Below, piece after piece: positions 1-64,000 of a DNA stretch of 64,000 nucleotides. The stretch covers positions 1,054,001 through 1,118,000 of the forward strand of contig NZ_CP117812.1 in assembly GCF_028728065.1 (NCBI RefSeq), given 5' to 3'. The position numbers and the translations under genes are program-made. Position 1 is the stretch's first letter. Every line of letters starts with the position of its first letter. This stretch comes from Lentisphaera profundi. Its GTDB lineage: Bacteria; Verrucomicrobiota; Lentisphaeria; Lentisphaerales; Lentisphaeraceae. Below the pieces are notes generated by a model, which did not search any database, had not been told where the DNA came from, and saw only the letters and a program-made list of their open reading frames with translations.

Positions 1-862
1 AATTTGAAGTGATCTTTGGGTGGGTGCCATTATCTGCGGTGAAAAGGATGATCGTATTTTCCGATTGACTAATTTCTTCAAGTTTCTTTCTGATTTTGCC
101 AATAATTTTATCAGTGTATTCCACCATAGAAACAAAATTGGCTTTACGCTGTTTTTTGTCTTTGGGTTCTTTATTTCTTTCTGCACCTCGACTCGCGTTA
201 CCCACCGTGTCAGGTGAAGGAATGAAAGGGTCATGAACTAAAACCATAGGGTAGTAAATAAAAAAGGGTTCATCCTTGTGGCGTTCCATAAAATCGCAGA
301 TGAAATCGGAAAAAATATCAGGGCCGAAGAGATCTTTGTTTGTATCTTTTGAGATTTCTTCACCATTTTTCTCAAGCATAGGTGACCAAAAACGTTCTCC
401 TCCTGATTTTTTTTCTTTAGTTAGTTGCCATAGGCAGTACTCATCAAAACCCGCCTTGTAGGGTCGTGTTTTATCGTCGTGACCAGGTAGTTTATTGTAG
501 AGACCATTGAGTTGCCACTTTCCTGCGATTGCCGTTTTGTAGCCATTTTCTTGGAGTAGGTTCCCAAAAGTTTTTTCCTTTGGGTTCAAGTATCCAAAGT
601 GAGTGTAATTGCGGAAGTTGTATTGACCTGTCATAATCATCACGCGTGAAGTTGTACAAATGGGTGTGGAATAACAATGATTAAATTGAACCCCATTTGC
701 AGCTAAGGCATCCAGATTTGGAGTTTTATAATCTTCTGTACCATAAGAGCCAAAAGCTTCCCAGCCGACATCATCAGCCATGATTAAGATGATATTCGGT
801 TTATCTGATGCGGCTATTATATAAGTCGATAAAAATAATAAAATGCTAATGATTTTTGACAT
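1..862 (-). CDS. Sulfatase, C-terminus cut off by window edge
   Basis: Secreted sulfatase-family hydrolase, expected to cleave sulfate esters outside the cytoplasm. The frame opens at an ATG preceded by a strong Shine-Dalgarno (GAGGAGAAGG) and stays open for 287 codons to the window edge, so the 3' end is missing. Residues 1-18 look like a signal peptide. The metal-binding D30-D31 lies in the MADDVGW context. The formylglycine motif reads C69-T-T-S-R73, with Thr where most sulfatases carry Pro or Ala. A NTIILFTADNG motif near the visible end supplies the second metal-binding Asp-Asn. It is divergent from the sulfatase starting at 1122 and shares a 259-bp upstream region with it. Substrate cannot be deduced. 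Confidence 0.93.
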   Translation of the reverse strand, partial: MSKIISILLFLSTYIIAASDKPNIILIMADDVGWEAFGSYGTEDYKTPNLDALAANGVQFNHCYSTPICTTSRVMIMTGQYNFRNYTHFGYLNPKEKTFGNLLQENGYKTAIAGKWQLNGLYNKLPGHDDKTRPYKAGFDEYCLWQLTKEKKSGGERFWSPMLEKNGEEISKDTNKDLFGPDIFSDFICDFMERHKDEPFFIYYPMVLVHDPFIPSPDTVGNASRGAERNKEPKDKKQRKANFVSMVEYTDKIIGKIRKKLEEISQSENTIILFTADNGTHPKITSN

Positions 863-1121
863 ACCTTCTCCTCGTTGTTTATATTTAATTTTGACTCTAG
901 TTAAACCATCTACACCGCCAAATATTTGAATATCTGCTTTTTATTGTAATTTATCCTATTTTGTGGTGTAGAATGAGAAAAGTTTGGGTGAATTTATGAG
1001 AAAAACTAAATCACAGAAGAATAAAAAATAAATTTTAGATAAATTCATCAAAGTATAGATAAATAATGTCATTTTCCTTATATAAGAGCGTATTAAAAAT
1101 AAAAACCTTAGAGGAGCACCA
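863..1121. promoter_or_regulatory. Divergent intergenic region between sulfatase genes
   Basis: This 259-bp AT-rich spacer separates two divergently transcribed sulfatase genes, so it must hold both promoters. A TATATAAG stretch near 1079-1086 is a possible -10 element for the plus-strand gene, but no convincing -35 was found. The 3' end carries the leader AACCTTAGAGGAGCACCA, which recurs in nearly the same form in front of the paralogue at 2975. No operator-like inverted repeat was recognised. Confidence 0.35.
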
Positions 1122-2732
1122 ATGTCAAAATTCATGAGTAGCCTTTTATTCCTGTTGATTACTAGTCCAATTTTTGCAAAAAATGAAAAACCCAATATTA
1201 TTTGGATTTTTTCAGATGATCATACCCAGAAATCTATAGGGGCGTATGGGGGTATTTTAAAGTCAGTCAATCCAACACCAAACCTAGATCGACTTGCCGA
1301 GGAAGGTATGCTATTTGAACGCAGTTACGTTGCTAACTCTATTTGTGCTCCTAGTCGTGCGACACTTTTAACAGGTAAACACAGTCATATTAACGGTAAA
1401 GTTGATAATCGTGGAGGTTTTAATCACGATCAGCAACAGTTTCAGAAAATCCTCCAAAAAAATGGTTACCAAACAGCGATGATTGGCAAGATTCATCTCA
1501 ATGGGAAAATGCAGGGTTTTGATTATTGGGAAGTACTTCCAGGTCAAGGGAGTTATTATAATCCTGATTTTATTACTGAGGAAGGGACAAAAAGTTATAC
1601 TGGTTATGTCGCGGATATAGTAACAGAGAAATCACTGGATTGGTTAGAAAATAAACGAGATAAAGAGAAGCCATTTATGCTAATGGTTCATCATAAAGGA
1701 ACCCATCGTACGTGGATGGGAGCACCGCGTCATGTGGGACTGTTCGATGATGTAACTTTACCTGAGCCCAAAAATCTTTTCGATGATTACCAGGGACGTG
1801 GCACTGCAGCACATAAGCAGGATATGTCTTTAAGAATCACAATGAACAAGGCCAGTGATTTAAAAGTTAGAAATGAAGAAGAAAAGAAGGCTATGACTGA
1901 AAACTTCAAAAAAAAGAAGGGTAAGCCGCATGGTGAGCATGGTGCTTATTACCGTATGAATAGCGAACAAAGAAAGATTTGGGATGCGGCATATGATCCG
2001 CGGAATGCAGATTTTTATGCTCAAAATATTGAGAAGGGTACTGATGAATGGGTTCGTTGGTCCTATCAGCGTTATGTAAAGGACTATTTAAGAACGGCCA
2101 AAAGTATAGATGACTGTGTAGGCGAAGTTATGAATTATCTAGAAAAGTCTGGTCTAGAGAAAAATACGATTGTGATCTACGGATCTGACCAGGGTTTCTA
2201 TCTAGGTGAGCATGGTTGGTTTGATAAGCGTTTTATGTATGAAGAATCTTTCAGTACACCACTAATTGCCAAGTGGCCAGGAAAAACGAAACCAGGTTCA
2301 CGTAATTCAGATCTAGTTCAAAATATTGATTATGCCGAAACGTTTTTAGATATGGCGGGTATAAGAGCTCCAGAAGGTATGCAGGGTGAAAGCTTAGTGC
2401 TTCTTCTGAAAGGAGAGACTCCTACAAACTGGAGAAAGCATCTCTACTATCATTATTATGAATACCCAGGGGGTTCTCATAGTGTACGTCGCCACGAAGG
2501 TGTGTCGGGAAAACGTTTTAAGCTAATTCGTTTTTATGGCATTGATGTTCCCAATGGTGAGGAATGGGAGTTTTTTGACTTAAAAAATGATCCAGATGAA
2601 ATGCAGAGTCAGTACAATAATCCTGAGTATGCTGCGGAAGTCACAAAGCTAAAGAAAGAATTACAGAATTTAAAAACTCAATATAAAGTGGTTGAGGTAC
2701 CTCAAAAACCTCGTATAAATAAGAATAAATAA
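1122..2732 (+). CDS. Sulfatase, tandem paralogue 1
   Basis: Secreted sulfatase of 536 aa. A signal peptide covers about residues 1-19, ending SPIFA. The metal-binding Asp pair is D32-D33 and the formylglycine motif is C75-A-P-S-R79, followed by LLTGKHSH. The C-terminal metal motif reads SDQGFYLGEHGWFDKR rather than the usual DNG form. A lysine-rich middle section (about residues 225-300) is longer than in the paralogue at 2975. The two proteins are otherwise strongly alike, with a 47-residue identical stretch near the C-terminus. The start is set by GAGGAG six bases upstream of ATG. Substrate is unknown; co-duplication suggests related but not identical substrates. Confidence 0.95.
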   Translation: MSKFMSSLLFLLITSPIFAKNEKPNIIWIFSDDHTQKSIGAYGGILKSVNPTPNLDRLAEEGMLFERSYVANSICAPSRATLLTGKHSHINGKVDNRGGFNHDQQQFQKILQKNGYQTAMIGKIHLNGKMQGFDYWEVLPGQGSYYNPDFITEEGTKSYTGYVADIVTEKSLDWLENKRDKEKPFMLMVHHKGTHRTWMGAPRHVGLFDDVTLPEPKNLFDDYQGRGTAAHKQDMSLRITMNKASDLKVRNEEEKKAMTENFKKKKGKPHGEHGAYYRMNSEQRKIWDAAYDPRNADFYAQNIEKGTDEWVRWSYQRYVKDYLRTAKSIDDCVGEVMNYLEKSGLEKNTIVIYGSDQGFYLGEHGWFDKRFMYEESFSTPLIAKWPGKTKPGSRNSDLVQNIDYAETFLDMAGIRAPEGMQGESLVLLLKGETPTNWRKHLYYHYYEYPGGSHSVRRHEGVSGKRFKLIRFYGIDVPNGEEWEFFDLKNDPDEMQSQYNNPEYAAEVTKLKKELQNLKTQYKVVEVPQKPRINKNK

Positions 2733-2974
2733 TTCAAAGTATAGCAAAGACTTATTCAAATCATGATGGTGAGTCATTGCTAATTAATCGTACTGCACAT
2801 TCATTTTTCTAATGGAATAAAATCGTATGAATTCAAGAGAAATAAACTAAATATCACAAGAATTAAAAATGAATTTCAGATGAAATTTACTAAAAAATAC
2901 AAGATAGGTGTAACTTTTCCTTTTGTAGCTTTGTATTAATCATAAGAACTTAAATAAAACCTTAGGGAGTCCCA
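2733..2974. other. Intergenic spacer between tandem sulfatases
   Basis: This 242-bp AT-rich spacer has no credible open frame and no clear intrinsic terminator. Its last 26 bases repeat the leader found before the upstream paralogue (ATAAAACCTTAGGGAG), showing that the duplication included the translation-initiation region. The spacing is long enough for a separate promoter for the second gene. Confidence 0.4.
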
Positions 2975-4474
2975 ATGTCAAAGTTTATGAGTAGCCTTTT
3001 ACTGCTATTGATTGCTAGTCCAATTTTTGCGAAAGACGCAAAACCCAATATTCTGTGGTTGTTTTCAGATGATCATGCTTTCCAAGCTATCGGTGCTTAT
3101 GGCGGACGTTTTGAAAGCTTAGATCTGACGCCAAATATTGACCGCATTGCCAAAGACGGAATGGTCTTTGATAAAGCTTATGTGGGTAACTCAATTTGTG
3201 CACCGAGTCGTGCAACTTTATTAACGGGTAAGCATAGTCACCTCAATGGAAAAATTGATAATCGTGGACCCTTTAATCACGACCAGCAACAATTCCAGAA
3301 AATCCTCCAAAAGAATGGTTACCAAACGGCAATGATTGGTAAGATTCACCTGAGTGGAAAAATGCAGGGTTTTGATTACTGGGAAGTACTTCCTGGACAG
3401 GGTAAGTATTGGGATCCGAGTTTTGTCACAGAAGAAGGCAAAACCGTATACAAGGGTGAACATTCGACTGATGTCATTACTAAAAGAGCTTTGAATTGGT
3501 TAGATAACGATCGCAAAGCTGATAAGCCCTTTATGCTGATGGTTCATTACAAAGCTCCTCATAGAGCGTGGCAGCCAACAACACGCTGGAAAGAAAAGTT
3601 CAGTGATAAAATTTTTCCTGAGCCCGATACTTTGTTTGATGATTACAAGGGTAGGGGAGAAGCGGCCAATAAGCAAGATATGACTATTGATATCACCATG
3701 CGCATGAAACAAGACGTCAAAGCAGAGCAACCAGAACGTCAAAAAGAACTCGCACAACTTGATCCTAGTGATAAGAAGGGACTCATCCGTTTGAAATACC
3801 AATGGTACATGCGTGATTACTTAGCTTGTATTGCAGGTGTGGATGAAAATATTGGCTTTCTTTTAGATCATTTAAAAGCCACTGGTTTGGATAAAAATAC
3901 TATCGTTATGTATTCAGCAGATCAAGGTTTCTATCTTGGTGAGCACGGCTGGTTTGATAAGCGCTTTATGTATGAAGAAAGCTTCCGTACACCACTTTTA
4001 GCCAAATGGCCTGGTGTGACAAAAGCAGGGACACGTAATAGTGACCTCGTTCAAAACATTGATTTTGCCGAAACTTTTCTCGATATCGCAGGTATTGAAG
4101 CACCTGAAGATATGCAGGGTGAAAGTTTAGTGCCACTTCTTAAAGGTGAGACTCCTGTAAACTGGAGAAAGCATCTCTACTATCATTATTATGAATACCC
4201 AGGTGGATCTCATAGCGTTCGTCGTCATGAAGGCGTGTCGGGAAAACGTTTTAAGCTTATTCGTTTTTATGGCATCGATGTGCCTAATGGAGAAGAATGG
4301 GAATTCTATGATCTCAAAAATGATCCTCAGGAAATGAAGAGTCAGTACAATAACCCCGAGTATGCTGCGGAAATCGCAATAAGTAAAAAAGAATTACAGC
4401 GTCTAAAAGATCAATACAAAGTGGTAGATGTTCCTCAGAAATCTCCTAAAAAAAAGAGTAAAAAGAAGAAGTAA
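2975..4474 (+). CDS. Sulfatase, tandem paralogue 2
   Basis: Secreted sulfatase of 499 aa and a clear paralogue of the gene just upstream. A signal peptide covers residues 1-19. D32-D33 are metal ligands, C75-A-P-S-R79 is the formylglycine motif, and SDQGFYLGEHGWFDKR is the second metal-binding region. The middle of the protein is about 37 residues shorter than in its neighbour. Extended tracts of identical DNA, including synonymous positions, occur near 4159-4202 against 2430-2473. The C-terminus is Lys-rich (KKKSKKKK). The start follows AGGGAG. It ends before a convergent DEAD-box helicase, with a repeat-bearing spacer in between. Confidence 0.95.
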   Translation: MSKFMSSLLLLLIASPIFAKDAKPNILWLFSDDHAFQAIGAYGGRFESLDLTPNIDRIAKDGMVFDKAYVGNSICAPSRATLLTGKHSHLNGKIDNRGPFNHDQQQFQKILQKNGYQTAMIGKIHLSGKMQGFDYWEVLPGQGKYWDPSFVTEEGKTVYKGEHSTDVITKRALNWLDNDRKADKPFMLMVHYKAPHRAWQPTTRWKEKFSDKIFPEPDTLFDDYKGRGEAANKQDMTIDITMRMKQDVKAEQPERQKELAQLDPSDKKGLIRLKYQWYMRDYLACIAGVDENIGFLLDHLKATGLDKNTIVMYSADQGFYLGEHGWFDKRFMYEESFRTPLLAKWPGVTKAGTRNSDLVQNIDFAETFLDIAGIEAPEDMQGESLVPLLKGETPVNWRKHLYYHYYEYPGGSHSVRRHEGVSGKRFKLIRFYGIDVPNGEEWEFYDLKNDPQEMKSQYNNPEYAAEIAISKKELQRLKDQYKVVDVPQKSPKKKSKKKK

Positions 4475-4515
4475 TTCTAAGATCTCACATGATTAAGCAC
4501 CTGAGGCCGTAATGA

Positions 4516-4844
4516 GAGTGCGCAGCACTCAAATTGCCTGGTCGAGGACTGGCAAGTCCTTGCAGGGGAGTTCTAATGAGTGGGAACTTAAGAGATATTT
4601 GAGCTCGAAGAGCTTAGGCATGTAGCCATGGACGTAAGTCCGTGGTGTTTGAATAACATCATCGCGCGTGCCGAAGGTACGCTGCAGAGCGTTTCCTTCA
4701 TACCTTCGGCATGAATATCATTTTTTTAACAACACCCACCGGATAAATCCGATGGCTACCCTACTACATACCTTCGGCATGTGCTTAAGTTCCCACCCAT
4801 TAAGGGGAGTTCGAGGGGACAGAGTCTTCTCGTGTGCGAAGCAC
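4516..4844 (+). repeat. Structured intergenic repeat, copy A (interrupted)
   Basis: Copy A of a dispersed non-coding repeat also found at 22604-22691 (reverse) and 54182-54275. Host sequence is 4516-4573 joined to 4813-4844; the part between is an insertion plus one copy of a 10-bp duplication. Hairpins: GAGTGC-GCA-GCACTC (4516-4530), AGGACT-GGCA-AGTCCT (4545-4560), CGAGGGGAC-AGA-GTCTTCTCG after the insertion, and GTGC-GAA-GCAC (4834-4844). Base changes between copies fall in the stems and are mostly compensated. It lies between convergent genes. Function is unknown. Confidence 0.75.
4574..4802. mobile_element. MITE-like palindromic element, 229 bp
   Basis: The element is bounded by terminal inverted repeats TAATGAGTGGGAACTTAAG (4574-4592) and CTTAAGTTCCCACCCATTA (4784-4802), matching at 18 of 19 positions. 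It is flanked by a perfect 10-bp direct repeat AGGGGAGTTC (4564-4573 and 4803-4812), read as a target-site duplication. The interior is a long imperfect palindrome with GTAGCCAT arms and small hairpins at 4603-4613, 4666-4682, 4699-4713 and 4767-4781. It encodes no plausible protein, so transposition would have to be in trans. The two other copies of the host repeat show the uninterrupted site, which supports insertion. Confidence 0.8.
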
Positions 4845-4911
4845 CCAGGGAAATGATAAGCGGCGTGATCTGCTTAAACAAAAAATTTAAGTCACGAAGA
4901 TATGAGTTAAT

Positions 4912-4961
4912 CTCTCAATAAAAAAAGCCAATCATTACTGATTGGCTTTTTTTATTGAGAG
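4912..4961. terminator. Long bidirectional terminator hairpin
   Basis: Arms at 4912-4934 and 4939-4961 are perfectly complementary over 23 bp around a TTAC loop. The core is AAAGCCAATCA with an A-run on one side and a T-run on the other. It therefore works as an intrinsic terminator in both directions, for the helicase gene on the minus strand and for transcription arriving from the sulfatase side. Confidence 0.85.
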
Positions 4962-4977
4962 GTGTTTAGGCGAAGTT

Positions 4978-6222
4978 TTACTGATCGCTAAGTTTTCCTT
5001 TGAGTTGCTCACGTAATTTATCTTTTTTACTCTTGCGCTTGCCCTTGATTGGTCCTTTGATTTTTGGAGCTTCCAAGGGAGTGATTTTATCAAATCCAGG
5101 AATACGTTCTTTGGTGAGTTTGATGCCGACGTGTTTTTCAATGACGCTAAAGTGATCGGCATTAGCTGGATTAACAAAGGAAATTGCCACTCCTTTTTGA
5201 CCTGCACGTCCCGTTCTGCCAATGCGATGCACGTAATCCAAAGCTGAGCGAGGTAAATCATAATTGATCACATGGCTGAGTTTAGTGATATCAATACCAC
5301 GCGCGGCAATATCGGTCGCAATCAAAATGGGAAAATCTTTATTTTGGAAGCAGCGCAAAACTTTTGTGCGGGCCTCTTGATCGAGGTCACCATGAAAGTC
5401 CTGAACTTTGAGGCCTTCTTTTTTGAGTTTGTTTGCCAAATTAGAGGCGGAACGTTTACTCGAAACAAAAATAATTGTATGCTTCCATTCTTCTTCTTGG
5501 TAGAGCTTTTGTAAAACTTGGCGACGTAGGTTGGCATCAACTTCAATGGCACGCTGCTCAATATTTTCCGCTGTGATTTGATCTTTACTCACGCGTACTT
5601 CTTCAGCATCACTCAAAAAGTTGGTGGCTAAGTCTTGAACTCTGGCGGGCAAAGTTGCAGAGAAGAGTAAGTTTTGTCTTTTCTTTGGGAGTTTACTTAA
5701 AAGTGCTTTGAGTTCATCTGCAAAGCCTAGGTCTAGCATTTTGTCAGCTTCATCGAGGATGAGCATCTCTAATTCATAGAGTCGAACTTCGCCTTGTTCG
5801 ATAAGTTCAAGAAGGCGACCAGGGGTAGCAATGACGACATCTAAGCCGATGCGTAGTTTACGGATCTGCTGGTGAATACTTTCTCCACCAATAAGGCTCG
5901 CCGTTTTTATTTCTTTGAGAGAAAATTCAGCGTAAGTATTAAAGGCTTTTTCCAATTGTACCGCAAGTTCTCTGGTAGGAACAAGAATTAAGCCAAGGAT
6001 GGATATTTTTTTCTTTTTATCCGGTAGAGAATTAATGCGCTCAATTAAAGGAAAAGAGAAAGCTAAGGTTTTTCCTGTTCCAGTTTGTGACTCAGCTAAG
6101 AGATCTTTTCCCTGCTTAATTAAAGGGATTACTTTTTCTTGGATAGGAGTCGCTTCGGTAAATTTTAGTTTATCTAAAGACTCTCTAAGGTAGTGGGGAA
6201 GATCTAATTCAGTGAATTGCAT
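4978..6222 (-). CDS. DEAD-box RNA helicase (RhlE-like)
   Basis: ATP-dependent RNA helicase of 414 aa that remodels RNA duplexes, likely in ribosome assembly or mRNA turnover. The Q-motif region (TPIQ) lies near residue 25. Motif I is AESQTGTGKT (43-52), with PTREL near 82, TPGR near 133, DEAD 157-160, SAT 188-190, ARGID, and HRIGRTGRAG in the second RecA domain. A short basic C-terminal tail (KGPIKGKRKSKKDK) is typical of RhlE/CsdA-type proteins that contact RNA. No strong Shine-Dalgarno precedes the start. It is monocistronic and ends in a strong terminator. Which RhlE/SrmB/DeaD subgroup it belongs to was not resolved. Confidence 0.95.
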   Translation of the reverse strand: MQFTELDLPHYLRESLDKLKFTEATPIQEKVIPLIKQGKDLLAESQTGTGKTLAFSFPLIERINSLPDKKKKISILGLILVPTRELAVQLEKAFNTYAEFSLKEIKTASLIGGESIHQQIRKLRIGLDVVIATPGRLLELIEQGEVRLYELEMLILDEADKMLDLGFADELKALLSKLPKKRQNLLFSATLPARVQDLATNFLSDAEEVRVSKDQITAENIEQRAIEVDANLRRQVLQKLYQEEEWKHTIIFVSSKRSASNLANKLKKEGLKVQDFHGDLDQEARTKVLRCFQNKDFPILIATDIAARGIDITKLSHVINYDLPRSALDYVHRIGRTGRAGQKGVAISFVNPANADHFSVIEKHVGIKLTKERIPGFDKITPLEAPKIKGPIKGKRKSKKDKLREQLKGKLSDQ

Positions 6223-6384
6223 TCAAGGCTCGTGTTCTGTTATAATTAAAAGGACAATAATTGACCTGCGCCAGATAAACAATCCCTTCGCATCTTTTTT
6301 TGTCTATTAAGAGTCAATATGAATTAAGGAAGATGCTTATTGCGAACTAAATTCTAGTACTAAAAGTTTAGGCTTTGATGAGTA

Positions 6385-6666
6385 TTAGTCTTCAGGTTTT
6401 GTTTTTCTTATTAATATGAGGCGAGTTATTGCGAATAAGCACGTCATGAATAGAAGGATATATGAGATTTGCCAGATGATTTGATTATCAACGGGCTCGA
6501 ATGAAGCCATGAATCCAAATAGACTAAAGCAAGTAAGGGGTAAAAAAGTCAGAATGGCAAAAGTTCGGGCTTCCCAATTTATATTTCTTGAAATAACACA
6601 GAATCTAATCGCAGCGATAAGGGCAATTGAAAGAAGGGCTAAAATGATGATGCTTACTATTGTCAT
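6385..6666 (-). CDS. Small membrane protein, three predicted TM helices
   Basis: Protein of 93 aa, family not recognised. Three hydrophobic segments are visible, at about residues 2-22, 33-53 and 63-85, with a charged C-terminus (RKTKPED). The start is supported by GAGGA eight bases upstream. It lies between the helicase and a haem-binding lipoprotein, all on the same strand but with gaps above 100 bp, so a shared operon is not certain. Function is unknown. Confidence 0.65.
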   Translation of the reverse strand: MTIVSIIILALLSIALIAAIRFCVISRNINWEARTFAILTFLPLTCFSLFGFMASFEPVDNQIIWQISYILLFMTCLFAITRLILIRKTKPED

Positions 6667-6788
6667 AAGGATTCCTCTTTTGTGAATAATTTTTCCTTAT
6701 GAATCTACGCTAATATTTAAGTTGATGTAATAGATAATAGAGATATTGGATATTGATTTCACTTCACATGAAGCATGGCATTTTTAAT

Positions 6789-7238
6789 CTACTCATTAAG
6801 CCATGGTAGTTTAATGGGCATATAAGCCACGTTTTCCATGCTGTGGCAGGTCACGCATTTAGAAGTGAAGACTTTAAATTCACCCATGGGATCTTTCTGG
6901 TCTATTATAGCTTTCTCCATGGGAGGAATGGCGTTGGCGAAAAACCACTCATAAGATTTTTTTCTTTTTGATCTTCTTTCGGCGCCGTTAGCCATGGTAA
7001 GCTTTATTTTCTGTAGTTGATATAATGCGTATTCATTATTACTCGTTTTGATAGCTTCGTAGAGCTTGTTATAGCGATAGTTAACTTCCCACATCACAAG
7101 GTCATTGCCTCGCAAGTGGCGTGCTACCGTATCAATTCGTTGATGTTCATCGCCCTCGAGCCATGCATGTGGTTCTTGAGTTTGGGTACATGAAAAAAGA
7201 CCCATAATTAGGAGGACTAAAAGTGAAGGTAGTTTCAT
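6789..7238 (-). CDS. Lipoprotein with a single CxxCH haem motif
   Basis: Exported protein of 149 aa. The N-terminus has a hydrophobic signal with a lipobox-like LFSC at residues 13-16, so it is probably a lipoprotein. A single haem c attachment site CVTCH lies near residue 131, followed by a Met-rich stretch (SMENVAYMPIKLP) that could supply the sixth haem ligand. The middle is helical and charged. This fits a small monohaem cytochrome c exposed to the periplasm. No partner oxidase is nearby, so its electron-transfer partner is unknown. Confidence 0.75.
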   Translation of the reverse strand: MKLPSLLVLLIMGLFSCTQTQEPHAWLEGDEHQRIDTVARHLRGNDLVMWEVNYRYNKLYEAIKTSNNEYALYQLQKIKLTMANGAERRSKRKKSYEWFFANAIPPMEKAIIDQKDPMGEFKVFTSKCVTCHSMENVAYMPIKLPWLNE

Positions 7239-7271
7239 AGGGCTTGCTCTTTAAAATAAAATTTTGTTATA

Positions 7272-7439
7272 TTAAAAATATTGAATAAATAGAATAGTTA
7301 AACCGACCATAAATATCCCGCCGATAATGCTTCTTAGATTACTGTGATCTTTAAAGCCTCGAGGATCATGAATAGACGAGGGCTTCTTGCCATTAAAAAG
7401 TGACAAAACTATTGCGATGATGACGAGAGTCCAACCCAT
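7272..7439 (-). CDS. Small membrane protein, 55 aa
   Basis: Short frame starting MGWTLVIIAIVLSLF and ending FMVGLTILFIQYF. It has two hydrophobic segments (about residues 3-15 and 40-54) joined by a polar, basic loop. AAAGGAT stands a few bases upstream of the ATG as a good Shine-Dalgarno. It is located just upstream of, and co-oriented with, the haem lipoprotein gene, so co-transcription is plausible. Family not recognised. The support is the ribosome-binding site and the membrane-protein-like composition. Confidence 0.5.
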   Translation of the reverse strand: MGWTLVIIAIVLSLFNGKKPSSIHDPRGFKDHSNLRSIIGGIFMVGLTILFIQYF

Positions 7440-7746
7440 GTGTGAATCCTTTAAATTTTATTTAGTTTCAGTCTATCACAGGAGATTAATTTTGGTAGAA
7501 TTAAATGCGATTAATTCTTTGCCAATATCGCCATTAGATTTTTGACGTGAAGCTAGCTTGAAGCGAGGCCCATTATTCTGTTTAAAGAAAAAAGGCTGTG
7601 TCTTAGTAGATGAAGCTTTAGCTAAGAAAGTTATAAGGGCTTTTCTTGATAGAATTTACTGAAGATACTCAAAGTGAACTTTTAAAGATTTTCATAGGTG
7701 GTAGCCTTGAGTGAAACTTAAATAATACCTTAAAGAGGACCGTACT
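7440..7746. other. 307-bp intergenic region
   Basis: This region separates the divergent small membrane protein gene and the yqeY-family gene. It must contain promoters for both, but no clear -10/-35 pair stands out. A minus-strand frame at 7476-7655 is open without any ATG, GTG or TTG and was not accepted as a gene. The right end has AAAGAGGAC, the ribosome-binding site of the next gene. No RNA gene was recognised. Confidence 0.4.
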
Positions 7747-8193
7747 ATGAAAGACCAATTGATGGCTGATTACAAAGAGGCAATGAAAGCGAGAGACAAT
7801 ATTCGAAAAGCTGTCATTACTGAGATTCGCGGAGCGATAAAAAATAAAGAAATTAACGAAAAAATTGAAGTTGATGAAAAGCAAATCATCGCGATAATAC
7901 AAAAAATTCAGAAAGAAATGAATGAATCTTTAGAGGCCTTCGAAAAGGTGGGGAACTATGATCAAGTTATAGAGCTCGAAGGGCGTCTTACCATTCTGTC
8001 GACTTATCTGCCCAGAGAAATGGATGAAGCTGACTTACAGCTACTCATTGATACGGCAGTATTAGCTCTCGAAGAAAAATCTATGAGGTATATGGGACAA
8101 GTGATTGGTACGGTGAAAGCTCAGGTCGAAAGTACTGGTTACCTCGTCAATAGTGGTAAATTATCGGGCCTAGTTAAGGTATCATTGTCTTAA
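7747..8193 (+). CDS. GatB/YqeY domain-containing protein
   Basis: Cytosolic protein of 148 aa, the usual length of the YqeY family. The N-terminus (MKDQLMADYKEAMKARD) and internal IKNKEI...EVDEKQIIAII match the family's helical N-terminal half. The C-terminal half (YLPREMDEADL...VIGTVKA) resembles the GatB tRNA-binding tail domain. A role linked to tRNA amidation or RNA binding is assumed from the family but is not established. AAAGAGGAC precedes the start. The stop codon lies inside the 8-bp target duplication of the neighbouring IS66 element, so the coding sequence escaped damage while its terminator was moved about 2 kb away. Confidence 0.9.
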   Translation: MKDQLMADYKEAMKARDNIRKAVITEIRGAIKNKEINEKIEVDEKQIIAIIQKIQKEMNESLEAFEKVGNYDQVIELEGRLTILSTYLPREMDEADLQLLIDTAVLALEEKSMRYMGQVIGTVKAQVESTGYLVNSGKLSGLVKVSLS

Positions 8194-8194
8194 A
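8187..8194. repeat. Target-site duplication, left (GTCTTAAA)
   Basis: GTCTTAAA directly left of the IS66 element is repeated exactly at 10148-10155. Eight base pairs is the standard IS66-family duplication length. The copy includes the TAA stop codon (8191-8193) of the yqeY-family gene. Confidence 0.9.
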
Positions 8195-8243
8195 GTAAGC
8201 GTCAATTGAGCTGAATATTTGAATGCCTATTTCGAAAAAAAGT

Positions 8244-9731
8244 CTATTTCTTCCAGTTTTGTGGTAGGAGTTCCATTAAATTTTCTTTTGGGTGATCAAT
8301 GATTCTCCTGAGCACATCCTCTAAGTATTCTTTTGGATTGATACCCAGCTTACGACAAGTCTGGATTAAGGAGATGATATTGGCAGCCGCTTGGCCGCCT
8401 TTTTCACTGCCGAAGAAAAGCCAGTTTTTTCTACCAATAGTAAGCGGACGAATAGCGCGTTCACTCACATTGTTATCTATGCGAGCATCCGGATAAGCAA
8501 GAAAAGCTTTAAATGCTTCTTGCCGTTTAAGTAGGTACTCCATTGCCGTTTTAAGTTTGCCTTTGGGCTCACATGCTTTGTAGTAATGATCTTGAATCGT
8601 CTTTAATAGAGCTTCAACAAAAGGCTTTGTTTTCCTATTGCGAAAGCTCTGTCGCTTTGCCGAAGTACCAAGCGCCCAAGCATCCTGTTCGAGTTCAAAG
8701 AGCTTATCCATCAAAATAAGCACTTGTTTACAGAATTCGTTTGGATTGGGTGTGTCAAAAAACTTACGCCTGGCATGAGCCCAGCAAGCCTGCCAATCGA
8801 TACCATCAAGCTTATCCATTTTTTCATACGCAGCAAAAGCATCGGCATGAAAAACTCCTTGAAAGTCTTTCATTCGATCTAATGTATGGGAGTGTGAACG
8901 GTCTTTGGTGAATTCGAACCAAACGAGAGGAGGGTCTGGACCATCGCCGCCGACATAAACCCAAATCCGACCTTCTTGAAGCTTACCTTTACCTTTTGTT
9001 TGAAGCTTAACAGGGCTGTCATCTGTAAAAACTCTTGATGAGTTTAAAATTTGATCTCGTAATAAATCACCTAAAGGTTGGAGAGTTTTTCCTAACTGGA
9101 GAACCCAGTTGGAAAGCGTTTGTCGCGCAATAGTAAGTCCATCTCGTTTGAATTGCTCTTCGATACGATAAAGAGGTAAATGGTCGGCATATTTTGAAAT
9201 GAGTATATGTGACAACAAGCTCACATCAGCACGACAGCCTGTTATCGGATGGCTGGGAACTAGAGCGGAGATAACTCCTGCCTTGGGCTTATTTGGAATA
9301 TTGTATTTACGTACACGAGTCTCTATGACTTTGTAACGACCATGAACATAAACAAGTTTTTCTGATGTATCGAATCCCATGAGTTTCAGTTCTACACCAG
9401 TTATGGGATCAACTTTTTCATCTTCGGGCAAATCAATGATTTTAATTTCGCGTTCAGCATTCTCAGGGAAATTGAAATGCGTAAAGGGCTTGCGTTTCTT
9501 CTTCTTTTTTAGGGTATTTACTTTGGGTTCTTCATCTCTTTCTGGTGAATTTGAATCGCCCAGATCCTTAAGGTATTCAGTCCACTCAGGAAAAGTATCT
9601 GAGTTATCAAAGACTACAGTCTCTTTTTTACGACCATACAGCTGGGCTTTTAGATAGGTGTTTTCCTCTTCTAAAAACACAACTTTTTTGGTGAGGTCTG
9701 AGATAGTTTTAGTCATGAAATAATATAGCAT
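8244..9731 (-). CDS. tnpC: IS66 transposase TnpC
   Basis: DDE transposase of 495 aa. The N-terminus has a coiled coil (VVFLEEENTYLKAQLYGRKKE, residues 18-38). It is followed by a zinc-binding/helix-turn-helix region and the catalytic core with VFTDDSP, FHADAFAAYE and NNVSERAIRPL, which supply the D-D-E residues. The C-terminal IS66 tail GRKNWLFFGSEKGG...IISLIQTCRKLGINP is complete. It lies 31 bp downstream of tnpB. Length and motifs are those of an intact IS66 TnpC. A start at the internal Met (MTKTISDL) is also possible. Confidence 0.95.
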   Translation of the reverse strand: MLYYFMTKTISDLTKKVVFLEEENTYLKAQLYGRKKETVVFDNSDTFPEWTEYLKDLGDSNSPERDEEPKVNTLKKKKKRKPFTHFNFPENAEREIKIIDLPEDEKVDPITGVELKLMGFDTSEKLVYVHGRYKVIETRVRKYNIPNKPKAGVISALVPSHPITGCRADVSLLSHILISKYADHLPLYRIEEQFKRDGLTIARQTLSNWVLQLGKTLQPLGDLLRDQILNSSRVFTDDSPVKLQTKGKGKLQEGRIWVYVGGDGPDPPLVWFEFTKDRSHSHTLDRMKDFQGVFHADAFAAYEKMDKLDGIDWQACWAHARRKFFDTPNPNEFCKQVLILMDKLFELEQDAWALGTSAKRQSFRNRKTKPFVEALLKTIQDHYYKACEPKGKLKTAMEYLLKRQEAFKAFLAYPDARIDNNVSERAIRPLTIGRKNWLFFGSEKGGQAAANIISLIQTCRKLGINPKEYLEDVLRRIIDHPKENLMELLPQNWKK

Positions 9732-9762
9732 AACCCCATGATTTTTCAGCTATAAAACCAGG

Positions 9763-10074
9763 CTATTTGATCTTAAAATAGGCCCCTTTACAGCAGTGGA
9801 TCATTAGCAGAAATTCCCGAAAACTAAGCTCAGTTTTAGCTTCGGACATGTCGCTAAAAGTTCCGCGCTCCAACTGTTTATTGAAAATACAAAAACCACC
9901 TTCATCCCAGTAGAGACCTTTCAATAAATTACGCCGTCGATTTATGAAAAGGTAGACATCTCCTGCAAAGAGATTTTCCAGATTACTTAACGCGGTTAAG
10001 CCATTGAAGCCTTTGCGGAGGTTCACGGGTTCGGGATGTAGTTTTAACTTACGATCTTTAAAATATTCTAACAT
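9763..10074 (-). CDS. tnpB: IS66 accessory protein TnpB (Orf2)
   Basis: Protein of 103 aa with the IS66 Orf2 signature: LRKGFNGLTAL, DVYLFINRRRNLLKGLYWDEGGFCIF split across residues 40-65, and KQLERGTF. The family is usually about 110-117 aa, so this is slightly short at the C-terminus but looks intact. TnpB is needed for IS66 transposition, though its biochemical role is unclear. CCAGGAGAT precedes the ATG. It is the first gene of the element, as tnpA is absent. Confidence 0.93.
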   Translation of the reverse strand: MLEYFKDRKLKLHPEPVNLRKGFNGLTALSNLENLFAGDVYLFINRRRNLLKGLYWDEGGFCIFNKQLERGTFSDMSEAKTELSFREFLLMIHCCKGAYFKIK

Positions 10075-10147
10075 TGTATCTCCTGGGGTAAGCCCAGACT
10101 CTAATTCAACTACTCTCCCTCGGGATATGGTTCAAATTGCCCTTTAC

Positions 10148-10155
10148 GTCTTAAA
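10148..10155. repeat. Target-site duplication, right (GTCTTAAA)
   Basis: Right-hand copy of the 8-bp duplication generated by the IS66 element. Joining the left copy directly to the sequence after this one reconstructs the original 3' end of the yqeY-family gene and its downstream terminator. Confidence 0.9.
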
Positions 10156-10177
10156 TTATATTTAGATAAGATCAATA

Positions 10178-10210
10178 AAAAAGCCTTTGCGGAATCCGCA
10201 AAGGCTTTTT
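10178..10210. terminator. Bidirectional intrinsic terminator
   Basis: Stem AAAAAGCCTTTGCGG (10178-10192) pairs perfectly with CCGCAAAGGCTTTTT (10196-10210) around an AAT loop. It terminates gltD on the minus strand. On the plus strand it was probably the terminator of the yqeY-family gene before IS66 inserted between them. Confidence 0.88.
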
Positions 10211-10229
10211 AGTGATCTAGTGAATCAGA

Positions 10230-11702
10230 TTATACGCGAGGTAAATCCCATTCAGCATCTTTTTGTGGGAGCTCAGAGTGACCCATGAGGAAGCGATCCA
10301 CTTGGCGTGCAGCTTCACGGCCTTCAGAGATAGCCCAAACAATGAGTGACTGACCACGACGGACATCACCGGCAGCAAATACACCAGGAACGCTAGTCAT
10401 GTAAGTTTTTTCATCGGCTTTCACATTGCCACGATTATCTAGTTCAAGACCAAGGTCTTTCACCATCGTGTTTGATTCAGCACCAGTGAAACCTAGAGCA
10501 AGAAGAGCTAATTCACATGGCCATTCTTTTTCAGTTCCAGGAACTTCTTCAATTTTGAAACCGCCATTTTCGCGGTTAACAGTGACTTCAGTTGTCACAA
10601 GACCTTTGAGTTTACCATTTTCGTCACCGACAAATCTCTTAGTAGAGATGCTCCAGAAACGTTCAACACCTTCTTCGTGAGAAGTAGATGTACGCAAACG
10701 CATTGGCCAGAAAGGCCAAGGTTGTCCAGTTGGACGATCAGCAGTAGCTTTACCCATTAGTTCGAAGTTAGATACGCTTGCAGCGCCGTGACGAATCGAT
10801 GTACCGATACAATCAGAACCAGTATCACCACCACCAATTACGATAACATTTTTATCTTTGGCGGTAAGGTTAGTTCCGAGTTTATCATCGCTATCACCTG
10901 CATTTCTGCGGTTTTGCTGTGGAAGGAATTCCATGGCTTGGTGAACGCCTTCTAAGTCAGCGCCTTCAATTGGGAGAGGACGACGAATAGTTGCGCCGGC
11001 ACAGATGACAACGGAATCAAATTCTTTAAGTTTTTCACTTGGGTAAGTCACACCTACATGTGCACTTGTTAAGAAAATAACGCCTTCTTCTTCCATGATT
11101 TTAACGCGGCGATCAATCACCCATTTTTCCATTTTGAAATCAGGAATACCGTAACGCAAGAGTCCACCAACGCGATCATCGCGTTCAAGAACTGTTACAG
11201 AGTGACCAGCACGATTAAGTTGTTGTGCAGCGGCAAGTCCAGAAGGACCAGAACCAATCACGGCAATTTTTTTACCTGTGCGCTCTTGTGGTAACTCAGC
11301 TTTAATCCAGCCTTCAGCAAAACCTTTTTCAACGATGTTTTTCTCAAGGTTTTCGATTGTCACTGCAGGTTGATTAATGGTCATTACACAAGCTTCTTCA
11401 CAAGGAGCAGGGCAGAGACGACCAGTGAACTCTGGGAAGTTATTAGTGCTATGTAAACGTGCTAGAGCACTTTTCCATTGGCCAGTATAAACGAGGTCAT
11501 TGAAGTCCGGGATGAGGTTCCCTAAAGGACAGCCCGAATGACAGAAAGGAATACCGCAATCCATGCAGCGAGCCCCTTGGTCCTCGAGTTCTTCTTTTTT
11601 CATTGGCTCAGTAAATTCATTGTAGTGCTTTATACGTTCACTTACAGGACGCTTACTTTCTACTTGACGATCAAATTCTTTAAATCCAGTTTTTTTACCC
11701 AT
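10230..11702 (-). CDS. gltD: Glutamate synthase (NADPH) small subunit
   Basis: The 490-aa beta subunit of glutamate synthase (GOGAT). It takes electrons from NAD(P)H through FAD and passes them to the large subunit for reductive conversion of 2-oxoglutarate and glutamine to two glutamates. The N-terminal Cys clusters CMDCGIPFCHSGCP and CPAPCEEAC (about residues 42-110) bind Fe-S clusters. IAVIGSGPSGLAAA (near 147) is the FAD Rossmann motif and VIVIGGGDTGSDC (near 287) the NAD(P)H-binding motif. AAGDVRRGQSLIVWA near the C-terminus completes the FAD site. It sits 9 bp downstream of gltB, clearly one operon. Confidence 0.97.
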   Translation of the reverse strand: MGKKTGFKEFDRQVESKRPVSERIKHYNEFTEPMKKEELEDQGARCMDCGIPFCHSGCPLGNLIPDFNDLVYTGQWKSALARLHSTNNFPEFTGRLCPAPCEEACVMTINQPAVTIENLEKNIVEKGFAEGWIKAELPQERTGKKIAVIGSGPSGLAAAQQLNRAGHSVTVLERDDRVGGLLRYGIPDFKMEKWVIDRRVKIMEEEGVIFLTSAHVGVTYPSEKLKEFDSVVICAGATIRRPLPIEGADLEGVHQAMEFLPQQNRRNAGDSDDKLGTNLTAKDKNVIVIGGGDTGSDCIGTSIRHGAASVSNFELMGKATADRPTGQPWPFWPMRLRTSTSHEEGVERFWSISTKRFVGDENGKLKGLVTTEVTVNRENGGFKIEEVPGTEKEWPCELALLALGFTGAESNTMVKDLGLELDNRGNVKADEKTYMTSVPGVFAAGDVRRGQSLIVWAISEGREAARQVDRFLMGHSELPQKDAEWDLPRV

Positions 11703-11711
11703 GATAATCTC

Positions 11712-14700
11712 CTATACCTGCGCCGCTTGTTGTTCACTTGCGATACGCTCGAGCGCTCGTTTGTAATCGTGAGGCATGACTTTAACGAATTGTCCGATTG
11801 TAGCATCCCAATTATTGAGAATGTCTTCAGCTGCAGAACTGTCAGTGTAGTTAAAGTGATTTGTAATTAATTGTTTTAGTTCAGCTACATCAGCTTCGGT
11901 TTCAACTTTTTCGAAGCCAATCATTTCCATATTGCAGTTGAGCTCTTTGAACTTGTTAGTTGGGTCGAGAACGTAAGCTACACCGCCACTCATACCAGCG
12001 GCAAAGTTACGGCCAGTTTCACCGAGGATAACTGCTACGCCACCAGTCATGTATTCACAACCGTGATCGCCGACGCCTTCAACAACGGCTTTAACGCCAG
12101 AGTTACGAACGCAGAAACGTTCGCCAGCAATACCATTGATATATGCTTCACCAGAAACAGCACCATAGAGAGTTACATTACCCGTAATGATATTGTCTTT
12201 TGCGACGTAGGTTGAAGTTTTAGCAGGCTTGATAATGAGCTTAGCACCAGAAAGGCCTTTACCTAGATAATCATTTGTTTCACCCTCAACAGTCATGGTA
12301 AGACCTTTGGTTGAAAATGCGCCAAATGATTGACCGGCAGAACCGTGGAAAGTCATGTTAATGGTATCTTCCGCAAGACCTTCACGGCCATAAACCTTTG
12401 AAATCTCGTTAGAAAGAATAGCACCCACAGAACGATCGGTATTACAGGTCTTGATTTCGAAGCTTACTTTTTCTTGCTTCTCAAGTGCGGCTTTAGACTT
12501 TTCTAGAAGAGTGAAGTCAAGAACTTGATCGAGCTCGTGATCTTGTTTTTCAGTATTGTAATACTTAGTGCCTTCAGCAACTTCTGGTTTGTAGAGAATT
12601 TTGCTATAGTCAAGACCTTGAGCCTTGTAGTGATCGACAGCTTTGCGCATGACAAGTTTCTGGGATTGACCAACCATTTCAAGAATAGTACGGAAACCGA
12701 GATCTGCCATAATTTGACGAAGTTCTTCAGCAACGAAACGCATGAAGTTGACCACGTGCTCAGGTTTGCCTTGGAAACGCTTACGCAATTCAGGATCTTG
12801 AGTCGCAATACCCACTGGGCAAGTATTCAAGTGACAAACACGCATCATGATACAGCCGGATGCTACGAGTGGAGCCGTTGCGAAACCGAATTCTTCGGCA
12901 CCGAGGAGGGCGGCAATAGCAACATCACGACCGGTTTTAAGCTGACCATCACATTCAAGTACAATGCGGTTACGCAAGTCATTCATGACGAGTGTTTGCT
13001 GAGCTTCAGCAATACCGAGCTCCCAAGGGAGACCACAGTGTTTGAGTGAAGTAAGTGGAGAAGCACCCGTACCGCCATCGAATCCAGAAACGAGGATGAC
13101 GTCGGCTTTAGCTTTAGCTACACCAGCAGCAATTGTACCGACACCAACTTCAGAAACGAGCTTAACGTTTACGCGTGCTGCACGGTTGGCATTTTTAAGG
13201 TCATAAATAAGTTGAGCCAAATCCTCAATAGAATAGATATCGTGATGAGGAGGAGGCGAAATGAGACCTACGTAAGGAGTCGAGTTACGGCATTCAGCAA
13301 TCCATGGGAATACTTTTTCGCCAGGAAGTTGACCACCTTCACCAGGCTTAGCGCCCTGAGCCATTTTAATTTGGATTTCATCCGCATTAGTCAGGTAGTG
13401 AGATGTTACACCGAAGCGACCAGAAGCCACCTGCTTAATTGCTGAACGACGCCAGTCGCCATTTTCATCTTTTTCGAAACGAGCGGGGTTTTCACCACCC
13501 TCACCAGAATTAGACTTACCGCCAATGCGGTTCATGGCAATAGCTAAGTTTTCGTGAGCTTCAGAAGAAATAGAACCATAAGACATGGCACCCGTTTTGA
13601 AGCGTTTTACGATTTCAGTCCAAGGTTCAACTTCTTCCACAGGAATAGGATTGTGGCCAGTGAATTCCATTAAACCACGAATTGTCATGAGACGCTCAGA
13701 CTGATCATTGATCATTTTTGCGTATTGCTCATAGGACTGAGGAAGATTATCGCGAACCGCTAATTGCAAACGTGAAACGGTATGAGGGTTAAACATGTGG
13801 CGTTCACCATTGCGACGCCATTGGTAGTCACCACCGACGTTTGATTCAATTTTACCCGCAGTCTTTTCATTAGGGAAAGCTTGATTGTGACGCTTGATGC
13901 AATCTTTATAAATTTCGTTTAAGCCTGAGCCTTCAATGCGTGTAGCCGTATTAGTGAAGTAGCGATCAACAAAGTCTTTTTTAAGGCCGAGTATTTCGAA
14001 AATTTGAGCACCGCGGTAGGAGTGAAGCGTGGATATACCAATCTTAGTCATAACCTTAACGATACCAGTGCCTGCAGCTTTGATATAGTTGGCGACAGCT
14101 TTGTCAGAATCAACTGAAAGCTGACCAGTACTGATCATTTCGTCTAGAACTTCGTAAGCCATGTAAGGGTTAATAGCACTTACGCCATAACCAAATAAAG
14201 TAGCAAAGTGATGGATTTCACGAGCTTCACCAGTTTCAACAACAATTCCGCATCTAGAGCGACGACCAAACTTAGTTAAAGTGTGGTGCAAGCAAGAAGC
14301 AGCAAGAAGTACTGGGATAGCCGCGTTCTTTTTGTTGATACCACGATCAGAAAGAATGATCAGGGTTTTTCCTGCATCAACAGCGTTAATGGCATTGAGT
14401 ACCATTTCATTGAGGGCTTGTTCTAAGCCGCCTTCACCAGTGTTCGCTTTGAAAAGAATAGGAATTGTAACGGCACGTAAATCATCTTGATCTAAGTTGC
14501 GAAGTTTTTCTAATTCAGCATTTGTGAGAAAGGGAGTTTCAACAGAAAGCTTTTTGCAGTGGAGGCCACCTTGTTCGAAAACATTGTGAGCAGAGCCAAT
14601 CGTCAATTTAAGTGAAGTTACGACTTCTTCGCGGATACCATCAAGTGGTGGATTCGTAACCTGAGCAAAAAGTTGTTTAAAGTAATCAAAGATTAAACGA

Positions 14701-16250
14701 GGCTTATCAGAAAGTACTGCAAGGGGAGTATCTGTGCCCATTGAACCAATAGCTTCTTTACCAGTTTCACCCATGGCAGAGAGAATAATTTTTTCGTCTT
14801 CTAAGCTGTAAGCAAAAGCTTTTTTTCTGTCGCTAAGTGAAGTCTCTTCAACTTTTTCTTCGAATTCTACTGCAGGGATTTGCTCGAAGCGAATGAGGTT
14901 GTCGCTTACCCACTTGGCGTAAGGCTGAGAGTTTACAACGCGGCTTTTGATTTCTTCATCACCAAGGATGCGACCCTCTTCCATGTCAACAAGGAACATA
15001 CGTCCTGGTTCGAGGCGGCCGTGGTATTCTACGTTAGCAGGATCTACGTCTACAACGCCGATCTCTGATGACATAATAACGAGTCCATCTTTAGTGACAG
15101 TGTAACGAGAAGGACGAAGACCATTACGGTCAAGGATAGCACCAATACAGTGACCATCAGTAAAAGGAATTGAAGCAGGACCATCCCATGGTTCCATGAT
15201 ACAGGAAGCGTATTCATAGAAAGCTTTTTTCTCGTCAGACATATCTTGGTGTTTTTCCCAAGCTTCTGGGACGAGTGTCATCATCACTTCAGGAAGTGTA
15301 CGACCAGTATTTACCATGAGTTCAACAGCATTGTCTAAACAAGCTGAATCTGAGCGACCTTCGATAATAGCAGGTTTGATCTTTTCAATGCGCTCACCGA
15401 AAATTTCACTTTCGAAAAGTTCTTGACGAGCACGCATGCGGTTAACATTACCACGGAGAGTATTGATCTCACCATTGTGACACATGTAACGGAAAGGCTG
15501 TGCTAAGTCCCAAGTTGGGAAAGTATTTGTAGAAAAGCGCTGGTGAACTAAAGCCAAGTTAGTCACGAATTCTTCGTTAACTAAGTCAGGGAAGTAGTCA
15601 GGCATATCTTCTGGCTTGATAAGACCCTTATATATAATAGTAGTCGTCGAGAAAGAAGGGATATAGAAAAAGTTTTTCTCGCACATGTCCGATTCACGGA
15701 TTTCGTTCTCAAGAGATTTGCGTGAGATATAGAGACGGATACCGAATTCTTTCTCGCTGAGATCTTCTTCGCCACGTCCAACAAAAACCTGCATAATATG
15801 AGGTTCAGTCTGTTTAGCAATTTCTCCTAGAGCGTCAGTATTCACAGGAACTTCACGCCAGCCAAGAAGATTAAGGCCTTCTTCAGTTACGGCACGTTTG
15901 AAGGCACCCATACATTTGCGTCGTTGCTCATTATCTTGTGGCAAGAAAACCATGCCCACTGCGTAGCGACCTTCTTCAGGAAGGAAAATTTCGTTCTTAC
16001 GACAATCTTTTAGGAAGAAGTCGTGTGGGATTTTCATGAGGATACCTGCGCCATCACCAGTTTTGGCATCGGCACTTACTGCACCACGGTGAGTAAGACG
16101 TACAAGAATCTCTAAAGCATTGTGAATGATCTTATTAGATTTGCGACCGTTGAGATCACAAATGAAACCGGCGCCACAGTTATCTTTCTCCATTGTGGGA
16201 GAATATAAACCTAGGTCTTGAGTATTGAAACCAAGTTGTTTTTTGTCCAT
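11712..16250 (-). CDS. gltB: Glutamate synthase large subunit
   Basis: The 1512-aa GOGAT alpha subunit, full length for the family. The N-terminal class-II amidotransferase domain uses C25 (KDNCGAGF) as nucleophile after a 24-residue propeptide. It releases ammonia from glutamine, which is channelled to the FMN site. The central FMN-binding synthase domain includes [23 protein letters not shown] and the 3Fe-4S cysteines C1133, C1139 and C1144 ([15 protein letters not shown]). The C-terminal beta-helix GXGXG domain covers about residues 1260-1470. It is first in the gltBD operon. With the type III glutamine synthetase at 37-39 kb it forms the GS-GOGAT ammonium-assimilation route. No strong Shine-Dalgarno is visible. 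Confidence 0.98.
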
Positions 16251-16451
16251 ATTATCTATGTGTCCATAATAATTTTAAATTAATAGCCTGCTAAAATAAA
16301 TCTCGACCCTTGTTTTGCAATGGCTGTTAAAAAATTAACAGGGTAAAATCATGTCATGTGGCAAAATGTGTTAATCCCCAGTAGTTTATGTAAGTGTTTG
16401 TCAGAGAAAAGTTAGCCGATATGAGCTAAAGACTTGAGTGTGTGTCACAAA
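16251..16451 (-). promoter_or_regulatory. Upstream region of gltBD
   Basis: This 201-bp AT-rich spacer lies between the helicase gene stop and gltB and must hold the gltBD promoter. A perfect inverted repeat CTGTTAA/TTAACAG lies at about 16325-16341. It has only a short T-run, so it could be a weak terminator for the helicase gene or an operator. No sigma-54 type GG-N10-GC promoter was found. Confidence 0.35.
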
Positions 16452-18407
16452 CTAGTCATAAAAAGGTATATAAGTGAGTTCGTCCATGTCTGATTGAACG
16501 AGAGCGGTCTCAGGAGTGTTCTCGCTGACATAAACGAGTTCTTGGACTTCTGCGGGTGTATTTACGTATTGATTTAAACTCTGATGATTTAAACTCTGAT
16601 GATTAAACGCCATAGCAGGAGTGGGATTTTTTTGTGGAATGAGATGTTTTACAAAGCGTGAAACTTCTTTGAGTTCTTTAGAATTTTCAACATAGAGTTT
16701 TAAATGCTGCTTGGCACGAGTTACGGCGACGTATAAGAGGCGACGTTCTTCTTCTAAGTTATTGCTGTTTTGTATGGGTATCGCATTTTCGTTAATGGCA
16801 AGGATGTGAACGCTTTGCCATTCCTTACCCTTGGCGGAATGGATAGTAGATAAAACAACGGCATCCATATCGTCGTCATTATTAAGTTCAATATTTAAAA
16901 TGATGTCGGAGAAAAAATCATCCCAGTTTTGAATGCGTCTCAGTTCTTCACTTAGGGCATTAAGATCTTTTATTTTTTTTGAATTATCTTCGGAATCCTT
17001 AAAAATTAAAGGGCAAGCAAAGGCGATTAAGTCTTCAAGGTTATTTTTGCTTATACTCATTTTTCTAAAACTATTGAGTTGCTCAAAGCTCACTTGTGAT
17101 TTGAGCGGTAGATTTATGTCTTTTAATTCAAGGCCTTCATTGAGTTGAGTAAGTATTTTCTCAAGAGTTTTGATGCCTAAACCTGGCATGAGTTCTAAGC
17201 ATTGCTGAAGTGCGAGTATATGAATTTCATCACTGAAGACGTAAGAGAGCAGGGCGGAGAATTTTTTCACATGGCTCTTGTCGGTGATTTTTTTACCACC
17301 GTATTTCTTATAGGGAATGCCTTGGCGAGTTAATTCCAGTTCCAAGTAGAGGCAGTGCATACTCGAACGGTATAGTATTGCCTGTTGCTCAAAGGGTGTG
17401 CCTTTGGTGCGTAAGTCAAAAATATCTCGACAGATTTCTTTCTCAGTTTTCTTATAGTAGGAGCTGTAGAAAAAATCGGGTTCATTGCCTTCGCAATCTG
17501 ATGCGGGCCGTAGTTCTTTAGGGATGATGTTTTTAGCGTCAATCATACAGGAGTTAGCGAAGTCTAGTATCTGTTTCGTACTGCGATAATTTTCTTCAAG
17601 TGCTAGGCTTTTTGATCCAGGGAAGTCAGTAGTGAAATGGGCTATTTGTTCTGGTAGGGCACCACGAAAAGAATAAATACTCTGACAATCGTCACCTACG
17701 GCCATGATATTCTGATGATGGCGACAGAGATTTTTGAGTATCTCTATTTGAAGCTTTGAAGTATCTTGGTACTCATCGACAAGGATGTATTGGCATTGTT
17801 GAGCCAGGCTTAAGCTCTCTTTATTCTTGAGGGCCGATAGCCATATTTTTAAAATATCGTCGTAATCAAAAGCTTTGAGCTTCTCTTTATGTTTTACATA
17901 ATTTTTTGAGAGTGTTAAAACCAAGTCTGCATGAACCACTAATGAGGGGAAGTGTTGACTTAAAACGATACGCTCATCTTCGAGTGTATTTGAGCAGAGA
18001 GAAAAAAAGCGCATGAACTCACGAGGGGAGGTATCGGATATTTTTTCAAATGACTTCTTTTTTAATTCTTTGCGCAAATACTTGGCTTGTGCACTGTCAT
18101 CAAATATTCCGCCTAAATTTTTCATGAGCCCTAAGTACTTTAGGTCATTAAAGGCAATTGAATGAAAGGTTCCGCCTAAGACTGCGCAGTGCTGATCATT
18201 TATGGATTCAACTCGTTGCTTCATTTCATCCGCAGCTTTACGAGTAAAGGTGAGCATGAGGATTTTTTCGGCGGGAACTCCCGATTCAATTAATCTAGCA
18301 ACACGGCAGCAAAGGGTGTGTGTTTTTCCTGTGCCTGCTCCGGCGAGAAGTAGTATAGGGCCACTCTCATGATTGACGGCAAGTTGCTGATTATTGTTTA
18401 GACTCAT
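16452..18407 (-). CDS. UvrD/Rep-family ATP-dependent DNA helicase
   Basis: SF1A 3'-5' helicase of 651 aa, shorter than typical UvrD/PcrA (about 720 aa). Motif I is GAGTGKT (23-29). DEYQDTS (motif II), GDDCQSIYSFRGA (III), LEENYRST (IV), STIHSAKGKEWQSV (V) and LYVAVTRAKQHL (VI) are all present. It is probably used in DNA repair or replication-fork rescue. The C-terminal tail carries a 15-bp tandem duplication giving NHQSLNHQSLNQ. The 2B subdomain is reduced compared with UvrD, so a Rep- or PcrA-like specialised role is possible. It is monocistronic and divergent from the thioredoxin-like gene. Confidence 0.93.
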   Translation of the reverse strand: MSLNNNQQLAVNHESGPILLLAGAGTGKTHTLCCRVARLIESGVPAEKILMLTFTRKAADEMKQRVESINDQHCAVLGGTFHSIAFNDLKYLGLMKNLGGIFDDSAQAKYLRKELKKKSFEKISDTSPREFMRFFSLCSNTLEDERIVLSQHFPSLVVHADLVLTLSKNYVKHKEKLKAFDYDDILKIWLSALKNKESLSLAQQCQYILVDEYQDTSKLQIEILKNLCRHHQNIMAVGDDCQSIYSFRGALPEQIAHFTTDFPGSKSLALEENYRSTKQILDFANSCMIDAKNIIPKELRPASDCEGNEPDFFYSSYYKKTEKEICRDIFDLRTKGTPFEQQAILYRSSMHCLYLELELTRQGIPYKKYGGKKITDKSHVKKFSALLSYVFSDEIHILALQQCLELMPGLGIKTLEKILTQLNEGLELKDINLPLKSQVSFEQLNSFRKMSISKNNLEDLIAFACPLIFKDSEDNSKKIKDLNALSEELRRIQNWDDFFSDIILNIELNNDDDMDAVVLSTIHSAKGKEWQSVHILAINENAIPIQNSNNLEEERRLLYVAVTRAKQHLKLYVENSKELKEVSRFVKHLIPQKNPTPAMAFNHQSLNHQSLNQYVNTPAEVQELVYVSENTPETALVQSDMDELTYIPFYD

Positions 18408-18610
18408 TAATTACCCTAAAAGTTATGAACATCAATAAGCTAACATAAGTATGCTACTTTTAAAGTTTTTGGAATGGGCAAAAAGGTGTTTTTTATAAAA
18501 AACAATAATTTTTTATGAAGATTTAGGGGGACGTAAAGAGTGAAGGGGTATTAATCTTGTAAGTACGAGTAAAAAATATATTTTCTAAGCTATATCAAAA
18601 TAAGGATCAA

Positions 18611-19171
18611 ATGATGGCCAATAAAATAATGTTAGTAGTTTTCGTCTTATGCGCACTTCTTTTTTGGAATAATACTAAAAAAGAAAAAGCTGAAAATCAG
18701 AGTCAGGGAATTACTAGTTCAGATACTTATGAGATTCAGCGAATATTTTCTAGTGTTGTCAATAAACAGGGGAAGCCAGTCGCTAAACATAATATGGAGA
18801 AGCGGGGCTATATAATGGTTTACTACTCAGCCTCTTGGTGTCCACCTTGCCGTCAATTCACTCCCGTACTAAATAAATATTATTTGGAAAATCGGGTTAA
18901 AAAGAATTTTGATGTTTTGTTGGTGGGGGCAGATCGTTCAGAAAAAGCGATGCTTTCATACATGAGTCACATGTCGTTTAATGCGATCGCTTTTGATAAG
19001 ATTGCCAGTTCAGGCCTACACAATTATGCAGCCAGGAGCATTCCGAATTTGACGGTGTTTGATTATTCTGGAAAAGTAGTTGTAGATGGCAGGGAATTAT
19101 CGGCTTACAAGGCTTTGGATGCTTTCAAAAAACTTCCTGTGCTTGCAGGAGGAAGTGGTTATGTCCGCTAG
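18611..19171 (+). CDS. Membrane-anchored thioredoxin-like protein
   Basis: Thiol-disulfide oxidoreductase-like protein of 186 aa. A single hydrophobic N-terminal segment (about residues 5-20) anchors or exports it. The thioredoxin-fold domain has the active site W-C-P-P-C at 76-80, and a SIPNLTVFD cis-Pro loop near 157. The wording ASWCPPCRQFTPVLNKYY resembles nucleoredoxin/TlpA-type proteins. It probably acts in the periplasm in disulfide reduction or haem-protein maturation. AAGGA lies upstream; the second ATG (18614) has better spacing and may be the true start. Confidence 0.85.
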   Translation: MMANKIMLVVFVLCALLFWNNTKKEKAENQSQGITSSDTYEIQRIFSSVVNKQGKPVAKHNMEKRGYIMVYYSASWCPPCRQFTPVLNKYYLENRVKKNFDVLLVGADRSEKAMLSYMSHMSFNAIAFDKIASSGLHNYAARSIPNLTVFDYSGKVVVDGRELSAYKALDAFKKLPVLAGGSGYVR

Positions 19172-19183
19172 AGATGGAGACTC

Positions 19184-19837
19184 TTAACTTATAAATAAGG
19201 TGCAGCGAAGACCTTCGGGGGAGAAGCATAAGTATGATCCGTCAGCATTTTTCATAAGAGGGAAGCCGATAGATTTTACACTTTGGATTTGATTTTCAGG
19301 AAGGCTCAGAGCGATGCCTTGGCCCGAGTATTTAGAGCTGTCATGTAAAGCCAGTCGCGTAGGCCCATTAGTCATTAAAGTTTTGGGGTAATTACTGCGT
19401 TGAGCAATGCAGTCAAAGCCAAGTTCAGTAAAGAAGTTGACCGATTCGATGAAGAATTTAGTGGATTGACTGAGTTCAAGAATCTTACAGGGACTCGAGA
19501 CAATAGGGCTTGCAGGAGTTTTTTCGCCAATAAAAATATTAAGGCCATTGGGGTCGGTGAAAAATAATTCGGTCTCACCTTGTTCGTTGCTACTGCAATC
19601 AAAGACGATTCCTTTATCTTGATAATGGTCGAAAATCTCTTGGTCGTCACAGCCTTCAATATATAAACTAGGGAAGCTTTGAACTTGATCCCGAAGTTCT
19701 ATGCACATTGATCCATCAGAGAAAAGTGTGTCGCGAAGTGGCACTAAGCCAAGAGCCAGAAAGAAGGATTTACTTTCTGGGACGTCCTTGGAGCGTAAAA
19801 GTATGTGGCATTTGTCTAATTGAAGGGCTTTTTTCAT
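19184..19837 (-). CDS. VOC (glyoxalase/bleomycin-resistance fold) protein
   Basis: Protein of 217 aa with two VOC-like halves. The first (about 1-105) has HILLRSKDVPESKSFFLALG and TELFFTDPNGLNIFIGE, the classic betaalphabetabetabeta pattern. The second half (ILELSQSTKFFIESVNFFTELGF...LCFSPEGLRCTLF) repeats it. Metal-binding His/Glu positions are incomplete, so catalytic activity as a glyoxalase is doubtful. It is convergent with the thioredoxin-like gene and divergent from pepN. Specific function not determined. Confidence 0.75.
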   Translation of the reverse strand: MKKALQLDKCHILLRSKDVPESKSFFLALGLVPLRDTLFSDGSMCIELRDQVQSFPSLYIEGCDDQEIFDHYQDKGIVFDCSSNEQGETELFFTDPNGLNIFIGEKTPASPIVSSPCKILELSQSTKFFIESVNFFTELGFDCIAQRSNYPKTLMTNGPTRLALHDSSKYSGQGIALSLPENQIQSVKSIGFPLMKNADGSYLCFSPEGLRCTLFIS

Positions 19838-19904
19838 TATGTAGTAAGAGTTTTTGTTGTATTCTATATAGAGAAAAATTTATATCAATCAATAAGGCAA
19901 AGAA

Positions 19905-22514
19905 ATGAGTCAAGCTAATACAATTTATTTAAAAGATTACCAGAAACCTGATTACCTTATCTCTAAAACAGAATTGACTATCGAAATATTTGATGAGTGT
20001 ACAAGAGTATCATCTCGTCTTCATATAAATAAAAACCATGAGGGTGAAAGTAAAGACTTAATTCTCAATGGTGAAAATCTTAGCTTTATTTCCCTGAAAT
20101 GTGTTGGCGAAGAAAGTATCGCGTATGATTTAAGTGATAAAACGCTGTCAGTTACACCAAAGAGAGATGACTTTATTTTAGAAATTGTCAACGAAGTTGA
20201 CCCCAAGAATAACAAAGCTTTAGAAGGCTTGTATCAATCCGGTGATATTTATTGCACCCAAAACGAACCTGAGGGTTTCAGAAAGATTTGTTACTATTTG
20301 GATCGCTCTGATGTGATGTCAGTTTTTACGACAAGAATTGAAGCAGATAAAGTGATGTTCCCACGCTTATTATCCAATGGTAATTTAGTGGATAGCGGAG
20401 CCATGCCAGAAGAGCGACATTATGCCGTATGGGAAGATCCTTTCCCAAAACCCTGTTATTTGTTTGCCTTAGTGGCAGGAGATTTAGCCAAAGTAGAAGA
20501 TAAATTTATCACTAAGAGTGGGCGCAGTATTCCTCTACAGATTTTTGTCGATCATGGAAACGAAGATCGCTGTGACCATGCACTAGAATCCTTAAAAAAA
20601 TCAATGAAGTGGGACGAGGATCGTTTTGGCTTGGAATATGATTTAGATTTGTACATGATTGTTGCTGTAGATGCTTTCAATATGGGAGCCATGGAAAATA
20701 AAGGTCTCAATATATTCAATTCGACCTGCGCCTTAGCGAATCCTGAAACGGCGACAGACGCAAACTTTTTTCGTATAGAAAGCATCATTGCCCATGAGTA
20801 TTTTCACAACTGGACAGGCAATCGCGTTACCTGTAGGGATTGGTTTCAATTGACCTTAAAAGAAGGCTTAACAGTATTTCGTGATCAAGAGTTTTCGGCA
20901 GACCTAAATTCACGGGCAGTATGCCGTATTGAAGATGTTCGAGCTTTGCGTGATTCGCAATTTGTTGAGGATGCAGGTCCAAATGCTCATCCGATTAAGC
21001 CATCGTCTTACATGGAGATTAATAACTTTTATACTCCAACGGTTTATGAAAAAGGTGCTGAAGTGATTCGCATGATCCATACCATGATCGGTGAAGATAA
21101 TTTTCAGCTCGGTATGAAAAAGTACTTTGATCTATTTGATGGTCAGGCAGTGGCCACAGAAGATTTTGTGCATTCAATGGAAGTCGCATCTGGACGTGAC
21201 TTTAAGCAATTTAAGCGCTGGTACTCTCAGTCTGGAACGCCGATCATTAAAGTAGATAGTGATTTTGACCAAGAGGCCGATACTTATACTTTGACTTTCA
21301 CGCAAAAATTGAAAAATGTAAGTCATAAAGCCTATCATTTACCCGTGAAGCTTGGTTTACTTTCAAGTGCAGGTGAAGAACTTGAGCTTATAATGCAGGG
21401 TAAAAGTTATGGAGAAGAGACGGTTGTCGAACTTCATACGGAATCCCAAAGTTTTGTTTTTGAAGGTATAAAAGAAAAACCCGTAGCATCTCTATTTAGA
21501 GGTTTTTCAGCTCCTATTATACTCGATATGGAAACGACGAGAGAGGAATTAGCGTTTTTACTTTCTTATGATAGTGATAGTTTCAATCGCTATGAAGCAG
21601 GACAGCGCTTAGCAAAACTAGAGATTGAGAGCCTGAGTCAAGCCTTGAAATCCAATAAGGTTCCTCAAGTGGATCACCTCGTTTTGGATGCCTTTAGTAA
21701 ACTTTTACGTTCAGCTAATGCAGATGAAGCTTTTAAGGCACTGGCATTTAGTGTGCCATCATTAGTGAGTATTACGGAGCAACAAAAAGAATTTTCTCCT
21801 GGTGTAGCTCAAGAAGCCAGAGAAATCCTGGCTCATGCTTTGGCCGAAGCTAACGAGGATTATTTATCTGAGCATTATAATCGCTACAGTACTAGTGACG
21901 CTTACGTCTTTAATGCCGTTAATATGGGCTTGCGTAGCTTCAAGAATATGTGTCTTGCTTATCTCTTGAAACTAGATAAAAGTGAATATGTTTCACTCGC
22001 CCAGGATCAATATGATACTTCGGCAAATTTAACGGATCGTTTTGCTGCTTTATTAGCCTTGCTCCAGACACAAACTAAGGCAAGAGATGAGGCCTTAGAG
22101 CATTTTTATGATACTTGGGAAGATGATGCAATCGTTATTAATAAATGGTTTGCAGCGCAAGCAAGTTCTCCCAAGAGTGCCAATGTACAACTTATACAGA
22201 GCTTGGAAAAAGTGAGTGCTTTTGATATCCAAAATCCGAATAAAGTTCGTTGTCTTTACGGTGCTTTTGCGGCTAACTTAACTCAGTTCCACAAAGAGGA
22301 TGGTAGCGGCTACAGTTTGATTGCCAATAAAATTATTGAACTCAATTCCTTTAATCCACAGATTGCAGCGGGTTTATCGAAAGCTTTCAAGAAATTTGGA
22401 GCTCTCAAGGGTGAGCAAAAAGACTTAATGAAGCAGGCTTTAGAGACTATTCTTGAGGTAGACAACTTATCTCCAGATGTTTATGAAATTGTGAGTAAAA
22501 CGCTAAAAGTTTAA
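19905..22514 (+). CDS. pepN: Aminopeptidase N (M1 family)
   Basis: Zinc metallopeptidase of 869 aa, the length of bacterial PepN. It removes N-terminal residues from peptides in the cytoplasm. The substrate-anchoring GAMEN motif is at 261-265 and the zinc site HEYFH at 297-301, with the third ligand Glu in KEGLTVFRDQEFS. No signal peptide is present. The C-terminal half is alpha-helical, as in E. coli PepN (ERAP-type domain IV). AATAAGGCAAAGAA precedes the ATG. It is followed by a structured repeat (copy B) before the next gene, so it is probably monocistronic. Confidence 0.96.
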   Translation: MSQANTIYLKDYQKPDYLISKTELTIEIFDECTRVSSRLHINKNHEGESKDLILNGENLSFISLKCVGEESIAYDLSDKTLSVTPKRDDFILEIVNEVDPKNNKALEGLYQSGDIYCTQNEPEGFRKICYYLDRSDVMSVFTTRIEADKVMFPRLLSNGNLVDSGAMPEERHYAVWEDPFPKPCYLFALVAGDLAKVEDKFITKSGRSIPLQIFVDHGNEDRCDHALESLKKSMKWDEDRFGLEYDLDLYMIVAVDAFNMGAMENKGLNIFNSTCALANPETATDANFFRIESIIAHEYFHNWTGNRVTCRDWFQLTLKEGLTVFRDQEFSADLNSRAVCRIEDVRALRDSQFVEDAGPNAHPIKPSSYMEINNFYTPTVYEKGAEVIRMIHTMIGEDNFQLGMKKYFDLFDGQAVATEDFVHSMEVASGRDFKQFKRWYSQSGTPIIKVDSDFDQEADTYTLTFTQKLKNVSHKAYHLPVKLGLLSSAGEELELIMQGKSYGEETVVELHTESQSFVFEGIKEKPVASLFRGFSAPIILDMETTREELAFLLSYDSDSFNRYEAGQRLAKLEIESLSQALKSNKVPQVDHLVLDAFSKLLRSANADEAFKALAFSVPSLVSITEQQKEFSPGVAQEAREILAHALAEANEDYLSEHYNRYSTSDAYVFNAVNMGLRSFKNMCLAYLLKLDKSEYVSLAQDQYDTSANLTDRFAALLALLQTQTKARDEALEHFYDTWEDDAIVINKWFAAQASSPKSANVQLIQSLEKVSAFDIQNPNKVRCLYGAFAANLTQFHKEDGSGYSLIANKIIELNSFNPQIAAGLSKAFKKFGALKGEQKDLMKQALETILEVDNLSPDVYEIVSKTLKV

Positions 22515-22603
22515 AAAAACTTTGTCTTTTTAAACTTGAGATTGTTATGTTTTGTCTATTAAATCACACGATTAGGTAGATGACGCCGTAGATTTATTAT
22601 CTG

Positions 22604-22691
22604 GTGCTTCGCACACGAGGGAGCTCTGCCCCTCGAGCTCCCCGCAAGGATCTGCCGGCCCTTGACCTGGCGAATTGAGTACTTCGTACTC
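22604..22691 (-). repeat. Structured intergenic repeat, copy B
   Basis: Reverse-oriented, uninterrupted copy of the repeat seen at 4516-4844 and 54182-54275. Hairpins read on the minus strand: GAGTAC-GAA-GTACTC (22677-22691), a weaker AAGGGCC/GATCCTT stem, CGAGGG/CCCTCG, and GTGC-GAA-GCAC (22604-22614). It carries CGGGGAGCTCGAGG where copy A has its insertion, showing the empty site. It lies between pepN and an aldo/keto reductase gene on the same strand. Confidence 0.75.
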
Positions 22692-22740
22692 ACCTGCGAC
22701 GTTAGATGGTTAAGCGTATCAAATTATTTAGGTAAGATAT

Positions 22741-23685
22741 ATGAAGTATAAAAAGTTAGGTAAGACAGGAATTTCGATCTCATCTATAGGGATAGGTGCT
22801 TGGCAATTAGGAGGACCATTAGTTTTAGATGGTGTTCATGATGGTCATCCCGATCCCGGAAGAGATAATGTAATCAAGATGATCCATGAACTGGGTGAAC
22901 ACGGTGTTAATTTTATTGATACAGCGGAGCAGTATAGCCACGGTGAAAGTGAGAGGCGCATAGGTGAGGCCATTAAGTCTCAGCGTGATCGATGGGTGAT
23001 TTCTACTAAGTTTGGTCATAAAGTTGGTGAGGGGAATCGTCGACATATAGATACGTCCCCCCAGTCAATTATGCCCGCCTTAGAAGATTCATTGCGAAGG
23101 CTGCAAACTGATTATATAGACGTGTATCACTACCACACAATCCCAGATCTTGAGCACTTGGATGAATCAGCAGAGATACTGAATGAAGCCAAGAAAAAAG
23201 GGATGATTAGAGCCCTTGGTATTTCAACTAGCAATACCGCGATTGTTAAAGAATTGATCAAGAGAGATATGTTAGATGTCGTTCAATATGTCTCATCTCT
23301 ACTGGCTCCTGCATACGAGATGCAAGAACTGATTAACTCAAATAGTTTAGGGGCAATCTGTCGTGGCGTGATGGCTGGTGGTTGCTTAAGTGGACGTTAC
23401 TTTCACAGCAAACTAGAGGTCAAAACGGGAGATAGAAGATCATGGGGAGATGAGGATTATTCACGTTTTCAGGTCTTCGAAAAGTTGATTCCAGAAGATA
23501 TGACGATGGCGCAATTAGCCTGTCGTTTTGTTTTAGATCAGAAAGCCTGCCAAACCATTATTTTGGGGGCAAAAAATTTGAAAGATTATGAAATTGCAAT
23601 TGAATCAGTTTTCAAAGAAGCCTTAAGCAAAGAATTAAAACTCAAGCTTAGCGAAGTATCGAAAGAACTCGGCTTCCTAGGGTAA
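22741..23685 (+). CDS. Aldo/keto reductase
   Basis: NAD(P)H-dependent oxidoreductase of 314 aa with a TIM-barrel AKR fold. The catalytic tetrad is visible as D60, Y65 (FIDTAEQY), K90 (VISTK) and H132 (DVYHYH). The C-terminal cofactor region contains IILGAKN, where typical AKRs have the phosphate-binding IPG(A/T). Physiological substrate unknown. It is 19 bp upstream of the CoA-transferase/GNAT gene and likely in one operon with it and the deacetylase-like gene. Confidence 0.92.
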   Translation: MKYKKLGKTGISISSIGIGAWQLGGPLVLDGVHDGHPDPGRDNVIKMIHELGEHGVNFIDTAEQYSHGESERRIGEAIKSQRDRWVISTKFGHKVGEGNRRHIDTSPQSIMPALEDSLRRLQTDYIDVYHYHTIPDLEHLDESAEILNEAKKKGMIRALGISTSNTAIVKELIKRDMLDVVQYVSSLLAPAYEMQELINSNSLGAICRGVMAGGCLSGRYFHSKLEVKTGDRRSWGDEDYSRFQVFEKLIPEDMTMAQLACRFVLDQKACQTIILGAKNLKDYEIAIESVFKEALSKELKLKLSEVSKELGFLG

Positions 23686-23704
23686 TTTATAGTAGGGTGG
23701 GACA

Positions 23705-25522
23705 ATGATAGCATTGGAAGATAAAGATTGGGGCCAATATATCCGTTCAGGTTATAGAATCTTTTTTGGTTCGGGGGCGGCTTGCCCTCAAAAATTAATT
23801 CAACGTTTTTTAGATAATTCGCAACAATTTAATGATATTGAATTAACGCATATTTTGACACTGGGTGAAACTCCTTGGACTGACGAAAAATACAAAGATC
23901 ACCTGCGCGTCAATTCTTTTTTCTTAGGGCCAGGTACACGAGATGCGGTTTCTCGCGGAGATGGCGACTACACGCCTTGCTTTTTATCTGAAATTCCCAG
24001 TCTCATGGAAGATAAGATTCATCCCATCGATGTAGCTTTTATCCAAGTAACGCCACCGGATGAGTATGGTTTTTGCTCCTTCGGTGTTTCTGTTGATGTA
24101 GTTTCAGTCGCTTGCCGTACGGCGAGATATGTAATTGCGGAAATTAATCCACGGATGCCAAAAACTTTGGGTCAAAGTTTTATTCACGTCTCAAAAATCG
24201 ATGCCTTCATGGAAGTTAATTACCCGATTATGGGTCATGGCATTGCTAAGTTAGATGAAGTAACCCTGAAGATAGGTAAGTACTGTGCCATGCTGATTGA
24301 AGATGGCTCAACGTTGCAGATGGGGATCGGCAAGATTCCCGATGCAGTTTTATCTTATTTAGGAGACCGTTCCGATTTAGGTATTCATACGGAGATGTTC
24401 TCTGACGGCTTATTAGACCTCTATAAAAATGGTAATATTACCAATGCAAAAAAAGCTATAAATCGCTTCAAAACGGTGACATCTTTTTGTTTTGGTAGCG
24501 AAGCACTTTACGACTTCGTTCACGATAATCCCCATGTGGAATTTCATCCGAGTGAGTATACTAATCGCCCGGCCATTATCGCTCAAAACCCAAAAGTTAT
24601 TTCCATTAATAGCGCGATTCAAATTGATCTCAGTGGCCAAGTAGTTGCGGATTCAATTGGCGACCGCTTTTATAGTGGGATTGGCGGCCAAGTTGATTTT
24701 ATTCGTGGAGCAGGAATGAGTCTTGGAGGCAAGCCAATTATCGCCTTGCCTTCAACGGCAAAAGGTGGAGAAATCTCTCGTATTGTTGCTGTGCTTTCAC
24801 AAGGGTCTGGCGTCGTGACAAGCCGTGGTGACGTGCATTATGTAGTTACTGAATATGGTATTGCTACTTTGCGTGGCCGTAGTATTCGCGAAAGAGCTTT
24901 AGAATTGATCCAAGTAGCACATCCAAAATTTAGAGACGAACTTCTAGCGCAAGTGAGAGAGCATTATTGGGTTCCGCCCTATCATCAAAGTATGCCCAAA
25001 AGTTTAGCTGAATTAAAAACAACGAAAATGAAAATTTCTGGTCGTCATTATAATTTGCGTGCTTTGCAAAGTTCAGATCAACGTCGCCTGCAAGAGTTCT
25101 TCTATTCACACACAGAAAAAACTCTTATGAATCGCTACCGTGCTGTTCCCAAAAATATGCCTACCGATAGTGCTTACCGTTTGGTTAACATAGATCAAAG
25201 TCGTGATGCGGCGATTTGCCTAGTTCAACGTCAAGGACCCCGTGAAATCATTCGTGGAGTAGGGCGTTTCTATATGGAAAACGAGGAGCGAGCCGAGATT
25301 TCTTTCGTGGTTGGAGATGACCTTCAAGGAGAGGGCTTGGGCTCGGTGCTCATGAAGACTTTAATAAAGATTGCGACGGAACGTAAGATCAAAATTTTAG
25401 TGGCCTATGTAATCAATACTAATTATGCGATGCAGCATCTCTTAGAGAAGTTTAACTTCTCTCATGAAGAGAGTGGTGATGCAAGTGAATTCGTCTATGT
25501 ATTGGAGCTCAATGCTAAGTAA
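23705..25522 (+). CDS. Acetyl-CoA hydrolase/transferase fused to GNAT domain
   Basis: Two-domain protein of 605 aa. Residues about 1-430 form an acetyl-CoA hydrolase/4-hydroxybutyrate CoA-transferase-type domain, with LQMGIGKIPDAVL near 204 and the conserved Glu in HTEMFSDG (E230), which in the family forms the CoA thioester intermediate. Further motifs are IGGQVDFIRGA and STAKGGEISRI. Residues about 440-605 form a GNAT N-acetyltransferase domain (LQGEGLGSVLMKTLI is the acetyl-CoA-binding loop). The fusion joins acyl-CoA handling with acyl transfer to an amine. Its last codons overlap the start of the deacetylase-like gene. Substrates are unknown. Confidence 0.9.
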   Translation: MIALEDKDWGQYIRSGYRIFFGSGAACPQKLIQRFLDNSQQFNDIELTHILTLGETPWTDEKYKDHLRVNSFFLGPGTRDAVSRGDGDYTPCFLSEIPSLMEDKIHPIDVAFIQVTPPDEYGFCSFGVSVDVVSVACRTARYVIAEINPRMPKTLGQSFIHVSKIDAFMEVNYPIMGHGIAKLDEVTLKIGKYCAMLIEDGSTLQMGIGKIPDAVLSYLGDRSDLGIHTEMFSDGLLDLYKNGNITNAKKAINRFKTVTSFCFGSEALYDFVHDNPHVEFHPSEYTNRPAIIAQNPKVISINSAIQIDLSGQVVADSIGDRFYSGIGGQVDFIRGAGMSLGGKPIIALPSTAKGGEISRIVAVLSQGSGVVTSRGDVHYVVTEYGIATLRGRSIRERALELIQVAHPKFRDELLAQVREHYWVPPYHQSMPKSLAELKTTKMKISGRHYNLRALQSSDQRRLQEFFYSHTEKTLMNRYRAVPKNMPTDSAYRLVNIDQSRDAAICLVQRQGPREIIRGVGRFYMENEERAEISFVVGDDLQGEGLGSVLMKTLIKIATERKIKILVAYVINTNYAMQHLLEKFNFSHEESGDASEFVYVLELNAK

Positions 25523-26498
25523 TTTATTTCCAGTTAAAGATAAGAACTTTAAAGTTTTTTATCATAGCGACTGCCTAGAGCACGAGGCTTTTCATGAGCA
25601 TCCAGAAAGGCCTCAGCGCTTAGCTGTGATTTTAAAGGCTTGTGAAGATATAGATCAGCAATGCCCAGTAAGTTTTGAGCAGGCAGAGCCGGCTAAGCTT
25701 AAAGAACTAGGCTTGGTGCACTCGGAAGATTACTTGCGTTCTTTTGAGTCTTGTGTATTTAGCGGGAAATCGTATTTCATGAGTGCAGATAACTATATCT
25801 GCGATACGAGTGTCGATGCAGTGCTAGCAGCCGCGGGGCAAAGTATTGCTTTAGCCAAGAAATTAATGCTTGGTGAGAGTGGTTTTGCACTTATTAGGCC
25901 ACCGGGGCATCATGCGAGCAAAGAAAAAGCTGAGGGTTTCTGTTTCGTGAATAATGTCGCTTTAGCCGTAGAGCAGATTCGCGCTTCACAAGCAGAGGCC
26001 AAATTTCTTATCGTGGATTTTGATGTTCATCACGGCAATGGAACTCACGCTCTGTATCGTGAGGATCCCAATGTTTTCTATTTTTCTTTACATGGGAACC
26101 CTGATCATATTTATCCTCATAGTGGTTATGAAGAAGAGCAGGGTCGGGGAGATGGAACTGGCTATATAAGTAATAAGCCCTTGGCAGCAGGTTGTTCTGG
26201 TGAAGAATGGGTGCGCTGCTTAAAAGATAGTTTAGATGAGATCAGTCAGAGTTTTGATTTTGATTACCTTTTAGTGAGTGCGGGGTACGATGCTCATCGA
26301 GAAGATCCTTATTCAATTATGAAAGTGGACGATCAAAGTTATTTGGAAGTGACTTCATACCTCCATGAATTAGCCAAGACTAACTGTAATTCAAAGCTCG
26401 GTTTCTTTCTTGAGGGAGGCTATTCTTTGGAAGTTTTAGCAAGGTTAATTCCCGCCTCGATTGAACTTCTCGCTCACTTAAATCAAGAAGGTTCTTGA
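25512..26498 (+). CDS. Histone deacetylase-family (AcuC/APAH-like) protein
   Basis: Zinc-dependent amidohydrolase of 328 aa. The start is chosen at the ATG at 25512 because GGAG lies just upstream; an earlier in-frame ATG at 25464 lies deep inside the preceding gene. RPPGHHA (H133-H134) and DFDVHHGNG (zinc ligands D171 and H173) are present, and VSAGYDAHRED supplies the third ligand Asp and the substrate-binding Tyr region. The family removes acetyl groups from lysine or polyamines. It overlaps the CoA-transferase/GNAT gene by 11 bp, implying translational coupling and a possible acetylation/deacetylation pair. Confidence 0.92.
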   Translation: MLSNLFPVKDKNFKVFYHSDCLEHEAFHEHPERPQRLAVILKACEDIDQQCPVSFEQAEPAKLKELGLVHSEDYLRSFESCVFSGKSYFMSADNYICDTSVDAVLAAAGQSIALAKKLMLGESGFALIRPPGHHASKEKAEGFCFVNNVALAVEQIRASQAEAKFLIVDFDVHHGNGTHALYREDPNVFYFSLHGNPDHIYPHSGYEEEQGRGDGTGYISNKPLAAGCSGEEWVRCLKDSLDEISQSFDFDYLLVSAGYDAHREDPYSIMKVDDQSYLEVTSYLHELAKTNCNSKLGFFLEGGYSLEVLARLIPASIELLAHLNQEGS

Positions 26499-26597
26499 TC
26501 TTTAGCTTTTATGCTTGAGCACCAGCTTCAGTGACCTTGATTAATAATAGGGAAATTATATCTTTTTATTTCGAATAATTAACAGGATTGAACCTAC

Positions 26598-27701
26598 ATG
26601 AAGTACCCAGAGTTAAATAGGGCACAGCTTCGCATTCTTCCCTTAGCAGAAAGAATGAATAAAGTGAAAATTGAAGAAAGTTATGTTCCTGGTGACGCAC
26701 AAGCTCGAGAATTAGGGGCTCACGGCTCCCGAGTAATGGAGACTTTATTAGCACGTATACTTGAAGCGAAAAAGAATGATAAACCGGTGATGTTAGCTTT
26801 CGGCGCACATTCAATAAAAAATGGTTTAGGTCCCGTACTTATCGATTTAATGGAACAAGGTTACCTCAATCATTTAGCCACCAATGGTGCGGGCGTTATT
26901 CATGATTGGGAGTTTGCTTTTCAGGGTGAATCGAGTGAAGACGTGCAGAGCAACGTTGAAAAAGGTCAGTTTGGTATTTGGCAAGAAACGGGTTATTACA
27001 TAAATTTAGCGATCAATGTTGGTGCTTATGAAGGCAAAGGTTACGGTGAATCTGTAGGTGCAATGATTGAAAATGAAGGTTTAATGATCCCTTCAGTGGA
27101 AGAGTTAAGGTCGCGTATCACGGTTCTTTTAGAGCAAAACCCAGAAGCAGTAGCGGCCTCAGCAGATTTACTTTCGATTATTCAAAAATTTGATTTAGAA
27201 GCAGGATTTTTATCGATTCCTCATCCCTATAAAAAATATAGCGCTCAAGCGGCAGCTTACCGTTTAGGCGTGCCATTTACGAGTCATCCAATGATTGGGC
27301 ATGATATAATTTATAATCACCCAATGAACCATGGAGCATCCATCGGCCGAAGTGCGCAAACAGATTTTTTGCGCTATGCGCATAATGTTTCGCTCTTGGA
27401 TGGAGGTGTTTATATGTCCATTGGCTCAGCAGTTATGAGTCCCATGGTTTTTGAAAAATCTTTATCAATGTCGCAAAATATCCACATTCAAAATGGCGAA
27501 CACATGGATAAGCATTACATGGTGGTAGTAGACTTAGCTGAAAGTCAGTGGGATTGGGCAAATGATGGTGAGCCACCGATGGATAACCCCGCTTATTATT
27601 TACGCTACTGTAAGACTTTTAGTCGTATGGGAGGAACAATGGAATATGTTTGTGCAGATAACCGGGACTTCTTGTTGCATTTATCCCAAGGCCTTATTTA
27701 A
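26598..27701 (+). CDS. Conserved hypothetical protein, gmhA neighbour
   Basis: Cytosolic protein of 367 aa with no family assigned with confidence. Notable motifs are PVMLAFGAHSIKNGLGPVLI (residues 63-82), the stretch ATNGAGVIHDWEFAF, and SHPMIGHDIIYNHP with several His and Asp residues. These suggest a Rossmann-like fold with a polar active site, remotely reminiscent of deoxyhypusine synthase, but that link is only an impression. It is 32 bp upstream of gmhA and co-directional, so a role in sugar-phosphate or heptose metabolism is inferred from context. Confidence 0.7.
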   Translation: MKYPELNRAQLRILPLAERMNKVKIEESYVPGDAQARELGAHGSRVMETLLARILEAKKNDKPVMLAFGAHSIKNGLGPVLIDLMEQGYLNHLATNGAGVIHDWEFAFQGESSEDVQSNVEKGQFGIWQETGYYINLAINVGAYEGKGYGESVGAMIENEGLMIPSVEELRSRITVLLEQNPEAVAASADLLSIIQKFDLEAGFLSIPHPYKKYSAQAAAYRLGVPFTSHPMIGHDIIYNHPMNHGASIGRSAQTDFLRYAHNVSLLDGGVYMSIGSAVMSPMVFEKSLSMSQNIHIQNGEHMDKHYMVVVDLAESQWDWANDGEPPMDNPAYYLRYCKTFSRMGGTMEYVCADNRDFLLHLSQGLI

Positions 27702-27733
27702 TACAAAAAACAACTTTAAAACTTGGAATTACT

Positions 27734-28315
27734 ATGTTAAACCACGTTCGCCAGGCTTTTGATGACCTCAATACTTGCCTCAATGAATTTATCAATGATG
27801 AAGAAAATTTTAAGAAGATAGCTGCACTTGGAGAACAGATGGCGAAAGCTTTTTCCAATGGCAATAAAGTACTCATTGCCGGCAATGGCGGAAGTCATTG
27901 TGATGCCTTGCATTTTGCAGAAGAATTTACAGGTCGTTTTCGCAAAGAACGCAAAGCTTTACCCGCAATTGCATTGGGTGATGGCGCTCACATAACTTGT
28001 ACCGCGAATGACTATGGTTTTGAATACATTTTTTCTCGCATGGTAGATGCTTACGGTCAGGAAGGCGATATCTTTATTGGTCTGAGTACTAGTGGTAATT
28101 CTGAAAATATTATCAAGGCCATGGAATCATCTGAACAAGCCAAAGTAACTACAGTAGGTTTACTAGGCAAAAATGGTGGTAAACTGAAAGGACGTTGTGA
28201 TTATGAATGGATTGTTCCTGGCATGACCTCAGATCGCATTCAAGAAATTCACATGGCCATTCTCCATATTTTAATTGAAGTCGTTGAACGTCACCTTTTC
28301 CCTGAAAACTATTAA
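27734..28315 (+). CDS. gmhA: Phosphoheptose isomerase (SIS domain)
   Basis: SIS-domain isomerase of 193 aa, the same length as E. coli GmhA (192 aa). It converts sedoheptulose 7-phosphate to glycero-manno-heptose 7-phosphate for lipopolysaccharide core heptose. The phosphate-binding loop IAGNGGSHCDALHFAEEF begins at residue 48. Further motifs are GLSTSGNSENI and the C-terminal HMAILHILIEVVE helix with catalytic His/Glu positions. No hldE or gmhB is in the window. The unknown gene immediately upstream is probably co-transcribed. Confidence 0.9.
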   Translation: MLNHVRQAFDDLNTCLNEFINDEENFKKIAALGEQMAKAFSNGNKVLIAGNGGSHCDALHFAEEFTGRFRKERKALPAIALGDGAHITCTANDYGFEYIFSRMVDAYGQEGDIFIGLSTSGNSENIIKAMESSEQAKVTTVGLLGKNGGKLKGRCDYEWIVPGMTSDRIQEIHMAILHILIEVVERHLFPENY

Positions 28316-28323
28316 GGATCATA

Positions 28324-28458
28324 ATGAATAATATAATTTTTGCACACGACAGTTTTTTAAGCCATAATCACCAATATGATAATATGCAGATTTTTGCTCT
28401 TGTCGCAATTTTCACTGTGGGTATCATTGCTTTTGTCGCTAAAAAGAAATCTGTTTAA
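28324..28458 (+). CDS. Small single-TM protein, 44 aa
   Basis: Short frame that starts MNNIIFAHDSFLSHNH and ends in a hydrophobic helix (about residues 21-39) and a basic tail KKKSV. AAGGAT stands directly before the ATG as a good ribosome-binding site. It begins 8 bp after the gmhA stop, consistent with co-transcription. The His-rich N-terminus followed by a single TM helix suggests a small inner-membrane protein. No family was recognised. Confidence 0.5.
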   Translation: MNNIIFAHDSFLSHNHQYDNMQIFALVAIFTVGIIAFVAKKKSV

Positions 28459-28549
28459 GTTTTATTAAATCTATTTCTCAGTCATTTGTCGCTTACACAT
28501 TAATAGTGTAAATCACCCTTTATTCGCTAATTAAAATGAAGTCAATTTT

Positions 28550-30532
28550 GTGAACTGGAAATTAATACAACTCATCTTTTTCAAAGAGTTACGCGAGTTC
28601 GTACGTGATACTCGTACGCTCTTGTTAATGATTTTTATTCCTGCATTTCTTTATCCAGGACTACTTTTAATTACGGCGCAAATGCGTTCGGTACAAGAGA
28701 ATAAGTTACAGGCTCAAACTTATACGATTTTGGTTCAAGGCGATGATCGTGGCTTAGTTAAAAAAATTGAGAATGATAATTTAATCTTTACTGAAGATGA
28801 GAAAAAACAGCATGACCTAGCGCTAAAATTTTCAGGGAACGATAAATCAGTCGATATTCCTCATATAGCAATTTCATACGATAGCACCAATAGTCAGTCA
28901 CTGTATGTTTTAGATTTGGTGAAAGATGAGTTAGAAATAGTCAATAGGGAATTGCGCAAGCAAAATCTTGCGAAATTCGGCTTGGATGAAAGTTTTTTGC
29001 GGCCATTGCAAATTGACTTCATAAAGACAAATTCAGAAAAACAAGAAGGCCGTTTCTTAGCGGGAAAAGTATTGCCTGGTCTGATTCTAGTGATGCTCAC
29101 GGTAGCAGCAGGCTTAATGGCTCAAGAAGTCACCGCAGGTGAACGTGAATCCGGAACCCTAGAAACACTTTTATGTACTCCCGCAAAATATACTGAAATA
29201 GTGATGGCCAAGTTATTTACCGTTACGACGATTGGCTTTTTATCTGGCTTGCTCAATGTGATATTCATGGGCATAACTTTCAGTAATATTGGTTACCTCT
29301 TAGCGAAAAGTACGACCGGAACTGAAATGGTCTTGCCCGATACTTTTTTGCCTGACTTTGTTTCTTTGCCGCTGATTTTAGCCGTCTTAGTAGCATCAGC
29401 ACTGACCTTAAGTGCGCTCATTGTTTTTATTACTTCCTCAGCCTCAACTCGCCAAGAGGCCTCTCACTACTTGAGTCCCTTACTCATCTTAATGCTGTTG
29501 CCGGTGATGTTTAGTACTCAGCCTGGCGTAGAGAGTTCTTGGCAATTTGCTTTAGTGCCAGGCTTAAATTTCTGCCTCATCATGCAGGACTTATTTTTAG
29601 GGAAATATCACTGGGACCAACTTTGGCTTTTCTTTATAAGTAACTTCATTTTCTTAGCCTTCTTTATACGCATGACTATCAACCTTCTTCAGAGCGAGTC
29701 ATTTTGGAATAAGGGCGGTGGGATTACGGCGGCGTTTAAATTAAAAAACAAACAGACAAATCAACAAATCATCCCAGAAGAAGGGGCGATGATTTTTCTC
29801 ACTTGTTCGGCCTTATTTCTTTTGTTGGGCACTCGTTTACAGACTTGGAATGTGGCTTTGGGTTTGCCACTTTCGCAATTTCTAATCTTTGTATTCCTAC
29901 CACTTTATTACCTCAAGAAAACCCGCAGTAAGTTTAAAGATATATTGAGTCTGAGACCAGGCTCACCAAAACTGGCAGTGATTCTAGCCTTCTCTGTTCC
30001 TGCTATTATCGTTTTATCACAAGCACTGAAACGTCTCTTAACAGATTTGGGTTTCCCTTCTGGAGGAGAAGAAGGTGCACAAGTGGTCGTTGATATTGTA
30101 CAAAATAATGGAGTTGTCAATGCTTTGTTAATTGTGGCACTCACTCCCGCCATCTGTGAAGAATTTCTTTTTCGTGGAATCCTCTTAAATGCCAGTAAAG
30201 GCTGGAAAACTTTTTCCGCTATAGCGCTCAATGGACTTCTATTTGGTGCTCTTCACATGTCGGTAGCCAATATGCCTGCCTTGACGCTGATGGGAGCTTA
30301 CATGGCCTATATAGTGTGGAAAACCTCTTCGATTTACCATTCTGTGCTCGTACACTTTTTAAATAATTCATTAGCGGTCTTAATGATTTATTACTCGACA
30401 AAAGAAGTCATTAGTGAAGAAAAGTTTATCGCAACTATTGAGCACCCGGCCTGTATGGCAGCTGCATTTGTTTATTTACTATTTGCCATTTACTCGGTGA
30501 AAAACTGTAAAAAAGGCGACGCGGATGCGTAA
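28550..30532 (+). CDS. ABC-2 permease fused to CPBP intramembrane protease
   Basis: Membrane protein of 660 aa. The first part (about 1-385) is a NatB-like ABC-2 permease, with a TM helix near residue 20-45, a large extracytoplasmic loop, and a TM bundle after AGERESGTLETLLCTP. The second part (about 410-650) is a CPBP/Abi-type protease with EEFLFR (537-542), FGALHM and HFLNN motifs. Start is GTG with no clear ribosome-binding site. No ABC ATPase gene is adjacent, so the motor subunit must be elsewhere or absent. The gene overlaps rsmE by 8 bp. Similar fused proteins are known in planctomycetes; the substrate is unknown. Confidence 0.88.
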   Translation: MNWKLIQLIFFKELREFVRDTRTLLLMIFIPAFLYPGLLLITAQMRSVQENKLQAQTYTILVQGDDRGLVKKIENDNLIFTEDEKKQHDLALKFSGNDKSVDIPHIAISYDSTNSQSLYVLDLVKDELEIVNRELRKQNLAKFGLDESFLRPLQIDFIKTNSEKQEGRFLAGKVLPGLILVMLTVAAGLMAQEVTAGERESGTLETLLCTPAKYTEIVMAKLFTVTTIGFLSGLLNVIFMGITFSNIGYLLAKSTTGTEMVLPDTFLPDFVSLPLILAVLVASALTLSALIVFITSSASTRQEASHYLSPLLILMLLPVMFSTQPGVESSWQFALVPGLNFCLIMQDLFLGKYHWDQLWLFFISNFIFLAFFIRMTINLLQSESFWNKGGGITAAFKLKNKQTNQQIIPEEGAMIFLTCSALFLLLGTRLQTWNVALGLPLSQFLIFVFLPLYYLKKTRSKFKDILSLRPGSPKLAVILAFSVPAIIVLSQALKRLLTDLGFPSGGEEGAQVVVDIVQNNGVVNALLIVALTPAICEEFLFRGILLNASKGWKTFSAIALNGLLFGALHMSVANMPALTLMGAYMAYIVWKTSSIYHSVLVHFLNNSLAVLMIYYSTKEVISEEKFIATIEHPACMAAAFVYLLFAIYSVKNCKKGDADA

Positions 30533-31223
30533 GTTTTTTTGTGAAGAAATTAGCGCAGTAGGGGACTTAGTTAAAATAGATAAAACTGAGTCTCGCCACA
30601 TTCTACAAACGCTGCGCATGCAAGAAGGCGACGAACTTTTAATGATGAATGGAGAGGGCTTAATTGCGCACGCTGAAATCGCGCAAGTAGAAGGTAGAAA
30701 TACACTTTACTGTAAGATTAATAAACTTGACTTAGCGCAAAAGCCAGGACTGAAAATCAGTCTTTTTGTTGCCCCACCATCGAACGGAACCTTAGCATTG
30801 ATTCTCAAGCAAGCAGTGGAATTAGGTGTGGATAGTATTTATTTAATGTCTTGTCAGTATTCGGTAAGTAAATCAAAAAAAGAAAAAAATGTGCATGCCG
30901 AACTCATTTCTGCCGCTAAGCAAAGTGGCAATCCCTACCTACCCAAAGTGGTGTCAGGTTTGAGTTTTCGAGAAGCCTTAGCTTTGGCGCCCCAGCACAA
31001 TTTTTATGGTGCTGTTCCTAGTGATGATTATACTTCTCCAGAATCAAACATAAGTGAAGCGGGAGTTTGGATTGGACCAGAAGGGGGCTTTTCAGAAATT
31101 GAACTTCAGGAAATACAGAACTTGGGTGCTTGCCCTCTAGCCATTGGACCCTATATATTAAGAGTTGAAACCGCAGTAAATTCCGTTTGTTCAGTCCTAA
31201 TGTCTAAGTATGGGAGTGCTTAA
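30525..31223 (+). CDS. rsmE: 16S rRNA m3U1498 methyltransferase
   Basis: SPOUT-class methyltransferase of 232 aa that methylates N3 of U1498 in 16S rRNA using S-adenosylmethionine. The N-terminal PUA-like part has ESRHILQTLRMQEGDELL. The C-terminal knot has IGPEGGFSEIE and the LRVETAV motif characteristic of RsmE. Length matches the family. It overlaps the upstream permease gene and its stop overlaps the next ATG, so it is embedded in a tightly coupled operon. Confidence 0.95.
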   Translation: MRKFFCEEISAVGDLVKIDKTESRHILQTLRMQEGDELLMMNGEGLIAHAEIAQVEGRNTLYCKINKLDLAQKPGLKISLFVAPPSNGTLALILKQAVELGVDSIYLMSCQYSVSKSKKEKNVHAELISAAKQSGNPYLPKVVSGLSFREALALAPQHNFYGAVPSDDYTSPESNISEAGVWIGPEGGFSEIELQEIQNLGACPLAIGPYILRVETAVNSVCSVLMSKYGSA

Positions 31224-31972
31224 TGGCCGTTTTTAGTTTAAATGCACCAGATCTAGATTTTGATCAGTGTTTCAGTAATCATCAGAGAACTCAGGTCTGG
31301 CCTTTTAGTTTTGAGATCAATGGGGAATTGTGGGAACATAGCAAAGACGAGATCCTTAGCCTTCCTCAAGAGCAACTTATCGAGGGTTTAGTTAATCCAC
31401 TCGAAGAGTCGTCGCTATCTTCACTCTCTCAATTAAGTGATGAACAGTTTCAGGAATTTTTGAAATCTAGCTTAGAATACTTTATTGGCTTAGCAGATAA
31501 AGGCCTTAAATATATCGTTCTTAAAGCTTGTTTTAAAGATGAGATTACTCATACACACCACGATGTGCAGTCTCGCATTGTGCTCTTTTTTAATTACATC
31601 TTAGAGCATGAAAAAAGATTGAGCTATTATTTCCCGGTTTCGTTAAATACCCTGGAACATTCTCCTGAACTCTGTAAAGGAATTTGGTACCTCTACCAGC
31701 TGATTTCGAGTCCGCGCATCAAGTTTCGTTTAACGATTCCTTTCCCTTATGATTTAAGTCGTTTTAATAAACTAAACCGCCTCTTTGCGTTCGAGATTAA
31801 GCAATTGCGTTTATTGCTTCCTGTCGGTTTTAATTCAGATTCACTATTTTCGATGATTCGTCAGCTCAAAGAGCTTAATTATTCAGGGAAAATGATATTC
31901 AGTGCCGACGAGCCCAAGCTGAGCAATATCGAGTACTTAATTGAAGAAGTAGAAAACCTCTATAAAAAATAG
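31223..31972 (+). CDS. Hypothetical protein, rsmE neighbour
   Basis: Protein of 249 aa with no family recognised. It has no signal peptide or membrane segment and is acidic in the N-terminal half, with many aromatic residues. The alternating strand/helix pattern (e.g. LKYIVLKACF, KFRLTIPFPYDLSRF, KMIFSADEP) suggests an alpha/beta barrel or related cytosolic fold. Its ATG overlaps the rsmE stop (TAATG), indicating translational coupling. A gap of about 90 bp follows before the next gene. Confidence 0.7.
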   Translation: MAVFSLNAPDLDFDQCFSNHQRTQVWPFSFEINGELWEHSKDEILSLPQEQLIEGLVNPLEESSLSSLSQLSDEQFQEFLKSSLEYFIGLADKGLKYIVLKACFKDEITHTHHDVQSRIVLFFNYILEHEKRLSYYFPVSLNTLEHSPELCKGIWYLYQLISSPRIKFRLTIPFPYDLSRFNKLNRLFAFEIKQLRLLLPVGFNSDSLFSMIRQLKELNYSGKMIFSADEPKLSNIEYLIEEVENLYKK

Positions 31973-32060
31973 GCAAATCATTGAAGTCTTTTTTCAAAAA
32001 GGAGACTATATAATTTTTACTGTCTGACTATATTGAGCCAATTTTTATTTGGAGTCAATA

Positions 32061-32711
32061 ATGTTTGAAATTACTGAATGGCAAAGAAGTGGTGATAAAG
32101 CCACGAGAGCCCTCGTTATTCTGATGCATGGCTATGGAGCCGATATGCACGACTTAGTATCCTTATCATCGGCTTTTGGTGAAGGCGTCGTCACTTATAG
32201 TCTGAATGCACCTGGTTTACTTCCTTCTCCAGAAGGAACGATCATGGGCCGTTCATGGTTCAATCTTATCTCTAGCCCTTTTGGTATGGAATATGATTTA
32301 GAGGATGTAGAAGATTCTGCTCAAGCAGTAAAAGTATTTTTAGAAAAAATCATTCCTAAAGAAAACGCGCCTAAAGTTTATTTATTAGGCTTTTCTCAGG
32401 GTGCCTGCTTAGTTCATCACTTACTCTTGCGAGAAGCGCAAATGATTGATGGTGGCATTGCTTTGAGTGGACGTTATGTGGATGAAGTTTTTGATGGTGA
32501 TTTTGATTGGTCTCAGCTCAAAGGAAAAGATTTATTTATGAGCCATGGAGAAAGTGACTTTGTGATTCCTTATGAATCGAGTGAGAAAATCAGAGAGTTT
32601 TATAAAAGTCATAAAATGAATTTTGAGTTTACGAGTTTTCCGGGGGCACATGATATCCCGCTTAAAGTTTTTAAAGCAATGAAAAATTGGTTTAATAAGG
32701 TATGTAAATGA
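32061..32711 (+). CDS. Phospholipase/carboxylesterase family hydrolase
   Basis: Alpha/beta hydrolase of 216 aa similar to acyl-protein thioesterase/YpfH-type esterases. The catalytic triad is visible: Ser in GFSQG (near residue 109), Asp in SHGESDFVIP, and His in GAHDIP. The oxyanion region is MHGYGADMHDL. The start is the ATG at 32061, preceded by TTGGAGTCAATA; an upstream in-frame TTG lacks support. No signal peptide, so cytosolic. Its stop overlaps the next gene's start (ATGA). Confidence 0.88.
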   Translation: MFEITEWQRSGDKATRALVILMHGYGADMHDLVSLSSAFGEGVVTYSLNAPGLLPSPEGTIMGRSWFNLISSPFGMEYDLEDVEDSAQAVKVFLEKIIPKENAPKVYLLGFSQGACLVHHLLLREAQMIDGGIALSGRYVDEVFDGDFDWSQLKGKDLFMSHGESDFVIPYESSEKIREFYKSHKMNFEFTSFPGAHDIPLKVFKAMKNWFNKVCK

Positions 32712-33001
32712 AAAAGTTTAATCTTATAGCAGCAGCAAAAATCAGTATTGTGGACAGCTACGAAAATGCTAATATTTTAATTTTCAAAAATGCTGATTTT
32801 GGCTTTAGTGGCCTCTGTGTGCAGGGTTCTTTAATAAGCCCTTTATTTCAAGGAAAAACAGAGCGTGAACCCTATGATTCTTGCCGTGAATGGTTTAGTG
32901 AACATCAAGATGGTTTTCTTGATGTGGAAACACTGAAGCTGGATGACACTCAAGTTCTACGTGCATTAGAGCGATCAGAAGATACACTTAAAAATTCTTA
33001 G
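32708..33001 (+). CDS. Hypothetical protein, 97 aa
   Basis: Small cytosolic protein with no recognised family. The sequence is mixed alpha/beta with an aromatic-rich central part (NADFGFSGLCVQGSL) and an acidic C-terminal helix (TQVLRALERSEDTLKN). The start overlaps the esterase stop by 4 bp (ATGA), which strongly suggests it is translated with it. Function is unknown. Confidence 0.65.
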   Translation: MKKFNLIAAAKISIVDSYENANILIFKNADFGFSGLCVQGSLISPLFQGKTEREPYDSCREWFSEHQDGFLDVETLKLDDTQVLRALERSEDTLKNS

Positions 33002-33012
33002 TGAGTCAATAA

Positions 33013-33948
33013 ATGGAAGCGGTAATTAACTCAATACTTCCTGTATTTGCACTTATCGTAATTGGTAAGTGCCTACATTATTACCGTTTTTTCAAAGATG
33101 ATTTTTTTAAGCAATGCAATGACTTGGTCTACTACATTGCATTGCCCTCATTTCTTTTTATTTCCGCAGCTAAATCATCACCACAAGAAGCCTTAGGCAC
33201 ATTTAAATTTAGCTTGGTACTTATTTTCTCCGCCACAATTTGTGCTTGTGTGGGCTTGTTGTTAAGTAAACAGTTTAAATTTTCTAAGGCTCAAACTGCG
33301 ACGGTGGCACATGTGGCCTTTCGGGGCAACTTAGCTTATGCGGGTATGCCTGTTATCTTTTTACTGTTCACGGCTAAATCATATAGTGAAGCCGATCTCG
33401 CTTTAGCTGTCATTCTGATTTTACCCGTTATTATTTTTTATAATGTTTTTGCTTTGTTTCTCTGTATGCGAGGCAGTTCCTGTAAGGATAGCCAGTCAAT
33501 GAAAAATGTAGGCTTACAAATAGCTAAGAACCCTTTGATTATCTCTAGTATACTGGGCTTGATTTGTGCAGATGGTAGAGTTCCCATTCCAAACTTTGCC
33601 GAAACTACCTTTCAAAGTTTGGGAAAAATGAGTTTCCCTTTGGTACTAATTAGCCTGGGTGCCTCATTGTCATTTTCTCAGAGTCGAAAAATATTTAAAG
33701 AATCATTAATGGTAGCTTCTTTGAAATGTATTGTGTCGCCAATGATAACTTATGGTCTATTGCAATTTCTTGAACCCAACGAAGCGCAATTAAATGCAGT
33801 GATGATCTATGCCGCTTGTCCGAGTGCGGTGTCTTCTTACATCTTTACGACTCGCTTTGGTGGTTGGACAGAACTCAATTCTTCCGCGGTAGTACTCAGT
33901 ACGATTATGTCATTACCCGTCATGTCGGTACTCATTTATATTTTATAG
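33013..33948 (+). CDS. AEC-family transporter
   Basis: Inner-membrane permease of 311 aa of the auxin efflux carrier family. About ten hydrophobic segments form two five-helix halves. The first starts INSILPVFALIVIGKCL and the second near NPLIISSILGLI. Conserved polar residues break the helices (GNLAYAGMP, GASLSF). Members export organic acids such as malate or other small anions; the substrate here cannot be told. It lies 11 bp after the previous gene and 9 bp before a GNAT gene. Confidence 0.88.
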   Translation: MEAVINSILPVFALIVIGKCLHYYRFFKDDFFKQCNDLVYYIALPSFLFISAAKSSPQEALGTFKFSLVLIFSATICACVGLLLSKQFKFSKAQTATVAHVAFRGNLAYAGMPVIFLLFTAKSYSEADLALAVILILPVIIFYNVFALFLCMRGSSCKDSQSMKNVGLQIAKNPLIISSILGLICADGRVPIPNFAETTFQSLGKMSFPLVLISLGASLSFSQSRKIFKESLMVASLKCIVSPMITYGLLQFLEPNEAQLNAVMIYAACPSAVSSYIFTTRFGGWTELNSSAVVLSTIMSLPVMSVLIYIL

Positions 33949-33957
33949 GAATTTAAG

Positions 33958-34440
33958 ATGAAAATTGAAATCAAAAAAATTTGCTATAAAAATCAGCAAC
34001 AAGCTCAAGATTTGATTTTTTTACTCAATCACTATGCCATGGATCCTATGGGTGGAGGAAAAGAATTAAATCCTTATGTGACAGAAAACCTTGTTGCGAA
34101 ACTCGCTAAATTAGCTCATGCGAGTACTTACATTGCTTATGCCAATGAGAAGCCTGCGGGCTTACTTAACTGCTTTGAAAGTTTATCAACTTTTTCGGCT
34201 AAGCCTTTGATTAATATTCACGATTTGATGGTGCATAGCGATTACCGTGGCTTAGGTATAAGCCAAGAGATGCTCAAGAGGCTGGTAGATGATGCTGAAG
34301 AGCAGGGTTGCTGTAAAATCACACTAGAGGTCTTGGAGGGTAATAAGGTAGCTTTAAACGCCTATAAGAAGTTTGGTTTTGAGAACTATCAGCTCGACCC
34401 AGAAGTCGGCCAAGCCATATTTATGGAAAAAAAGCTTTAA
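33958..34440 (+). CDS. GNAT-family N-acetyltransferase
   Basis: Cytosolic protein of 160 aa. The acetyl-CoA-binding motif A reads HSDYRGLGISQEMLKRL (near residues 98-114), and motif B LEVLEGNKVALNAYKKFGF ends with the Tyr/Phe pattern typical of GNAT enzymes. Acceptor substrate is unknown. It is the last gene of the plus-strand run that starts at 28550 and is convergent with the TIM-barrel gene 10 bp away. Confidence 0.9.
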   Translation: MKIEIKKICYKNQQQAQDLIFLLNHYAMDPMGGGKELNPYVTENLVAKLAKLAHASTYIAYANEKPAGLLNCFESLSTFSAKPLINIHDLMVHSDYRGLGISQEMLKRLVDDAEEQGCCKITLEVLEGNKVALNAYKKFGFENYQLDPEVGQAIFMEKKL

Positions 34441-34450
34441 TAGTAAGAGC

Positions 34451-35407
34451 TTATACCTGAGCAAGCACTCGGCGTGTTTTTTCGATAGCTTCAGCGAGAA
34501 AGGCTTTGGGTTCACGTTTTCGGTATTCTGGATTGTAGAGTTCGAGTGATATACAGCCTTTGTAGTTAATTTCTTTAAGTGGTTTTAAATAGCTAAGTAA
34601 ATCTATTTGGCCATCTCCAGGCAGTACACGATGTTTATCTAAACCAGCTTTTTTGCTGGGCTTCAAATCTTTGGCAGCATCCGCGAATTGAAAAATGCTA
34701 ATCATATTTGGATTTAGATTATAGAGGCTATTAGGAGAATCCTCTGTCAAAAACATGTGAAAAGTATCGGGTATCACCTGAGCCTTGCGTTCGCCAGAGA
34801 GTAGGGCAATGTGAACGGCATCGGCTAAGTATTCGAGACCGGGAACAAAATTCAAAAAGATAATACCGGGATCTAAGTTATATTCCTTGGCCATTTGGCA
34901 TATTTCTGAGTAAGCCCATGCCGCATTATAATGATTGAGAGCTTCTTTACGGCCAAATTTGGGTATGATTTGGGCATGGCTGGCTCCGATTTCACTAATC
35001 ATACGCAAACGGTTTTTATGGATATCGCGTTCTTGATTAAAAGTTTCTTTATCAGGTGCGAGTGATCCCCAGACACCTATGACGCTAGGAACAAACATCC
35101 CCAAGTCTTTCACTTTTTTAGCTAAATCTGTAAGGCTTTTTCCTTGATCTTCATGAGCTTTTAATTCTTTATCCCAGGGTTCAATGGCATCAAAACCGGC
35201 AGCAGCAGCGAGCTCGATTTTTGTTTCTAAGGGGATATCTTTGGAGAGCGTAGCTGTATCTAAACAAAGTGGCCAAGGACTATTACCCGATTGCCAAGTT
35301 TTTTCTTTAATTGAATGATGATCATGTTTTACATGAGAACATGAAGATAATGCCATAGTTGTCGCGCTAGCAGTGATAGCTGATTTTATAAAGTCTCTTC
35401 TTTTCAT
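34451..35407 (-). CDS. Secreted xylose-isomerase-like TIM-barrel protein
   Basis: Sugar phosphate isomerase/epimerase-family protein of 318 aa. The N-terminus MKRRDFIKSAITASATTMAL fits a Tat-type export signal followed by a lipobox-like LSSC. The barrel contains GFDAIEPWDKEL, AQIIPKFGRKEAL, VIPDTFHMFLTED and CISLELYNPEY, with Glu/Asp/His positions that bind the metal in this superfamily. Such exported members are numerous in PVC bacteria and thought to act on carbohydrates. It is 47 bp downstream of the cytochrome-domain gene and probably co-transcribed with it. Confidence 0.87.
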   Translation of the reverse strand: MKRRDFIKSAITASATTMALSSCSHVKHDHHSIKEKTWQSGNSPWPLCLDTATLSKDIPLETKIELAAAAGFDAIEPWDKELKAHEDQGKSLTDLAKKVKDLGMFVPSVIGVWGSLAPDKETFNQERDIHKNRLRMISEIGASHAQIIPKFGRKEALNHYNAAWAYSEICQMAKEYNLDPGIIFLNFVPGLEYLADAVHIALLSGERKAQVIPDTFHMFLTEDSPNSLYNLNPNMISIFQFADAAKDLKPSKKAGLDKHRVLPGDGQIDLLSYLKPLKEINYKGCISLELYNPEYRKREPKAFLAEAIEKTRRVLAQV

Positions 35408-35454
35408 AGTATCCCTTTTTTTATTTACACGTTTTAAAAACTTTTCTGTAACAC

Positions 35455-36984
35455 TCAGATATAAATGAATTTCCGTTTTATCTTTGCTTTAGGTTTGATC
35501 TGTTTAGTTTCTTTTTGAACTTTCGGATGCTCACTAATAGGGCTGTTTTCAGTTTTTCGATCTTCAATCACCGCATTTTTTACTTCATCGACTTTAAGTT
35601 CTGAGCCAATTTCAAATTCTTGTGCTTGCCTCAGGACCCCCGATTCTTGATAGACTTGCGCATTTGTATTAGGAGCGCAAAAAAGTGTTTTTTCGGAGTC
35701 GATTGAGTATGATGCGAGTCCACTTAAGTGTATATTTTTCAAGTTCATAACCGCAAGGCCGGGTTTATCTATGGGGATAATGCTAAGCTTGTATTTACCG
35801 GGTTTATTTATATAAAAACTTCCTATCTTAAAATCTTTAAAATCCGCCCATGATTTTGTATTCTGTACCTTTGAGAGAATTTCTTGGCCATCTAAAAGTA
35901 CCTTATACTGACTACCGTTATCATCTATATAGGCTTGGTTTAAAGTGATATTTAAATCCCCCGCTTGCTGAATATTAATGTCCCAGTAAACACGAGTCTC
36001 TCTATTATTCCAGAACTCAATGGCGCCATTAATAATACGCGCTTCATGTTTATTAATGAATTGGGCGTCATTTCCATCTAAGGTAAAATTATGTGAGGCC
36101 GCAATTTTACGCTTCTGTAAAAATTCACTTATTGAGTAAATTGAGTAAGGAAGTTTCGCTATAATTTCAGGACTATAATTTTTATAAAGTTTTTTATGTT
36201 TTCGTTTATAGACCTGATCGTTGAGGTACCAAGCGAGAGCTTGTATTTGGAAATTATTTAGCGCAACTTCAGAGTGTTTTTGTTTTATGTATTTCACAAG
36301 AGCTAGGTGACCATTTGTCTTGGGGGTGAATTTTTTGATGTCCCCATTAATTGTGATATTTGCGAAATCATTTTGATGACAAGCTTGGCAATGCTTATTA
36401 AATAGAGTTTCGGCGTACTCAGTGAAGCTGGCTTCATCTTGCTCGGAAATTGAATATAAAGTTCTGGGACTAAAATCCTGCAAAGGACTTATGCGTATCT
36501 TTTTAATGCTAACTTCACCCATGAACCTCATATGAAGAGTCGAGCGTATTTGCTCTTTTGAAGCTTTGGATAATTCTCTATTCTCATCATAAAAATCAGG
36601 GTTGAATTGGGCTTCGGAACCTTTGTATGACTTCGACTTTTGCTCAGGTAAAGTCAAGCATGCTTGTTCGTTTTTTTGATGCCTATAGAGCATCGTTAAG
36701 CGAAAAAACTTTTGAGACGAAGCTTCATCTTGTGGGTACTTAACTTTGATATCGTTAAAATAAAAATCTTTCAAATCATGAAATTGTATGAGTAAATCAA
36801 TTTGGTAGTTAGAATGAAGATTTTGACTCTCAAGTACACCTGTGCCACGTAAGAGATTGTCTTGAAAATGGAATGAATGATTTTTGAATTGCGTGTGATT
36901 ACTACCATTAAATAGGTAGTTTGATTGAGCTGATAAGTCACAAATCATTAAAATAAAAATCATTAAGTAGGGGTAATTCTTCAT
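35455..36984 (-). CDS. Secreted protein with cytochrome c-like domain
   Basis: Exported protein of 509 aa with a signal peptide (about 1-19). The N-terminal 170 residues are beta-rich and resemble a laminarinase/DUF1080-like jelly roll. A haem-binding CQACH lies near residue 200 inside a short cytochrome-type segment that ends IQALAWYLNDQVYK. A second beta-rich domain (about 290-430) with YKVLLDGQEILSKV and GKYKLSIIPI resembles carbohydrate-binding modules. The tail is Lys/Glu-rich. The architecture suggests a periplasmic or surface sugar-binding redox protein; the exact role is unknown. Confidence 0.75.
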   Translation of the reverse strand: MKNYPYLMIFILMICDLSAQSNYLFNGSNHTQFKNHSFHFQDNLLRGTGVLESQNLHSNYQIDLLIQFHDLKDFYFNDIKVKYPQDEASSQKFFRLTMLYRHQKNEQACLTLPEQKSKSYKGSEAQFNPDFYDENRELSKASKEQIRSTLHMRFMGEVSIKKIRISPLQDFSPRTLYSISEQDEASFTEYAETLFNKHCQACHQNDFANITINGDIKKFTPKTNGHLALVKYIKQKHSEVALNNFQIQALAWYLNDQVYKRKHKKLYKNYSPEIIAKLPYSIYSISEFLQKRKIAASHNFTLDGNDAQFINKHEARIINGAIEFWNNRETRVYWDINIQQAGDLNITLNQAYIDDNGSQYKVLLDGQEILSKVQNTKSWADFKDFKIGSFYINKPGKYKLSIIPIDKPGLAVMNLKNIHLSGLASYSIDSEKTLFCAPNTNAQVYQESGVLRQAQEFEIGSELKVDEVKNAVIEDRKTENSPISEHPKVQKETKQIKPKAKIKRKFIYI

Positions 36985-37082
36985 TTGGTCTCCAGCGTTT
37001 ATTTATTACTATAGTAACAAATAATAGACTTATCAAGCATACTAGTATATATCTATTATACTTTAATATGAAATAAGCACAA

Positions 37083-37112
37083 AAAAGGCCGACAATTAAG
37101 TCGACCTTTTTA
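37083..37112 (-). terminator. Intrinsic terminator of glutamine synthetase gene
   Basis: Read on the minus strand, AAAAAGGTCGAC pairs with GTCGGCCTTTTTT around TTAATT (one G-T pair), followed by a T-run. It lies about 20 bp past the glutamine synthetase stop codon. Confidence 0.8.
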
Positions 37113-37132
37113 TAATCAATTAATCTTAAAGA

Positions 37133-39310
37133 TTATTTGATGAAGAGCATCTCTGTGTAGTTAGGGAGAGGCCATAGGTCGTCGGCAACAGATACTTCAA
37201 GAGCATCAGCAGCCGAACGAACTTCTTGCATAGCAGGAAGAAGTGTAGAAGAAAAATATTTACATTCTTCAAGAGCATCTTCGATATGCTTACTACGAAC
37301 TTCTTTAAGTGCGGCAACTGAAGAAGTAAGAGCTGCAATTTGACCAGTAACAGCTTGGAGAGCTGACTTGTCGCCTTCTACGCCAGCGGCACTAAGAGAA
37401 GCGATGTTCTCGGCAAGTTCCGTTTGGTAGCGAATACATGCAGGAAGGATCTGAGTTTCAGCCATACGCTCAGTGAGGTTAGCTTCAACATTGATCTTAA
37501 GGCAGTATTGCTCTTGGTAGATGTTTTGACGTGACTCAAGCTCAATCTTAGAAAGTACGCCTTGTCTTTCGAACATAGCGATGTTTTCAGGAGTAGTGAG
37601 TTCAGGAAGTGCTTCTGCAGAAGTTTTAAGATTCTTAAGACCACGCTTAGCAGCTTCAACTTGCCACTCATCAGAGTAACCATTACCATTGAAGACAACT
37701 TGACCACTTTCGTCCATTACGTCTTTAACAACTTCAAGAACAGCAGCTTCAATTTCCATTCCGCCATTGATTTTAGCTTCTAAAGATGCGCCCATAGTTG
37801 TAAGAGCATCAGCCATCATAGTGTTAAGTGCGACTAAAGGACCAGCGATTGATTGCATTGAACCAACAGCGCGGAATTCGAAGCGGTTACCAGTGAAAGC
37901 GAAAGGAGACGTACGGTTACGGTCACCAGCATCACGTGGAAGCTCAGGCATTGAATCAACACCGAGGTTCATTAAGCCACCCTGGATAGAGGTAGTTGCT
38001 GAACCTGATTTTTGAATCTGAGCAAAAACATCAGCAAGTTGAGCGCCGAGGTATACAGAAAGAATTGCCGGTGGCGCTTCATTTGCACCAAGACGGTGAT
38101 CGTTAGATGCAGATGCAATAACGGCACGGAGAAGACCTTGGTTCTTTTGTACGGAAGAAATTACAGCTGCACAGAAAATAAGGAATTGCGTATTGTCGTG
38201 AGGATTAGTGCCAGGATCAAGGAGGTTACCCTGAGTCGAGTTACCAAGTGACCAGTTAACGTGCTTACCAGAACCATTAAGACCAGCGAAAGGCTTCTCG
38301 TGGAAAAGAGCCGTCATGCCGTGCTTTTTAGCAACTGCTTTGATAATAGTAACTGTGAGCTGCTGGTGATCTGTAGCAAGGTTAGCCGTTTCGAATACCG
38401 GAGCAATTTCGAATTGACCAGGAGCAACTTCGTTGTGACGAGTTTTTACTGGGATAGCAAGCTTGAAACATTCTTGTTCAAAATCCATCATGAAGTTAAG
38501 AACGCGTGCAGGTACTGCACCGAAATAGTGATCATCGAATTCTTGGCCTTTAACAGGTGCAGCACCGAAAACGGTACGATCAGCAGAAATTAAGTCAGGA
38601 CGTGCAAAGAAGAAGTTAGTATCTACGAGGAAATACTCTTGTTCAGGACCAGCGAAAGAAGTTACTTTCGTTACATTGTCGTTACCGAGAAGCGTAAGAA
38701 CTTTCTGAGCTGCTTTATCAACAGCCTGCATTGAACGAAGTACTGGAGTCTTTTTATCAAGAGCTTCACCAGTCCAAGAAACGAAACAAGTAGGGATACA
38801 AAGAGTTGTACCATTGTCAGATTCTAGGATGTATGCAGGAGAAGTGATGTCCCACGCTGTGTAACCACGTGCTTCGAAAGTGTCACGAATACCACCGTTA
38901 GGGAAAGATGATGCATCAGGCTCACCTTGAACGAGCAGTTTGCCAGCAAACTCAGTAATGCATTTGCCTTCGCCATCAGGAGAAAGGAAAGAATCATGCT
39001 TCTCAGCAGATGAACCAGTAAGAGGATAGAAAACGTGCGTGTAGTGAGTTGCACCTTTTTCAAGTGCCCAATCTTTCATCGCAGTTGCAACAACATCAGC
39101 AGCGTTGAGATCGAGTGTAGAACCAGTTTCAATAGTAGATTTAACTGATTTGTAAGTGTTCTTAGGAAGACGTGCTTTCATTACTTCGTCAGTGAAAACA
39201 TTGCAACCGTAGAACTCAGTTACAGGGTTATCAATGTAATTCATTGTCTCGACGTACGTTCCGTCGATAACTGCCTGGATGGCATTATTTCTTGAGATAG
39301 AACCACTCAT
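37133..39310 (-). CDS. glnN: Glutamine synthetase type III
   Basis: The 725-aa GSIII enzyme, which makes glutamine from glutamate, ammonia and ATP. Its length far exceeds GSI (about 470 aa) and fits GSIII. Diagnostic stretches include [11 protein letters not shown] (metal-binding Glu region), [26 protein letters not shown], and [20 protein letters not shown] start at 39310 is preferred, because GAGG stands nine bases upstream; an in-frame ATG at 39325 lacks such a site. It is monocistronic with its own terminator. Together with GltBD it assimilates ammonium. No GlnB or GSI gene is in the window. Confidence 0.96.
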
Positions 39311-39540
39311 GCTGTTTAGCCTCATTTTTTTGTTTAGTTTATTACGAAATTGTAAAGATGTTAATTTTTATGTCCGATACTGTAAAAGTCTATTCCGCAA
39401 TGTCAAATAAATCATCCTTTAAAAGTCTTAAAAAAAGCTTTTGAAGATGAAAAATAACAATTTTGTAAAAGGATATGGGAGTTTCTCTTCTAATTAAAGG
39501 GGCAAATATTATTAATCACTTATATCAAAAGGCTTAACTT

Positions 39541-39992
39541 TTATCTGTAGCCATGCCTAAAGCTTTGTAGAGCTTCAAAAATCCGTTCATTTTTCTGACT
39601 AAAGAATGATTCTGTGGATGATTTATTCGGTTTTTCCATCAGTCGAAAATCTCTAGGTGAAATAATGACTTTACATCGTGAAATTCCTACGAGATAAGTA
39701 AGATAAAAAAGTTTTTCAATATTGGCATCACCAATGGGGATACAGCCAATAGTGACATCTTTGCCGTGAATAAATATATTATTGCCTAAATCAGTTCGTC
39801 CATCGATCTGAGCTTGGTCTTCATCAAAACTATTGGGGTAATTGATTTCCATAGATAAATGATAAGCGCTATTGGGATTGAGGGAGGCAATTGAATAGAG
39901 TCCCTCGGGGATTTGGCCATCACCTTCACTTAGTTTAGGACCAAGTTTCCCGCTAAAAGCAGTGAATGGGAAATTGGTGAGATAAACTTTTC
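39541..39992 (-). pseudogene. YafK-type L,D-transpeptidase, C-terminal part
   Basis: 3' part of a gene split by the adjacent IS66-type element. From the insertion point the frame reads RKVYLTNFPFTAFSGKLGPK, then EGDGQIPEGLYSIASLNPNS and SMEINYPNSFDEDQAQIDGR. The catalytic region IFIHGKDVTIGCIPI carries the His-Gly and Gly-Cys of the YkuD fold, in the form found in YafK/DpaA-type murein L,D-transpeptidases. Two stop codons from the insertion sequence end precede it in frame. An internal ATG could give only a 103-residue fragment lacking part of the fold. Joined to the part at 41953-42246 the gene has 246 codons including the stop. Confidence 0.9.
39985..39992. repeat. Target-site duplication, left (AACTTTTC)
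   Basis: AACTTTTC immediately left of the element end is repeated exactly at 41953-41960. The 8-bp length matches the IS66 family. It lies inside the L,D-transpeptidase coding sequence. Confidence 0.93.
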
Positions 39993-40031
39993 GTTACTAC
40001 ACAGGTCTGAGATTAAGGTGCAAGTTCACGA

Positions 40032-41462
40032 CTAACTGATAAAGTGCTTGCCCAAAAGACCGTCAGCAAGGGTGTCGAATGCACTCAAGCCCTGCTTGAT
40101 GGCTGTTGAGATATATGAGCGTATGGTTAGAAATCCTTGCGCCATGTCTTCACTTCGAAAAGACCCTGATATTTTTTGCTTTACTTTTATCATGCGTAAA
40201 TCACGCTCGGCTTGGTTGTTATCGAAGGGTGATGAAAAGTTTTTGACGAAGTCGATAATTTCATCCCTTCGCAGATCGAAGCGTTCAAGCAAGTTTCGCG
40301 ATTTCCCTTTTGCGACGCGTCCTCTTTGGCCAGGTTTTCGTTCGGGAGTTGGAGGCATTTCGAGGTAAGCTAGCTTGATGACTTGAGAATATTCATCCAG
40401 TAGTAGCTTGAGCTTTTCTGGGGAAAGCGGCTCTTTACCGTCTGATTTTAACTGCTTCACGAGGCTGTTAGCTTTTCTCAAGAATTCTTGCATGCTCTTT
40501 GCCCAAGCGTGGCCATCGTTTTGAATTACGCCCTCAAGGTCTCGCAGGTGATGAGCGTTGCAGAGCTGGTGGGCGCAGTCGTAGTGATAATATGGAGACC
40601 AGTAGTCATGGCAGGCAATTCCTTCAAAATCGGCAATTACTCCAGCAGCATCCATTGCCTCTATGCCACGAGATTTATGGTGAAAATAATAGGTCAGTGA
40701 ATCATTCGAGGCAACATGCAGCCAATCTCGTTTTCCCTCGACATATAGACCACTTTCGTCGAAATGCACAAGATCGGAGGTGGTGAGCTGAGCTTTGATT
40801 TCTTCTACGGCCTCTTCGAGCATTGACGCAGCGCTTAAGTTGATGTTTTTCAAAGTTCCCTGCGACAGCTTAAGGCCAAATAGGTTTTCAAGTAACTCAG
40901 TAGTACGCTTGTAGGGTAAAAGTTGATAACTCATCAAGTAGTTTACATATGCGCGAAGGTTATTTCCGTATTGAAAAGGAGCCTTGACGCCGGCGGGAAA
41001 ATTGCCTTTCTTGAGATTTCCGCAGTTTGAGCACTCACAAGTTAGAGCTTGATATTCTCGGGTGATTGTTTGAGGTTCGGGGATGTCCGTTACTTGCCGG
41101 CGTTCTGTTTTGAGAACCTCTTCACTTCCATCGAATTGGTGACCACAGGAGCAGGTGACTGGAGCGGAACAGTGTATTTCATCTGGGATTTTTACTTGCT
41201 CTCGAGTGGAGCCCTTGTGACCGAACTGGCCGCCAGGTTTTTTGCCACTCTTTCTTCGTGAATTGGCGCCTGCGTTTTCCCTACGTCTAGTTTTGGGTGG
41301 GTCGGTGGACGGTGGCTTCCCGCTATTCTTGCTGTCGAGATTAAGGCGCCGATAAAAATCGGCATGTTCCTTTTGGAGCTTGTCGACATGTGCCCAAGTT
41401 GCATCAACACCTTCATTAAAGATGGCTTTGAATCCTTTTTCCGTGAGCGCAACCATTGCCAT
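40032..41462 (-). CDS. IS66-type transposase (TnpC-like)
   Basis: DDE transposase of 476 aa. The N-terminal region has RRLNLDSKNSGKPPSTDPPK and KPGGQFGHKGSTRE, typical of the ISBst12-like branch of IS66. A zinc-finger-like cluster CSCGHQF...CECSNCG lies near residues 105-150. The catalytic region has VHFDESGLYVEG, CHDYWSPYYHYDCAHQLCNA and FDNNQAERDLRMIKVKQKI, giving the D-D-E set. It starts 3 bp after the DUF6788-like gene stop, so the two are coupled. Appears full length. Confidence 0.95.
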   Translation of the reverse strand: MAMVALTEKGFKAIFNEGVDATWAHVDKLQKEHADFYRRLNLDSKNSGKPPSTDPPKTRRRENAGANSRRKSGKKPGGQFGHKGSTREQVKIPDEIHCSAPVTCSCGHQFDGSEEVLKTERRQVTDIPEPQTITREYQALTCECSNCGNLKKGNFPAGVKAPFQYGNNLRAYVNYLMSYQLLPYKRTTELLENLFGLKLSQGTLKNINLSAASMLEEAVEEIKAQLTTSDLVHFDESGLYVEGKRDWLHVASNDSLTYYFHHKSRGIEAMDAAGVIADFEGIACHDYWSPYYHYDCAHQLCNAHHLRDLEGVIQNDGHAWAKSMQEFLRKANSLVKQLKSDGKEPLSPEKLKLLLDEYSQVIKLAYLEMPPTPERKPGQRGRVAKGKSRNLLERFDLRRDEIIDFVKNFSSPFDNNQAERDLRMIKVKQKISGSFRSEDMAQGFLTIRSYISTAIKQGLSAFDTLADGLLGKHFIS

Positions 41463-41465
41463 TAA

Positions 41466-41813
41466 TTAATGCAAGGCCTTTCGTAGCTTTGATAGTTGGA
41501 TGGAACAGTCAATCCACTCATCCTTAAGTTGCATGAAAATCTTATAATCGGCCAATTGCTGGCGTACCACTTCCACATCTTCGCTGCGTACGAATTGACT
41601 GGTGCTTTTTCGATAGCGAGTGTAGCTCAGTTGATAATAGGGGCCGTGTTTCTGAGGTTTTTCTGGATCTTTACATTTACAATTGGCATTGCCGCAGACG
41701 TTGTACTGCTCCGTCAGAGAGCCTGTACGCATTTCTCCTAGGCTGGCGATCTCATTTTTTATTCCCACAATACGCTGCTCTACATCTTTGATGGAGCTTG
41801 ACTCTGTTAACAA
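41466..41813 (-). CDS. DUF6788-like IS66-associated protein
   Basis: Protein of 115 aa that commonly accompanies this branch of IS66 elements. It carries a four-Cys-type motif CGNANCKCKDPEKPQKHGPY, followed by YYQLSYTRYRKSTSQFVR, and a helical C-terminus. The motif suggests zinc or nucleic-acid binding, but the role in transposition is not known. The start codon appears to be TTG with AAGGCG upstream. Directly coupled to the transposase gene. Confidence 0.82.
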   Translation of the reverse strand: MLTESSSIKDVEQRIVGIKNEIASLGEMRTGSLTEQYNVCGNANCKCKDPEKPQKHGPYYQLSYTRYRKSTSQFVRSEDVEVVRQQLADYKIFMQLKDEWIDCSIQLSKLRKALH

Positions 41814-41952
41814 TACTTTTCGCCTTTTTATTTATTTTCTATAACCCGATAGCAATATAATGCTATCGGCAAAAAAAGCACAAGAAAACACGCCGATTTA
41901 ACGTGTTTTTATCAAAGAGAGAATGTAATTTTATTGAGACCTGTGTAGTAAC

Positions 41953-41960
41953 AACTTTTC
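41953..41960. repeat. Target-site duplication, right (AACTTTTC)
   Basis: Right-hand copy of the 8-bp duplication. It codes for part of the GRKV segment of the disrupted L,D-transpeptidase on the minus strand. Confidence 0.93.
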
Positions 41961-42246
41961 TTCCTTCTTGCAGTGCCCATACTTCTAATACTTCTAATAC
42001 TTCTAATGCTTCTTTGTCTTTAATGGCAATTAGGTAGATCTCTAAATCCTTAAGGCTTAATTTTTTATGAGTGAAAATAGCTTCCCAAAAGGGCAGTACT
42101 TGAACCTCTAAATCAAGACAGACTTCTTGAGAGCTCTTCTGTCCATAAAGTTTTAATTTTAGAGGCAGCCACAAGGGGCGGGCGTATTGATAGAGTAAAA
42201 TAAAGCCAAAGATGCCTACATATACGAGATACCTTTTTGACTTCAT
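41953..42246 (-). pseudogene. YafK-type L,D-transpeptidase, N-terminal part
   Basis: 5' part of the gene interrupted at codon 98 by the IS66-type element. It begins MKSKRYLVYVGIFGFILLYQ, a signal anchor, and then has the beginning of the YkuD-type domain (LSLKDLEIYLIAIKDKEALE, GRKV). A 9-bp tandem repeat encodes LEVLEVLEV. The frame continues into the element until a stop at 41863, adding about 29 foreign residues. The start codon overlaps the SIMPL gene stop (ATGA), so the two were translationally coupled. Removing the element and one duplication gives GRKVYLTNF in frame. Confidence 0.9.
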
Positions 42247-42968
42247 TTATCTAAATAGAAAGTGATGGTAGTAACCACACGAACATCTTTTTCCATCCTA
42301 TGACTATCGCCATACTCAGACCCAGCATCTCGGATATAAAAGTTTCCTTGCCGTGCATTGCGGATTCCGCCAACCTTAACATTGGCATTTTTAGCAAACT
42401 CGTTGGCGGCCATTCGGGCATTGCTTGTCGCTTCTTTGAGCATCTCGGGTTTAATCTGATTGAGTTTTGTGTAGGTGTAGCGCGGTTCATTATTTGAGAT
42501 TGAATAACCCTTCGAAATCAATTTATTCATCTCTCTTCTAGCGGGCGCCAAGAGTGCTACTTGATTGGACTCTATTGCCACAGTAGCGGAAAGAGTGTAA
42601 GCCTGTGATTTTATATTTTTATTCTGGTCGCGAATCTCACTATATGATTGATCGATAATCCCCAACTTTATTTCTTCTGGTGAGAAGCCATGCTTTTTCA
42701 ATATTTGGCTCAATTCAATTTGAACTTGCTCGGCATTTTTATAAAGTTGAGGAACGGCAGCCTTTTGCGATGTGCGCAAAGAAAAACTCATTTGCCAGTT
42801 GACTAAATCAGCTTTCACTCGACGCTCAGCCAAACCTTTAGCTTCAGCCGTATTTAAAGCCACCTTTGCATTGTACATAGTTTGGCCTATGAAATAGCCT
42901 CCACTCGCAATACCACTGGCCAGTAACATTCCGCAAATAATTGTGCCAGGTAAAAAATTCTTGTTCAT
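42243..42968 (-). CDS. SIMPL-domain (DUF541) protein
   Basis: Exported or membrane-anchored protein of 241 aa. A hydrophobic N-terminal segment (FLPGTIICGMLLASGIASGG) is followed by the SIMPL domain, recognisable by AEAKGLAERRVKADLVNWQM at the start and KEATSNARMAANEFAKNANV near the end. Close relatives include YggE-like periplasmic proteins of unclear function. The ATG at 42968 is preferred, as GGAG lies six bases before it; an in-frame ATG at 42980 overlaps that site. The stop overlaps the disrupted L,D-transpeptidase start, suggesting an envelope-related function. Confidence 0.88.
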   Translation of the reverse strand: MNKNFLPGTIICGMLLASGIASGGYFIGQTMYNAKVALNTAEAKGLAERRVKADLVNWQMSFSLRTSQKAAVPQLYKNAEQVQIELSQILKKHGFSPEEIKLGIIDQSYSEIRDQNKNIKSQAYTLSATVAIESNQVALLAPARREMNKLISKGYSISNNEPRYTYTKLNQIKPEMLKEATSNARMAANEFAKNANVKVGGIRNARQGNFYIRDAGSEYGDSHRMEKDVRVVTTITFYLDK

Positions 42969-42982
42969 TCTTATCTCCATTA

Positions 42983-43108
42983 TTAGTGTCTGAAATAGAG
43001 TAGGGCGAGCCCGACTAAGATCAGTTTAGCCAATGAGAAAAAGAGATGAATAGCAGATGAATTTTTGACGATTGAAAACTTATCCTTAACTTTGTAATTT
43101 ATTTTCAT
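42983..43108 (-). CDS. Possible small membrane protein, 41 aa
   Basis: Short frame MKINYKVKDKFSIVKNSSAI followed by a hydrophobic helix (FFSLAKLILVGLALLYF). It overlaps the end of the upstream gene by 23 bp in another frame and ends 14 bp before the SIMPL gene start. A GGTTGG sequence lies before the ATG but is too close to be a convincing ribosome-binding site. Listed with low confidence. Confidence 0.3.
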   Translation of the reverse strand: MKINYKVKDKFSIVKNSSAIHLFFSLAKLILVGLALLYFRH

Positions 43109-43550
43109 CCAACCATGGAGCACCATTGCCCATACAGACGCTGTGATCATCCATGAGTACAGGTATTTTATAGCCAGTTTTTTTATGGATTTGGGTCGTG
43201 CTATTATCCCATTCAGCAAACCAAGCAGACTGATTCATTACGGGGTCAGTGAGTATTGGGTGCCGCTTAAGTTCGCCAAGACCTACAGCGGAATCACCTC
43301 CGGCATTTTCGGGGATAAAGGCATAGTTTTCAGAATATGTTCTGGTACCATACTGCCAAGGAATAAAATAAGAATAGGTTCCAGGTCGAGTGGTCCATCT
43401 TTGCCCCATGAAGCTAGGTTTGATGTGATTGTATTCTTTATTGCCTTGAGTGTACCAAAAAAGATCAGGTTTTTTGAACTCCGGGTCTTTGAGTAACTCA
43501 GTTGCGCTGAGCAAAGAAAGACTGAATAACACGATTAAAAAATATTTCAT
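43086..43550 (-). CDS. Hypothetical secreted protein, 154 aa
   Basis: Protein with a signal peptide (MKYFLIVLFSLSLLSA). The mature part is rich in Trp, Tyr and Asn (WYTQGNKEYNHIKPSFMGQ, WTTRPGTYSYFIPWQYG), and ends with SVCMGNGAPWLDENK. No family recognised; an extracellular beta-rich protein is plausible. The start at 43550 is chosen because AAAAGGAG precedes it and a signal peptide follows. It lies upstream of the SIMPL/L,D-transpeptidase genes on the same strand. Confidence 0.65.
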   Translation of the reverse strand: MKYFLIVLFSLSLLSATELLKDPEFKKPDLFWYTQGNKEYNHIKPSFMGQRWTTRPGTYSYFIPWQYGTRTYSENYAFIPENAGGDSAVGLGELKRHPILTDPVMNQSAWFAEWDNSTTQIHKKTGYKIPVLMDDHSVCMGNGAPWLDENKLQS

Positions 43551-43656
43551 GGAGCGCTCCTTTTCTATTGTACATATCAATAGTCTACTCCGTTAGTGGG
43601 AGCTTGTTACAGGATTTCGATAGGGTAAGTAACTTGAAGTAGGATTTAATAAATGG

Positions 43657-43710
43657 AATGAGTGTGTAATAAATCACGACTTACTTCGTCTTAGTTATTA
43701 TGCACTCATT
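43657..43710. repeat. Imperfect inverted repeat
   Basis: AATGAGTGTGTAATAAAT (43657-43674) and AGTTATTATGCACTCATT (43693-43710) form an 18-bp imperfect inverted repeat with about 15 matches. It stands directly upstream of an AAGAGGA ribosome-binding-like site. A GGGCC-GAA-GGTCC hairpin follows at about 43741-43753. The nature of this small structured region is not known. Confidence 0.4.
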
Positions 43711-43722
43711 AAGAGGATACAA

Positions 43723-43875
43723 ATGAAGGATCTAGATCCAAGGGCCGAAGGTCCGACCGATTCAATGCTTTTGTGTAGTGCGTTCTATCTTGACTTCATG
43801 TATCTAAACAAGAGTCGTTTAACTAATCTTTATCAATCAAGGCTTAAATCTTTTGGATTAAGTTTATGCTCGTAA
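43723..43875 (+). CDS. Doubtful 50-aa ORF with good ribosome-binding site
   Basis: Short plus-strand frame starting MKDLDPRAEGPTDSML, preceded by AAGAGGATACAA. It overlaps the 3' end of the convergent PhoD-like gene by 43 bp. No signal, TM segment or family is visible. The ribosome-binding site is the only positive evidence; nearby hairpins suggest that the region may instead be a degenerate repeat. Confidence 0.2.
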   Translation: MKDLDPRAEGPTDSMLLCSAFYLDFMYLNKSRLTNLYQSRLKSFGLSLCS

Positions 43876-45107
43876 ATCACATCATTTTGTGCTGATATGG
43901 ATCTAAAAATGAGCGCGGTTTCATTGTCAGAAGCTGGGCGAAATTCGATTTCACCATACATATTATTATCCGTTTTCTTGCCATAGGAATGAATCATTTC
44001 TTTGGGTAGGGGGCGGGGAGGAAGGCGATGTGTTTGGGAGAGTGATCCCGAAGTGAAGTCGTAGAAGTATTGACCTTTGCCTATGGGCAATTTATAGATG
44101 TCGCTGCGGTGAACATCTCCCGAAATACCAATCACCCCATTGATATTATGATCAGCAATGAAGGAAAAGAGTTTATTGCGCTCATCTAAATAAAATTTCC
44201 CCGCCCAGCCATCGGATTTGGCTCTCCCAAATTGAGTGCCAGAAACAATAACTTTGTAGCGACTTTTTGAGTCTTTAAGCCCATCACAGAGCCATTTATA
44301 CTGGGCCTCTCCAAGCATTGTTTTCTTTTTCATTCGCGCTGGGTAACGCCCATCGAGGAGGAAAAATTCAACATCTCCCACAAGAAAAGAGCAATAGATG
44401 CCTTTGTCTTGAGCTAGGCCATAGGAGGGGTTGGGCCAATATTCTTTAAAAGTGGCAAGGGCCTCATCGGCATGTTTATGGGTGCCATCGCAGTCATTGG
44501 GACCAAAGTCGTGATCGTCGTAAATTCCATAGGTCGGAGTCGAGGAAGTGAGTTCGGTGAAGCCAATGACTTCCCTGAGTTTTCTATTGCCTTTACGAAG
44601 CTCATTTTTTGCGCCTCTAGCAGTGTAGGGAAAATCGCCGAGAAAGATGATGAGGTCGCCATTGCGTTTTGCCATTTCGGTAAAGACGGACGTACCGGCT
44701 TTCATTTTATTGTCTTTATGATCATAGCAGCTACCATAAACAAGTCGGATACTTTTATCTGAGAGCGATGGGCCCAGAGTGGTAAAGTTTCCTTGCTGCT
44801 CTGAGTTGCCGGTGCGAATCACGTATTTGTATTGGGTTTCTTTTTTGAGCTGATCAAATGGAATGATGCAGGTATTATCTGAAGCCAAGTTAGTTTGAAC
44901 TTTTTTTACTATTGGTTCGGATGGCTTAGCGACTTCAAAGAGAGTGCAGTTCACTTCACCTGGTGTAGAAGTCCGCAGCCAAATTTTTGCCGCGTTTTCG
45001 GAAACAGCTCCCAGCATTGGGCCGTGAGAAATTTGGGGTGAGTCTGCGGCAAAAAGGATCTGAGAGATCGTTAAGCTTATAAAAAATATGTAATGATGAA
45101 AAGTCAT
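43833..45107 (-). CDS. PhoD-like metallophosphatase
   Basis: Secreted phosphatase of 424 aa of the alkaline phosphatase D family. A signal peptide (about 1-20) precedes a PhoD N-terminal Fn3-like domain (HGPMLGAVSENAAKIWLRTS). The metallophosphatase core has VYGSCYD (conserved Cys-Asp), LGDFPYTARG, YDDHDFGPNDCD and SGDVHRSD, which bind the metals. It probably hydrolyses phosphate esters or phosphodiesters outside the cytoplasm. It lies 85 bp downstream of a sulfatase gene on the same strand and may be co-transcribed with it. Confidence 0.92.
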   Translation of the reverse strand: MTFHHYIFFISLTISQILFAADSPQISHGPMLGAVSENAAKIWLRTSTPGEVNCTLFEVAKPSEPIVKKVQTNLASDNTCIIPFDQLKKETQYKYVIRTGNSEQQGNFTTLGPSLSDKSIRLVYGSCYDHKDNKMKAGTSVFTEMAKRNGDLIIFLGDFPYTARGAKNELRKGNRKLREVIGFTELTSSTPTYGIYDDHDFGPNDCDGTHKHADEALATFKEYWPNPSYGLAQDKGIYCSFLVGDVEFFLLDGRYPARMKKKTMLGEAQYKWLCDGLKDSKSRYKVIVSGTQFGRAKSDGWAGKFYLDERNKLFSFIADHNINGVIGISGDVHRSDIYKLPIGKGQYFYDFTSGSLSQTHRLPPRPLPKEMIHSYGKKTDNNMYGEIEFRPASDNETALIFRSISAQNDVIYEHKLNPKDLSLD

Positions 45108-45192
45108 AGTGATGCTCTATTAAATATTTAAATCTATTTATATATTCAAAAGATTTTTAGTTCAAGTGTGAACTTGATTAACTTCGCTATTT

Positions 45193-47019
45193 TCATTCAA
45201 CTTCTAGCGCTTTTGTGGAGTAATTTCCTTTGGTGAAGTCACTCATTTTTCCCATGCGAGGGTAGCTGACTAAATAGCGGTGTTCATCAACTAAATTAAA
45301 GATATAATGAGTGCTTCCTGGGGGCAGAATCGCAGTGACTTGTCCATTGTTGACTTCAGCATCAATACGGTACCATTCCTCATATTTATGGCCACCATTA
45401 TCAGTGTAGAGCAAATAAGCCTTTTGAACTTGATTGCCATTTTCTTTAAACTGCGCAGTGACTTCTTGTCCTTTTTGCTCATGTGAAGTGACTTTGCAGA
45501 CTTCGGCTTTGTGCGCAAGCTCTTTGCTAGTATAAGGATTGAGGAAAGGGAAGCTCGCATCCATTGCTTCGAGTTGCTTTTGCAGCATGCGGTTCATCTC
45601 TTGGACTTTTTCGGGCATGGCCTTAGCGAGGTTCTTACTCTCTTCAATATCCACGCGTTCACCCTTTTTATACAGTTGGTAAAGCTCAAAAGGAGGATTC
45701 TCGGGTTTATAATTACGAATGAGTTTATAGTCGCCAATGCGCAGGGTTGAATGCATTGAGTAACTATTGGGGAAGTGATGCATGATTGAGTTGCGAACTT
45801 CGCCATTGGGTCCTTTAACGAGCTTAGGATTATTGGGATCCGTTGCGAGTAACGCAGAAATATCGGCGCCATCGAGAGCTTGCTCACGAGGTTTTTGTGA
45901 ACCTGTCCAAGATAAAATTGTAGGGTAGAAATCAAGACCACTAACCATAACATTGGATTCTTGCTTAGGCTTAATTCCAGGGCCCGTAATAATGAGGGGC
46001 ACGCGAATGCCGCCTTCTTTGGCATTTATTTTACCTTTATCGAGGGGGAAGTTATCAGTAATAATTTCGCCGGGCACTTTCTCCATGCCACCATTATCTG
46101 AAGTAAAGATAATATAGGTATTTTCACTCAGTTTGTGACCGGGCCAGCGTGGATCGTCAGTTTCTTTGAGGTAAGTGAACATTTGGCCCATGTAGTAATC
46201 GAGCATCTCAACCATAGCAGCGTAATAGGGGTTTTGCTGGCCAGGCAGATCCCAACCTTTTGGATCCGTGGGAAAATCAATGCCGAGCTTAGTGCAATAC
46301 TTTTCGAGTAATTCGCGGCTACGACTTACGATGGGAGTGTGAACTAACCATGTGGCGTAGTAGAGGAAAAAAGGTTTATTTTTATTTTCTTTAATAAAGT
46401 CGAGGGCATCTTCGCTATTTTGGTGGTAGGGAAAGCCATTATCATCAAGTTTATAAGGATCCTCTTTTGCACTCGTCGCAAAACCAGTGAGGCGATGCGG
46501 CTTCATATTTGCTGAAACACCCAGATTACTACGTGAAAAATCAAAGCCGTGATCTGTTGCTTGAGGATAGGCGTGATGGCTAACCGCAATATGCCATTTA
46601 CCCACATGACCCGAGACATAGCCATTAGGTTTCAAGGCTTCGTTTACAGTAGTTTCCGCGATGGGAAGTCGTCCACGGTACCAGGGAGAAACTACGGTCC
46701 AAACTTTTTCGTGATGGGGCATGGGGGGGGCACCACCGACAACGTGAGTGCGTTGAAGACGTGCGGGGTGCTTGCCTGCTAAGATGGCACCACGACTCGG
46801 TGCGCAAGTGGGAGCAGGGGAATAAGCTTGCCAGAATTTAACACCTTCTTTAGCTAATTGATCGATATTGGGCGTTTCATAGGGTGAAGGTTTATCGATG
46901 TCATAACACTTCACATCTTGCCAACCCAAGTCATCAGTGAGAATTAAAATTACATTGGGTTTAGGTCGTTCATTAGCGAAGAGCGCCAAGGGGAGTAAAA
47001 GGAAAAGTAGATATTTCAT
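45193..47019 (-). CDS. Sulfatase, 608 aa
   Basis: Secreted sulfatase with signal peptide (about 1-15). The metal-binding pair is D29-D30 (LTDDLGWQDV), the formylglycine motif C72-A-P-S-R76, and the second metal site FTSDNGGM. An extended C-terminal domain (about 500-608) with THYIFNLVDEHRYLVSYP is beta-rich and could take part in substrate binding. It differs clearly from the tandem pair at 1-4.5 kb. Upstream is a 570-bp region with an outer-membrane protein remnant. Confidence 0.95.
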   Translation of the reverse strand: MKYLLFLLLPLALFANERPKPNVILILTDDLGWQDVKCYDIDKPSPYETPNIDQLAKEGVKFWQAYSPAPTCAPSRGAILAGKHPARLQRTHVVGGAPPMPHHEKVWTVVSPWYRGRLPIAETTVNEALKPNGYVSGHVGKWHIAVSHHAYPQATDHGFDFSRSNLGVSANMKPHRLTGFATSAKEDPYKLDDNGFPYHQNSEDALDFIKENKNKPFFLYYATWLVHTPIVSRSRELLEKYCTKLGIDFPTDPKGWDLPGQQNPYYAAMVEMLDYYMGQMFTYLKETDDPRWPGHKLSENTYIIFTSDNGGMEKVPGEIITDNFPLDKGKINAKEGGIRVPLIITGPGIKPKQESNVMVSGLDFYPTILSWTGSQKPREQALDGADISALLATDPNNPKLVKGPNGEVRNSIMHHFPNSYSMHSTLRIGDYKLIRNYKPENPPFELYQLYKKGERVDIEESKNLAKAMPEKVQEMNRMLQKQLEAMDASFPFLNPYTSKELAHKAEVCKVTSHEQKGQEVTAQFKENGNQVQKAYLLYTDNGGHKYEEWYRIDAEVNNGQVTAILPPGSTHYIFNLVDEHRYLVSYPRMGKMSDFTKGNYSTKALEVE

Positions 47020-47234
47020 AAAAAGTCCAAAGGTTATTTTTTTAATTTAACAAATATAGACAAGTAAACGCAACAGTTTGTTACATTTTATATACAATAT
47101 TATATAACTAATTTGTATTAAAAATTAAGATTGACCCCAAGATCAGGATATCCGAGATAAAACAGTCTGGGATGGACTCCACTTTGAGCTCACTGGTAGA
47201 TCATAGCGCTAGCAGCTTTAGGGAGCGTTTTTTT
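47020..47234. other. Intergenic region upstream of sulfatase gene
   Basis: AT-rich spacer upstream of the minus-strand sulfatase gene. It must contain that gene's promoter, but no clear elements were recognised. The part at 47140-47220 is less AT-rich and contains no recognisable gene or repeat. Confidence 0.35.
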
Positions 47235-47423
47235 TTAGTTATTTGTGCTCAAAAAAACTTTACCTTGCTTAGGAAAAAAATACTGAATTTGTAGACGCGT
47301 ACTCCACTCAGCTTGCTTGTCGGGGCGAATGCCATTGTAATAAGCCCGGATAGATAAATTGACCACGTGACGATCAAATTTCACAAAACGACCAAAGCCA
47401 CCTCCGAGGAATTGAATATTAGA
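47235..47423 (-). pseudogene. C-terminal remnant of an outer-membrane protein gene
   Basis: A short frame whose product reads LGGGFGRFVKFDRHVVNLSI, then AYYNGIRPD and WSTRLQIQYFFPK. This pattern (GGG-G-hydrophobic...AYYN...P...W..R.Q.Q..FPK) is the C-terminal beta-barrel end seen in MetA-pathway-type outer-membrane proteins. The remaining barrel is missing: upstream the frame has only about 15 unrelated residues. Interpreted as a decayed gene fragment. Identification rests on a short motif. Confidence 0.45.
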
Positions 47424-47588
47424 GCGAGACTTTTTTATGTTAAGACAGTATTTGAAAACCATGGAAAACCAAGAGGGGAAAATTGTTTTTATTTATTTAG
47501 GACTTTATCGTAAGCAATGTTTTTTTCATGTACACTTTGAGTATCGTGAAAAATGTTTAAATAATAAATATTTATAGGAGGATATGAG

Positions 47589-49097
47589 ATGTCATTAAAT
47601 TCAAAAGTCCAAAAATTAATTTTAGGTACTAGTTTACTTGCCATGGCCTCAGCAGGCTTTGCGACAACGGACAAAAGTAGACCCAATATTCTGGCAATAT
47701 GGGGCGACGATATTGGGCCATACAATATCAGTGCTTATAACCGTGGTGTAATGGGCTATAAAACCCCGAATATCGACCGTATAGCTGATGGAGGTATATT
47801 ATTTACTGACTCCTATGGTGATCAAAGTTGCACAGCGGGACGTGCCAGTTTTATTACAGGGCAACACCCAATCCGTACGGGTCTAACTAAAGTAGGTTTA
47901 CCTGGTGCTAAAGAAGGTCTTAGTGAAAAAGATCCAACGATTGCTGAGTTATTAAAACCCTTAGGTTATTTAAGTGGCCAATTTGGCAAAAATCATCTTG
48001 GTGATGGCGATGAGCATTTGCCAACGAATCATGGTTTTGATGAATTCTTTGGTAATTTATATCATTTAAATGCTGAAGAAGAACCTGAGCATCCCGATTA
48101 TCCAAAAAATCCAGAGTTTAGAAAACGCTTTGGCCCCCGTGGTGCAATTCATTCTTTTGCGGATGGTAAAGTGAGTGATACTGGACCAGTAACTAAAAAA
48201 CGTATGGAAACAATCGATGAAGAGTTTTTAGCTGCAGGCCTTAATTTTATCGATAAAGCACATGATCAGAAAAAACCTTTTTTTCTATGGTTTAACTCGA
48301 CTCGTATGCATGTTTGGACTCGCTTGAAAGCGGAATCTGAAGGCGTTACAGGTCAAGGTTTATATGCAGATGGTATGGTTGAGCATGATGGTCATGTAGG
48401 TCAACTACTTGATAAGATTGACGATTTGGGTATCACGGAAAATACGATCATTATGTATACGACAGATAATGGTGCGGAATTAGCCTTATGGCCAGATGGT
48501 GGTTATACAGCTTTTAGAGGCGAGAAAAACACCAATTGGGAAGGTGGTTATCGTATCCCTATGATGGTGAAATGGGCAGGTAAAATTAAGCCACGTCAAG
48601 TATCAAATGAAATCATTTCACTTCAAGATTGGTTGCCAACTATTTTGGCAGTAGCGGGAGATAGCAATATCAAAGCAAGTCTGAAAAAAGGTAAAAAAGT
48701 AGGTAGTACCGAGTTCAAAGTGCATCTTGATGGCTATAACTTTCTCCCGCATTTCTTAGATACTTCTAAAGCAGGACCACGTAAAGAATTTATTTATGCT
48801 TCTGATACTGGTGATATCGTTGGTATTCGTAACGGTGATTACAAAATGGTCTTTAAAGAGCAGCGTGCTCATGGTATTGAAGTGTGGCAAAATCCTTGGT
48901 CAACTTTACGTGCACCTAAGATATTTAATCTGAGAATGGATCCATTTGAACGTATGGACCATGATGGCGCAGGCTATGCACAATGGTGGGCTGAACATAT
49001 GTTTTTAATGGCGCCTGCTATGACTCGAGTCGCTCAGTTTAAAGCGACATTCAAAGAATTTCCACAGCGTATGAAACCAGGTAGTTTTGTACCATAA
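47589..49097 (+). CDS. Sulfatase with C-T-A-G-R motif, 502 aa
   Basis: Secreted arylsulfatase-type protein. A signal peptide covers about 1-25 (LAMASAGFA). Metal ligands D40-D41 (WGDDIGPYN), formylglycine motif C81-T-A-G-R85 followed by ASFITGQHP, and TTDNGAELALWPDGG. The C-terminal part is Trp- and Arg-rich. AGGAGGAT directly upstream of the start is the strongest ribosome-binding site in the window. A terminator lies 50 bp downstream, and a SUMF1-fold gene follows. Confidence 0.95.
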   Translation: MSLNSKVQKLILGTSLLAMASAGFATTDKSRPNILAIWGDDIGPYNISAYNRGVMGYKTPNIDRIADGGILFTDSYGDQSCTAGRASFITGQHPIRTGLTKVGLPGAKEGLSEKDPTIAELLKPLGYLSGQFGKNHLGDGDEHLPTNHGFDEFFGNLYHLNAEEEPEHPDYPKNPEFRKRFGPRGAIHSFADGKVSDTGPVTKKRMETIDEEFLAAGLNFIDKAHDQKKPFFLWFNSTRMHVWTRLKAESEGVTGQGLYADGMVEHDGHVGQLLDKIDDLGITENTIIMYTTDNGAELALWPDGGYTAFRGEKNTNWEGGYRIPMMVKWAGKIKPRQVSNEIISLQDWLPTILAVAGDSNIKASLKKGKKVGSTEFKVHLDGYNFLPHFLDTSKAGPRKEFIYASDTGDIVGIRNGDYKMVFKEQRAHGIEVWQNPWSTLRAPKIFNLRMDPFERMDHDGAGYAQWWAEHMFLMAPAMTRVAQFKATFKEFPQRMKPGSFVP

Positions 49098-49147
49098 GTA
49101 TCAATAAACTAAGAAGAAATAAACTTTTAGTATAGTTTACAATCCTT

Positions 49148-49179
49148 AATGGCCATCAATTTGTTGATGGCCATTTTTT
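49148..49179 (+). terminator. Intrinsic terminator after sulfatase gene
   Basis: AATGGCCATCAA (49148-49159) pairs perfectly with TTGATGGCCATT (49164-49175) around TTTG and is followed by a T-run. It separates the sulfatase from the SUMF1-fold gene. Confidence 0.88.
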
Positions 49180-49218
49180 CAAGAAATTCCAGAATCAATA
49201 GAGCCAAAAATTAATTCC

Positions 49219-50199
49219 ATGATCAAAAAAACAAGTTCTAGCAAGCTCCATTTCGTATATATATCTTTCATCTTTTTATCAGTTCATTTACCTTTATTTT
49301 CGCAAGAATCTTTTGAAGGAAAAGAAAATAAACTCACAGGGAAACAACAAGAAGAATTAAAAAAGATCAATAGTTTAATGACTGAAGTTTTTCCTGAAGG
49401 CACATCCTCCAAAGAGGGAAAAGAAATTATCCACGCTTCAGAAAAAATAGATGAAAATAAAGCTCTTCCAGAGAATAAAAAATATTCATTATCAGCAGAG
49501 ATGCAATCTCTTTTGTTAAAGGATATGATTTGGGTAGAAGGAGGAGAGTTCCAAATGGGATCCGATGATCCCGATGCTTTGCCTAGAGAAGGACCTGTTC
49601 ATACAGTGAGCTTAGATGGTTTTTATATAGGTAAAACAGAAGTCACACAAGCTGTTTTTGAAGAATTAATGGGCTGGAATTATAGTTATAATCCCGGTCC
49701 AGAAAATGCAGTGAATCATATTAGTTGGTTCAATATGCAATTATTTATAAAAAGATTGAATCACACTACAGGCAAAAAATTTCGTTTACCCACTGAAGCA
49801 GAATGGGAGTATGCGGCGAAAGGGGGCCAAAAATCCAAAAATTACACTTATAGCGGCTCCAATAATATTGATGATGTTGCGTGGTATGCGGGCAATGCCA
49901 AGAACAAAAGCCACCCCGTGGCCAAAAAGAAACCCAATGAATTGGGGCTCTATGACATGACCGGTAATTTATGGGAGTTTTGCTTAGATGATATGAGCCG
50001 TAAAGCTTATACTAAAGAAGCCAGAAACAATCCTATAATGGGGGATATAACAAAAATGGACCGCCCTGCAATGAAAGTCCTTCGCGGTGGAGGCTATGAG
50101 TTTTTGGCGGATGAATCCGAAGTCTATCGCCGTGATGGAGCTACGAATAATGTCCGTCTACCCGATGTCGGTTTTCGCTTAGCCATGAGTAAAGAATAG
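49219..50199 (+). CDS. SUMF1/FGE-fold protein lacking catalytic cysteines
   Basis: Secreted protein of 326 aa with a signal peptide (about 1-28), a charged spacer, then an FGE-sulfatase (SUMF1) domain from about residue 105: MIWVEGGEFQMGSDDPDAL, DGFYIGKTEVTQAVFEELM, FRLPTEAEWEYAAKGG, LGLYDMTGNLWEF, LRGGGYEFLAD, VGFRLAMSKE. The two cysteines that copper-dependent formylglycine-generating enzymes carry after the RGG segment are absent; that region reads DESEVYRRDGATNNVR. It therefore probably does not activate sulfatases, despite its position next to one. A ligand-binding or substrate-recognition role is more likely. Confidence 0.88.
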   Translation: MIKKTSSSKLHFVYISFIFLSVHLPLFSQESFEGKENKLTGKQQEELKKINSLMTEVFPEGTSSKEGKEIIHASEKIDENKALPENKKYSLSAEMQSLLLKDMIWVEGGEFQMGSDDPDALPREGPVHTVSLDGFYIGKTEVTQAVFEELMGWNYSYNPGPENAVNHISWFNMQLFIKRLNHTTGKKFRLPTEAEWEYAAKGGQKSKNYTYSGSNNIDDVAWYAGNAKNKSHPVAKKKPNELGLYDMTGNLWEFCLDDMSRKAYTKEARNNPIMGDITKMDRPAMKVLRGGGYEFLADESEVYRRDGATNNVRLPDVGFRLAMSKE

Positions 50200-50231
50200 T
50201 CGAAATTCTATAGGGCCAAGTCAAATACTTA

Positions 50232-50265
50232 GAACTCGAGAGGACTTAATGTGCCTCTCGAGTTC
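50232..50265. terminator. Hairpin after SUMF1-fold gene
   Basis: GAACTCGAGAGG (50232-50243) pairs perfectly with CCTCTCGAGTTC (50254-50265) around a 10-base loop. There is no T-run directly after it, so termination activity is only probable. It lies between convergent genes. Confidence 0.6.
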
Positions 50266-50322
50266 ATCTATAAAAATATTAGTTCACTTGAATACTTCGG
50301 TTAATAGATTGAAATAAAAGCT

Positions 50323-53300
50323 TTACTGCCATTGCTTCATGTATTCAACGATGTCGGCCACGTCTTGTTCCTGAAGACCCAGTTGTTCAGCCGAGAGCAT
50401 GAGTGAAGTTTTCATGGAAGTCATTTTTTTGATTTTTGACTTAGGAATAATTTGACGTAAGCCACCAGTAGAAACGACAATGACGGGATCGCCTTTACTT
50501 TCGAGCATGCCTTCTACGAGAGTGCCGTCCTTAAGGGCGATTTCATGACCTTTAAAGCCGTGAGCTAATCCTTTAGAAGGATAAATGATGGCGTGGATAA
50601 CAGCATCTTTAGTTTGTTTTTGAGCCCAGCCTTCGAGGCGAGGACCATAGTTAGGTCCAGCTCCATTGATATTGTGGCACATAGTACAGACCATGATTTT
50701 GGCTTTGCCATGATCGGCATTGCCGACAAGTTTGGAGATATTAGGGATATTGAGTTTCGTAGGCTTGGTTTCTTTTGGAACAGCGATGGCCTGAACTGTA
50801 ATAGCGTCAGGATCATAGATGCCTTTGGTTTCCTCAGCAATATCGAGATCAGCCCAGTCACTAACGGCTCTTTTGAAAAGCCAGTCACTCGCTTCTTGGC
50901 TTACGGCCTTATGAGTTTTGGCGATATGAACAAGTGCCAGTGCGGATTTTTTATCTTTGATGAAGGAGAGTGACTCAATGGCAAAAAGACGTTTTTCTTT
51001 GGCGAGTGTCTCACTTGAGGCACGTAAAGTAAGCGTATCAATGGCATCAGTTGAACCTAGGCGCCAAGTCACTCTGGCAAAAGAATCACTCCAAGAGAGT
51101 GGGCCATTTTTGGCAAATTCTTTATTGAGAGCATCCCAAATAGCCGTTTCTTTGTTTTGAGCACCTAGACCAATAGCTTCAATATAGTTTTTATCGTAGC
51201 CTTTGATTTTTCTGACTAAAGTAATGAATATAGGAGCTGTTTCTGCTGCTGAATAATGACGTAATGAAATGGCGACATCGCGACGAATGGCAGAACTAGA
51301 ATGATTGGCGAGTTTTTTTGCATAAGGAAGAACATTTGTTCCGGTTCTTCTTAGAGCTCTAAAAGCAACGAGTTTTTGTTGAGCATTGCCAGAATCAATA
51401 AGTGAAAGGCATTTAGCCATGCCTTTTTTACCTGCATAAGGGAGTAACCAAATAGCACGCGCTGCGATAAATTTGTTGGGATCATCTAATAAGTTAATAA
51501 GTTGGCCGGAAGCTTTGCCAGCGGATTTTTTGAGAGCTTCAAAACCCAGGAAACGAACATTGGGCGAAGGGTTTTTAAGGGCGTCGATTTGTCCCTTGAT
51601 GGTACTTAAATCCAATTTGGGAATGACCGATTTAAAATCTTTTGGAGCAATGCGGTAAATGGAGCCTGAGCAGGAATCATCCAGCGTATTATGACCACCA
51701 GAGCCAGGGTCATACCAATCGGCAACATAGATCGCGCCATCGGGGCCGACACAGACGTCTGAGGGTCTAAATAAAAGTCGTTTTTCAGTTTCTGCAGTAC
51801 TTTCTTTTAGTTGAGGGTCTTTGTTGGTACTGACGAAGTTAAAGCGCTTGAGTTCAAAAGTAGCACCCTTTTCTTTGGGGAAGTAGCCGAGTACGGTATT
51901 ACGCGAAGTCGCACAAGAGAGGTACATCCCTTCCCATTTTTCTCCGAGAGCGCCGTTTTCATAGAAAGCTACGCCAGTAGGGCCACCGGAACCATAGACA
52001 TCACCAGCATCAAAAGTACCGGGATTATCCTGTCTCCAGTGAGCTTTTGGAATGGCTTGTTCTGGGCGACGCTCAACTTGCCATTTATACTGACCATCGA
52101 GTGAGTAGTAACCTGCCGAACCATATTCAAGTAAATAGGAATTACGGCAGCTCGAGTAATCATCGTTATCACTTTGGAAAGTATCTCCTAAAGAATTGAT
52201 GGTTTGTTCATAACTATTACGGTAACCGTGGCCGACGATTTCCACGTCAGTACCATCAGGGTTCATACGTACAGTGAAACCAGAAGACCAAACAAAACCA
52301 TCATCACTTTTAGCGCCTTTGAGTTCGTTGGTGGGAGTATAAAAATACTCATCTTTTGTGCCACCGCGGTAATTGGTATTCATGCGGAAAGTTTTACCCG
52401 ATTTATCGGTAAAAATTGCACCGCAATTACCGCTATTAAAGTACCATTTTCCATCAGGTCCAGCAGTGAGTGAGTGTAATGAGTGGTCATGCTGACGACC
52501 ATTAAATCCCGTGAGCAGCGCTTCTTTCTTATCGACTTTTGGATCGAACTTTAAGTTGCGATCGACGTCAGTATAAACCAATAATTCAGGAGGCTGAGAA
52601 ACGACGACGATATTATCAAATACCGCAATACCCAAAGGTGCAGACAGATTGGGGTCTTGATCAAAGACTTGTGACTTATCGGCTTTGCCGTCACCATTGG
52701 AGTCAGTGAGTACAACAATGCGGTCACCTTCAGGACGTTTATTCTCGCGGTGCTTACGGTAATTAACGGCTTCGGTGACCCAGATGCGACCCTTGTGATC
52801 AATATCCATATTAGTAGGGTTATAAAGTTGTGGGGTGGTGGCCCAAAGGGTGACTTCTAGGTCTTTGTCGGTATTGAAGTATTTCGTATCAACTTTTTCA
52901 GGAGCTGTTGGAGGCCAAATGTTTTTAGGTGCAGGTCTTTTTTTCTTAGGTGCACCGAGTTCTGGCTGAGAAACGAGCTCGTAGCTATAGAGTTCATTAG
53001 AATCTAAAGTTATAGTACTGGAAGTTTTGCTATTTTTTTTTTGCTTATTCTGAGTAGCTTTTTTCTTCTTAGGCTTACGTGCTCGCTGAATAGCGCGACC
53101 ATCCTCACCTAAAGCAGGGACTTTACCGGGAGCCTGTTGATAGAGTTCTTCAGTAGGGAGTTCAATTTGCTCAGTGACTTCAGGGCGATTGAGATTTTGA
53201 TTGAGCATAGCTTTAGTAACAGTAGGTGAAGGAATGCCACTTACAGGGATGTCGACTTTTGCGACCCATGCAATTGTATTAAGTACTAATTTACGGTAAT

Positions 53301-54066
53301 TATCAATTGCCCAGTTTTTGTGGTAGTGCCCACCGACAAAACCAGCTCCACGAGCACCCTCTTGTGGTTCACGACACCAGATGAGAGCTTGAGGAGTTCC
53401 AAGTTTATCGGAAGCTTCTTTATTCCAGAATTTTGAACTGCCATAACGAACCATGTTCTCTGCTGTAGGTATTGCAGTAGCGAGCGGATAACAATCTTTG
53501 CATTGATCATCAAAGTTGAGGTTCCAGTAAAGTTCATCATAAACGCGTACAGGTTTTTCGATGCCTTTGGCGACGGGGTGACCTTTTTTTGGTGCGAGGT
53601 CCGCAATCCATGAAGGGTTTACCGAAGAAGCGTCGTCAAAGTAGCCGCCAATCCAATTATTGTAGTATTTTTCACCCACTTCTTTTGTGGGATGAACGCC
53701 ATAATGCATGAACATGATACCCATGCCTGCTTTGACTTTTTTATCGAGGAAAGCATATTTCTCATCAAAGTCACCACCATTATCTGCATAGATGATACAA
53801 GCATCGACGCCATCAAAAATACTTTCGTCTTCGGGCCAGCCATACCAGTGAACTTTTGCTTCTATATTCAAATTACTTTTATTGAGTGCGTCGGCAAGTA
53901 GCATTGATCCGGCTTTGTATTCGTGGAAGCCATGGCGATGCTTGGTATCGCCTGCAATAAAGAGGATACTCGTTTTATCTTTTGCGAATGCCGCAAGGGC
54001 CGGCAATAAAAAGATTGCGGCTAAGCTGAGTAGCTTGAATTTTTTAAGGGAAAATTTTCGTTTCAT
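50323..54066 (-). CDS. ThuA-PVC-type haem-binding CxxCH fusion protein
   Basis: Large exported protein of 1247 aa. After a signal peptide (about 1-28) comes a ThuA-like domain (SILFIAGDTKHRHGFHEY, IIYADNGGDFDEKY, GGHYHKNW). A Lys-rich linker (about 320-375) leads to the PVC-type beta-propeller/dehydrogenase domain (DIDHKGRIWVTEAVNYRKH, TDSNGDGKADKSQVF, HDHSLHSLTAGPDGKWYF). HEAT-like helices follow (about 850-1080). A cytochrome c domain with C1127-T-M-C-H1131 ends the protein. Such proteins are typical of planctomycetes and relatives and are thought to oxidise sugars or alcohols at the cell surface. Specific substrate unknown. Confidence 0.92.
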   Translation of the reverse strand: MKRKFSLKKFKLLSLAAIFLLPALAAFAKDKTSILFIAGDTKHRHGFHEYKAGSMLLADALNKSNLNIEAKVHWYGWPEDESIFDGVDACIIYADNGGDFDEKYAFLDKKVKAGMGIMFMHYGVHPTKEVGEKYYNNWIGGYFDDASSVNPSWIADLAPKKGHPVAKGIEKPVRVYDELYWNLNFDDQCKDCYPLATAIPTAENMVRYGSSKFWNKEASDKLGTPQALIWCREPQEGARGAGFVGGHYHKNWAIDNYRKLVLNTIAWVAKVDIPVSGIPSPTVTKAMLNQNLNRPEVTEQIELPTEELYQQAPGKVPALGEDGRAIQRARKPKKKKATQNKQKKNSKTSSTITLDSNELYSYELVSQPELGAPKKKRPAPKNIWPPTAPEKVDTKYFNTDKDLEVTLWATTPQLYNPTNMDIDHKGRIWVTEAVNYRKHRENKRPEGDRIVVLTDSNGDGKADKSQVFDQDPNLSAPLGIAVFDNIVVVSQPPELLVYTDVDRNLKFDPKVDKKEALLTGFNGRQHDHSLHSLTAGPDGKWYFNSGNCGAIFTDKSGKTFRMNTNYRGGTKDEYFYTPTNELKGAKSDDGFVWSSGFTVRMNPDGTDVEIVGHGYRNSYEQTINSLGDTFQSDNDDYSSCRNSYLLEYGSAGYYSLDGQYKWQVERRPEQAIPKAHWRQDNPGTFDAGDVYGSGGPTGVAFYENGALGEKWEGMYLSCATSRNTVLGYFPKEKGATFELKRFNFVSTNKDPQLKESTAETEKRLLFRPSDVCVGPDGAIYVADWYDPGSGGHNTLDDSCSGSIYRIAPKDFKSVIPKLDLSTIKGQIDALKNPSPNVRFLGFEALKKSAGKASGQLINLLDDPNKFIAARAIWLLPYAGKKGMAKCLSLIDSGNAQQKLVAFRALRRTGTNVLPYAKKLANHSSSAIRRDVAISLRHYSAAETAPIFITLVRKIKGYDKNYIEAIGLGAQNKETAIWDALNKEFAKNGPLSWSDSFARVTWRLGSTDAIDTLTLRASSETLAKEKRLFAIESLSFIKDKKSALALVHIAKTHKAVSQEASDWLFKRAVSDWADLDIAEETKGIYDPDAITVQAIAVPKETKPTKLNIPNISKLVGNADHGKAKIMVCTMCHNINGAGPNYGPRLEGWAQKQTKDAVIHAIIYPSKGLAHGFKGHEIALKDGTLVEGMLESKGDPVIVVSTGGLRQIIPKSKIKKMTSMKTSLMLSAEQLGLQEQDVADIVEYMKQWQ

Positions 54067-54181
54067 ATGACTTACCTCGTTTGATTTTATTTATCTCTGT
54101 AAAAGATAAACAGGATGAATGATGGATCGTATCTAGTAAATGTGTTTTTCTATCATTTTTTCTCACCATTAGCCAATAAAC

Positions 54182-54275
54182 GGGGTGAAGCCCCTTAATC
54201 GCCTGGTCAAGGATTGGCAAATCCTTGCTGGGAGAGCTCGAGAGGGACAGCTTCCCTCTCGTAGGTAAAGCATCA
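54182..54275 (+). repeat. Structured intergenic repeat, copy C
   Basis: Uninterrupted copy of the repeat at 4516-4844 and 22604-22691. Hairpins: GGGGT-GAA-GCCCC (54182-54194), CAAGGATT-GGCA-AATCCTTG (54208-54227) and CGAGAGGGA-CAGCT-TCCCTCTCG (54239-54261). The final GTGC/GCAC hairpin of the other copies is degraded here. Stem sequences differ from copies A and B but pairing is kept. It lies in the spacer between the haem protein and kinase genes. Confidence 0.72.
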
Positions 54276-54294
54276 TGCTCTTTATTATGCTTAA

Positions 54295-56352
54295 TCATTT
54301 TTTTTGTTTAATAATGACTGAACATAGAGATTTGAGTTGCTTGATTTGCCCTTTTTTAAACTGACCAAGATGAACAGTCACTTGTTTGAGGTTGGGAAAA
54401 CTGTCCAAATGTGACAAAGCATTAATGTCGGTCCAACTTATATCTATAGATTCGATGAGACTATTTTTAATGGGAAGTAGACTGCGAATGGCCGTATTAG
54501 AAAGATTTAAATGGCGCAGTGTATTGAAAGGGCTGGATAGTGAGCGCAGACTCAAAATATTTGTTGAACTTATATCTAGACTTCGAATTTTTTGGTTTGT
54601 TATAGAGGTAAAATCACTCATGGCGGTATTTGATAAATCGGTACTTTTAGCTGGGAAATTTTGAAAAGCGAGAGCAGTTTTTAGCTCTTTATTTTTGGAA
54701 AGATCCAAATGTTGAGTCTCTTTATCATAATTAAAATTCATGCTTTTGAGATTATTCATAATCAGCGTTGTGTGATAGGCAAAATCAATGCGATCATCAA
54801 GCTCCATTGGAGTATTCGCCTTATGATGAATATAACGAATGGAGAGGGCGTTTAATTTGAGGAGACGGATTTTTTTAATTAAATTAAGACGATTCGACGT
54901 TTTTAATCCTGCTAGGTCATTACTTTTTATTTCACTGAATTCCTGACAGATTTTTACTAAGCCATGTTGTTGGTCTGTGTGAACTAGAGCTTCGAGAGCT
55001 TGCTTAAATTCTTCTTTGATGAAGTGAAGTTCAGCTTTGAGTTGCCAGGCTTCAGTGAGTTCGGGATTGAGTTCAACGGAACTATCACAAAAATTGACTG
55101 CGTCATCAATGTTAAAGCTGCTGTAAGCCCATTGAGCTCTCTCGAGAAAACGCGGTGCGGCATCACGGCCCATTTTTCGAACAAATTCATTTTCCTGTTT
55201 GACTATTGTAACTAATTGAAGGGCATTTTCTTTTTCGAGATTAACTTTCTCAAGATAAACAAAGGAGCCGATGAGTAGGATTAAAAAGATAAGTCCAGCC
55301 AAAGAGCTGATCATTTTATGGCGATAGATCCAGAGTTTAAATAAGGTGAGTAGGCTGGCGTTTTCTGCGCTGGTCGCAAAACCATTGCGGTATTTAAAAA
55401 CTTCATCCTGAAGTTCCAGCACAGATTGATAACGATCCTCAATATCCACAGACATAGCTTTTTGGCAAATAGCCTCCAAGGCTTTAGGGACATGGGCAAT
55501 GACCTCGCTCGGAAGTTGGTAATTGCCTTGTTGAGTATTGGCGATCACTTCATTGAGGCTCGCCCCCTTGAAAGCTTGCTGAAAACAGAGCATTGAATAG
55601 AGTATCGCTCCCAGTGAGAAGATGTCCGTTTGAGCACATTTTTTTGCTTTTTTTGTGGAAGTTTGCTCCGGAGCCATATATCCAGGAGTGCCTTTGATCA
55701 GGCCATCTACGGTGACGGACTGTTCATCAAAAGGATTGAAGGAATAATACTGTAGCATATTTTCATCGCAGTCATGGGGCAGGATATTAGCGAGTCCCCA
55801 GTCACAAACGACTAAGTCACCATAATCACTTATTTGAATATTGGCGGGCTTTAAATCGAGATGGAGTACTGCTCTTGAGTGTGCATAAGCAATGGCATCA
55901 CAAATTTTGAGAAAGTAATCGAGGTTTTTGTTGAGGTCATCGAGCGGTGAGTTACCCTTTTTTTCACTCTCATGAAGGATATCTTTCAGTGATTGACCTG
56001 AGACGAGTTTCATGGTGAACCAGGGCTGATGCTCTTTCAGGCCTAAGTCATAGACCGGGACAATATTTGGATGCTGCAATAATGAAGTGAGTTGCGCTTC
56101 TCGCAAAAAACGTTCTTTATTAAATTCATTGGACTTATCTTTGAGTTTTGCCATGGCCACTTCACGGCCGGTGTAATTATCTTGGCAGCGGTAAATAAGT
56201 TTGGCACCACCTTCATCAAGGAAAGAGAAGTTTTTGTAGCGCTCTTGATCTGATTCAATATTGTTGATGAGGGGAGTTTCTTCAAAGCTAGAGATCTCGT
56301 CACAGAAATGCGCAAACTTATTGTCGTAGTTTTCTTCTTTGCGTTTTTCCAT
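54295..56352 (-). CDS. Membrane Ser/Thr protein kinase with LRR sensor
   Basis: Hanks-type kinase of 685 aa. The kinase domain (about 40-325) has an unusual glycine loop EGGAKLIYR, the ATP-binding Lys in VAMAKLKD, the catalytic loop HLDLKPANI (Leu replaces the usual Arg before Asp), DWG in place of DFG, and GTPGYMAPEQ. A single TM helix follows near residues 345-368 (LAGLIFLILLIGSFVYLE). The extracytoplasmic part holds a TPR-like helical section and then leucine-rich repeats (about 560-670; LDISSTNIL, LNLSNTAIR, IDISWTDIN). It lies 14 bp downstream of the ECF sigma gene, so the two form a signalling operon. Confidence 0.93.
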   Translation of the reverse strand: MEKRKEENYDNKFAHFCDEISSFEETPLINNIESDQERYKNFSFLDEGGAKLIYRCQDNYTGREVAMAKLKDKSNEFNKERFLREAQLTSLLQHPNIVPVYDLGLKEHQPWFTMKLVSGQSLKDILHESEKKGNSPLDDLNKNLDYFLKICDAIAYAHSRAVLHLDLKPANIQISDYGDLVVCDWGLANILPHDCDENMLQYYSFNPFDEQSVTVDGLIKGTPGYMAPEQTSTKKAKKCAQTDIFSLGAILYSMLCFQQAFKGASLNEVIANTQQGNYQLPSEVIAHVPKALEAICQKAMSVDIEDRYQSVLELQDEVFKYRNGFATSAENASLLTLFKLWIYRHKMISSLAGLIFLILLIGSFVYLEKVNLEKENALQLVTIVKQENEFVRKMGRDAAPRFLERAQWAYSSFNIDDAVNFCDSSVELNPELTEAWQLKAELHFIKEEFKQALEALVHTDQQHGLVKICQEFSEIKSNDLAGLKTSNRLNLIKKIRLLKLNALSIRYIHHKANTPMELDDRIDFAYHTTLIMNNLKSMNFNYDKETQHLDLSKNKELKTALAFQNFPAKSTDLSNTAMSDFTSITNQKIRSLDISSTNILSLRSLSSPFNTLRHLNLSNTAIRSLLPIKNSLIESIDISWTDINALSHLDSFPNLKQVTVHLGQFKKGQIKQLKSLCSVIIKQKK

Positions 56353-56366
56353 AATGAATGAACGGA

Positions 56367-56969
56367 CTAACCGCCGAGTTCGAAATTAAGTCGGGTGATT
56401 TCTTTTAAGAGCACGGTACGGATACGAGATTTATAAACTCTGACTACACTTGCGGAAATCCCAAAGCGTTCACTAAGAACTTTATTATCTGATTCATTGA
56501 GTGAAGCTTCAAAAACTTCTACGGCTTTAGGAGAAAAGTCATTTTTTATACTATCCCAAGCTTTATTTGATAAAAAGCTTTTCCATTCCAATTCGGCAAT
56601 GCGATCAATCTCGGGTTGCGTGAAAAGTTTAATTGATTCAGCCGCTTCTTCGTAATTGACATTTTGGAGATTATTGCGGTTCGCTTTTGATTTAAAGTAG
56701 TTATAAACCGTGTTGCGGATAATAACGCAGAGCCAGGTACGGAAGCGACATTTCTCTTTTTCGTATTTAAATTCAGAAAGAGATTTCCAGACTTTTACGA
56801 GCACATCTTGAAGAAGATCTTCGCAAGTACTGAGATCTACTCGAAGTCCGCGGATGACCATGTAAATATAGCCTTCGTAGGAACGAACAAATTCATCCCA
56901 GTACTCATCACCCTCAGAAAGCTGTAGCTTCTGAAGTAGTGTGTGGCGAGTATTATTAGAATCATTCAT
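56367..56969 (-). CDS. ECF-type RNA polymerase sigma factor
   Basis: Extracytoplasmic-function-like sigma factor of 200 aa. Region 2 is visible as EDLLQDVLVKVWKSLSEF and FRTWLCVIIRNTVYNYFK (about residues 50-95). Region 4 is the helix-turn-helix NKVLSERFGISASVVRVYKSR (about 163-183), which reads the -35 element. No separate anti-sigma factor gene is next to it; the co-transcribed kinase probably controls it. This arrangement is common in PVC bacteria. Target promoters are unknown. Confidence 0.92.
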   Translation of the reverse strand: MNDSNNTRHTLLQKLQLSEGDEYWDEFVRSYEGYIYMVIRGLRVDLSTCEDLLQDVLVKVWKSLSEFKYEKEKCRFRTWLCVIIRNTVYNYFKSKANRNNLQNVNYEEAAESIKLFTQPEIDRIAELEWKSFLSNKAWDSIKNDFSPKAVEVFEASLNESDNKVLSERFGISASVVRVYKSRIRTVLLKEITRLNFELGG

Positions 56970-57208
56970 AAGGGCTAATTTACTGTCTACTTATTCCTTG
57001 CGAGAATGGAATGATCAAGATATATCATAAAAAACGATAATAATGAAGCATTTATATTTCATGGCGAGTATTTGAGCCTAAAGAAGCTCAGTTTAAGTGG
57101 ACTTGAAAGAAGGCCTTCTCCCATAGAGAACTCTCCGAGATAAAGAATTTTTCGCCTGTTTTCATGATCAGTATGAGCTTTCCTTGCTGCTATTTATACC
57201 GCTTCGGA

Positions 57209-57979
57209 TTATTTGTTTCTGCTTTTTTGCTTGACCCGACTCGCTGGAATATTGGGGTTAATTTTAAAGCCTTCTTTCTTCAATAAAACTTGCAGAGTTT
57301 TGGCCCAGGCTGCATATCCGGCTGGGATCAAATGTACCCCGTCTTTGCTATAATATGCTTCAATCTGCTTATCCTGATCATCGAGAAATGTGCCATTAAT
57401 ATTCACATGAAATATATGCTCGTTATCGTTCAGTTGCGGTAACATGGCATTGACCTCCTTAACCCTCTCATTCGCTGCCTGTGGACCGCGGGGGAAGATA
57501 GAAAAAACCATCAATTTAGAGTTGGGAAGACGCGTGCGCACTTCGGCTACAATGGCCTGGATACCCGCAAAAGTATCCTCCGGTTTATCCGGGCTGTGCA
57601 CACCTTTAGCGGGTCTTAAATTATTGGTGCCGATCAAGAGCGTCACCAACTTAGGCGAGATCCCATCAAGTGCGCCATGCTGAATACGCCACAAAACGTG
57701 CTGAGTACTATCCCCGGGAAAGCCAAGGTTTAACAGCTTGCTGCCCGCGAAGGTCCCCTTGTAATCTCTGCCCCAAGCGTGAGTGATTGAGTCACCAATC
57801 ATGACCCAGTCGACCTTAGTATTTTTTGCCTCGGCAAGTTTCGCTTCGTGTAGCCTCGGCATAAATTTCTTCAGGCTTGATTTTACAGGGATTACCGTTC
57901 TGGCTTGATCCTCGCAAAAGACAGTTGGAATCAAGATGGATGACAACAGTCCCGCTAATATTATTTTTTTGAATATCAT
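57209..57979 (-). CDS. Secreted SGNH/GDSL hydrolase
   Basis: Esterase-like protein of 256 aa with a signal peptide (about 1-22). The catalytic Ser is S64 in IGDSITHAWG (block I). Gly is in LNLGFPGDST (block II), Asn in LIGTNN (block III), and Asp/His in YYSKDGVHLIPAG (block V). It resembles PAF-acetylhydrolase-like or carbohydrate O-acetylesterases of the same fold. The C-terminus is basic (SRVKQKSRNK). The local GC content looks higher than in neighbouring genes. It probably removes acyl groups from polysaccharides, consistent with the esterase genes further right. Confidence 0.9.
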   Translation of the reverse strand: MIFKKIILAGLLSSILIPTVFCEDQARTVIPVKSSLKKFMPRLHEAKLAEAKNTKVDWVMIGDSITHAWGRDYKGTFAGSKLLNLGFPGDSTQHVLWRIQHGALDGISPKLVTLLIGTNNLRPAKGVHSPDKPEDTFAGIQAIVAEVRTRLPNSKLMVFSIFPRGPQAANERVKEVNAMLPQLNDNEHIFHVNINGTFLDDQDKQIEAYYSKDGVHLIPAGYAAWAKTLQVLLKKEGFKINPNIPASRVKQKSRNK

Positions 57980-58003
57980 GCTTTTATGAGCCTTTTTTTG
58001 AGT

Positions 58004-58771
58004 TTAATCTATGTCCCACATTTCTTCTCCACCTGTCACTTTACTTGAGGTGCCTAACATAGCTGTATGCCTTACACTGCCGTCGGCAAAGCCCATGAGA
58101 GCAAAGTAGGTTTTTCCGTGTTGTGAATGACGTCGAACATCGTCTAGGTAATAGCCGTGCCCAGCTGCTCTCCAACCCTGAGCCCATGCGCCTTCATTAT
58201 CAAAAACCATAACCGTACTCGAAGGTTTAGAGATTTCGTTGACTTGAACCGAGCCAGCATTACTTGTACTTGCGGGTTCCATAACTAAGCCTGCTTTATT
58301 ACCTATAGGGGCTTCCACTGACCACATTAAGTTAGTATTAACTGTGTAGGTGCGCACAGGCTCTCCAGCTGCAGTGATATAATCAAAATCGGCTTCTGGA
58401 CAGTAGTAGATTTCGGAGCCATAAGTCGAGTCATTGATTTTATTGAGTTGAGCAATTTGCATGGTAATATTATTTCGGCCATCATAAGTTCCCATGCCCA
58501 AAAGGTCATCCCATGTGATAGGCCGTGAAACTCCTACGCCATTGCCGTAGGGTAAAAAGTTGTTATTGTCACCTGGGTACATGATAAGGGATGTAGATAT
58601 ATTTTTTAGATTATTGACGCAAACAACTCGGCGAGCAGATGCTCTGGATTTTGAGAGTGAGGGTAAAAGTAAGGATGCCAAGATGCCGATAATGGCCACC
58701 ACCACTAAGAGTTCTATAAGAGTGAACTTTCGTGTGAAATTTATTTTTGAAATGAGTTTTTCTTGTTTCAT
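58004..58771 (-). CDS. Prepilin-like protein (type II secretion pseudopilin fold)
   Basis: Protein of 255 aa with a type IV prepilin N-terminus: [20 protein letters not shown], with Glu at position +5 of the mature form. Lys rather than Gly stands at -1, as is common in Lentisphaerae proteins of this type. The globular part includes [20 protein letters not shown] and [10 protein letters not shown], and ends with an H-x-G type prepilin C-terminal segment. ATG at 58771 with AAAGGAAG upstream is preferred over a GTG two codons earlier. Lentisphaerae encode many such proteins; most are probably surface or secretion-related. Confidence 0.87.
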
Positions 58772-59001
58772 GGTCACTTCCTTTTATGAGTAATTGGTTT
58801 TTCTGAGTTCTTATAAAGGACTAACAAGTAAAAACTTAAAGCGTATCTAGCAAAACGAAAAAAAAAGATCTTTTTTTTGAAATAGTTGATATTGGGTAAA
58901 ATATAAGGGATGGATGAGCAGGAGCCAAGCTACTTTTGATTGACTAGGTGCACTCAAACTCTTGAGGCATCAGAGCACAGGACTAAGGTTTTTATTAAAG
59001 T

Positions 59002-59360
59002 TTACTTAGACGTTTTAAAAAGAGAGGCAGGCAAACCCGCTTTATTGTAAAGATTAGCCCCTTCGGGTTTGGAGGCCCAGGCGTAGCGCACTTCGACTGG
59101 CTTAGCGATCTCTGGGTGATAAACTTCAATTGTGTCTTTGGAAGTGATTTTTGCAGTAGCCCACTCCCAAACTCTATCTGAACCGCAGATCTGAAAGTAT
59201 TTCAGAGGCTCAAAAGTTTCGATCGTGGGTTTCATAAGTTCTTCTTTACCGCTCATTAAACCTGAGTCGACATGATCAAAAGTAATGAGGATTTTGTGGG
59301 CTTCAATACACGAGTTTTTGTAGAGTGTTGAAATTAGCTTGAGGACTAGTCCAACTTCCC
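59002..59360 (-). pseudogene. 3' remnant of a duplicated sialate O-acetylesterase gene
   Basis: Sequence almost identical to the 3' end of the sialate O-acetylesterase-family gene at 61900-63435. The protein fragment shares KPTIETFEPLKYFQICGSDR and DTIEVYHPEIAKPVEVRYAW with only a few changes over about 90 residues. Before that (about 59300-59360) similarity falls off (LYKNSCIEAHKILITFDH against LYKSSLIEGSKILITFDH). The whole catalytic N-terminal part is missing. It is a duplication remnant and not a functional gene. Confidence 0.85.
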
Positions 59361-59402
59361 CAAAAATATAGCGAGTGCAGAATAAAACTATGTGATATAA
59401 GT

Positions 59403-60800
59403 CTATTTCTGCGCTAGGGGGCGATGAGCTTCATCCATGTATTTTTTGATCTTTTGGACAAGTTCGGGGTGTTGATCTGCGAGGTCGTGTTGCTCGTCAA
59501 GGTCATTTTCAAGGTTAAATAATTCTAGTTGCTTAGGTGTTTTATCCCTTCTACCTTGGCGCTGCATAACAGCTTTCCACTTGCCCATGCGAAGGGCACG
59601 GTCTGGTTTGTAGTTGCGATGTTCCCAATAAAGATACTTGTGTTGTTTTTGTTGTGAAGCTTTACTTAAAAGAGAGGAAAAAAAAGAGAGCCCATCAGTT
59701 TGTATAGGATTTTTTTGCTTAGTTATTTCGGCCATAGTGGGGAGCACATCCCAGAAAGCACTAATATGATTGCTTACCGTGCCTGCTTTAATTTTTTCTG
59801 GCCAGCGGGCGAGTAAAGGAGTGCGAATACCCCCCTCATATAAATCGCGTTTGATACCGCGGAGTGGGCCATTGGAATTCCAAAAATCGGGATCGTGGCC
59901 TCCTTCACGGTGTGCTCCATTATCACTACTGAAAAGAATTAGCGTATTATTATCCACATCGAGTTCTTGCAGAAGAGTTAGTAAGTCTCCCACTTGATTA
60001 TCGAGATGTTCTATCATGGCGGCAAAACCCGCGATGGGATTTTTTACATCGGGGCTAAGCTCATCTTTACCTGCGCCATACTTGCCAATTATATGATTAA
60101 ACTGCGGGAAAACTTTAGACCATTTTTCGTGGAGTTCTTTTGGCGCATGCATGGATGCGTGAGGTATAGCGGTGGGGATGTAGCAGAAAAAGGGTTTTTG
60201 CTCTTTGACACTATGACGAATGAAGTCAAAGGCGTCCTGCATTATTAGGTCGTGAATATAAGTGCCTTCTTCGAGGGGAACTTCTGCTCCATTACGTACA
60301 ATACTACTAGGGTAATAAGTATGGGCAACAACTTGGTTTTTCCAGCCCGTAAAAACATCAAAACCATGGGTGAGGGGATTGGGATTTCCTTGATCAGAAG
60401 TGATTCCAAGTCCCCATTTACCAAAGCCACCCGTGGCGTAGCCAGCATTTTTGAAGAGTCGCGGTAAAGTAGTCATTTTGGGATCAAGGGCTATGCCATT
60501 TTCGCCTGCTCGTCCAGCATTTCCACGACAATGTACTTTGCCAGGGTGTTGGCCCGTCATGAGTACAGCTCGTGAAGGTGAGCAAACAGTATTACCTGAG
60601 TAATGATCGGTGAACTTCATCCCTTCTTTGCCTAAGCGGTCAATATTTGGGGTTTTGAGTTTTTCTTGCCCATAAAAAGATAAATCGCCGTAGCCAAGAT
60701 CATCTGCAAGGATGAAAATAACATTGGGAAGTTTAGTCGAATCTTGGGAAAATATTTGGGTAAAGGGAAAAAATAAAAATAGGTAGACGAAATATTTCAT
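59403..60800 (-). CDS. Sulfatase, 465 aa
   Basis: Secreted sulfatase with signal peptide (about 1-18; start at 60800 chosen because the signal peptide begins there, while an earlier in-frame ATG lies inside a gene remnant). Metal pair D33-D34 (LADDLGYGDL), formylglycine motif C73-S-P-S-R77 followed by AVLMTGQHPG, KWGLG motif, and FSSDNGAHREGGHDPDF. The C-terminal part has FNLENDLDEQHDLA, typical for the family. It is placed between two remnants of neighbouring esterase genes, so it probably moved in during a rearrangement. Confidence 0.95.
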   Translation of the reverse strand: MKYFVYLFLFFPFTQIFSQDSTKLPNVIFILADDLGYGDLSFYGQEKLKTPNIDRLGKEGMKFTDHYSGNTVCSPSRAVLMTGQHPGKVHCRGNAGRAGENGIALDPKMTTLPRLFKNAGYATGGFGKWGLGITSDQGNPNPLTHGFDVFTGWKNQVVAHTYYPSSIVRNGAEVPLEEGTYIHDLIMQDAFDFIRHSVKEQKPFFCYIPTAIPHASMHAPKELHEKWSKVFPQFNHIIGKYGAGKDELSPDVKNPIAGFAAMIEHLDNQVGDLLTLLQELDVDNNTLILFSSDNGAHREGGHDPDFWNSNGPLRGIKRDLYEGGIRTPLLARWPEKIKAGTVSNHISAFWDVLPTMAEITKQKNPIQTDGLSFFSSLLSKASQQKQHKYLYWEHRNYKPDRALRMGKWKAVMQRQGRRDKTPKQLELFNLENDLDEQHDLADQHPELVQKIKKYMDEAHRPLAQK

Positions 60801-60855
60801 AGGGTGTACTCGATTGTTTATAATTAGGTGTAGTTGAAAATTATTAAATTTACTT

Positions 60856-60970
60856 AGATAATATTTTTTGTTCCTTAAGCCATTTTGCGACTTCCGCAAA
60901 CCAGTCGCAGCCACCCATGCCATGGCCACCTTTTTCGAAGAGTTTTAAATGAGGGGCATTGCCTGTGGCA
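60856..60970 (-). pseudogene. 3' remnant of an alpha/beta hydrolase gene
   Basis: Minus-strand sequence encoding KLFEKGGHGMGGCDWFAEVA and KWLKEQKILSK before a stop codon. It is nearly the same as the C-terminus of the hydrolase gene at 63432 (KLFEKGGHGMGGCDWFSEVA). The catalytic His region is present but the rest of the gene is missing. With the remnant at 59002 it shows that a hydrolase/O-acetylesterase gene pair was once duplicated here. Confidence 0.8.
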
Positions 60971-60984
60971 CTTAATTTTAGTGA

Positions 60985-61896
60985 TTATTTGATGATGATT
61001 TTAACTTTCGCTGGATGGAGAGGGGCGGACTTTTTAACTTTATTAGCGGAACCACTTTTGTTATTTCTGATGGTCGAAGCAAGCATGAGGGTGAAGCCAC
61101 TAAGCATTGGTGGGTTGTTACCGTAATTTATAATACCAAAAGTTGGGCTCGTGCGTTCGCCGTCTAAAACTTCTAAGTCAATCATTCTTCCTTTCCAATA
61201 ATCTTTTATCGAAGCTTCACTAGAGTGACCACTTAGATTGGCTGATTCAGTATATTTGAAAGTTTTTTTATTTTTACCTTTTAATTGGATTCCGGAACGT
61301 GAGTAGCTTTTTTTTACTTTTGTCCATTCGCTATCCTCTTTGATAATAAAGGCAGGAGGGAAAATGAGGTTGGCATGTGAGATTGTCATGGGACTTAGTC
61401 CAGAGGGATCTACTGTGTTATTTTCAATGATAATTGCTTTGTCTTCAAAAGCTATATTTAGTGTATGAGTAACATTGTTTTGTAATTCACACTTGAGCTT
61501 GATTGATTTAGGGTTTTCTAAAGGAGCAGGAGTTTCAAGAAATTTCACCACGCGTCTAGCAGCAGATCGTTTGGTTTTTTGATTGTAATAAAAGTGTCTA
61601 ATGCTCAGCTGGATAGCTCCATTATAGGAATTTTCAGCCGTTGATTTAGATTTGGGTAGAATATAAAATCCACCTCTTGAATCAAGAAAAGCAGTGTAAG
61701 TACTCCCATGATAAATTGTGTTGACCTGTAAAGTGTCTATAATTTTTTCATTAGCCTTTTTACTCTTGATTAAATTGGGGCATTGCACCGTAATATCCTT
61801 GAGTACTTTTAGACTGTTAATATTTCTGTTCTGAGCATATGCTAGGTTGCAGATGAATAGTAGGCCTAAAAGGGCGTAGGAGGAGAGTTTGTTCAT
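60985..61896 (-). CDS. Hypothetical secreted protein, 303 aa
   Basis: Exported protein with a clear signal peptide (about 1-21, LLFICNLAYA). The mature part is rich in beta strands and polar residues, without cysteine pairs or a recognised catalytic motif. The C-terminus is basic (HPAKVKIIIK). AAGGAATAAATT precedes the ATG. It starts 3 bp after the sialate O-acetylesterase-family stop codon, so the two are co-transcribed, suggesting a supporting role in polysaccharide breakdown. Family unknown. Confidence 0.7.
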   Translation of the reverse strand: MNKLSSYALLGLLFICNLAYAQNRNINSLKVLKDITVQCPNLIKSKKANEKIIDTLQVNTIYHGSTYTAFLDSRGGFYILPKSKSTAENSYNGAIQLSIRHFYYNQKTKRSAARRVVKFLETPAPLENPKSIKLKCELQNNVTHTLNIAFEDKAIIIENNTVDPSGLSPMTISHANLIFPPAFIIKEDSEWTKVKKSYSRSGIQLKGKNKKTFKYTESANLSGHSSEASIKDYWKGRMIDLEVLDGERTSPTFGIINYGNNPPMLSGFTLMLASTIRNNKSGSANKVKKSAPLHPAKVKIIIK

Positions 61897-61899
61897 AAT

Positions 61900-63435
61900 T
61901 TATTCCTTAATGATTGTTTTAAATAATGAAGCTGGTAAACCCGCTTTATTGTAAAGATTAGCCCCTTCGGGGTTGGAGGCCCAGGCGTAGCGCACTTCGA
62001 CTGGCTTAGCGATCTCTGGGTGATAAACTTCAATGGTGTCTTTGGAAGTGATTTTTGCAGTAGCCCACTCCCAAACTCTATCTGAACCGCAGATCTGAAA
62101 GTATTTCAGAGGCTCAAAAGTTTCGATCGTGGGTTTCATAAGTTCTTTTTTACCGCTCATTAAACCTGAGTCGACATGATCAAAAGTAATGAGGATTTTA
62201 CTGCCTTCAATCAGCGAGCTTTTATAGAGAGGACCACTACAGGTAATATTTTTGCCATAGGCTTTATTCATCGCCAGCAGCATTAGACGCTTGCCGACAT
62301 CTATTTTATTTTTTGGATGAATATTTCTCGCTTCACCAATATCATTGAGTACCGCCATGCCCGTATCAGAAGTGAGCGCTAGAACTTCTCTTTGGTAGTT
62401 TTGGATATCGGCCCAGGAATCCTTATCAGTGGGTGCTGATTTGGATTTGTGCATATTGGCCAACTGGCACCAGAAAAAATAGAATTTATCTTGGGCCCAA
62501 TGAGCCCGCCAGCCCTCTATAAGAGCCAACATATTTTTGCGGTAAAATTTGGTTCGGTAAGTTGTGTTGTTCTCACCCTGATACCAAATAGTACCTTTTA
62601 TAGCGTAGGGGGCAAGCGCATGAATAAAGCCATTATAGAGCGCCGCGGGTACTTTGTTTAGCGTGATGCGCTTGGCGGTTTTGCCTTGAGCTCGTTGAGC
62701 TGTAGCCTTGGTCGTGGGACTTAACTTGGTCATTTCTTGATCGTAGAAAACTTTAAGTACATCATCCTTCAGATACTGTTCTTTGGGGATCCAGGGTTCG
62801 ATATCGGTGCCGCCGCGATTGGCGTCAATGAGGCCAATGGGAACGCGGAGTTTTTTGCGCAGCTCGCGACCAAAGAAATAAGCCGTGCCAGAGAAGTTGG
62901 CGTTGTTTTTATCTATGGCAGAAAACCAGCCCGGAGATTTAATCGAACCCACTACTGTGGTGGAGGCTGCGCTCGTGACTGTGAATTGTCTCAGCAGGGG
63001 ATCATGAGACGTTTCAATTTCTTTGACTAAATAATCGTGGATCGGTTTATAATCATCGGAGCCAGGCTTACGAGTCAGCTTTGCCAAAGTCCAATCCATA
63101 TTAGACTGACCGGCACAGAGCCAAACTTCGCCCACCAGGACATTTTTTATGACTAAGCGTTCTTCTGGACTAGAGATTTTTAGTTCAGAGTTTTCGCTGG
63201 AAGCCTTGAGAGGGTCAAGTTTAAGCATCCATTTGCCTTGGGCATCGACGGTGGTGGATATCTTTTGCGTATCAAAAGCGACCGTGATTGAGCTTTCCGC
63301 TTCACCCATGCCCCACACGGGAACTTTGATTCCTTGCTGTAAGACCATGCCATCCGAAAAAATGCCTGCAACGCTGAGCTCAGTCGCGAAGGTATTTGTC
63401 ACGGTGAGCACAAGGATGAATATGAATAGTTTCAT
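61900..63435 (-). CDS. Sialate O-acetylesterase-family protein (SASA domain)
   Basis: Secreted carbohydrate esterase of 511 aa with a signal peptide (about 1-18). An N-terminal beta domain (FSDGMVLQQGIKVPVWGMGE) leads to the SGNH-type catalytic domain: Ser S111 in CAGQSNMDW, then DANRGGTDIEPWIP, IWYQGENN, and a C-terminal beta domain that includes VWEWATAKI. It probably removes O-acetyl groups from sialic acids or other acetylated sugars. Its start overlaps the upstream hydrolase stop by 4 bp (ATGA), so the two are coupled. Its 3' end is duplicated at 59002. Confidence 0.93.
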   Translation of the reverse strand: MKLFIFILVLTVTNTFATELSVAGIFSDGMVLQQGIKVPVWGMGEAESSITVAFDTQKISTTVDAQGKWMLKLDPLKASSENSELKISSPEERLVIKNVLVGEVWLCAGQSNMDWTLAKLTRKPGSDDYKPIHDYLVKEIETSHDPLLRQFTVTSAASTTVVGSIKSPGWFSAIDKNNANFSGTAYFFGRELRKKLRVPIGLIDANRGGTDIEPWIPKEQYLKDDVLKVFYDQEMTKLSPTTKATAQRAQGKTAKRITLNKVPAALYNGFIHALAPYAIKGTIWYQGENNTTYRTKFYRKNMLALIEGWRAHWAQDKFYFFWCQLANMHKSKSAPTDKDSWADIQNYQREVLALTSDTGMAVLNDIGEARNIHPKNKIDVGKRLMLLAMNKAYGKNITCSGPLYKSSLIEGSKILITFDHVDSGLMSGKKELMKPTIETFEPLKYFQICGSDRVWEWATAKITSKDTIEVYHPEIAKPVEVRYAWASNPEGANLYNKAGLPASLFKTIIKE

Positions 63436-64000
63436 ATCTTATTGGGTAATTGTGTGATTTTCTGTGCCTTAAGCCATTGGGCCACTTCTGAGAACCAGTC
63501 GCAGCCACCCATGCCATGGCCACCTTTTTCAAAGAGCTTTAGCTCAATAGCACCACCAGCCGCAGTGAGCTGTTTGGCATAATCGATTCCTCCCTTACAG
63601 AACTTGTCGTCTTTCGAATAAGTGAGGAAAGTAGGTGCTACTTTTCTTTTCATCGGAAAGATTGCCGCATCGAAATCCTTGTCCATCTTTCTACCTTGAA
63701 AATAGGCAGCGCACTGCAGGATCACAAAGTTGGGTTCACAGGATACTTGGTCGGCCTCATCAATGGCTTCATAAACTTTTTGATTGTAGTTTTGACTAAG
63801 GCGAGCGGAGAGGTGACCGCCTGCTGAGTTGCCAAAGATGCCGATATTATTAGGATCGATATTCCATTTTTTTGCTTGCGAACGGACAAGACGCATCGCG
63901 CGCTGCAAGTCTTGGAAAGCCTTATCAGGCTGATCGGGGATGGAGTAGCGGTGAACAAAAACAGTGATGCCCAAATCATTCCATTTTTGGATGTGCTCGC
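63432..64000 (-). CDS. Alpha/beta hydrolase (acetyl-xylan-esterase-like), 5' end missing
   Basis: Partial gene running off the right edge; the frame is open to the last base of the window. Visible motifs are the nucleophile elbow GNSAGGH, the Asp region TYSKDDKFCKGG, and the catalytic His in FEKGGHGMGG, which together form the triad of carbohydrate or lipase-type esterases. No start codon is visible. The stop overlaps the SASA gene start. Its C-terminus is duplicated at 60856-60970. Confidence 0.88.
   Translation of the reverse strand, partial: EHIQKWNDLGITVFVHRYSIPDQPDKAFQDLQRAMRLVRSQAKKWNIDPNNIGIFGNSAGGHLSARLSQNYNQKVYEAIDEADQVSCEPNFVILQCAAYFQGRKMDKDFDAAIFPMKRKVAPTFLTYSKDDKFCKGGIDYAKQLTAAGGAIELKLFEKGGHGMGGCDWFSEVAQWLKAQKITQLPNKI

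Follow-up and report, generated by a model that had tools for sequence, protein, structure and literature searches.

Members of the IS4 subgroup of the IS4 family have ends of the form -AATR--------WTW---- and direct repeats of 10-13 bp, and the repeats of the IS231 subgroup measure 10-12 bp (Table 1 of 'IS4 family goes genomic', PMC2266710). In E. coli MG1655, we read the ends of IS4 as TAATGCCGATCAGTTAAGG and TAATGCCAGTCAGTTAAGC. We analyzed a 64-kb stretch of DNA (the window, C2:1054001-1118000 of a 5.46 Mb genome in two contigs, hereafter G000), in which a 229-bp segment at 4574-4802 has ends that carry -AATR followed by TTAAG. In comparison with the IS4 consensus, AATG at positions 2-5 of the end fits, and C-T-T at positions 14-16 agrees with two of the three WTW positions. 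The target duplication of 10 bp lies inside the range of the subgroup; the initial annotation had described this length as unusual, but it is a normal one for IS4-subgroup elements. Because of the ends, the duplication length and a partner element in a same-genus genome (G002), we assign the segment to the IS4 subgroup of the IS4 family, as a non-autonomous MITE that a DDE transposase probably mobilized in trans, a reading to which we give a probability of about 0.88. The element type is known and the family itself is apparently undescribed; the open-access literature that we searched held no description of MITEs in Lentisphaera.

Structure of the element and its empty sites

The element is a complete copy (4574..4802, plus strand), as judged from its ends and from its genomic copies. 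End comparison placed the left terminal inverted repeat, TAATGAGTGGGAACTTAAG, at 4574..4592 (plus strand) and the right one, which reads inward TAATGGGTGGGAACTTAAG, at 4784..4802 (minus strand). The two repeats are 19 bp long and identical at 18 of 19 positions. They are flanked by an exact 10-bp target duplication, AGGGGAGTTC, at 4564..4573 on the left and at 4803..4812 on the right; host repeats without the element have this site only once. By arm clustering, the interior consists of a left arm of the 'arm 2' type (4593..4683, plus strand), reading AGATATTTGAGCTCGAAGAGCTTAGG.. and containing the hairpin GCCATGGACGTAAGTCCGTGGT, and of a right arm of the 'arm 1' type (4693..4783, minus strand), reading inward CACATGCCGAAGGTATGTAGTAGGGTAGCC.. 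and forming a hairpin around CCACCGGATAAATCCGATGG. No ORF of at least 60 aa was found inside the element, and one 62-aa ORF crosses its right end outward. The minimum free energy of the element was -48.1 kcal/mol, compared to a mean of -22.8 for shuffled sequences (z -7.15), and none of 200 shuffles was as low. The gene-free, hairpin-rich 229-bp palindrome of the initial annotation was thus reproduced with its terminal repeats and its duplication.

The element interrupts a host repeat, with a left part at 4480..4573 and a right part at 4813..4900 (both plus strand), which belongs to a separate palindromic family with 44 matches in the genome. Two copies of this host repeat in the window carry no insertion. 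The first was found by BLAST at 22603..22691 (minus strand), with the empty site GGGGAGCTCGAGGGG; the second, at 54182..54290 (plus strand) with the site GGGAGAGCTCGAGAGGG, was below the BLAST threshold and was recognized by eye. Both copies have diverged from the repeat at 4480-4900, and both run unbroken through the GGGGAGYTC-type site. Since the 10-bp site is single in these uninserted copies, the claim of a true insertion is borne out, and the flanking repeat is not part of a native tandem structure. By eye, the outer parts of the host repeat resemble an inverted repeat near TTAAGCAGMTGACGCCGTA.

Copies, mosaicism and target preference

We observed about 43 substantial matches to the 229-bp sequence in its own genome, many of them 85-97% identical, and the best other copies were 97% identical over the full length. 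The end pattern TAATGNNNGGGAACTTAAG gave 68 forward and 68 reverse matches with at most two mismatches, whereas a reversed control pattern gave 4 and 1, respectively. Chance is excluded for the element at 4574-4802, because of these 43 genome matches and because duplications are enriched at length 10 alone. The MITE reading already proposed from the window is therefore supported by many genomic copies, conserved ends and 10-bp duplications, and the case of an element without other copies, which had also been considered, did not arise. Bacterial MITEs are recognized by a length of 50-1000 bp without a transposase gene, by terminal inverted repeats and by multiple copies with target duplications, and all of these features were found here.

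The inventory of elements was built from the regions containing 121 of the 136 ends detected at up to two mismatches. Clustering of the 91 bases inside each end separated at least six recurrent arm types, represented by 39 (arm 1), 29 (arm 2), 28, 8, 8 and 6 ends. The element at 4574-4802 joins arms 2 and 1, and other units join arms 3+1, 1+3 or 5+3. The MITE family is mosaic, the same ends enclosing recombined arm types. Several mosaic units have 10-bp duplications of their own, matching at 9 or 10 of 10 positions, and these chimeras therefore appear to have moved as units. The elements are intergenic, as 39 of 41 tested end pairs overlap no ORF of at least 120 aa. On the other contig of the genome (C1:1017233-1018328), a cluster of nested and tandem elements brings together seven end matches within about 1.1 kb. 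End positions 6-8 hold a variable triplet, which we also compared between the two ends of the elements. It was identical in 4 cases versus 6.1 expected, and 60 bases matched versus 50 expected (P 0.06), so that equality of the triplet at both ends is unsupported.

We compared the flanks of 57 end pairs, a count that includes overlapping combinations. At length 10, the flanks of 11 pairs agreed at no fewer than 8 of the 10 positions, versus 1.06 expected from a control in which the right flanks were permuted among elements. No flank matches were seen at lengths 7, 8, 13, 14 and 15, and one or two each at lengths 9, 11 and 12. Four 10-bp duplications were perfect (AGGGGAGTTC, GAGGCTCTCC, CGGGGAGCTC and GGGGCCCCTT), and these cases include the element at 4574-4802 and a 332-bp mosaic. 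The other 46 of the 57 end pairs lack a clear 10-bp duplication and probably represent old, nested or rearranged copies. The 10 bases outside the ends contain 68% G+C, compared to 42% across the element-bearing regions compared, with a bias to G at -10 to -7 and to C at -4 to -1. The target is palindromic and G+C-rich, reads about GGGGNNCCCC and usually lies within other palindromic repeats of the genome; a GGGGAGYTC-type core, as in the host repeat, adjoins 14 of the 136 ends.

In the mechanism that we propose, a DDE transposase of the cut-and-paste type, supplied in trans, would bind the 19-bp TAATGNNNGGGAACTTAAG ends and excise the element, and a staggered cut at GGGGNNCCCC-type targets during joining would produce the 10-bp duplication. 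With most targets located in G+C-rich palindromes that belong to other repeats, elements would accumulate and nest there, and if any two inverted ends could work as a unit, interiors would be shuffled and a mosaic family would result. The further idea that the transposase itself picks palindromic, hairpin-forming targets with GGGGNNCCCC cores in other repeats, which would make the repeats a self-nesting, recombining population where any two inverted ends yield a new unit, is a tentative one that we consider rather unlikely.

Origin of the transposase and alternative readings

In G002, we identified two copies of an IS4-type IS (C10:138209-140007 and C41:23163-24960; 1798-1799 bp). Both of its ends read TAATGGGAGGGAACTTAAG, which are the same 19-bp ends as those of the MITE with the triplet variant GGA, and its 10-bp target duplications, GGGGGGGGGG and CCCCCCCTTC, lie in G/C runs. 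The transposase scored 128.8 bits against the NCBIfam IS4 family NF033592 (cut-off 115) and aligned with E. coli InsG (E 3e-13). Its D-70-D-108-E arrangement and its YREK signature YRQRYLVEVAYRHLK fit D(60-110)D(100-150)E and Y(2)R(3)E(6)K, and a DUF6788 ORF is present upstream of its gene. In both copies, the transposase gene carries a frameshift close to its start, which sets this IS apart from the single-ORF organization of the IS4 subgroup and may correspond to decay, to a draft error or to a programmed event. Since the frameshift is shared, the activity of the transposase is uncertain, and the IS is called IS4-type, short of a proven active member. Its similarity to the elements of G000 is limited to the outer 25-30 bp or so.

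A transposase gene sharing the MITE ends, as anticipated in the initial annotation, was thus present in the same genus and not in the element's own genome, where the G002 transposase had no match at 1e-5. A close match to this protein was found in G002 only among 99 genomes, and no close relatives were found in the named genome collection. Another member of the genus carries a 208-bp element that aligns along its whole length, at 89% identity, with a 207-bp element of G000 of the arm-3/arm-6 type. Across 198 genomes of the class, the exact end pattern occurred in G000 and three genomes of its family only. The named genome collection yielded 17 stretches with this pattern, mostly single matches as by chance, with the exception of the Lentisphaerales MAG ALOHA_ZT_19, which has several exact end matches, one of them an inverted pair.

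An enzyme still present in the genome could in principle have moved the elements. Cross-recognition by a resident DDE IS, with a transposase of 411, 487 or 519 aa, would agree with the three multicopy PF01609 groups of the genome and with the habits of the 519-aa IS, which targets palindromes and makes duplications of about 9-10 bp (e.g., GGCTTACGCC). However, the resident ends CACAGTCATCCCATA, GATGCACTCCGACA and CTGGCTTTTATACAC (Tn5-like) do not match TAATGNNNGGGAACTTAAG, and the duplications of the 487-aa IS look shorter than 10 bp by eye; we consider cross-recognition very unlikely, and the multicopy PF01609 ISs were rejected as partners on account of their different ends. The Tn5-like IS, which is 2008 bp long with the ends CTGGCTTTTATACAC, lies inside CCTGGGGC..GCCCCAGG palindromes with 9-10 bp duplications. 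Neither of the two full insertion sequences of the window is enclosed by a MITE end pair. Two minus-strand ORFs at 8244-10074, 495 and 103 aa long, resemble IS66 transposase genes. It is hardly credible that a 2358-bp unit found at C2:430689-433046 is the autonomous element, still present in the genome. This unit has MITE ends, an exact 10-bp duplication (CGGGGAGCTC) and a 489-aa transposase gene inside, but this gene is IS110-like (NF033542, 7e-36, 124 bits, below the cut-off of 140), and IS110 elements are not known to have such inverted repeats and duplications. The unit was rejected as the autonomous element for this reason; its best reading is a copy of the MITE family into which an IS110 element has inserted.

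A different kind of explanation is that the segment is no transposon and represents a REP/BIME-type chromosomal repeat or a structured RNA with a host function. Its strong fold, its intergenic position and the conservation of several hairpins would suit this explanation, which is nevertheless largely refuted by the exact target duplications. The empty sites also speak against it. The ends are moreover common to an autonomous-type IS, compensatory change on both sides was seen in 0 of the 43 predicted pairs of the element fold, and an Rfam search of the window gave no match. Finally, the 229-bp sequence was absent from 39 relatives, two of them same-genus genomes, and we regard a host-function repeat or RNA as highly improbable.

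For the IS4-subgroup MITE, the missing homologue of the G002 transposase and the different ends of the resident ISs make orphans the best reading of the G000 copies. As no homologue is found there, the mobilizing enzyme is deduced from the relative: a G002-like transposase, or a close relative of it, would have moved the copies in trans. It has probably since been lost from the genome or has escaped detection, and the copies would now be immobile. An apparently undescribed MITE family of a Lentisphaerales-type genome thereby gains an IS4-family home. The genome is still full of mosaic copies, the matching transposase not being found there, and the copy set provides a natural record of nested insertion in palindromic repeats.

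Comparison with known elements

The MITE shares with E. coli IS4 the TAATG tip and the TTAAG motif of its terminal repeat, a target duplication of about one helical turn and, on the side of the G002 relative, a DDE/YREK transposase. Unlike IS4, it is devoid of genes, the spacing of the two motifs in its end is larger by one base, and its duplication is 10 bp, whereas the flanks of the MG1655 IS4 share 12 (CAGAACCAAGAT). The 1.8-kb IS of G002 shares its 19-bp ends with the MITE, likewise makes 10-bp duplications within G/C runs, and resembles some G000 arms over about 25-30 bp at its termini. By contrast, this IS is laid out like an autonomous element, with a DUF6788 ORF and a transposase gene that carries a frameshift, and its interior has no similarity to the 229-bp element. 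MIC231 and IS231-derived cassettes (IS4 family, IS231 subgroup) are likewise non-autonomous units between IS4-family ends, and IS231 prefers G..C targets. The ends of IS231 start with CAT, however, whereas those of the MITE start with TAAT, and the host phylum differs. As in TIMEs, which are Tn3-derived miniature elements, element ends generate mosaic non-autonomous units, but TIMEs have 38-bp Tn3 ends, duplications of 5-6 bp and AT-rich targets (PMC4133298).
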